30,162 nucleotides of DNA from a virus. A model generated the notes under the pieces. The model was not told where the DNA came from. It was given only the letters and a program-made list of their open reading frames with translations, and did no database searches. A program made the position numbers and the translations under genes. Location: positions 1 through 30,162 of IMG/VR virus record IMGVR_UViG_3300025468_000012. One strand, written 5' to 3'. Shown piece by piece: positions 1 through 30,162 of this stretch (position 1 is its first letter; each line of letters opens with the position of its first letter).

Positions 1-507
1 CTATCTGAATTAGACACCTCCCGTATGGACATATTTGCAGGAATGGACGTGGGTTACAAAGATCCTACGGCTTTTTGCGTTGTCGGATATGACTGGGATG
101 CTGAAAAGTATTATATTCTTGATGAGTATATGGAAGCAGAGAGAACTACGGAGCAACACGCTATAGCTATTCAAGTTCTAATTGATAGGTGGGATATAGA
201 TGTAATTTATATAGACTCTGCCGCTCAACAAATGAGATTCGATTTAGCTCAGAAGTATGATATATCAACTACTAATGCAACTAAGAGCGTACTTGATGGG
301 ATTGCTGCAGTAGCTACTATCGTAGATAATGACAGTCTTATGGTAGGGCAACACTGTAAAGAGACTTTAGCTGCTTTGGACCAGTATCAGTGGAACCCTA
401 ATAAAAATTTACTAGTTGAAAAACCTGTTCACAACATGGCTTCACATATGTCAGATAGTTTACGTTACGCTTTGTACACTTTTGTAGCCTCAGAAATAAC
501 TTTCTAA
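1..507 (+). CDS. terL: Terminase large subunit, C-terminal nuclease part (5' end outside window)
   Basis: The reading frame is open from the first base, so this is the 3' end of a longer gene. The ATG at 25 is internal. The visible part matches the RNase H-like nuclease domain of phage large terminases, which cuts concatemeric DNA during packaging into the prohead. Three acidic residues fall in the expected order: Asp in GMDVGYKDPTAF (codon 46-48), Asp in VIYIDSAA (codon 214-216) and Asp in HMSDSLRYAL (codon 454-456). The ATPase domain lies upstream of the window. The stop codon is immediately followed by a consensus promoter. In a typical head module the portal gene would come next, but here it is separated by about 3.8 kb of endonuclease genes. 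Confidence 0.9.
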   Translation, partial: LSELDTSRMDIFAGMDVGYKDPTAFCVVGYDWDAEKYYILDEYMEAERTTEQHAIAIQVLIDRWDIDVIYIDSAAQQMRFDLAQKYDISTTNATKSVLDGIAAVATIVDNDSLMVGQHCKETLAALDQYQWNPNKNLLVEKPVHNMASHMSDSLRYALYTFVASEITF

Positions 508-517
508 AAAATAGTAC

Positions 518-546
518 TTGACAATCTAGGTTATTTTTGATATAAT
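518..546 (+). promoter_or_regulatory. Perfect sigma70 promoter P1
   Basis: TTGACA at 518-523, a 17-base spacer and TATAAT at 541-546 match the housekeeping consensus exactly. The expected transcript start is near 552-553, which is where the first helix of the downstream leader begins. AAAAATA (507-513) and TATTTTT (532-538) form an inverted repeat around the -35 box, a layout shared with promoters P2 and P3. Confidence 0.85.
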
Positions 547-550
547 ATAG

Positions 551-653
551 TTGCAAGAGTTGAGAAGTAACAGAAAAACCAATGGATAGCCCCGCTTATA
601 ACTTCTTTATTCTTGCAGATAAAATTATAGGAGCTTCCGTTGGTTTTTCTGTT
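551..653 (+). ncRNA. Structured leader RNA with two crossing 18-bp helices
   Basis: Bases 551-568 pair with 601-618 (17 of 18 positions, including G-U pairs; the mismatch is 561/608). Bases 569-586 pair with 636-653 (18 of 18, one G-U). The 5' arms are adjacent and the 3' arm of the first helix lies inside the loop of the second, so the helices cross. They may form a partial pseudoknot or act as two alternative folds. The first helix starts at the expected transcript start of P1. The second ends three bases before the AGGAG (656-660) of the endonuclease gene at 667. The function is unknown; control of that gene is an inference. I do not recognise a known RNA family. Confidence 0.6.
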
Positions 654-695
654 TTAGGAGTAAAAAATGAGATACACAGAAGAAGAGTTAATTGA
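582..695 (+). CDS. Possible 37-aa leader ORF overlapping the endonuclease start
   Basis: An ATG at 582 opens a 37-codon frame ending at TGA 693-695, overlapping the first nine codons of the 667 gene in another frame. The peptide starts MDSPAYNFFILADK and has a hydrophobic middle. No good ribosome site lies upstream; the nearest purine run is GAGAAG at 562-567. Translation would open helix 569-586/636-653 and carry ribosomes across the next ribosome site. It could be a regulatory leader ORF or chance. Confidence 0.2.
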   Translation: MDSPAYNFFILADKIIGASVGFSVLGVKNEIHRRRVN

Positions 696-2232
696 GAGTT
701 TACAGAAGTTTTATAAAGAGAATAACAGAGCACCCAAACAAAAGGAATGTAGTGAATTTGAATATCTAAAGGGGGCCTCTACTTATATTAATAGATTTGG
801 CACTTGGGATAAAGTTTGTTCAGTAGCAGGAATACCTTATAGTGTTAGTAAGTTTAATACCTCTGTTTCAAAAGAATACATAATTGAAGGACTAACTAAG
901 TTTTTTAAACAGCACGGAAGACCTCCAAAAGTGCGTGAATGTAAAGAGGTGGAGTACTTACCTAGTGATGTAAAGATACGCAAAGAGTTCGGTTCTTGGG
1001 ATAATGCATTAAAAGAAGCAGGTCTTAGTACTTCCTGGACTATTGAAAAAATAAAAAAGGGTGTTCTAAGTTTAGCAGATGAGCTAGGTAGAACACCTAC
1101 TTCTGAGGAAGTAAATAAATCCTTAAAAACTCCTAGTCGTCAAACTATTTATAAAAAATTCGGTGGATATGATAATTTACTAGGTACTTTAAACCTAAAA
1201 AGACATTGCAATCAATCACATATTACGGAAGAAAATTTAGCTCTATCTTATAATAAAGAATGGTTATTAGAACAAAATAAAACAAAACCTCTACAAAAGA
1301 TTAGTGAGGAACTTGGTTTCAATAAACATAGAATGTCCGATAGATTTAAAGAATTAGGATTAAAAGCTAGTAACTCCCTTAAAGTATCTCAAGAAGAACT
1401 AGACTTACTAGCGGAAATTAAGATATTGTACTCAGGAGAAATACTAACCTCTCAAAGACTTCTAGAAGGTAAAGAAATAGATATATATCTCCCAGAGCTA
1501 AAGTTAGGTATAGAGTTTAATGGATTGTATTGGCATAGTGAGAAACAGGGGAAGGGTAGAAACTACCATTTAAATAAGACTCTAGCAGCAGAAAAGCTCG
1601 GTATTAGATTAGTTCATATATTTGAGCATGAGTGGGTAAACCAGCGAGAATTAGTACTTTCAAGAATAAAGAATATGTTAGGGAAGTCTGATAGAATATA
1701 TGCTAGAAAATGTACAGTATCCGAACTAGGGGTGCCAGAGTCTAAAGAGTTTTTAAATACTAATCATATTCAAAAGTATGTAGGAGCCTCAGTTAAACTG
1801 GGATTATATTACGAAGAAGATTTAGTGGCTGTAATGACTTTTGGTAAATCCAGATATAGTGGAGCAGCCGACTGGGAACTAATTAGATATGCAAATAGGA
1901 TGGGATCAAGTGTAGTTGGGGGCGCCTCCAAACTCTTTAAGTACTTCTTAAGAAACTACAAACCTAAAGGAATTTTATCTTATTCAGATAGACGTTGGAA
2001 TACTGGAAACCTATATAGTATGCTAGGTTTTACACATACACATAATAGTAGCCCTAACTATTGGTATTTTAAAGGGCTTAAAGTGTACTCAAGGGTAAAG
2101 TTTCAAAAGCATAAATTAGCTAACGTTTTAGAAGAATTTGAACCAAAATGGACTGAGGTTGAAAATATGTATTATGCTAATTTTAATAGATTTTTTGATT
2201 CCGGTAACTCTGTTTTTCTTTGGAACCCCTGA
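667..2232 (+). CDS. Freestanding homing-type endonuclease HEG1 (521 aa)
   Basis: The N terminus has three copies (about residues 2-55, 66-121 and 124-177) of the repeat found with homing endonucleases, each ending in an FG[ST]W or FGGY signature before a short helix. These probably bind DNA. A linker at about 179-235 (CNQSHITEENLALSYNKEW, then a helix-turn-helix-like stretch) is shared with the three other endonucleases in this window. Next comes a nuclease-like domain at about 236-345 with IDIYLPELKLGIEFNGLYWHS and LVHIFEHEW, of the kind seen in Hef-like and Vsr-like phage endonucleases. The C-terminal domain (about 346-521; SYSDRRWNTGNLYSMLGF) commonly accompanies that nuclease. AGGAG lies 6 bases before the ATG. 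The gene has its own promoter P1 and leader, as expected of a selfish element between terL and portal. The target site is unknown. Confidence 0.8.
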   Translation: MRYTEEELIESLQKFYKENNRAPKQKECSEFEYLKGASTYINRFGTWDKVCSVAGIPYSVSKFNTSVSKEYIIEGLTKFFKQHGRPPKVRECKEVEYLPSDVKIRKEFGSWDNALKEAGLSTSWTIEKIKKGVLSLADELGRTPTSEEVNKSLKTPSRQTIYKKFGGYDNLLGTLNLKRHCNQSHITEENLALSYNKEWLLEQNKTKPLQKISEELGFNKHRMSDRFKELGLKASNSLKVSQEELDLLAEIKILYSGEILTSQRLLEGKEIDIYLPELKLGIEFNGLYWHSEKQGKGRNYHLNKTLAAEKLGIRLVHIFEHEWVNQRELVLSRIKNMLGKSDRIYARKCTVSELGVPESKEFLNTNHIQKYVGASVKLGLYYEEDLVAVMTFGKSRYSGAADWELIRYANRMGSSVVGGASKLFKYFLRNYKPKGILSYSDRRWNTGNLYSMLGFTHTHNSSPNYWYFKGLKVYSRVKFQKHKLANVLEEFEPKWTEVENMYYANFNRFFDSGNSVFLWNP

Positions 2233-2242
2233 AAAATACCTC

Positions 2243-2271
2243 TTGACATTTCAGGAGTATTTTGGTATAAT
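2243..2271 (+). promoter_or_regulatory. Perfect sigma70 promoter P2
   Basis: TTGACA at 2243-2248, a 17-base spacer and TATAAT at 2266-2271 form an exact consensus 11 bases after the HEG1 stop. Inverted repeats overlap it: AAAATAC/GTATTTT (2233-2239/2257-2263) and CCTGAAA/TTTCAGG (2228-2234/2249-2255). It should drive the gene at 2296 with a short leader. Confidence 0.85.
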
Positions 2272-2295
2272 GACGTTATAAACTAGGATTTTAAA

Positions 2296-3111
2296 ATGAT
2301 ATATACAGATGAATTCTTGATACAAGAGCTTCAGCATTTTTCGAGTTACTTAGATAAAAATCCCACACAGAGAGAAGTTAAGCAAGATGAATTAATGCCT
2401 GCAACTTCCACATATGAGAAAAGGTTTGGTTCTTGGAATAAGGCTTTAGAAGCTGCAGGCCTTAATAATAATTTAAAACAACATAGAAAGTATACTAAAA
2501 TAGAACTAGTTACTTTATTTAAAAACCTTTGTACAGAATTAAAAAAGGTGCCTACAGTACGAGAATTAAACTTAGATAAAAGTACTCCCTCTGCTTCTAC
2601 ATATGCAAGGTACTTTGGTTCTTATAATTCCATTTGTGCTTTAGTAGTTAAAGGCTGTTATGGTAAATCAAAGAATATTAGTAAAGAAAACTTAGCTCTA
2701 TCTTACAATAAAGAATGGCTTAGTAAGGAAAACGAGACTAAAACTTTACACGAAATAAGTAATGATTTAGGGTATAATAAACATAGAATGTCTAGCAGGT
2801 TCAAAGAGTTAGATATTAAACCTATACTACATAAAGAATCATTGAAAGAAAAAGAGTGGTTAGATTCTTTAGGTATTACAGAAAGACAGTATCCGATAGC
2901 GAACTATAAAGTCGATGGATACGATCCTGAGACTAATACAGTATACGAGTTCTTAGGTGATTACTGGCACGGTAATCCTGAAGTTTACGATCCAGACGAC
3001 TACAATGAGAAAGTAGGTAAAACGTTTGGACAGTTATTTGATGAAACTAATATAAGACTAGAACATATCAAGTCTTTAGGATACAATATAATTACAGAGT
3101 GGGAAAACTAA
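2296..3111 (+). CDS. Homing-type endonuclease HEG2 (271 aa)
   Basis: Two N-terminal homing-endonuclease-associated repeats (about residues 3-57 and 66-118) each carry the FGS[WY]N signature. The shared linker ISKENLALSYNKEW follows at about 128-180, then a compact nuclease-like domain (about 183-270). That domain has KVDGYDPETNTVYEFLGDYW followed by HGNP, and ends GYNIITEWEN. The acidic/His pattern suggests a Vsr/PD-(D/E)xK-type fold, but I cannot confirm catalytic residues. TAGGA upstream of the ATG is a plausible ribosome site and P2 lies just before it. Its stop overlaps the start of HEG3 as TAATG. A 116-base part of its catalytic region is identical to HEG4 about 5 kb away, so the copies are recent or were homogenised. 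Confidence 0.8.
   Translation: MIYTDEFLIQELQHFSSYLDKNPTQREVKQDELMPATSTYEKRFGSWNKALEAAGLNNNLKQHRKYTKIELVTLFKNLCTELKKVPTVRELNLDKSTPSASTYARYFGSYNSICALVVKGCYGKSKNISKENLALSYNKEWLSKENETKTLHEISNDLGYNKHRMSSRFKELDIKPILHKESLKEKEWLDSLGITERQYPIANYKVDGYDPETNTVYEFLGDYWHGNPEVYDPDDYNEKVGKTFGQLFDETNIRLEHIKSLGYNIITEWEN
2887..3002 (+). repeat. 116-base direct repeat, copy A (endonuclease catalytic cassette)
   Basis: This stretch of HEG2 is base-for-base identical to 8133-8248 in HEG4. HEG3 carries a diverged copy at 3690-3805 with about 8 differences. It encodes the PIANYKVDGYD to PEVYDPDD segment. It is long enough to support recombination or gene conversion across the portal-capsid block. Confidence 0.9.
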
Positions 3112-3926
3112 TGTATACTAAAGAACTACTAATAGAAGAGTTAAGGTACTTTGCGGAATATTTAGGTAAAACGCCTACAATACCTGAAGTAGATAATGAT
3201 ACTTTAATGCCTTGCAGTACTACTTATAAAAACTGTTTTGGGTCTTGGAATAACGCATTAGTTGAGGTAGGTTTAAAATCTAACATCCTAACACACACTG
3301 ATGTGCACTTAATAAGGTTATTAGAACAGTTTGCAGTAGTTTTGGGTAAAACGCCTACAGTATCTGAGATAGATAAAAGTACTTCAATGCCTTGTAGTAC
3401 TACTTATAAAGATCGTTTTGGCTCCTGGAACAACGCAATAATTAAAGCAGGTTTAAAACCTAACTGTAATCAGTCCCACATTACAGAAGAAAACTTAGCT
3501 TTATCATACAATAAAGAATGGCTTAGTAAAGAAAACCAAACAAAAACTTTAAAAGAAATAAGTAGGAATCTAGGCTATAATAAACATGAGATGTCCAGTA
3601 GGTTTAAAGAATTAGGCATCAAACCTATACTACATAAAGAATCCTTGAAAGAAAAAGAGTGGTTAGATTCTTTAGGTATTACAGAAAGACAGTATCCTAT
3701 AGAGAACTATAAAGTCGATGGATATGATCCCGAGACTAATACAGTATATGAGTTCTTAGGTGATTACTGGCATGGCAATCCTGAAGTTTACGATCCAGAC
3801 GATTATAATAAAAGCTGCAGTAAAACGTTTGGACAGTTATTTGATGAAACTAATAAAAGACTAAAATACATCAAATCCTTAGGGTACAATATAATTACAG
3901 AGTGGGAAAACGAGTGGCAGAATTAA
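3111..3926 (+). CDS. Homing-type endonuclease HEG3 (271 aa), tandem paralogue of HEG2
   Basis: The architecture matches HEG2: two N-terminal FGSWNNA repeats (about residues 2-55 and 60-113), linker CNQSHITEENLALSYNKEW, and the DGYDPETNTVYEFLGDYWHG nuclease-like domain. I chose the ATG at 3111 because it overlaps the HEG2 stop as TAATG and aligns with the other family members. A GTG at 3099 in the same frame is a poorer choice. The N-terminal repeats differ more from HEG2 and HEG4 than the nuclease part does, consistent with changed DNA specificity on a conserved nuclease. The last codons overlap the 5' end of the HNH gene in another frame. Confidence 0.8.
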   Translation: MYTKELLIEELRYFAEYLGKTPTIPEVDNDTLMPCSTTYKNCFGSWNNALVEVGLKSNILTHTDVHLIRLLEQFAVVLGKTPTVSEIDKSTSMPCSTTYKDRFGSWNNAIIKAGLKPNCNQSHITEENLALSYNKEWLSKENQTKTLKEISRNLGYNKHEMSSRFKELGIKPILHKESLKEKEWLDSLGITERQYPIENYKVDGYDPETNTVYEFLGDYWHGNPEVYDPDDYNKSCSKTFGQLFDETNKRLKYIKSLGYNIITEWENEWQN

Positions 3927-4294
3927 AGAGACAACTAATCAAGTACTGTAGAGATAAAGCAAAATCAAAGTATGATAAAGGTACTGAATGTTTTATTTGT
4001 GGTAGTATAGAGAGCTTAGAGTTCCATCACTATAATGGTATGACAGAGCTACTAGAAAAGTGGTTAAAACAGCAAGGCATTTCCAATATAAGTACAGCCG
4101 AAGATATTATGGATATACGAGAGCAGTTTATTTCAGAAAATCTCAAAGAGATTTATGACGAAACAGTTACATTGTGTAAAACCCACCATCAGAGGTTGCA
4201 TGGAATTTACGGAAAACGTCCTCAGCTACACACTGCTAAAAAGCAGGAGCGTTGGGTTATTAAACGAAGAGATAAAGAATATGAGTTGGTTTAA
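3902..4294 (+). CDS. Small HNH-type endonuclease next to the terminase/portal genes
   Basis: This 130-aa protein has CFICG at about residues 31-35, EFHHYNG at about 41-47 and TLCKTHHQRLHG at about 89-100. That is the Cys-rich ribbon and His layout of the HNH (His-Me finger) nucleases. HNH proteins often sit beside terminase and portal genes in HK97-type phages and can assist packaging cleavage, so it may be a resident packaging gene rather than a mobile one. The start is uncertain: GTG at 3902 or GTG at 3914 (MAELKRQ), both inside the end of HEG3 and neither with a strong ribosome site. The 3' end overlaps the portal start by 14 bases. Confidence 0.72.
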   Translation: MGKRVAELKRQLIKYCRDKAKSKYDKGTECFICGSIESLEFHHYNGMTELLEKWLKQQGISNISTAEDIMDIREQFISENLKEIYDETVTLCKTHHQRLHGIYGKRPQLHTAKKQERWVIKRRDKEYELV

Positions 4295-5462
4295 AAGTAT
4301 AGCACAGAAGTTAAATCCTGCGCAACCAAGTATTGCAGCAGCTTCTGGGGAAACTAGTTCTATAGTTCCTAATATTAAGTTTGAAAGAGCTTTTGAAAAA
4401 CTGGAAGCAGTTAATCGAGGCGTTAATATGATAGTAGATGCCTCTGCCCAGTTCAAGATAGATGTAGGAGAGAAAGAGTCTTTCCCAGGCATCCAGACTA
4501 TTAGGCTTAAAAAGTTAAATAACTTACTTAATAGACAACCAAATCCTTTCCAGAATGCTGATGCATTTTGGAGAAATATGTATTTAGATATGTTAATGGA
4601 TGGTAATAGCTTTGCATACTACGACGGCGCAAACCTTTTTCATCTACCCGCATCTAACGTAACTATTATACCAGATAAACACACATTTATTAAAGGTTAT
4701 AAGTATAATGAGATCAGTTATAAACCTGAAGAAATTATACATATACCCGATAATGCAACTCAGTCTATTTATAGAGGAATGACTCGATTAAATGCCGCAA
4801 AAGCTAGCATCGAGTTACTATATGATATGAGATCTTTCCAAAGCAACTTTTTTAAAAATGGAGCAGTACCTGGATTGGTACTTAAAACTCCCAACACTCT
4901 CAGTGCCAAAGTTAAGGAAAGACTTATAAGTTCCTGGTCTCTAAAGTATAACCCTAAGTCTGGAGGTCGTAGACCTCTTATCTTAGATGGTGGACTAGAG
5001 ATAGATAGCATTTCTAATGTTGATTTTCGACAATTAGATTTTGAAGATTCTGTGAAAAGTCTAGAGGAGACAATCCTTAAAACTATTGGTATCCCTCCCA
5101 TTTTATTAAATGGGGGTAATAATGCTAATATTAGACCCAACCATAGATTAATGTATCAAGAAACCGTTTTACCTTTAGTACGTAAAGTACTAAGTGGTTT
5201 TGAACGGTATTTTGGATATGACCTCGCAGCAGCCCTTGAAGATTTATCACCACTCCAACCAGAGTTAGACGACAAAGCAAAATACTATTCCACTCTAGTT
5301 AATGGAGGGGTTATTACCCCTAACGAAGCTAGAGAGGCACTACGATTAGAACCACTAGAAGGTCATGATGACATACGTATTCCCGCAAATGTAGCAGGGA
5401 GTGCAGGCAACCCATCTGAGGGAGGAAAACCTCCTCAGGGAGATAAGGATAAGAATGAATGA
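4281..5462 (+). CDS. Portal protein, HK97 family
   Basis: A 393-aa protein of the usual HK97 portal length. Recognisable segments are the N-terminal region through NPFQNADAFWRNMYLDMLMD and GNSFAY, the EEIIHIP segment, NFFKNGAVPG, and TIGIPPILLNGG followed by LMYQETVLPLVR near the clip and stem. It forms the dodecameric ring at the head vertex through which TerL pumps DNA. The frame is open upstream to 4155, but the ATG at 4281 (MSWFKSIAQKLNP) gives the normal N terminus and avoids a long overlap with the HNH gene. The Gly/Pro-rich C-terminal tail ends in an ATGA overlap with the capsid gene, indicating translational coupling. Confidence 0.92.
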   Translation: MSWFKSIAQKLNPAQPSIAAASGETSSIVPNIKFERAFEKLEAVNRGVNMIVDASAQFKIDVGEKESFPGIQTIRLKKLNNLLNRQPNPFQNADAFWRNMYLDMLMDGNSFAYYDGANLFHLPASNVTIIPDKHTFIKGYKYNEISYKPEEIIHIPDNATQSIYRGMTRLNAAKASIELLYDMRSFQSNFFKNGAVPGLVLKTPNTLSAKVKERLISSWSLKYNPKSGGRRPLILDGGLEIDSISNVDFRQLDFEDSVKSLEETILKTIGIPPILLNGGNNANIRPNHRLMYQETVLPLVRKVLSGFERYFGYDLAAALEDLSPLQPELDDKAKYYSTLVNGGVITPNEAREALRLEPLEGHDDIRIPANVAGSAGNPSEGGKPPQGDKDKNE

Positions 5463-7393
5463 ATAAACAATTTGAAATTAGCTCTCCATTTAATGTTGTT
5501 GAGAAAGCGGCCGGAGAGTCGGACTCTATAACAATTAAAGGTTACGCCAATACTGTTTCTAAGGATCGTTCGGGCGATATAATTGTGAAAGAAGCATGGG
5601 AGCAAGGTGGATTGGATAATTATCTCAAAAACCCTGTAATTCTAGCTTTTCATGATCACTCTCGTCCTATTGGCTCTGCCGTTAATTATAACGTCACTGA
5701 CAAAGGTTTAGAGATTGTAGCAGAAATTAGTAAAGCTGCTGGCGAAGTATATAACCTCATTAAAGACGGAGTTTTAAAAACTTTTAGCGTAGGATTTAGT
5801 ATCAAAGATGCTGACTACGACAGGGACGAAGATACCTTCTTCATTAAAGACTTAGAGCTTTTTGAAGTATCAGTTGTATCTATACCCGCTAACCAAGATT
5901 CGACATTTTCTTTAGCTAAATCTTTTACTGATATTGGCGAGTATAACGACTTCAAGAAGAGCTTCGTGGCTCAACAAGAAGACGAGATTGAAGAAAAAGA
6001 AGAAACTACTGAAATTGAGAAGATACCTTCTCAGGATAATAATATTCTCAAGGAATTAAAAATGGATCAAAAAGAATTACAAGAAATGATGGCTAAAACT
6101 GCACTAGGTGCTGTTGAAGCTTACAAAACAGAAGTTGCTGAAAAAGAAGCAGAAGTTGCCGCAGATAAGAAAGTAGCAGCATTAGAAGTCGGTAAGACTC
6201 ATGCAGAGAAAGTAGCAGAGGAGTTAGAAACTCGTATTAAGGCCGACGGAGATAGCTATGCTAAGTCTCTAGAGGAGATGCAGACTGAGTTAAAGGGAGC
6301 TAAAGAAGAGATGGCTGCTATGCAGAAGTCTAAAATGCAGTTCTCTGAGCCTGGTTCTGGTACACCTAGTGCTGACGAGCTCAACAGTGCTTTCATTACA
6401 TCTAAGATTTTAGGTGTACCTGTTAAAGAACTAGACTTTGGTAAGAGATTGCTTGAGAAGGGTAATCGTGTCAACTCTGATGACCAGGATTGGGAGACTA
6501 CTTGGAACTCAAATATCTACCAAGCTATTCAGAATCGTGTAGTTGTTGAACCAGTATTCAACTCTCTAGCGATGAATGCTCGCGTTATGAATATGCCTAT
6601 CAACCCAGATACGGGTCTTGATGCTACTTGGGTAGATGCAACTAACCAGAATGATTTCAATGACGGCGCTGCTATTGGTACTGCTTTCAATGATGCTTCT
6701 ACAGGTGCTATTAAACAACACGTTCTAAACGAAGTAACGCTAACTGCATATAAGCTAGCTACTCGTGAGTATATCGGTTATGAAGAGGAAGAGGATACAC
6801 TACTTCCAATCGCTGCTATCGTTCGTGATGCAATTGTACGTCGTATGGCTCGCACTTCCGATGCTTCTATCCTAGGTACTGGTACAGCTGCTCCTTTCAC
6901 TGAATTGGAAGAACTAGCTGGTGGTAATGTTGGTAACAACGTTACTACTGCAGCAGCAGGTACTATGATTAGTACAGCTAACATCCTAACAGCACGTTCT
7001 AATATGGGACAATGGGGACATAACCCTTCTGACTTAGTATTATTCTTAAGCCAGCAAGCATATTATGGTCTTATGGACAATACTAATGTTGTTACTGTTG
7101 ATAAGTATGGTGAGTCTGCTACTATTCGCTCTGGCGAACTAGGTAAAGTATTTGGTGTTTCTATGGTTGTATCGGATGCTTTTGAAGCTGAAGCTGCAGG
7201 CAAGGCACAAGGCATTTTAGTTAATCCTCAAAATTATATTTTAGGTAACTACCGAGCACTTACTGTGCAATCTGCTGAAGATATAGTTGCGCAGCAAAAA
7301 GCTATCGTAGCTACTCGTAGATTTGGCTTCATCGCTAAAGAAGCGGGAGCTGCTGGTAAGGCATCTATGTGCTTACTTAAGTCTGGTGCTTAA
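5459..7393 (+). CDS. Fused prohead protease, scaffold and major capsid protein (HK97 type)
   Basis: This 644-aa protein joins three head functions. Residues 1 to about 165 match the S78 prohead protease: GYANTVSKDRSGDIIV, the His region ILAFHDHSRPIG, the Ser region LKTFSVGFSI and LELFEVSVVSIPAN. Residues about 175-290 are charged, Lys/Glu/Ala-rich and probably coiled coil, like the delta/scaffold domain. The remainder is the HK97 capsid fold, with ending IVATRRFGFIAKEAGA. An in-frame ATG at 6062 (Met202) follows AAGGA (6050-6054) at 7 bases, so a separate 443-aa scaffold-capsid product is likely. The full product would deliver the protease into the prohead at low copy. The stop is followed by a terminator at 7411. 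Confidence 0.93.
   Translation: MNKQFEISSPFNVVEKAAGESDSITIKGYANTVSKDRSGDIIVKEAWEQGGLDNYLKNPVILAFHDHSRPIGSAVNYNVTDKGLEIVAEISKAAGEVYNLIKDGVLKTFSVGFSIKDADYDRDEDTFFIKDLELFEVSVVSIPANQDSTFSLAKSFTDIGEYNDFKKSFVAQQEDEIEEKEETTEIEKIPSQDNNILKELKMDQKELQEMMAKTALGAVEAYKTEVAEKEAEVAADKKVAALEVGKTHAEKVAEELETRIKADGDSYAKSLEEMQTELKGAKEEMAAMQKSKMQFSEPGSGTPSADELNSAFITSKILGVPVKELDFGKRLLEKGNRVNSDDQDWETTWNSNIYQAIQNRVVVEPVFNSLAMNARVMNMPINPDTGLDATWVDATNQNDFNDGAAIGTAFNDASTGAIKQHVLNEVTLTAYKLATREYIGYEEEEDTLLPIAAIVRDAIVRRMARTSDASILGTGTAAPFTELEELAGGNVGNNVTTAAAGTMISTANILTARSNMGQWGHNPSDLVLFLSQQAYYGLMDNTNVVTVDKYGESATIRSGELGKVFGVSMVVSDAFEAEAAGKAQGILVNPQNYILGNYRALTVQSAEDIVAQQKAIVATRRFGFIAKEAGAAGKASMCLLKSGA
6050..6064 (+). promoter_or_regulatory. 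Internal ribosome site and ATG for a separate scaffold-capsid product
   Basis: AAGGA at 6050-6054 lies 7 bases before ATG 6062-6064, in frame with the 5459 gene. It sits exactly between the protease domain and the scaffold-like domain. Confidence 0.6.
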
Positions 7394-7410
7394 TAGCTAG
7401 AGACTAAATT

Positions 7411-7439
7411 ACTGACTGGGTAAAACCAGTCAGTTTTTC
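7411..7439 (+). terminator. Rho-independent terminator after the capsid gene
   Basis: ACTGACTGG (7411-7419) and CCAGTCAGT (7426-7434) form a perfect 9-bp stem with a 6-base loop, followed by a T run. It would limit readthrough from capsid transcripts into HEG4 and the connector genes. Confidence 0.85.
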
Positions 7440-7461
7440 TAAGCTTTCGAGTTTAGAAAAA
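7434..7461 (+). promoter_or_regulatory. UUCG-loop hairpin sharing the terminator T-run
   Basis: TTTTTCTAA (7434-7442) pairs with TTAGAAAAA (7453-7461). The helix can extend inward to a TTCG loop at 7446-7449. Its left arm is the T-tract of the preceding terminator, so the two structures share bases. A mirror-strand terminator or an RNA-processing/stability hairpin are possible roles. Confidence 0.5.
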
Positions 7462-7497
7462 CTTATAGAGCGAATCGGCCGGCCAGCCTTTTTAGTA

Positions 7498-7538
7498 CCT
7501 TGTATACTGAATAGCTCACCAAATAGTATCTTACAAGG
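7498..7538 (+). promoter_or_regulatory. Hairpin covering the HEG4 ribosome-binding site
   Basis: CCTTGTA (7498-7504) pairs with TACAAGG (7532-7538), with three further pairs inside (7505-7507/7526-7528). The AAGG of the HEG4 ribosome site AAGGAG lies in the 3' arm, seven bases before the ATG at 7545. Folding should reduce HEG4 translation on readthrough transcripts, as described for some T4 homing-endonuclease genes. Confidence 0.55.
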
Positions 7539-7544
7539 AGAGTC

Positions 7545-8369
7545 ATGGGAAAGTATACAAAAGAACTATTAGTTGAAGAACTTCAGTACTTTACAGAGTA
7601 TTTAGGCAGAACCCCTACCGTTTCTGAGGTAGATAAGGATCCTTTAATGCCTTGCTGTAATACGTACAAAAGGTACTTTGGTTCTCATAATAAGGCTCTT
7701 ATTGCCGCAAGTATTACACTTAATAGACATACAGAATACTCCGTAGAATCTTTACTAAAAGATCTAAAAACTTTAGCAGGTAAACTAAAACACACTCCTA
7801 CTTATAAAGAGTTGTCTATAGATAACCAAACCTATAGCACTGAAACGTATAGAAAAGTATTTGGATCATATACTACTGCTTGTATAAAAGCAGGTTTAAA
7901 ACCTAACTGTAATCAATCACATATTACGGAAGAAAACTTAGCTCTATCTTACAATAAAGAATGGTTAAAAAAAGAGAATAAAACTAAACCCTTAATTCAA
8001 ATAAGTAAAGAATTAGGTTATCAGAAGGGTAAATTATCTCATAGATTCAAGGAACTAGATATTAAACCCGTACTACATAAAGAATCATTAAAAGAAAAAG
8101 AGTGGTTAGATTCTTTAGGTATTACAGAGCGGCAGTATCCGATAGCGAACTATAAAGTCGATGGATACGATCCTGAGACTAATACAGTATACGAGTTCTT
8201 AGGTGATTACTGGCACGGTAATCCTGAAGTTTACGATCCAGACGACTATAATAAAAGCTGTAGTAAAACGTTTGGACAGTTACACAACGAAACAATAGAA
8301 AGACTAGAACATATCAAGTCTTTAGGTTATAATATAATTATACAATGGGAAAAGGAATGGCTGATTTAG
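7545..8369 (+). CDS. Homing-type endonuclease HEG4 (274 aa)
   Basis: Same family as HEG2 and HEG3. It has two N-terminal repeats (about residues 4-57 and 63-117; RYFGSHNKA and KVFGSYTTA), linker CNQSHITEENLALSYNKEW (about 120-175), and a nuclease-like domain with KVDGYDPETNTVYEFLGDYW and HGNP, ending GYNIIIQWEKEW. AAGGAG precedes the ATG by 5 bases but lies in a hairpin. It sits between capsid and connector genes, a second insertion point away from the terL-portal cluster. No promoter of the P1-P4 type precedes it. Its last 25 bases overlap the annotated start of the connector gene. Linker DNA closely matches HEG1, while the catalytic cassette is identical to HEG2 over 116 bases. Confidence 0.8.
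   Translation: MGKYTKELLVEELQYFTEYLGRTPTVSEVDKDPLMPCCNTYKRYFGSHNKALIAASITLNRHTEYSVESLLKDLKTLAGKLKHTPTYKELSIDNQTYSTETYRKVFGSYTTACIKAGLKPNCNQSHITEENLALSYNKEWLKKENKTKPLIQISKELGYQKGKLSHRFKELDIKPVLHKESLKEKEWLDSLGITERQYPIANYKVDGYDPETNTVYEFLGDYWHGNPEVYDPDDYNKSCSKTFGQLHNETIERLEHIKSLGYNIIIQWEKEWLI
8133..8248 (+). repeat. 116-base direct repeat, copy B (endonuclease catalytic cassette)
   Basis: Identical to 2887-3002 in HEG2 and about 93% identical to 3690-3805 in HEG3, by direct comparison of the printed bases. Confidence 0.9.
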
Positions 8370-9373
8370 TTTCTGTAAGTGAATATAAAGCTTACGCTAA
8401 TATAAATAGTAATACTAATGACTCAAAGATTAACTCTCTGCGTACACACGTTAGTTCGCTTGTAAAAACCTATTGTGGGCGCACTTTTATAGATAACTAT
8501 TCAAGTGAAAAAACTGAGTATTTTGATGTAGAAGAATACCAAAATACAATATATCCGGCAGAACTTCCTATTACAGAAGTTGTGCAATTATTAGAGCGCG
8601 GTAGTGCCTCTACAAACAAAACTACCATTGAGAGTAATTTTGCAGACGCAAATAATTACTATCTCTTAGAATCTGGTACTGCTCAATGTACTCTTTCTTC
8701 AAAAGCAAATGAAACAAATTGTATAAATAATGACACTTTCAATGGAAGTGGCTTAAACGATTTAACTATCACTGGATACAACGCAAATACGTCGTCAGGT
8801 GAAATTGGTCGTAGTTATACTATACAAATTGACAACGCGGGAACTCCAGATACTTTTAAGTGGTCAAGGGATGGGGGTTCAAATTGGAAAGAGAATAATG
8901 TAGTTATTACAGGTTCTATTCAACAATTAGAGGGTAATATATCTATAACCTTCGGGGCAACTACAGGACATACTGATGGTGAGAGCTGGTCTTTCACAGC
9001 AGAAAGATGGACTGGCAGTTGTAGCAATACAACTTATACAACTCAAGAGACTTGCGAAGCAGCTTCTGAGTACTGGACTGCAGATAGAGACTACGAGTTA
9101 GCCTCTACAGATCAAGCAGTTACTAAGTTAAAAGCTAACTTCCCATTAGGCACTAAATCTGTAAAACTGATTTATAAAGGTGGCTACTCCTCTACTCCTT
9201 CCGATTTGAAACTAGCTTGTTTTGATTTAATTACATATTATATGAAAAAAGAATCAACACCCAATAAAGCTATACCAGGATCTGCTAGCATTAATAATAT
9301 TGCAGGTTCCACACCTTCAGATTTCCCACCCCATATAAAACGTATTCTGGAGTTATATAGGAATATTGACTAA
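8345..9373 (+). CDS. Head-tail connector (gp6-like) with an inserted surface module
   Basis: The N-terminal part (SVSEYKAYANINSNTNDSKI, then LVKTYCGRTF and ITEVVQLLERG) and the C-terminal part (KLIYKGGYSSTPSDLKLACF, DLITYYMKKE) match HK97 gp6-like connector proteins that dock under the portal. Such proteins are about 100-200 aa; this one is 342. The excess is an insertion at about residues 115-245. It contains a Cys pair (C115/C126), a beta-rich segment (YTIQIDNAGTPDTFKWSRDG, then ITFGATTGHTDGESW) and a second Cys pair with Trp (C226, C237, W244). ATG 8345 or ATG 8357 (MADLVSV) could be the start; both lie inside the 3' end of HEG4. The stop overlaps the next gene as TAATG. Confidence 0.78.
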   Translation: MGKGMADLVSVSEYKAYANINSNTNDSKINSLRTHVSSLVKTYCGRTFIDNYSSEKTEYFDVEEYQNTIYPAELPITEVVQLLERGSASTNKTTIESNFADANNYYLLESGTAQCTLSSKANETNCINNDTFNGSGLNDLTITGYNANTSSGEIGRSYTIQIDNAGTPDTFKWSRDGGSNWKENNVVITGSIQQLEGNISITFGATTGHTDGESWSFTAERWTGSCSNTTYTTQETCEAASEYWTADRDYELASTDQAVTKLKANFPLGTKSVKLIYKGGYSSTPSDLKLACFDLITYYMKKESTPNKAIPGSASINNIAGSTPSDFPPHIKRILELYRNID

Positions 9374-10809
9374 TGCCAAAAAAATTTAGCAGAGTTAGTG
9401 ACGTATATGATAATTTACTGGTTGATATTGCCAGCGGTAAAGAATACGCATTAGGTACAAAAGCTTTAAGAATATCAGAAGCTAAAAACATGCAAGTTCT
9501 GGTAGTTAGTGAAGCTCAAATAAGCCATGAAGTACAAAACAATGGCTTAGGGCCTAAAGTCGCTGTAAGAATGTGGGAGAACATATCTAATTTTATATTA
9601 GGTTTTAAACCCTCCAAAACAATTCTTAGAGTAGACAAGATAGGTTCAGGTTTTGAGATAACTTTCTCTAACTTCGGTAATGCAAGAATTTTTGCAAACA
9701 AAATCGGAGCTAAGTCCAGCTTTATACTAGCCAAAGAATGGTTATATGAACATAAAGATGAATTACCTGAAGATATTAGAAATAAATACGTAAGGTTAGC
9801 TAGTACTAGAGGTGCTGCTAATCAAATAACTAGTTTATTTTACGAATATAATAAAACGCTACCTGCTAGTGATAGAATTGATTTAAAGTTTTTTGATATT
9901 GGACACAATTTTCCTATTAAACAAATAGCTGTAGGTAATAGATTAACCAAAATTATTTTAAACATGTTACCCCCAAGTAGTCTTAATAATACTTCTATAG
10001 AGAAAGTTACTTGGTTAATAGAAGATTCTATAGATACCTGGTTTAAAAACCAGAATTTACAAATAGACGATAACTTTAGTGACTTATTAGGTTCTGAGTA
10101 CGAAAGAGTTGTTTATATTGAAAGTAAACTTAATCAGTCAAAGGGTGAAAGAGACGTAGATACTAAAGATATTATAAGAACAGTACTAAAAGACTTGAAT
10201 AATTTTGCAGCAGAGAATTTATCTAAAAGACTTCAAGGCAATATTTCTAAGCTAAAAGCCAGTCCTAGTTATGAAGATAAAATCTTAAAGATATTAGACT
10301 TAGTTATAAAAGGTAAGAAACTTACTAAAGTAACTTCAAAAAATAGAAAAATAAAAAGTAAACATATTAAGTTACGAGCCTCTAAAGTTAAAAACAATTC
10401 TATAAAGCTACGAAACAACTATAAAAAGCAACAGGCTAAGATAAAGGGAGCCGCAATTACTGCTAAGTTACAAAACCCTAGAGGGCAGTTTACTAGTTTA
10501 GTTACTATAAGAAGTCTTATAGATAGCTTAATTAGATCCCAAGTAAAACACAACATGAAATCTCCAGCTCTTAATTATAGAACAGGGCGTTTTGCAAACT
10601 CTGTAGGAGTTACAGACTTACAGTTTACACGAGAAGGTAACTTAACAGCTTTCTATACTTATATGAAGTCTCCTTATCAAACTTTCGAAAGAGGTTTTAA
10701 ACAAGGTAACCAGTATAGAGACCCAAGACTTCTAATAGATAAGTCTATTAGAGAAGTAGCAGCTACTTACATACATAGTAAGTTCAACTTAAAGACTAGG
10801 AGATTATAA
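9373..10809 (+). CDS. Neck or tail-completion candidate (478 aa), unrecognised
   Basis: Coupled by TAATG to the connector upstream and to the tail terminator downstream, so it occupies the slot where HK97-type phages encode head-closure and tail-completion (gp10-like) proteins. The N-terminal 300 residues are not familiar. Residues about 310-370 are very rich in Lys and Arg. The last 100 residues, with NYRTGRFANSVGV, FYTYMKSPYQTFERG and RDPRLLIDKSIREVA, resemble the end of gp10-like or minor tail proteins, where an R-T-G-R-[LF] segment is common. No signal peptide or membrane segment is evident. The virion-structural role rests on position and weak C-terminal similarity. Confidence 0.55.
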   Translation: MPKKFSRVSDVYDNLLVDIASGKEYALGTKALRISEAKNMQVLVVSEAQISHEVQNNGLGPKVAVRMWENISNFILGFKPSKTILRVDKIGSGFEITFSNFGNARIFANKIGAKSSFILAKEWLYEHKDELPEDIRNKYVRLASTRGAANQITSLFYEYNKTLPASDRIDLKFFDIGHNFPIKQIAVGNRLTKIILNMLPPSSLNNTSIEKVTWLIEDSIDTWFKNQNLQIDDNFSDLLGSEYERVVYIESKLNQSKGERDVDTKDIIRTVLKDLNNFAAENLSKRLQGNISKLKASPSYEDKILKILDLVIKGKKLTKVTSKNRKIKSKHIKLRASKVKNNSIKLRNNYKKQQAKIKGAAITAKLQNPRGQFTSLVTIRSLIDSLIRSQVKHNMKSPALNYRTGRFANSVGVTDLQFTREGNLTAFYTYMKSPYQTFERGFKQGNQYRDPRLLIDKSIREVAATYIHSKFNLKTRRL

Positions 10810-11249
10810 TGGCAGGTAGGGCACGAGGAGGCATCGTAGAAGCTTTAGTAACAAAACTAAAGTTAATTGATGGGTCTGGTACGTATAACTCAGATTTAGC
10901 ATCTAATGTTACTAATAAATTAGTTTTCTGGGATGAAGTAAATGACTTTCCTTATCTCAGCGTAACAGCGGGAAATGAGGTAAGAGAGTACCTACCCGGG
11001 AACTCATTTAAATGGGGTATACTGGGTATTACAGTAAGAATGTACGTTCAAGGGGAAGACCCCGTAAACGAATTAGAAAAAGTTTTTACTGATGTAGAGG
11101 AAATTATTGATAATAATAATCAATTAACCTACGATGTAGGTAAAACTACACAAGAAATCAGAATTCAATCTATCACTTCCGATGAGGGGCTATTAGCACC
11201 TTTTGGAGTGGGAGAGATAACGCTTGAAGTCAAATATCAAGTGATGTAA
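10809..11249 (+). CDS. Tail terminator protein (gpU-like)
   Basis: A 146-aa protein with the features of phage tail terminators: an N-terminal helix (IVEALVTKLKLI), a strand with FPYLSV, WGILGITVRMYVQGEDP, a helix LEKVFTDVEEIIDNN, then terminal strands ending GEITLEVKYQVM. Such proteins form the hexameric ring that stops tail tube growth and joins the head. The size and location directly before the tail tube gene fit. Its ATG overlaps the preceding stop as TAATG. Confidence 0.75.
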   Translation: MAGRARGGIVEALVTKLKLIDGSGTYNSDLASNVTNKLVFWDEVNDFPYLSVTAGNEVREYLPGNSFKWGILGITVRMYVQGEDPVNELEKVFTDVEEIIDNNNQLTYDVGKTTQEIRIQSITSDEGLLAPFGVGEITLEVKYQVM

Positions 11250-11251
11250 AT

Positions 11252-11294
11252 GTCTAATAGATTATAAGATAATAGTCAATACTAATCTATAGAC
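11252..11294 (+). repeat. 12-bp hairpin before the tail tube gene
   Basis: GTCTAATAGATTA (11252-11264, one bulged A) pairs with TAATCTATAGAC (11283-11294). It lies just after the tail terminator stop and may end transcripts weakly or stabilise the tail tube mRNA. Confidence 0.5.
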
Positions 11295-11301
11295 AAAGAG
11301 T

Positions 11302-11326
11302 CTTACCAATATTGGTAAGTTTGTTA
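11302..11326 (+). terminator. Palindrome and short T-rich tail, possible terminator or operator
   Basis: CTTACCAATATTGGTAAG (11302-11319) is a perfect 18-base palindrome followed by TTTGTT. As RNA it gives a stem of 6-7 bp with a T-rich tail; as DNA it could be a dimer-binding site. Choosing between these needs data. Confidence 0.4.
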
Positions 11327-11340
11327 TAAAGGAAATTATT

Positions 11341-12759
11341 ATGGCATTTAGTTTAAGTAGAAATTGTACCCTCATAGTATCAACCGTAGGATCCAGCTGG
11401 GTTGGAGCTGCTAGTGGTACTATAGGTGGGCGTTTACGCAATAGTGCAGGAACTGCAGGAATCGATACATACGAAATCCCTGTATTAGACGGGTTTAGTT
11501 TCTCTCAAGGAAACCAAACTCAGAATATTACTGTTAATGAAGCAGGCGACGCCCCTAAACGTGGACAGCAGATCTTCAATACAGCATTAGATCCTGTTGA
11601 TTTTAGTTTTACAACTTATGTACGTCCTTATCAGGATACAGATGGTGGTGGAGCAAGTAGTGCAGTACATTCTGCAACTGAGAAGTTACTCTGGAATGCT
11701 ATGGTAGCTAGTACTACTGATGCTGAATCAGGTGCTAAAGGTGTCACTTCTAGTGCTACCAATTTAGTTGTAGATTTTAACGATTCTGATGTTCATCAGC
11801 TTGAGTTGTTAAACTACTACTTCTATTTCTCGGATTCAGGTCTTTGTTACAAGATTGGGAATGGAGTACTAAACTCTGCTGAAGTAGACTTTAGTATTGA
11901 CGGTCTCGCCCAAATCTCTTGGAATGGACAAGGAGAGTCTCTAGTAGAGGTAGGTTCTACCCGCCCAGCTACTGCAGGTACTGATTATTTAGCAGCTCCT
12001 GCTACAGCAGACTTCATTACTAATAAGCTAAGTACTTGTACTTTAGGCTTAGATTTAGATGGAAGTGCTGCAGGAACTATTAGTTCTGTCGCTGTTACTG
12101 CTGGAGGTACTGGATATACTAGTACACCTACAGTAAGCTTTACTGGTGGAAGTGGTTCTGGAGCTAAAGCTACAGCTACTGTAGCTGGGGGTGTAGTAAC
12201 TGCTATTACTGTAACTAGTGGAGGCTTTGGATATACCAGCGCTCCAACTATTAATATTAGTGGTGGTGCAGGTAGTGGTGCAACAGCTACTGCAACTGCA
12301 GCTAATGGTTCGAAAGAGTATAGTTTAGCAGTAACGGGTGGAAGTCTCACCTTTGATAATGGGATTACTTGGTTAACCCCTGAAGAATTGGGAGTAATTA
12401 ACCAACCTCAATCACACTTCACAGGTACTCGTGCAGTATCTGGTTCATTAACTTGCTATCTAACGTCTGGTGGAGCATCAGACTCAGAGGAGCTACTAAA
12501 CGACTTCATGTCTGATGTTAGTAGTGCCAACCCAGATACCACTGTTGATGGAACAATGACCTTGAATATTGGTGGCGCAGTAGCTCCTAATATGTCCGTT
12601 AGTGTTCCTCATGCACACTTTACTATCCCTACTATAGATGTAGCGGATGTAGTCTCTGTAACTATTGAGTTTACTGGTCTTGAAAGTACCGCATTCTCTT
12701 CTGCAGATGAAGCTACTATTACTTATAAAGGTTCTACTAGTGTAGACCTAGACGCTTAA
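11341..12759 (+). CDS. Major tail tube protein with inserted Gly-rich repeat module
   Basis: Position between tail terminator and chaperones, with its own ribosome site (AAAGGAA) and a strong terminator after it, marks this as the abundant tail tube protein. N-terminal [20 protein letters not shown] and the [20 protein letters not shown] segment look like the tube fold, as does the closing [20 protein letters not shown]. At 472 aa it is far longer than a minimal tube protein. Residues about 245-322 form two imperfect repeats of a GGxGYTSxPT(V/I)xxxGGxGSGAxATAT motif, which I expect to be a surface-displayed decoration interrupting the tube domain. Confidence 0.82.
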
Positions 12760-12776
12760 TAAGTAGTACGTTAAAT

Positions 12777-12809
12777 AAAGGCGGCTGCCTAGGTGGTTGC
12801 CGCCTTTTT
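12777..12809 (+). terminator. Strong rho-independent terminator after the tail tube gene
   Basis: AAAGGCGGC (12777-12785) and GCCGCCTTT (12799-12807) form a perfect GC-rich stem with a 13-base loop and a five-T run. It separates highly expressed tube protein from the chaperone and tape measure genes. Confidence 0.9.
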
Positions 12810-12822
12810 ATTAAGAGATGAA

Positions 12823-12975
12823 AGGAGTTGCAACTCCTGTTAGGTAACCAATTACTTAACTAGTCTCACCAAATTTCGCTCATTGGAGAGCAAAAAGTTT
12901 AATAAAGGCAAAGATGCCTTAACCCTAAGACCTAGTGGTTAGAAAATCTTAAAACACCCCTGAATTATTATCAGG
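12823..12975 (+). other. Hairpin-rich non-coding gap before the tail chaperones
   Basis: The 250-base gap holds no convincing ORF, tRNA or consensus promoter. After the terminator it has five short inverted repeats in a row: AGGAGTTGCAACTCCT (12823-12838); CTC-CCAA/TTGG-GAG (12865-12890); AAGGCA/TGCCTT (12905-12920); TAACC/GGTTA (12920-12941); CCTGA/TCAGG (12959-12975). It could be a structured leader of the G gene or a small RNA. No individual hairpin is strong. Confidence 0.35.
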
Positions 12976-13009
12976 TAATACAGAAAATTTTTAATATAGG
13001 AATATAAAT

Positions 13010-13441
13010 ATGAATACGGTTGCAGCAGTTAAACCAAGTCTTGAGTCTTTAATGACCCCCTCTAAAACAGTAGATATTGACTACCCGGGGTATAAAGATT
13101 TCATTTTGAAACTAACCTTTTTAGGCCGAGATGAACTAATGAAGCTTCGTAAGAAATCTACTAGTACTAAATTTGACAGAAAAACACGTCAACCTATGGA
13201 AGAAGTAGATGATGATTTATTTCTACAACTGTATGTAGAGGCAGTCATAAAGGGTTGGTCTGGCTTTAAGTATGAGTATCTAGCGGACTTCATGTTAGTA
13301 GAGCTAGAGGATGTAGATACTAACGCGGAGTTAGACTACAGTACTGAAAATGCTTACCTCCTTATGAAAAATTCCCCAGATTTTGATAGCTTCGTAGCAG
13401 ATGTTGTAGGTGACCTACAAAATTTTACGAAGACCAAGTAG
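13010..13441 (+). CDS. G: Tail assembly chaperone G
   Basis: A 143-aa protein just before the tape measure, close to lambda gpG in length (140 aa). Its 3' end overlaps a second frame, typical of the G/GT pair. The protein begins MNTVAAVKPSLESLMTP and has a basic middle and an acidic C-terminal half. It should coat the tape measure protein during tail assembly and is absent from the mature virion. A weak TAGGA site precedes the ATG. Unmodified translation stops at TAG 13439-13441, while a fraction of ribosomes should shift at 13420-13426 into the T frame. Confidence 0.85.
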   Translation: MNTVAAVKPSLESLMTPSKTVDIDYPGYKDFILKLTFLGRDELMKLRKKSTSTKFDRKTRQPMEEVDDDLFLQLYVEAVIKGWSGFKYEYLADFMLVELEDVDTNAELDYSTENAYLLMKNSPDFDSFVADVVGDLQNFTKTK

Positions 13442-13452
13442 CTGAAGTTACT
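13420..13452 (+). promoter_or_regulatory. -1 ribosomal frameshift site for the G-GT chaperones
   Basis: The zero-frame codons CAA AAT TTT contain the heptamer A AAT TTT (13420-13426), a canonical X XXY YYZ site. A six-pair hairpin AGTAGC-TGAA-GTTACT (13437-13452) starts 10 bases later. The -1 frame is open from 13414 to 13845, so slippage yields G fused to the T domain. Confidence 0.85.
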
Positions 13453-13845
13453 AAATTAATTGATAGATACTTTAAATTTATCACTCAGGATTTTGATAGA
13501 GAGAAGATCCTTGCTATTCATGAGCAACTAGGAACTAAACCTAGTGAGGAAGAGATACCTCCAGAGATGGAGGAGTTCCCCCTAGAAATCCAAGAGTACT
13601 TCACCCTTTATAATACTTTAGCAGATAAATGGGATGGGATGTCTGGAACATATATGGGTAAGGATTGGGCAGGGTTCTCTGAACTGTGCAATATATATAA
13701 ATTAGAAGATAAAGCATTAGCATTATTCTTTATCCGTTATATGGATGGAAGAAGATCTGAAGCAATGCAGAAAAAACAGAAGGCTACTAAGAAAGTAGCC
13801 GAGGCCCAAGCGAAAGCGAAAAAAGGCGTACCTCCCGGAGTTTAA
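13426..13845 (+). CDS. T domain of the GT tail chaperone, made by -1 frameshift
   Basis: The frame is open from well before its first ATG (13567), and the upstream part YEDQVAEVTKLIDRYF is clearly protein-like. The real product is therefore the G-T fusion: 139 residues of G, then 139 residues from 13426 on, about 278 aa, close to lambda gpGT (279 aa). The T part is acidic, with a helical middle (LADKWDGM to WAGFSELCNIY) and a Lys/Ala-rich end. By analogy it recruits tail tube subunits to the G-coated tape measure. The tape measure GTG follows the stop by one base. Confidence 0.85.
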   Translation, partial: YEDQVAEVTKLIDRYFKFITQDFDREKILAIHEQLGTKPSEEEIPPEMEEFPLEIQEYFTLYNTLADKWDGMSGTYMGKDWAGFSELCNIYKLEDKALALFFIRYMDGRRSEAMQKKQKATKKVAEAQAKAKKGVPPGV

Positions 13846-13846
13846 A

Positions 13847-16800
13847 GTGGCTGATAATAAAAAAACAGTATTAGTTAAGGTTACCTCAAAAGGTTTAAAA
13901 GAGACTGTAGCTGATTTAAAGGAATTAAATAAGGCAGCGGGTAAGAAGAACCGTAAGGTTAAGCTATCCGTTGATAGACCCTCATTCCAAAGAAGTGTAT
14001 CACGAGCTTTCGCTAGTCTAGGTGCTGGAGGATCTAAGTCCCTTAAAATTAAAGCAGTAATAGATAAGAAGTATTTTAAAAACTCAATTATGCAACAGAT
14101 TAAGCTGATTGAGGCAAAGGGAATACGCTTAAATGCTAGACTTACAGGTAGAGACTCAAGAGAATCTTCCCGAAGCTATAAGGATTCTGCAAGGTCTCCG
14201 GGAATAGGTAGTGTGTTGCAAGCAGGTACTACTAAAGCCATCGGTGCACACGAATCTAAGTTTGAAAGTCAGTTTACAGATATGGCTAGAGTTTTTAAAA
14301 GTCAGAAAGATATAGCTGTACGATCTAATGCTCAAATGAATCTTCTAAATAAGAATTTGGAGAGACTGATTACTACTATTGGTCGTACTATGAAAAAAGG
14401 TTCTAAAGCTAGACTAGCTACTATGCAAGAAGTGAAGAGAGCCAGAGCCTCTAGAGGGGAGATTCATGCTGGAGAACTTAGAGTAGTTAGGGGTGAAAGT
14501 CTTAACGAAAAAGAGCATAATAGATATAGGGCAGCGGTAGCTTCTGGAAGAACTGTAGAGGAGAAAAGGAGTGCAGGTCAGGCCGCACTCTCCGGGATTA
14601 GACAGGATAGAAATTCTAGAAATACCAGCAAGTATAATAAAGGGGAGAAAGGTTTAGCAGGCGTTTCCGGAGCCGCTGGTCGCGATTTTGGGAAAATGGC
14701 TTCGGGTATGGGAGGCTTTGTTGCTATGTACGCAGATTATGCCGCTAAAGTATTTGCTCTTGGAGCAGCTTTTAGAGGCTTAAGAGAAGCAGCAAACTTA
14801 GTTCAGATGAAAAAAGGTATGGCAGAGTATGGAAAAACTACAGGACTATCTTTAAGTATTGTAGCTAAACAACTCCAGAGTGCTACAGATATGGCCGTAA
14901 CTTATAAAGAAGCTGCAGATACTGCTACTTTAGCTTCTGCTGCAGGTTTTGGTTCCGACGATATAATTAAAATGGGTAAAGCCGCCAAAGTAGCGGCTTT
15001 AGCTTTGGGACGTAATGTGCCCGACGCTTTAGATAGAATGACACGTGGTGTAGTAAAGGCTGAGCCAGAGTTACTGGATGAATTAGGTATTATTCTAAGA
15101 CTTAAAGATGCGCAGGAAGCCTGGGCAGAGTCTAATGATAAATCTGTGTCTTCTATGACAACATTTGAGAAGCAGATGGCTATTATGGAGTTTGCTACAG
15201 GTCAGGCTTTAGATAAGTTTGGTCATTTAAATGATACTATGGACCCGAACCAATGGGATGTGTTATCCTCTAAAGTAACAGATATGGCTTTAAATGTGGG
15301 AGGAGCTTTTAATTCTATACTATCTCCAGCATTAGATATAGTGGCTAAATCCCCCATTGCTATGATGACTTCTTTTGGTCTTTTAATATCTTATTTAGGT
15401 AATAAAGTAGTGCCTAGTATAGGAAACCTATCTAAGGAGTGGAAGAGTAAAGCAGAGCAAATGTCTATTAATACGGATGAAGTAGAGCAGTCCGTAATAG
15501 CGTCTAGAAAGGCTGGGTACATAAGTAAAGGGAAGGCTAGAAAACTATATAGCAGCGCAGTTGCTAAGTCAGCTAGTGGTTCTGTATTAAAAGATTACTA
15601 TAGTGAAATAAGTAAAGGGTCAGGAGTATTCAAGTCCTTTATTAGAGGTGTTAAAAATATAAATAAACAGATGGATATTTTACACACTACGCAGATGCAT
15701 GGAATAACTATATGGAAGAGATGGGCCACTACAATATCTACTTCTGTAGTTTTAGCAGTTCGTACATTAACCACAGCACTAAACACCTTAGTAACAACAG
15801 CTTTGAAGGTAATATCCGTTGCGGGTACTCTTCAGATAGTGGGGGACGTTTTTCTAAAAATTACAGGGCTATCTACCCAAAACGCTTCAGAGGTAGATGA
15901 GGCATTTAAAACCCTACAAAATACTTTTACAGATACGAATCAAAAATACCGGGCGTACATGCAAACTTTACAGAGCTCAGACGGGTCTCTAAACTCCGTA
16001 GCACTTGCAGCAGAACATACTGCTAATAGAACCTCTAATTTAGCTGCCTCTTTTGAGGAGTTTACAGCTAAACAAGGTATCTTTATTGATAATAGTTCTG
16101 AATTAGATAAGAGTATAAATGAAATGTGGGGTAATATGGGGAGCTCCGTGTTAGAAGACTCTCAAGAAGCCTTTGTTAGTTTAGGCGAATCACTACATAC
16201 TAGTGGATTAGAGTGGGAGAGTTTGGGGTTAACAGAAGAGCGAGTTAAACAGATCACTGAATCTGAAACTGCTACTCTGCGTGAGCTTAGAAAAGTGACA
16301 GAAATAGCTTCTGCAGGTTTAATGAAGGTTTCGAAGAGCCAGAAGCTACTTGCGGGTAATACCCGAGGTGCTGTAGATTCCTCAAAAGCGTTTAATAAAG
16401 AGTATAAAACGTTTGAAGAAGGTTTTAAAAATGTCTCTATATTTGACGGTATGATTGAAGCTCTGGAGAACTTCAATAATAGTTTAGAAGCTATAAAGGT
16501 GAAACCTGAAGATGACTGGTTGGGACGTACCAATGCTTTTAAAAATGCTGAGCAACAATACAAAACCTTAATAGAGATGGGTAAGAAGCTTAATGCCCCT
16601 TTAGTGGACCCACGTACTAAAGCTAGAACTTTTGATAAAGAAGAGTGGCAAGAAGGACCACTAACAGAGGTTAATAAGTTATTAGCAAAGCAGAAAGGTT
16701 ACAATCTAAAAGCTCTATTAGATGCCAGAGCTATAGAACTAAGTTTAGCGAATCAAACCAGATTAGCTAAAAGATTAGCAAGGAATAAGAAAGAAATTGG

Positions 16801-19800
16801 TTTGTTGAATGGAGCAGCAGCATCTCATAATACTGCTGTATCTAAGGAATTAGAGCACCACAACCAAATGCTGGAAAATAGGCGTGCTATTTTAGCAGCT
16901 TTAACTTCTGTAGATGAGGATAAGCAAGATGCTAAAAAGATAAGAAGTACACAAGCTGCTATACTGGGCTTAGAAACAAAAATATTTAAGATACGGGAAA
17001 GTTACCAGAATGTAAATGTAGAAAACCTAAAGATTCTTACAAAATTAAAAAATCAAGAGTTAGAAGGAAACCGAGCTCTTTTAGGTTTAAGAACTCAGAT
17101 AGAGAGTTTAGCAACCAGTATTAATATAGAGCAAGTTCTAGCTAATAATCTCTTAGTACAGCAGGCGACTCACCAGGAGAAGCTAAACAATTTACAACTT
17201 AAGTATCAAACTAATCTAAGTCTAGAGAAAGGGGATACTAGTTATATTACTGAAGAGTATAACCGCCAAGTAGAGCTACAAACAGCCAAGAATACCCTAC
17301 AAGAAAAGTATTTAGATATCCAGTCTGAAATAGTTAAGGATGCACGACGTCAGGCCATTAATACTCGTAAGATAGAATATGTAGATGCAGCACTTAATAA
17401 GCAAGAAGAACTTCGAAGTAGAACGGAGTCTTTAATAGAGCTAGAAGCCAATGCTTCTGGCAATAGAATTAAAGCAGATACTACATTAGAACTACAGCAA
17501 ATTGCTCGCCTACGCGAGGTGTATGAGGCTGAGAAGGTACGTGTAGCTTTATCTGAAAAAACTGCTGAAGAAAGGCAACAAGAGGCAGTACATCTGCGTA
17601 CTATTTATAACTTAGATGTTGCGATCCTTCAGGAAGAGAATCGTATAAATAAAGTACTGGAAAATAGACAGAGAATGTACGATGCTCAGATAAGTACAAC
17701 TGAAGCATACCTATCTTTAGTAGAGTCTCAAAGAGACACTAAGTCCCAGTTATTCAAAGAAGAAAACTTGGTACAAGCCAGGTCTCTTAAGTTTTTAGCA
17801 GCAGAACAGAGTCGTGAGAGAGATAGATCAAAACTCCTAAAAGAGAGAGGTCAGTATAATTCAGATGACTTGGAGTATAGAATTAAAACTCTAGAGTTAA
17901 TGGGTTTAGAGTATCAGAAGCAAGAAGAGCTAAGAGACTTACAGCAAAGTTTCTACGAGGACCAGGAAGCTGCACATAAACGCCGCATGAAAAATGGTAA
18001 TGAATGGGCAAAAACTGTAAGAGATGAGTGGTTTTATACTATTAAGGAAATGGAGGATAGCATGTCTTCCTTTGCTGAATTTATGGTACAGGCTTCTGTA
18101 GATTCTTTCCGTACTGTTAACCAAAAAGCTATGGAAAACTGGGAAGAGCACGGCACTATCTGGGCTGCGGATTTAGTAGACACTATGTGGGGATCTTTAG
18201 GAGATTCACTAATCCAGCAGGGTCAAGACCTAATGGTACTAGGACAGAGCCAAATTATGGCAGGATTTGCTAATGAGGGAGGTAAGACCCCTGAACAAGA
18301 AGCCCGAATCAGCGCAGAACTTGCAAAAGCACAAGCAGAGAAGTCTTTAAATGCAGTTCTTGATAACACTGTAGAGTTATCCGCAAGTGTACAAGCCATG
18401 AAGACACTAGGCACTTCTTTAAAAGACCTAGACTCTTTAGCTATAGCCAATAGTATTACAGATTTAAAAACCACTATAGCAGATACTTTAGTAGGTAAAC
18501 TAGATGATTTAATTGGCGCTTTACAAACTTTTTGGCAGGATTATAATCCACGTACTCCAGGAGCTCCAGATACTCCTACCTATAACCCTTGGGCTGGAGT
18601 TAATAGGGCAACTGGCGGGTCTATCACAGGACCTGGTGGTCCAAAAGAGGATAAAATCCCCGCAATGCTCTCTAATGGTGAGTACGTAATCAATGCAGCG
18701 TCTACTGGGAAGCACCGAGCGCTAATTGAAGCTATTAATGAAGATAAGCTCCCTGGGTTTGCAAAGGGGGGTTCTTTAGGGGCTCAAACACCTGCTCAAA
18801 CACCTACTCCTATACCTGCAAAGTATGCTAAGTACTTAGACGGTAGTAGTACCTTTAAAGTACATGGAAGTATTAATAAGGATATGAAAGAGGCCTGGGA
18901 TTATGGATTAGATAATTTCTCTACAGACAGGGTAGATATTGATTCGACGGGTGGGAATATTATATACGCCACAAATATAATAAATGATATTGCAGCCCAT
19001 GCTATGGATACACATTTAAATGGATTAGCCGCATCAGGAGCTGGTTGGATGTGGTTAGCCGGAAAGAATAGAACCTTTAATAAAAACCCAACTCCAAAAC
19101 TTAAGTTACATGGCGGCTCTCATAGGGATTATGATACGGGGGCAGAACTAGCTAATACAAGTACTGCTAAAATATTTTATCAACTAGATTCTATAATTAA
19201 GCACTCCAGAGACTTGGATGAAGCTCTAGCTAATGCTGGAATCTTTAAAAATCTAAGAAACTTTGCAGGTACTAAATTTGGTCCAAAAAGTACTATAGAC
19301 TATATAGGGGCGAAGCAAGTAGCCTATATTAGTCAGGCCCAAGAGGCGAACCAGGACTTTAGTTTATTAAGTACAGACAAGTTGGGACAGAAGGCTTATA
19401 TGGCTCATCTGCTTAAGACTTTAGGTAACAGAACAGATGCCCAGGAACTATTTGATAAACACGGTAGTATATTAAATGGAGAGACGAAAAAGATACTATA
19501 CAACTTTAATCCTACTATGTTCAAGGAGAAGCCTAAGGAGCAGGGTATCTTAGATAGTCTATTAAACTTCGCAGGAGGCTTCTCTAATGGGGGCTTAGCT
19601 TCCTTAGGACGTAACGGAGATTCTGAGTTAGCTCATATTAATAAAGACGAACAAGCATTACTAAAATCTTTAGGAGGTTCAGGCACTATAAACCCTAACA
19701 CGGGTTTACCTGAATTCTTTGGATTTGATTGGTTTAGTTCTGACAAACCTAAAAAACGGGATGATTCCTCTCTTCAAGAGAAAATACTTGAGGAGTTAGG

Positions 19801-21442
19801 TAAACTCAACGAAGGTGATGATAGTAAAGCCGAAACTCTAGTTAGAATATCAAGAGCAAGTTCCCAGTTACTAGAAGAAACTAAAGTAGTTAAGGAGGAA
19901 GATACCTCTTGGAAAGAAATGATAAGTGAGGGTGTAAGCGCTACAGAGGTGTGGATACCTAAAGCTACGAATTTAATTTCTGAAGTAGCTACTAGTACTA
20001 TAAATAGTGCTTCCGATATAGGAGATGCTGTAGGTTTAAAAATGCTTGAATTAGCACAAACTGCTAAGAGTAGTATAGAGGATAGAATATCTACTGATAC
20101 TTCTAGCTACGATCCTAATAATTTAGCAGAAGATATATATAGTACTATAATTCAAGCTTATGAGTACGTGAAGTATAAGATTTGGACCTGCGATGAAGAT
20201 AAGTTTAATGCGAGTATGGGTATAACTACAAAAGATATGGGAGGACTACTTCCAGATGCATCTAGCCAAGATAAATTAGCAGAGGCGGGACTTAAGAAAG
20301 GCTCTATATACGTTCATGACGAGAATATACAGGGTGTTATAGAAGAGCAGGTAGGTAACCTCTATAATACTTTTAGAAATATTAGAGACATAATAGATAA
20401 CTCTCCGGAAGGTAGTGAGGCGGCGAAGGGGTGGCTTGAAGAAAAAGGTAACCTTTCGGCTGCGTATCTTAAATCATTAGACACCTTAAATAACAAACAC
20501 GTAAACGAGCTAGATATATGGTATAATAAGTTTGATAACACTTTCCGTGAAAGAGGGGGAGCGGTAGTTACAGGGTTAGAGGAAGGTCAGAAAGCTGATG
20601 TTGTTTCTAAAGATAACTTAGCAAAAGTTTATAAAATAAATAATTCTACATTAGGTAAAACGTTAACAGACTGGGGAGTATCCGCGGAAGGGGTATTTAA
20701 TGTCGGATCTGCATCGTTAGCACAAAGTATAGGTACGGCAATCAAAACAGGTAATTTTGATCTTAAACAAACTTTTGCCAATTTCACCATGGCTATGGGT
20801 AACGTTATTATAAACTCTCTAGCTAATAAAGCTGCTGATAAGACTATGGATTGGATGTTTGACTCGTTATTTGCAGCAAATGGGGCTGTATTCCCTGGAG
20901 GTTTTAAAGCCTTTGCAGATGGCGGAACTGTTAATAAACCCACTTTAGGTGTAGTAGGTGAAGGCAAGTTCCCTGAAGCTATTGTACCTATGCCCGATGG
21001 TAGGTCTATTCCAACCGTTATGGATAATAAAGGGGGCTTATCTGCACAACTTCAAACAGGACAGACGGTTCCTCTTGGTGGAGTGCCTGCTTCCTGGAGA
21101 GAACCCACTATGTTAGCTAAAGGTGGTATAGTTGGGAAGCCTACTAACACTATTATTGGCGAGGCAGGTCCTGAAGCGGTTATACCATTAAACAAACCAC
21201 TTCCTGTTACTATTGTAGGAGGAAAAGCGCTAGGTAAGGGTGCTCCTATTATTAACGTTTCTGTTAATGTGGCTTCAGATGGTAAGGCAGACGTAAATGT
21301 AGCTCAGTCTGGTGGAGGTAAAGATACTTCCCAAATGAAGGACTTCGGTGATAAACTAGGAGATATGATAGCGGGTGCAGTAAGACAAGAGCTGTTAGAT
21401 CAACAGAGATATGGCGGCATGCTAAATAACTATACGAGGTAA
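13847..21442 (+). CDS. Tape measure protein (2531 aa)
   Basis: The length, position after G/GT and sequence style identify the protein that sets tail length. The start is GTG at 13847, with GGAG about 6 bases upstream. The N terminus is basic. Hydrophobic stretches occur at about 283-320 (MGGFVAMYADYAAKVFALG) and 625-680. A long Glu/Lys/Leu-rich, probably coiled-coil part spans about 900-1480. Gly-rich segments typical of tape measures occur near 1585-1645 (GPGGPKEDKIPAMLSNGEYV), about 1925 (INKDEQALLKSLGGSGTINP), and near the C terminus (FADGGTVNKPTLGVVGEG; GEAGPEAVIPL). Between the first two lies an unfamiliar segment (about 1655-1900) with clustered His. At roughly 0.15 nm per residue the full length would correspond to a tail of up to about 380 nm, less if inserts do not span. 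Confidence 0.93.
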   Translation: MADNKKTVLVKVTSKGLKETVADLKELNKAAGKKNRKVKLSVDRPSFQRSVSRAFASLGAGGSKSLKIKAVIDKKYFKNSIMQQIKLIEAKGIRLNARLTGRDSRESSRSYKDSARSPGIGSVLQAGTTKAIGAHESKFESQFTDMARVFKSQKDIAVRSNAQMNLLNKNLERLITTIGRTMKKGSKARLATMQEVKRARASRGEIHAGELRVVRGESLNEKEHNRYRAAVASGRTVEEKRSAGQAALSGIRQDRNSRNTSKYNKGEKGLAGVSGAAGRDFGKMASGMGGFVAMYADYAAKVFALGAAFRGLREAANLVQMKKGMAEYGKTTGLSLSIVAKQLQSATDMAVTYKEAADTATLASAAGFGSDDIIKMGKAAKVAALALGRNVPDALDRMTRGVVKAEPELLDELGIILRLKDAQEAWAESNDKSVSSMTTFEKQMAIMEFATGQALDKFGHLNDTMDPNQWDVLSSKVTDMALNVGGAFNSILSPALDIVAKSPIAMMTSFGLLISYLGNKVVPSIGNLSKEWKSKAEQMSINTDEVEQSVIASRKAGYISKGKARKLYSSAVAKSASGSVLKDYYSEISKGSGVFKSFIRGVKNINKQMDILHTTQMHGITIWKRWATTISTSVVLAVRTLTTALNTLVTTALKVISVAGTLQIVGDVFLKITGLSTQNASEVDEAFKTLQNTFTDTNQKYRAYMQTLQSSDGSLNSVALAAEHTANRTSNLAASFEEFTAKQGIFIDNSSELDKSINEMWGNMGSSVLEDSQEAFVSLGESLHTSGLEWESLGLTEERVKQITESETATLRELRKVTEIASAGLMKVSKSQKLLAGNTRGAVDSSKAFNKEYKTFEEGFKNVSIFDGMIEALENFNNSLEAIKVKPEDDWLGRTNAFKNAEQQYKTLIEMGKKLNAPLVDPRTKARTFDKEEWQEGPLTEVNKLLAKQKGYNLKALLDARAIELSLANQTRLAKRLARNKKEIGLLNGAAASHNTAVSKELEHHNQMLENRRAILAALTSVDEDKQDAKKIRSTQAAILGLETKIFKIRESYQNVNVENLKILTKLKNQELEGNRALLGLRTQIESLATSINIEQVLANNLLVQQATHQEKLNNLQLKYQTNLSLEKGDTSYITEEYNRQVELQTAKNTLQEKYLDIQSEIVKDARRQAINTRKIEYVDAALNKQEELRSRTESLIELEANASGNRIKADTTLELQQIARLREVYEAEKVRVALSEKTAEERQQEAVHLRTIYNLDVAILQEENRINKVLENRQRMYDAQISTTEAYLSLVESQRDTKSQLFKEENLVQARSLKFLAAEQSRERDRSKLLKERGQYNSDDLEYRIKTLELMGLEYQKQEELRDLQQSFYEDQEAAHKRRMKNGNEWAKTVRDEWFYTIKEMEDSMSSFAEFMVQASVDSFRTVNQKAMENWEEHGTIWAADLVDTMWGSLGDSLIQQGQDLMVLGQSQIMAGFANEGGKTPEQEARISAELAKAQAEKSLNAVLDNTVELSASVQAMKTLGTSLKDLDSLAIANSITDLKTTIADTLVGKLDDLIGALQTFWQDYNPRTPGAPDTPTYNPWAGVNRATGGSITGPGGPKEDKIPAMLSNGEYVINAASTGKHRALIEAINEDKLPGFAKGGSLGAQTPAQTPTPIPAKYAKYLDGSSTFKVHGSINKDMKEAWDYGLDNFSTDRVDIDSTGGNIIYATNIINDIAAHAMDTHLNGLAASGAGWMWLAGKNRTFNKNPTPKLKLHGGSHRDYDTGAELANTSTAKIFYQLDSIIKHSRDLDEALANAGIFKNLRNFAGTKFGPKSTIDYIGAKQVAYISQAQEANQDFSLLSTDKLGQKAYMAHLLKTLGNRTDAQELFDKHGSILNGETKKILYNFNPTMFKEKPKEQGILDSLLNFAGGFSNGGLASLGRNGDSELAHINKDEQALLKSLGGSGTINPNTGLPEFFGFDWFSSDKPKKRDDSSLQEKILEELGKLNEGDDSKAETLVRISRASSQLLEETKVVKEEDTSWKEMISEGVSATEVWIPKATNLISEVATSTINSASDIGDAVGLKMLELAQTAKSSIEDRISTDTSSYDPNNLAEDIYSTIIQAYEYVKYKIWTCDEDKFNASMGITTKDMGGLLPDASSQDKLAEAGLKKGSIYVHDENIQGVIEEQVGNLYNTFRNIRDIIDNSPEGSEAAKGWLEEKGNLSAAYLKSLDTLNNKHVNELDIWYNKFDNTFRERGGAVVTGLEEGQKADVVSKDNLAKVYKINNSTLGKTLTDWGVSAEGVFNVGSASLAQSIGTAIKTGNFDLKQTFANFTMAMGNVIINSLANKAADKTMDWMFDSLFAANGAVFPGGFKAFADGGTVNKPTLGVVGEGKFPEAIVPMPDGRSIPTVMDNKGGLSAQLQTGQTVPLGGVPASWREPTMLAKGGIVGKPTNTIIGEAGPEAVIPLNKPLPVTIVGGKALGKGAPIINVSVNVASDGKADVNVAQSGGGKDTSQMKDFGDKLGDMIAGAVRQELLDQQRYGGMLNNYTR

Positions 21443-21445
21443 TAA

Positions 21446-21796
21446 ATGGCTAATTTTAATACAGTGGTAACTTTTAACCCTACTAAGGGGGTTAAAAGAA
21501 ATCCTACACCTAGGATTTTAAAAGCTCAGTTTGGTGACGGGTATCTACAAAGAACTGTTGATGGTATAAATAGTATTGAAGAGAATTGGAGCTTAAGTTT
21601 TATAAATAGAAACTCAACGGAGGCTGATATTTTAGTAGGTTTCTTGGAAGACAGAAAGGGTGTGGAGGCGTTTGACTGGACCCCTCCGTACTCCTCTTCC
21701 AGTATTAGAGTTTACTGTCCTAAGTGGGATATATCTCTTGTAGCAAACAATACTAAGTCTATCAGTTGTACCTTCACTAAAGTATTTGAGCCTTAG
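21446..21796 (+). CDS. M: Minor tail protein M-like (distal tail)
   Basis: A 116-aa protein of the phage minor tail protein M family: N-terminal TVVTFNPTKGVKRNPTPRIL, AQFGDGYLQR, GINSIEENWSLSF, and a C-terminal CTFTKVFEP. In lambda gpM sits in the tail tip complex between the tube and gpL. It starts three bases after the tape measure stop, with GAGG as a plausible ribosome site, and is followed by promoter P3. Confidence 0.88.
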   Translation: MANFNTVVTFNPTKGVKRNPTPRILKAQFGDGYLQRTVDGINSIEENWSLSFINRNSTEADILVGFLEDRKGVEAFDWTPPYSSSSIRVYCPKWDISLVANNTKSISCTFTKVFEP

Positions 21797-21797
21797 A

Positions 21798-21836
21798 AAA
21801 ATATACCTTGACATTTCTGGTATATTTTGGTATAAT
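21798..21836 (+). promoter_or_regulatory. Perfect sigma70 promoter P3 inside a 10-bp inverted repeat
   Basis: TTGACA at 21808-21813, a 17-base spacer and TATAAT at 21831-21836. AAAATATACC (21798-21807) and GGTATATTTT (21819-21828) form a perfect inverted repeat with the -35 box in the loop. It should give the tail-tip genes L-K-I-I-J separate transcription, with a leader of about 105 bases. Confidence 0.85.
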
Positions 21837-21883
21837 AGGTTTTTCTAATTTAATTATCTAAAGTAGTGAAATGTTTATTAAAG

Positions 21884-21913
21884 AGTATTACTTAATCAAG
21901 TAGTTATAATACT
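21884..21913 (+). promoter_or_regulatory. Hairpin in the leader of gene L
   Basis: AGTATT (21884-21889) pairs with AATACT (21908-21913), and ACTT (21890-21893) with AAGT (21898-21901), leaving one bulge. The ribosome site AGGAG upstream of ATG 21951 is outside it. Its role is unknown. Confidence 0.35.
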
Positions 21914-21950
21914 TTGAAGAACACTTGGGCTATAATATAGGAGTAGAAAT

Positions 21951-22775
21951 ATGTCACAATCTGATTTAGTCTCTAGGCTTCATTCTCTAGAACCGGGTGT
22001 AATAGTAGAATTATTCGAATTAGACTTAACTAGTGTAGGGGGCTCTGAAACTTTAAGGTTTCATGCAGGTACAAATGAGGTATATGAGAATATAGTTTGG
22101 CAGGGTAACAGGTACGTAGCTTTTCCCTTAGAAGTTACAGGCTTTGAGTTTGCAGGTAGAGGTGCTATTGCACGCCCCAGTTTTAAAGTAGCTAATATTA
22201 ATAACTCTTTTACAAATTATATACAGTCTTATGAAGACTTAATAGGTTGCAAAGTACTGAGAAAAAGAACTTTCGCTAGGTATCTAGATGCTTACTGCGT
22301 CATATCTGGGCAGTCTTTAAGTGGTACTTGTTCAAATGCTTCCTATGAAGATAAAACAGAATGCTTGGAAAACTCAGGAACGTGGACTCCATATACCTCA
22401 GGTACCTGTACAGGTACTTGGTATGCTAACAGTACTGAAGATGCAACAGCTTTTTTTGAGGATGATATATTCTATATAGATAGAAAGTCCGTTGAGAATA
22501 AAGTCTTAGTAGAATTTGAATTAGCCCCTTCCTTCGACATAGAGGGAGTTAAATTACCTAAAAGACAGATTATTCGCAATACTTGTTTATGGGTATATAG
22601 ACATGCGGAGTGTGGGTACACAGGCACAGATTACTATGACGAAAATGGTTCTTCAGTCTCTACCGTAGAGCAGGATGCCTGTGGTAAGAGAGTATCTGAT
22701 TGTGAATTAAGGTTTGGGGTATCGGGTTCCATGCCTTTTGGAGGATTCCCCGGAGCAGGACTCAAGGTAGGATAA
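21951..22775 (+). CDS. L: Minor tail protein L-like with extra Cys-rich insert
   Basis: A 274-aa homologue-type match to phage minor tail protein L: an N-terminal domain (LVSRLHSLEPGVIVELFELD; WQGNRYVAFPLEVTGFEF) and a C-terminal region with four Cys at 212, 221, 244 and 251. These fit the Cys set that binds an iron-sulfur cluster in lambda gpL. The protein belongs to the tail tip between M and J. Unusual is a segment at about 120-165 with SGTCSNASYEDKTEC, then LENSGTW (C127, C138, W145) and another Cys, a motif also present in the connector and J. AGGAG lies 7 bases before the ATG, and the stop overlaps K as TAATG. Confidence 0.87.
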   Translation: MSQSDLVSRLHSLEPGVIVELFELDLTSVGGSETLRFHAGTNEVYENIVWQGNRYVAFPLEVTGFEFAGRGAIARPSFKVANINNSFTNYIQSYEDLIGCKVLRKRTFARYLDAYCVISGQSLSGTCSNASYEDKTECLENSGTWTPYTSGTCTGTWYANSTEDATAFFEDDIFYIDRKSVENKVLVEFELAPSFDIEGVKLPKRQIIRNTCLWVYRHAECGYTGTDYYDENGSSVSTVEQDACGKRVSDCELRFGVSGSMPFGGFPGAGLKVG

Positions 22776-23488
22776 TGTTAGATATTAACTTAGATAAATT
22801 AAGAGAACAAGCCGAAGAAGCACTGCCTAAAGAGGCCTGTGGACTACTAATAAATAAAAAAGGTAAGGAAGTTTACATACCGTGTAAAAATATAGCAGAC
22901 AATCCCGAGGAAGATTTTATAATTGACCCCAGGGACTATGCCGATGCAGAAGACTTAGGAGATATTATAGCTATTGTACATAGTCACCCTTTTGTAGAAG
23001 CTAAACCTAGTCAAGCGGATAGAGTAAGTTGTAACGCAACAGGTAAGCCTTGGTATATACTGGCTTGGCCTTTAAATAAGCTATTACGTATCGAACCTGA
23101 CGGTTTCAAACTGCCCTTAGTGGGTAGAGAGTTCCACCACGGTATAGTAGATTGTTATTCTTTAGTACAAGATTACTATAAAGAAGAGTTAGATATTGAA
23201 CTAGACTTTATACCTAGAGACTATGAGTGGTGGGATAAAGGACAAAATATTTATGTAGACAATTATGCTAAACAAGGCTTCGTAGTTATAAACAACCCTT
23301 TAGATATTCGTAAACACGATGCTTTCCTAATTCAGTTAATTTCTTCTGTTCCTAATCACGCAGCTATTTATATGGGTGATGGTTTAATAATACATCACGT
23401 TATGGATAGGCTTTCTTCTCGGGATATCTATGGGGGTTACTGGAGAAAGCATACAACGTACCACTTAAGGCACAAATCACTATGTTAA
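22775..23488 (+). CDS. K: Tail assembly protein K-like, JAMM plus NlpC/P60 domains
   Basis: This 237-aa protein has two hydrolase domains. The N-terminal JAB/MPN domain shows an intact HxHx7SxxD zinc motif (H69, H71, S79, D82) in HSHPFVEAKPSQAD. The C-terminal NlpC/P60 domain has a catalytic Cys (C127 in GIVDCYSLVQDYY) and His (H195 in PNHAAIYMGDG). Lambda gpK has the same layout and is needed for tail tip assembly; the P60 half may also cut peptidoglycan during entry. It is coupled to L by TAATG and overlaps the first I gene by 7 bases. Confidence 0.92.
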   Translation: MLDINLDKLREQAEEALPKEACGLLINKKGKEVYIPCKNIADNPEEDFIIDPRDYADAEDLGDIIAIVHSHPFVEAKPSQADRVSCNATGKPWYILAWPLNKLLRIEPDGFKLPLVGREFHHGIVDCYSLVQDYYKEELDIELDFIPRDYEWWDKGQNIYVDNYAKQGFVVINNPLDIRKHDAFLIQLISSVPNHAAIYMGDGLIIHHVMDRLSSRDIYGGYWRKHTTYHLRHKSLC

Positions 23489-24105
23489 CAAAAATACAAC
23501 TATATGGGGAACTCGGAAAAGAGTTCGGAAAAGAGTGGTTTTTAGATATATACTCCCCTGCAGAAGCTCTTAGGGGTATCTCTGCAAATAATAAATCTTT
23601 TATTAAGTACCTAGCTAATATAGATCAATACTATGAAATAAGAGTAGGTTCAGATAATTACAGTTTAACACAAATAAGTAACCCCGCTTTCGGAAACACT
23701 ATTAAAATAATCCCTGTAGTTGGTGGATCAAAAAAAGGGGGACTAGGTAAACTTATCTTTGGAGCTTTAATGATCTGGGGTGCTTGGAATTTTGCACCAG
23801 CAATAGGGGGTGAAGCTGCTTGGGGCGAAACAGTTGGTGGAACTGAGTGGCTTTTTGGAGGCTTCTCATATGGAGATGTAGCTAAATTCGGTTTAGGTTT
23901 AGCCCTTCAAGGGGCTGCTCAAATGCTTGCGCCACAGCCTAAGACTCCAGAAACTATTACAGCAGATAATGCGCCTTCTTATTATTTTGATGGGCCTGTT
24001 TCTACCTCCAGACAAGGGCTTCCGGTCCCTGTATGTTATGGGCGTATGATAGCAGGTGCTGCGGTAATTAGTGCGGGTGTATTCTCTGAAGATTATGTAC
24101 CATGA
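23482..24105 (+). CDS. I: Tail assembly protein I-like, first copy
   Basis: 207 aa. A ubiquitin-like N-terminal part (KIQLYGELGKEFGKEWFLDI, then AEALRGISANN and KIIPVVGGSKKGG) matches the tail assembly protein I family. A hydrophobic Gly/Ala-rich stretch follows (LGKLIFGALMIWGAWNF; FGLGLALQGAAQML). The C-terminal tail has SYYFDGPVSTSRQGLPVPVC and AVISAGVFSEDYVP. In lambda gpI acts with J, K and L in tip initiation. The stop overlaps the next ATG as ATGA. It is a paralogue of the next gene. Confidence 0.85.
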   Translation: MLTKIQLYGELGKEFGKEWFLDIYSPAEALRGISANNKSFIKYLANIDQYYEIRVGSDNYSLTQISNPAFGNTIKIIPVVGGSKKGGLGKLIFGALMIWGAWNFAPAIGGEAAWGETVGGTEWLFGGFSYGDVAKFGLGLALQGAAQMLAPQPKTPETITADNAPSYYFDGPVSTSRQGLPVPVCYGRMIAGAAVISAGVFSEDYVP

Positions 24106-24779
24106 AATCTATACAACTATATGGTGAATTGGGAGAGAAATTTGGTAAGTCTTTTAAGTTAGATATAAGTAATCCGTCAGAAGCAATTAGAGCTTTAGAT
24201 GTAAACTTAAGAGGTTTCAGAGAGTATTTATTAAAGGACCTAAAAGGCTATCAAGTCTTTGTAGGCAAGAAGTCTATTGACGAGTTACAGTTAACGGATC
24301 CTTTAGGTGCTCAAGTATTTAAAATAGTACCAGTAATTTCTGGTTCAAAAAGTTCCACATTTAAAATAATATTAGGGGCGGTTTTAATATGGGCAGCTTG
24401 GCCTGCAATGGGTGCAATAGCACCTGGTTCTGCTGCAGAATTTGCCGCTTTTGAAGCAGTATCTTTTGAAGCAATATCTGTCTCAGGAATTAGTGGTTGG
24501 GGTATGCCCTTCGCGGGAGGGCTAGGAATGGGGGTAACTAATGGTATGATAGCAAAACTTGGAGTTTCTATGATGCTGGGAGGTATATCTCAAGCTCTAG
24601 CGCCTCAGCCCAAGCCTCGAGGGGAATACCAATATGCAGATAACTTACCTTCTTACCACTTTGATGGTCCTATAAATACTAGTAGACAAGGTGTTCCTGT
24701 ACCTATATGCTATGGAAGATTAACAATTGGAAGTGCTGTAATTAGTGCTGGAGTGTACTCAGAGGACTATGTACCATGA
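24102..24779 (+). CDS. I: Tail assembly protein I-like, second copy
   Basis: 225 aa with the same design as its neighbour: SIQLYGELGEKFGKSFKLDI at the N terminus, KIVPVISGSK, a hydrophobic centre (IILGAVLIWAAWPAMGAIAP), and a tail with SYHFDGPINTSRQGVPVPIC and AVISAGVYSEDYVP. The ends are conserved between copies and the middle has diverged. Both copies end in TATGTACCATGA, where the last four bases overlap the next start, which looks like a duplication seam. One copy may be specialised to the Hint-bearing J that follows. Confidence 0.85.
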   Translation: MKSIQLYGELGEKFGKSFKLDISNPSEAIRALDVNLRGFREYLLKDLKGYQVFVGKKSIDELQLTDPLGAQVFKIVPVISGSKSSTFKIILGAVLIWAAWPAMGAIAPGSAAEFAAFEAVSFEAISVSGISGWGMPFAGGLGMGVTNGMIAKLGVSMMLGGISQALAPQPKPRGEYQYADNLPSYHFDGPINTSRQGVPVPICYGRLTIGSAVISAGVYSEDYVP

Positions 24780-27700
24780 ACAACGAAGATTATAAACATA
24801 TAAAAGAATGGAATACCGAGGGCCCCTTACTTAGAGAAAGAGCTATTGGAGGCTCCAAAGGGTGCTTCTCGGCAGGGACTCTCGTATCTACTCCTTATGG
24901 TAGTACGAAAATTGAAGAATTAAGTGTAGGTGATGAAGTATTTTGTTTTTCTGTAGAGGGTACTATACATACTAGTACAGTCGCTTCTACACACAAGCAT
25001 GAAGACCACTCTGTAGTGCGTATCAAACATTGGTTAGGGGTAATTTATACTACTTTTAACCACTGGTTCTTAAGAGAAGATAATACTTTTCAGAGGGTGG
25101 GAGACTTAACAAAGGAAGACGCTTTAGTTAGTGACTCAGGTACCCTACTACCTATTGAAGATATTGCAGAAGTATCTACTAGTAGTACTGTATATAATAT
25201 TACTGTAAAAGAATTTAAAACTTTTATAGCTAACGGTATAAGAGTACATAACGGAGGGGATTCCGGAGAGGCATACCAACTAGCTTCCAATAATATACCT
25301 GTAATGGGGGGTAAGGGGGGAGGTAAAGGAGGTGGTGCCGGGCAGCCTGCTAAAGAGGACCCAGATTCTTTATTTTCTAAAGCTAACGCTAGAGTACTAG
25401 ATTTAATATGCGAAGGTGAAATTGAGGGTTTGGTAGACGGTGCTAAATCTATATACTTAAACGAAACAGCACTGCAGAATAGTGATAACTCTTATAACTT
25501 CGAAGATGTTAGTTGGGAACAAAGAACGGGGCAACAGAGTCAAACGTATGTAGGAGGTTTTACTAGCGTTGAGTCTGGAGTTGCCGTAGGTACTCAATTA
25601 AAGAAAGGCGCCCCCGGACCCATAGTTAGATCTATAAATAATCCTAACTTAGATGCAGTTTCTGTAACTTTATATACTCCTTCTTTAACTGTACAAAATA
25701 AAGAAACTGGAGATATGCATGGAAGTTCTGTGTCTTATAAAGTGTATATTAAGTACGATAGTGGTAGTTTTGTAGAAAGAGTGAAATCTACTATGGAAGG
25801 AAAAACTACTAAGAAGTATGAGAGACAACATCGAATAAACTTAAGTGGTTCTTTTACAGTAGTGACTATAAAAGTAGAACGAATTACAGACGATGCGGCA
25901 GATTTATCTACACAAAACTCTCTGTACTGGCAGTCCTATACTCAAATTATTGATAATAAGTTCACGTACCCAAATAGTGCTTTAGTAGGTCTTCAGATAG
26001 ACGCTAAACAGTTTTCTAGGATACCTAATAGAGCTTACGATATAAAAGGTTTAAAAGTAAGAGTACCTACAAATTATAATAATACAGATTCTTTAGAGAC
26101 AGGAGTTACTAACTTATACTCGGGCGCTTGGGATGGTACTTTCAAAACTGCTTGGACTAATAACCCCGCTTGGTGTTATTATGATATATTGACAGATGAA
26201 AGGTATGGTCTCGGAGCTTATATTCCGGAAACTCATATTGATAAGTGGGCTTTATACCAAATAGCTAGATACTGTGATGCTGTTGACGCATCTGGAACTT
26301 TTTTAGGTGTTGATGATGGCTTTGGAGCTAAAGAAAAGAGATTTGCTTTAAACTTATATATTCAAACCCAAAATGAAGCCCTAAAAATAATAACGGATAT
26401 GGCTTCAGTGTTTAGAGGTATGACCTACTGGGGTCAAGGAATGCTTACAGCAGTCCAAGATTCCCCTAAAGACCCTATAATGTTATTTAGTGAGGCTAAT
26501 GTAATAGGGGGTGATTTTACTTACTCAGGGACAGCGAAGAAAGCTCGACATACTACTGCATTAGTTACTTGGAATAACCCAGAGGATTTTTATAGAAGAA
26601 ATATAGAGTATGTAGAGGACCGCTCCGGTATTACTAAGTGGGGTGTTAGACAGACTGATGTCATAGCCTTTGGGTGTACTTCTAGAGCTCAAGCTCACAG
26701 AATTGGTAAATGGATTCTGTACTCTGAGAGACTAGAAACAGATACTATAAGTTTCAAAACTGGCTTAGATGGGGCATCCTTAAGACCAGGAGATTTAGTA
26801 AAAATAGCAGACCCCGCTCGCGCAGGAAAACGTATGGGAGGAAGAGTTTCAGCCTCCAATGCTTCGGGAACTACCAGTAATACTTTAGTATGTTTAGATT
26901 ACCCTCTAAGTACTGATACTACAAATTCTTATACCTTAAGTATTATGAGAACCAGCCCTACTTGCATATTAAATAGTGAAGTCAGTAGTGCGTACACTAC
27001 ACAGGAAGATTGTGTTAATGCTAGTGGTCAATGGCAGGATTATACATCTGTAGAAACAAAAGATGTTACTAATATACTAGATAGTACCAATGTTCTAGCT
27101 ATCGAAGTTTCCTCAGCCTTTTCGGTAGTCCCCACTACACAACACTTGTGGGTACTCGACGAGATCGGGATAACTGAAACTCAAGATTTTAGAGTTTTAG
27201 CAATTGCAGAGTCTCATAAGAACGAGTATACCGTAACAGCTTTAGAGTACAATGGTTCTAAATATAATTATATTGAATCAGGAGTATCGTTACAAGACAA
27301 AACTATAAATTCACTACCTAGTCCTTCAGACTCTGTACCTTCTATTAATAATTTAGATATTCAAGAAGAACTATATTTAAACCCTAATAAGTCTGTAAAC
27401 AATAGGATGGTAGTTAGTTGGGATTACCCGATTTACAATGGAAGTAGTCGTTATCCTTATGAGAAAAACTATGTTATAGAGTATAAAAATGCTACATCTA
27501 ACTGGCTAAGTGCGGGTTCTACACAATCTAGTTATGTAGAGATAGATAGCACCCCCGCAGGTACTTATAGTGTGAGAGTAAAAGTAGAAAATACTCTAGG
27601 TAAATTCTCTAGTTGGGTAACCCTCCAAAAGACTTTAAATGGTAAGCAAACCTTACCTTCAGATGTTACGGGCTTAAATTTAGTAGGCGTGGGAAATAAT

Positions 27701-28822
27701 GCTATTATTACATGGGATAGACCCACAAGTAACTCTGACTTAGATGTAATTAATGGAGGCTACTATAGAATTAGATATAATAATGCTATAGTTAACCCTA
27801 TTTGGGCAGGTAGTACTGATATTGGCGGAAAAATAGGGGGTAGCTCCTCCTCTACTACGGTACCTCTATTAGCAGGTTCTTACTTAATAAAAGCATATGA
27901 CTCCTCAGGAAATGAATCTGTAAATGCTGTAGCGGCTAAATCAAATGTAGCTACTATGATGTCTTTAAATGCTGTACATAGTAGTGTTGAAGATATACAG
28001 TTTTTAGGGGGTCACTCAGATACTACGGTTCAGAATGGTACTTTGAGGCTAGCTGAAATTATTGATGCAGATTATTCTTTCATTCTGGAGAACACTTCGG
28101 GAATACACGACTTTGATGAACCCGGAGTAGATTTACAGAATGAAAGTATAACTGCTATAGATTCCTATGATTATGGAGTTGCAGCCCCTGGAGCTAGTTT
28201 AGTTAAAACCTTAGGTTATTATAACTTTAGTACTAATCCTGTTGATTTAGGCCAAGTGTTTACTTCTAGAGTTACATCTGATCTTGCAGTATATACTACA
28301 GAGGTAGGTACTACTTTTGATATAGCTTCTGGATTGTTTGATTCAAATAGTGGTAAATTTGATGGAGGTGATGTATCTGATGCAGATGTACAGCTTCAAG
28401 TATCTACCACCTCTGATGACCCAAGTATTCCTAACCCCTTATGGGATTCTTGGACCCCCTTTAATATTGGGGATTATAGTGCGAGAGCCTATAAATTTAG
28501 ATTAAAGTTATTTACAGCAGACCCCAACCATAATATTGTAGTAACTAAATTAAGAACTACAATAGATATGCCAGACAGAACAGCGCGAGCGTATAACATT
28601 AGTACTGTTTCGGGTATAAAAGATGTAGTATTTGACCAAGACTTTAAAACAGGCCCCAGCGTGGGATTAACAGTAAGTGACCTTAGTACCGGGGACTATT
28701 GGAACTTAACAAATCAAAATAACTCAGGATTCTCTGTAGCTATATATAATTCTTTAAATCAGTTGTATGGTACAGATGGGCGACCTGAGAAGAATTTTAA
28801 TTATATAGCAGTTGGTTATTAA
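24776..28822 (+). CDS. J: Tail tip (host specificity) protein J with intein-like Hint domain
   Basis: 1348 aa. Residues 30-159 form a Hint domain (listed separately). A Gly-rich start MGGKGGGKGGGAG at 177 then resembles the usual J N terminus. The lambda J core follows: LDLICEGEIEGLVDGAKSIY, TYPNSALVGLQIDAKQF, SGAWDGTFKTAWTNNPAWC, DKWALYQIARYC, and FGCTSRAQAHRIGKW near 632. Further on are a C-x15-C-x6-W motif (C730, C746, W753), two fibronectin-III-like segments (about 870-950 and 960-1050) and a receptor-end region of unknown fold. It forms the central tail tip that contacts the host. Coupled by ATGA to the second I gene. An ATG at 25304 (M177) could start a Hint-less J, but it has no ribosome site. 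Confidence 0.92.
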   Translation: MNNEDYKHIKEWNTEGPLLRERAIGGSKGCFSAGTLVSTPYGSTKIEELSVGDEVFCFSVEGTIHTSTVASTHKHEDHSVVRIKHWLGVIYTTFNHWFLREDNTFQRVGDLTKEDALVSDSGTLLPIEDIAEVSTSSTVYNITVKEFKTFIANGIRVHNGGDSGEAYQLASNNIPVMGGKGGGKGGGAGQPAKEDPDSLFSKANARVLDLICEGEIEGLVDGAKSIYLNETALQNSDNSYNFEDVSWEQRTGQQSQTYVGGFTSVESGVAVGTQLKKGAPGPIVRSINNPNLDAVSVTLYTPSLTVQNKETGDMHGSSVSYKVYIKYDSGSFVERVKSTMEGKTTKKYERQHRINLSGSFTVVTIKVERITDDAADLSTQNSLYWQSYTQIIDNKFTYPNSALVGLQIDAKQFSRIPNRAYDIKGLKVRVPTNYNNTDSLETGVTNLYSGAWDGTFKTAWTNNPAWCYYDILTDERYGLGAYIPETHIDKWALYQIARYCDAVDASGTFLGVDDGFGAKEKRFALNLYIQTQNEALKIITDMASVFRGMTYWGQGMLTAVQDSPKDPIMLFSEANVIGGDFTYSGTAKKARHTTALVTWNNPEDFYRRNIEYVEDRSGITKWGVRQTDVIAFGCTSRAQAHRIGKWILYSERLETDTISFKTGLDGASLRPGDLVKIADPARAGKRMGGRVSASNASGTTSNTLVCLDYPLSTDTTNSYTLSIMRTSPTCILNSEVSSAYTTQEDCVNASGQWQDYTSVETKDVTNILDSTNVLAIEVSSAFSVVPTTQHLWVLDEIGITETQDFRVLAIAESHKNEYTVTALEYNGSKYNYIESGVSLQDKTINSLPSPSDSVPSINNLDIQEELYLNPNKSVNNRMVVSWDYPIYNGSSRYPYEKNYVIEYKNATSNWLSAGSTQSSYVEIDSTPAGTYSVRVKVENTLGKFSSWVTLQKTLNGKQTLPSDVTGLNLVGVGNNAIITWDRPTSNSDLDVINGGYYRIRYNNAIVNPIWAGSTDIGGKIGGSSSSTTVPLLAGSYLIKAYDSSGNESVNAVAAKSNVATMMSLNAVHSSVEDIQFLGGHSDTTVQNGTLRLAEIIDADYSFILENTSGIHDFDEPGVDLQNESITAIDSYDYGVAAPGASLVKTLGYYNFSTNPVDLGQVFTSRVTSDLAVYTTEVGTTFDIASGLFDSNSGKFDGGDVSDADVQLQVSTTSDDPSIPNPLWDSWTPFNIGDYSARAYKFRLKLFTADPNHNIVVTKLRTTIDMPDRTARAYNISTVSGIKDVVFDQDFKTGPSVGLTVSDLSTGDYWNLTNQNNSGFSVAIYNSLNQLYGTDGRPEKNFNYIAVGY
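24863..25252 (+). other. Hint (intein-like) domain inside J, 130 residues
   Basis: It starts at C30 (CFSAGTLVSTPYGSTKIEEL, SVGDEVF; intein block A), has the block B TxxH in YTTFNHWFL, and ends with block F/G VYNITVKEFKTFIANGIRVHN. There is no endonuclease insert. The residue after the terminal Asn is Gly, not Cys, Ser or Thr, so standard protein splicing is not expected. The pattern fits bacterial intein-like (BIL) or Hog-type Hint domains that cleave or alter the flanking chain. Confidence 0.85.
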
Positions 28823-28834
28823 AGGAAAACATAT

Positions 28835-29425
28835 ATGTCTCAACACGATTATAATATAGCAAATGACTTCTTTCCGCAAATACGGACAGATTTAAATAAC
28901 TCTTTAGCATCTGCAGCTTCTAAATGTAGTGGAGCAACAGATCCAAGTGACCTCAGTAATGTGAGCACTTTAGGCGTAACTCAACCTTATCAGTGGTGGT
29001 TAGATACAGGAACAAATCAGTTAAAAATACGTAACTCATCAAATAGTGGTTGGTTGTCTCTTGCTACAATCAATACCACAGGGTATAATGATTTGTATGC
29101 AGATAATCTAACTGTTACAGGTACCTTGGTAGAGACTTCTTCTAAAAGGTTCAAGAAAAATATCAAACCCATAACTAATCAATTAAAAAAATTAGTTAAA
29201 TTACAGGGTGTCGAGTATGACCGAATAGCTACTGGCAAGCACGAAATAGGTTTGATAGCAGAAGAAGTAGAAAAGGTATATCCTGATTTAGTCTCTCCCA
29301 ATACGGAAGGTATTCAGTATAGTAAGTTAACATCTATACTAGTAGAGTCCATAAAAGAACTAAAGTCCTTATTAGATATTCAAAATAACCGAATACAAGA
29401 GCTTGAAGCTAGTTTAGGAGTTTAA
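28835..29425 (+). CDS. Short tail fibre/spike with S74-type chaperone domain
   Basis: 196 aa. The first half has a WWLDTGTNQLKIRNSSNSGW segment common in phage fibre proteins. The C-terminal part (about residues 103-196), starting near SSKRFKKNIKPI and containing GVEYDRI, HEIGLIAEEVEKVYPDLV and ILVESIKELKSLL, is the S74 intramolecular chaperone family. This domain trimerises the fibre and usually cuts itself off at a Ser near its start; the Ser-Ser-Lys here is a plausible site. A Leu-rich helix closes the protein. AAAGGAAA precedes the ATG. The stalk is very short, so this may be a tip protein attached to J or another fibre. Confidence 0.85.
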   Translation: MSQHDYNIANDFFPQIRTDLNNSLASAASKCSGATDPSDLSNVSTLGVTQPYQWWLDTGTNQLKIRNSSNSGWLSLATINTTGYNDLYADNLTVTGTLVETSSKRFKKNIKPITNQLKKLVKLQGVEYDRIATGKHEIGLIAEEVEKVYPDLVSPNTEGIQYSKLTSILVESIKELKSLLDIQNNRIQELEASLGV

Positions 29426-29426
29426 G

Positions 29427-29765
29427 ATGTCCGCAGGAAAACACCATATAGTTATTGAACAAGGATCCACTTTCGAAATGACACTATCGTTAGATGAGCC
29501 CGCAGGTACGAACAAGGATTTAACAGGGTGGTCTTTTAGGGGTCAAATCAAAAAGTCTGCTTATGCAGATGGACCTTCAGCTACCTTTAGTATGATAGAT
29601 TTAGACTTACCTAATGGTATATTTAAGGCTGTTTTATCTGCTAGTGCTACTACAGGTATGGATGTCGGGATTGAAACCTATGACGTAGAAATGGAACATA
29701 TAGATGGTACTGTAATAAGATTATTACAGGGTAGAGTAACGATTGCCTCCGAGGTAACTACCTAG
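29427..29765 (+). CDS. Small beta-rich fibre/baseplate-type protein
   Basis: 112 aa starting one base after the fibre stop. The pattern IEQGSTFEMTLSLDEP, DLTGWSFRGQIKKS, LPNGIFKAVLSASATTG, YDVEMEHIDGTVIRLLQGRV is a recurrent phage family that resembles the N-terminal domain of BppU-like baseplate/fibre proteins. A structural role at the tail tip is inferred from family style and location. No catalytic motif is visible. Confidence 0.6.
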   Translation: MSAGKHHIVIEQGSTFEMTLSLDEPAGTNKDLTGWSFRGQIKKSAYADGPSATFSMIDLDLPNGIFKAVLSASATTGMDVGIETYDVEMEHIDGTVIRLLQGRVTIASEVTT

Positions 29766-29786
29766 TGAACCTTCGAAAAATTTTTA

Positions 29787-29815
29787 TTGACAATGCAGGT
29801 ATATTGTGTTATAAT
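29787..29815 (+). promoter_or_regulatory. Perfect sigma70 promoter P4
   Basis: TTGACA at 29787-29792, a 17-base spacer and TATAAT at 29810-29815. It shares the GAAAAAT lead-in and a GGTATAT spacer core with P3, but lacks the flanking inverted repeat. Transcripts should begin near 29822. Confidence 0.85.
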
Positions 29816-29862
29816 TCTCCTATCAATAGAAGCTTTGATACAAGATTTTTTCAAGAGGAGAA
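29815..29862 (+). promoter_or_regulatory. Ribosome-site-covering fold present only in readthrough transcripts
   Basis: TTCTCCT (29815-29821) is fully complementary to AGGAGAA (29856-29862), the ribosome site of the next gene. TATCAA/TTGATA (about 29821-29841) form a hairpin between them. The first arm lies upstream of the predicted P4 start, so only transcripts entering from upstream could form it. Confidence 0.5.
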
Positions 29863-29868
29863 CCTAAT

Positions 29869-30162
29869 ATGTCTATAGTCATTACTGTAGCAGAAACCTC
29901 AGATATAGTAGTAACAACTACCTCTACTATTGGAGATGCTGGATTAATGCCGTTTACCCCTCATGGAAGTATTTCTTCAACTACCGTTCAAGGAGCTCTA
30001 GAAGAGTTAATAGATAATGCTTATAATCAAGCTATTGCACCTGATGCTGCTGCTCATTCAGTAGATGAAGGAGATACTTGGTATGACACCACCAATAATA
30101 AACTAATGGTGCGAAGGAGTAATGAATGGGAGGAACTTGTCTTATCCAATCAATTATCCGAT
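29869..30162 (+). CDS. Tail fibre-like structural protein, N-terminal part (runs off window)
   Basis: The ATG at 29869 follows AGAGGAG by 8 bases and the frame stays open to the window end, giving 98 residues. The start MSIVITVAETSDIVVTTTST, then TTVQGALEELID and GDTWYDTTNNKLMVRRSNEW, is typical of modular phage fibre proteins. The WYDTTNNKLMVR segment resembles WWLDTGTNQLKIR in the S74 fibre at 28835. It has its own promoter P4. Confidence 0.75.
   Translation, partial: MSIVITVAETSDIVVTTTSTIGDAGLMPFTPHGSISSTTVQGALEELIDNAYNQAIAPDAAAHSVDEGDTWYDTTNNKLMVRRSNEWEELVLSNQLSD

Follow-up and report, generated by a model that had tools for sequence, protein, structure and literature searches.

HEG1, a free-standing homing endonuclease gene of a marine phage, is preceded by a real structured leader that belongs to a homing-gene cassette and in which two long helices cross each other between the promoter and the ribosome site. 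Our tentative reading, held with slightly less than even confidence, is that this leader acts in cis as a brake on HEG1 through attenuation or processing at the second helix (B:B'), with the first helix (A:A') serving as a transient 5' hairpin or as a partner in a pseudoknot.

The homing-gene cassette

The window, that is, the whole stretch of 30,162 nucleotides analysed here, is an IMG/VR virus record whose source is a marine phage, and it carries terminase, portal, protease-capsid, connector and tape-measure genes. The features discussed below are the following:

518 to 546, + strand: P1, a sigma-70 promoter (TTGACA at 518-523, 17-nt spacer, TATAAT at 541-546, TG before the -10)
551 to 568, + strand: arm A, the 5' side of the early, transient helix, pairs with 601-618 (17/18)
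569 to 586, + strand: arm B, the 5' side of the hairpin formed last, an A-tract followed by CCAAUGGA, pairs with 636-653 (18/18)
601 to 618, + strand: arm A', partner of arm A
636 to 653, + strand: arm B', ends in UUUUUCUGUU and runs into UU-AGGAG, a U-rich terminator-like 3' side
656 to 670, + strand: HEG1 ribosome site (AGGAG, 656-660) and ATG (667-669), predicted to stay open when the full leader folds
667 to 2232, + strand: HEG1, a Hef-like free-standing homing endonuclease with an HNH_repeat N-terminus and a Vsr/MTES_1575-like nuclease
2243 to 2271, + strand: P2, a promoter with a 12/12 match, directly after the HEG1 stop codon

P1 matches the consensus at 12 of 12 positions and has an extended -10. 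Since the match is exact, transcription is expected to start near G553, which puts helix A at the 5' end of the RNA (within 1-2 nt) and bears out the claim of an earlier note on this DNA that the element begins at the predicted start of a perfect promoter. The HEG1 product matches PF18780 (HNH_repeat, 2.5e-36) and, under the cut-off of that family, PF18741 (2.6e-5), and its match to PHROG 3339 (homing endonuclease, 5.6e-111) places it among the phage homing endonucleases.

HEG1, P1 and the leader sit between the terminase gene and P2. In relatives of the terminase (76-88% identical), what usually comes after the gene is the same type of promoter, then a short leader, then a small HNH gene; in a few, something else is inserted or the gene downstream is not the same. 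P2 aligns with the promoter behind the terminase gene in two relatives without HEG1 (L016 and L024). Moreover, P1 resembles the promoters of this phage group, including one ahead of another homing gene (L197), and for this reason P1, the leader and HEG1 look like one mobile cassette, with insertion boundaries that are deduced from sequence. The leader appears to go with HEG1, because the post-terminase promoter of the relatives corresponds to P2 and no diverged HEG1 leader occurs among the relatives examined.

Four exact TTGACA-N17-TATAAT promoters are present in the window (518, 2243, 21808 and 29787), all on the + strand, and 347 bases separate the end of the fourth from the right end of the window. 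The window also holds three homing genes of one family at 2296-3926 and 7545-8369, whose proteins are 63-66% identical and almost the same at their C-termini. HEG2 and HEG3 stand in tandem, and the end of HEG3 is overlapped by the next gene (small HNH, 3902-4294). At the same post-terminase site of another contig (L046:5379-5510), a GIY-YIG-like homing gene lies between the native promoter and leader and the HNH gene, and its folded leader of ~130 nt has GGCGC...GCGCC arms around a putative ribosome site.

Two long crossing helices and their rarity

A recount with G-U pairs allowed gave 17/18 for helix A (551-568/601-618) and 18/18 for helix B (569-586/636-653), as the earlier note had reported. 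Helix A consists of 14 Watson-Crick pairs, three G-U pairs and one U-U mismatch, and helix B of 17 Watson-Crick pairs and one G-U pair. The 5' arms do abut and the pairings do cross, the remaining linkers being 14 nt (587-600) and 17 nt (619-635) long. Helix B extends inward by UAGC/AGCU and CC/GG pairs, and one of its arms contains an A-tract, the other a U-tract (AAAAACC ... GGUUUUUCUGUUUU). Arm B' ends at 653 and AGGAG occupies 656-660, in agreement with the claim that the element stops three bases before the ribosome site.

Among 5,000 dinucleotide shuffles of 551-653, a helix of at least 17/18 was found in 10 and one of 18/18 in a single shuffle, and none contained a crossing pair. The duplex between arm A and the loop (-20.7 kcal/mol) was matched by none of 5,000 shuffles and by one of 2,930 places of the same geometry in the window. 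Furthermore, in 1.05 Mb of related phage DNA, searched on both strands, this is the sole crossing pair in which both helix scores reach at least 30; a search of this DNA for further crossing helices of equal strength returned none, and the next-best pair has a score of 26 for its weaker helix, versus 31 for the HEG1 leader. The judgement that two such long helices are very unlikely to arise by chance is thus upheld by the shuffles and by the uniqueness of the pair in the 1.05 Mb.

Taken alone, helix A is not rare, as 83 helices of at least its strength were counted on one strand of the 1.05 Mb, and the strength of helix B was matched by only 7 in the same DNA. This abundance, together with the G-U pairs and the mismatch of helix A and its lack of any computed effect on access to the ribosome site, would suit a view in which only B:B' matters, as a terminator-like or spacer hairpin, and helix A is an evolutionary accident. 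We consider this rather improbable, given that helix A begins at the predicted 5' end and abuts helix B exactly, and that no shuffle equalled the pairing of arm A with the loop.

Predicted folding order

Folding was computed for RNAs starting at 553 with increasing 3' ends, a series that describes equilibrium thermodynamics at each length and not kinetics. Helix A has a probability of 0.98 in RNAs ending anywhere from 618 to 642. When the RNA ends at 648 the probabilities are 0.32 for helix A and 0.47 for helix B, and from base 654 onward helix B reaches 0.98, with a minimum free energy of -32.7 kcal/mol. The fold of the full-length leader has a z of -3.9. Co-transcriptional refolding, one of the possibilities raised in the earlier note, is therefore supported by this thermodynamic series, in which A:A' dominates until B' is made and B:B' takes over afterwards.

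The earlier note also held that both helices cannot fully form at once. Full coexistence would indeed leave a linker of 0 nt between A and B and require the 17-nt linker to run nearly straight along ~34-36 bp; as a bar to any joint structure, however, the statement is too strong, since the geometry suggests that helix A and the inner 8-12 bp of helix B are sterically reasonable together, with the 14-nt and 17-nt linkers able to span them and 6-10 nt left between A and B. A stable pseudoknot that combines A:A' with most or all of B:B' in a compact RNA (a protein operator, a ribosome standby site or a 5' protective cap) would draw on this geometry, on the continuous A-B strand of 36 nt and on the fact that crossing helices of such strength are unique in the 1.05 Mb. 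Nevertheless, it seems unlikely to us, because of the strain of the full structure and because nested folding already gives -32.7 kcal/mol to helix B alone, a value to be compared with pseudoknot energies that are not reliably computable.

Access to the ribosome site

In RNA from 553, the SD has a mean unpaired probability of 0.74 and opening 656-670 costs 1.0 kcal/mol; for transcripts with any start between 1 and 569 the unpaired probability is 0.42-0.77, and the SD is still predicted to be largely open when arm B is blocked. Only the removal of both 5' arms closes it in these computations (0.05, RNA from 587 or 600). The region that could then cover it is A', where ~606-615 can form 10 contiguous pairs, three of them G-U, with the ribosome site (655-664), a weak complementarity, as this duplex of -7.8 kcal/mol (RNAduplex) is equalled by 8.8% of other 49-mers.

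Classic sequestration of the ribosome site was considered and is unsupported, since the SD is predicted to be open in both the A and the B state and the complementarity of A' to it is unexceptional. As access is the same in the two states of the model, helix A has no computed output. The suggestion of a conformational switch is not supported in the sense of two regulatory outputs: the ribosome site is open in the full leader and also with B blocked, and no ligand or trigger is visible.

Processing deserves attention at this point. RNase III-type processing hairpins lie between the early genes of phage T7, and B:B' might be one of this kind, setting the 5' end and the stability of the HEG1 mRNA. 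The 18-bp rod with its inner UAGC/AGCU and CC/GG pairs stands directly upstream of the ribosome site, and the predicted closing of the SD upon loss of both 5' arms implies that processing could switch HEG1 off. The closing, on the other hand, depends on the 606-615 pairing that so many other sequences match, and we regard this version of events as distinctly unlikely.

Control could also come from translation of an upstream frame (582-695, 37 aa), coupled to HEG1 by ribosomes that melt both helices. The frame is open, encodes a hydrophobic stretch (MDSPAYNFFILADKIIGASVGFSVLGV) and overlaps the start of HEG1 by 29 bases. It does not have, however, a good ribosome site at proper spacing, and no homologue of its peptide, identical copies apart, turned up among 50,697 phage records or the loci of relatives examined, so we consider such coupling very improbable.

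Distribution of the leader

The leader is carried by seven contigs including the window, all of them 100% identical over 500-680; HEG1 and its leader are thus present in six other viral contigs. Diverged copies of the leader were sought with the HEG1 protein, a five-member Hef profile, a HEG2-4 profile, three DNA patterns and blastn, and none was obtained. The scan of viral contigs with the HEG1 protein returned near-identical copies only, a profile scan yielded no relative above 51% identity, and no relative was found in bacterial and archaeal genome contigs. Likewise, a DNA similarity search against 50,697 phage records gave no match. Two 19-mer scans produced one extra contig each, whose surroundings are unrelated to the leader, and these were discarded as chance matches.

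Rfam 15 gave 0 matches in the window at the gathering score, and at lax thresholds 480-720 gave only sub-threshold matches at chance level. A group I intron remnant or a ribozyme was rejected as an explanation, as the leader is ~100 nt long, has no Rfam match and interrupts no host gene. In HDV-like ribozymes the strands follow the order P1-5', P2-5', P1-3', P2-3', and the first two are joined nearly without a linker. The HEG1 leader shares this order and the nearly linkerless first strands, but its helices are 18 bp long versus ~7, and Rfam does not recognize it.

Comparison with other homing-gene leaders

Concerning the rest of the phage group, 73 promoter-leader units were collected, ~64 of which have leaders shorter than 60 nt. 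Only three of the collected units have leaders longer than 110 nt with an assigned gene, all of them folded, and two of these three precede homing genes. The leader of a HEG2 relative (L190, 67%) forms a hairpin of 22 bp with its base right at the SD, and its AAAACCA/UGGUUUU ends are those of the HEG1 leader. Most other HEGs in the group have short or unremarkable leaders. After deduplication, the comparison of Hef-like leaders with those of neighbouring genes gave a Mann-Whitney p of 0.018 (n=12 vs 40) and threshold tests gave p of 0.06-0.07; with duplicates included, 33% of the Hef-like leaders and 14% of the others have z < -2.5. This is only suggestive of a slightly higher mean degree of structure in the leaders of Hef-like genes than in those of their neighbours.

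Other leaders show overlapping structures of their own. The HEG4 leader (window 7393-7545) contains a terminator (ACTGACTGG...CCAGTCAGT-TTTT), a hairpin (AGTTTTTCTAAGCT/AGTTTAGAAAAACT) that overlaps it, and a CCTTGTATACT...AGTATCTTACAAGG pairing that would cover the HEG4 ribosome site. Upstream of a terminase gene (L006:735-820), AGGGCTTCG...CGAAGCCCT overlaps AAGCCCT-CCATAGTG-AGGGCTT, followed by CTTT, in an antiterminator/terminator-like arrangement.

A possible cis brake on HEG1

The brake that we tentatively favour would work as follows. The 5' end of the nascent RNA would fold into hairpin A:A'. Once the last 18 bases of the leader emerge, they would pair with arm B, and the longer and more stable hairpin would replace A or form a pseudoknot with it, its base adjoining the ribosome site without covering it. 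In this way the leader may keep HEG1 expression low in cis: B:B' could bring about partial attenuation of transcription at the U-rich 3' arm or, alternatively, be an RNA-processing or decay-control hairpin, and A:A' could meanwhile delay the formation of B or shield the 5' end. The computations yield the pairing and its rarity, the position of the cassette, the expected order of folding and the predicted openness of the ribosome site; the braking itself, its means and any role of A:A' are what we infer.

For attenuation, the relevant feature is a terminator-like core (CCAAUGGA/UCCGUUGG followed by UUUUUCUGUUUU) that encloses a 49-nt loop and was not listed by a terminator scan restricted to loops of 3-8. 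Intrinsic terminators do not usually have so long a loop, which counts against the attenuation reading. The earlier statement that the element is not a simple terminator therefore stands with regard to the loop, but it is weakened by the B arms, which have the A-tract and U-tract flanks of intrinsic terminators. The leader resembles an intrinsic terminator or attenuator in having a stem with these flanks between promoter and gene, and a mutually exclusive earlier helix; it differs in the loop and in that the earlier helix has no strand in common with the stem and excludes it solely by crossing. It is quite improbable, although worth naming, that this represents a new class of leader RNA, in which two linkerless crossing 18-bp helices govern a mobile endonuclease gene through topological exclusion or as a full-length pseudoknot, and in which the antiterminator or brake would share no strand with the terminator-like stem.

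In phage T4, the weak internal terminator of mobE stops ~30% of transcripts, and in I-TevI, I-TevII, I-TevIII, segB and Aeh1 mobE, hairpins sequester the ribosome site in read-through transcripts (PMC2988022). The HEG1 leader is comparable to the I-TevI type in placing an RNA structure near the gene's own promoter, whereas its ribosome site is predicted to be mostly open both in P1 and in read-through transcripts; a paired site of the I-TevI type was not found for starts from 1 to 569 (SD unpaired 0.42-0.77). The sole departure from sequestration in that review is seg43(25) of Aeromonas phage 25, where an unsequestered ribosome site lies right against the base of a very stable hairpin (PMC2988022). 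The HEG1 leader shares this layout: a very stable hairpin stands immediately before the phage homing gene, and the ribosome site, not sequestered, follows the foot of the stem (-32.7 kcal/mol and z -3.9; base at 653, SD at 656, SD unpaired 0.74). However, seg43(25) encodes a segD-like GIY-YIG endonuclease and has no described second crossing helix, and the HEG1 hairpin, unlike that one, follows a dedicated sigma-70 promoter. Regarding the folding order, metastable structures regulate the type I toxin mRNAs of Helicobacter pylori, where, as outlined in PMC6733600, an early structure forms during transcription and is later replaced, as predicted here. In contrast with those mRNAs as the source outlines them, the HEG1 leader has no predicted translation block and no known antisense RNA.

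A homing-gene leader hairpin abutting an uncovered ribosome site had thus already been noted in one phage, where it was left unexplained, and HEG1 provides an independent case that adds two features, a competing helix and a promoter where the element begins. The low, tolerable expression of free-standing homing genes is understood mainly in T4-type phages, via sequestration of the ribosome site, and the effect of the HEG1 leader would be accessible on a 120-nt fragment with simple reporters.
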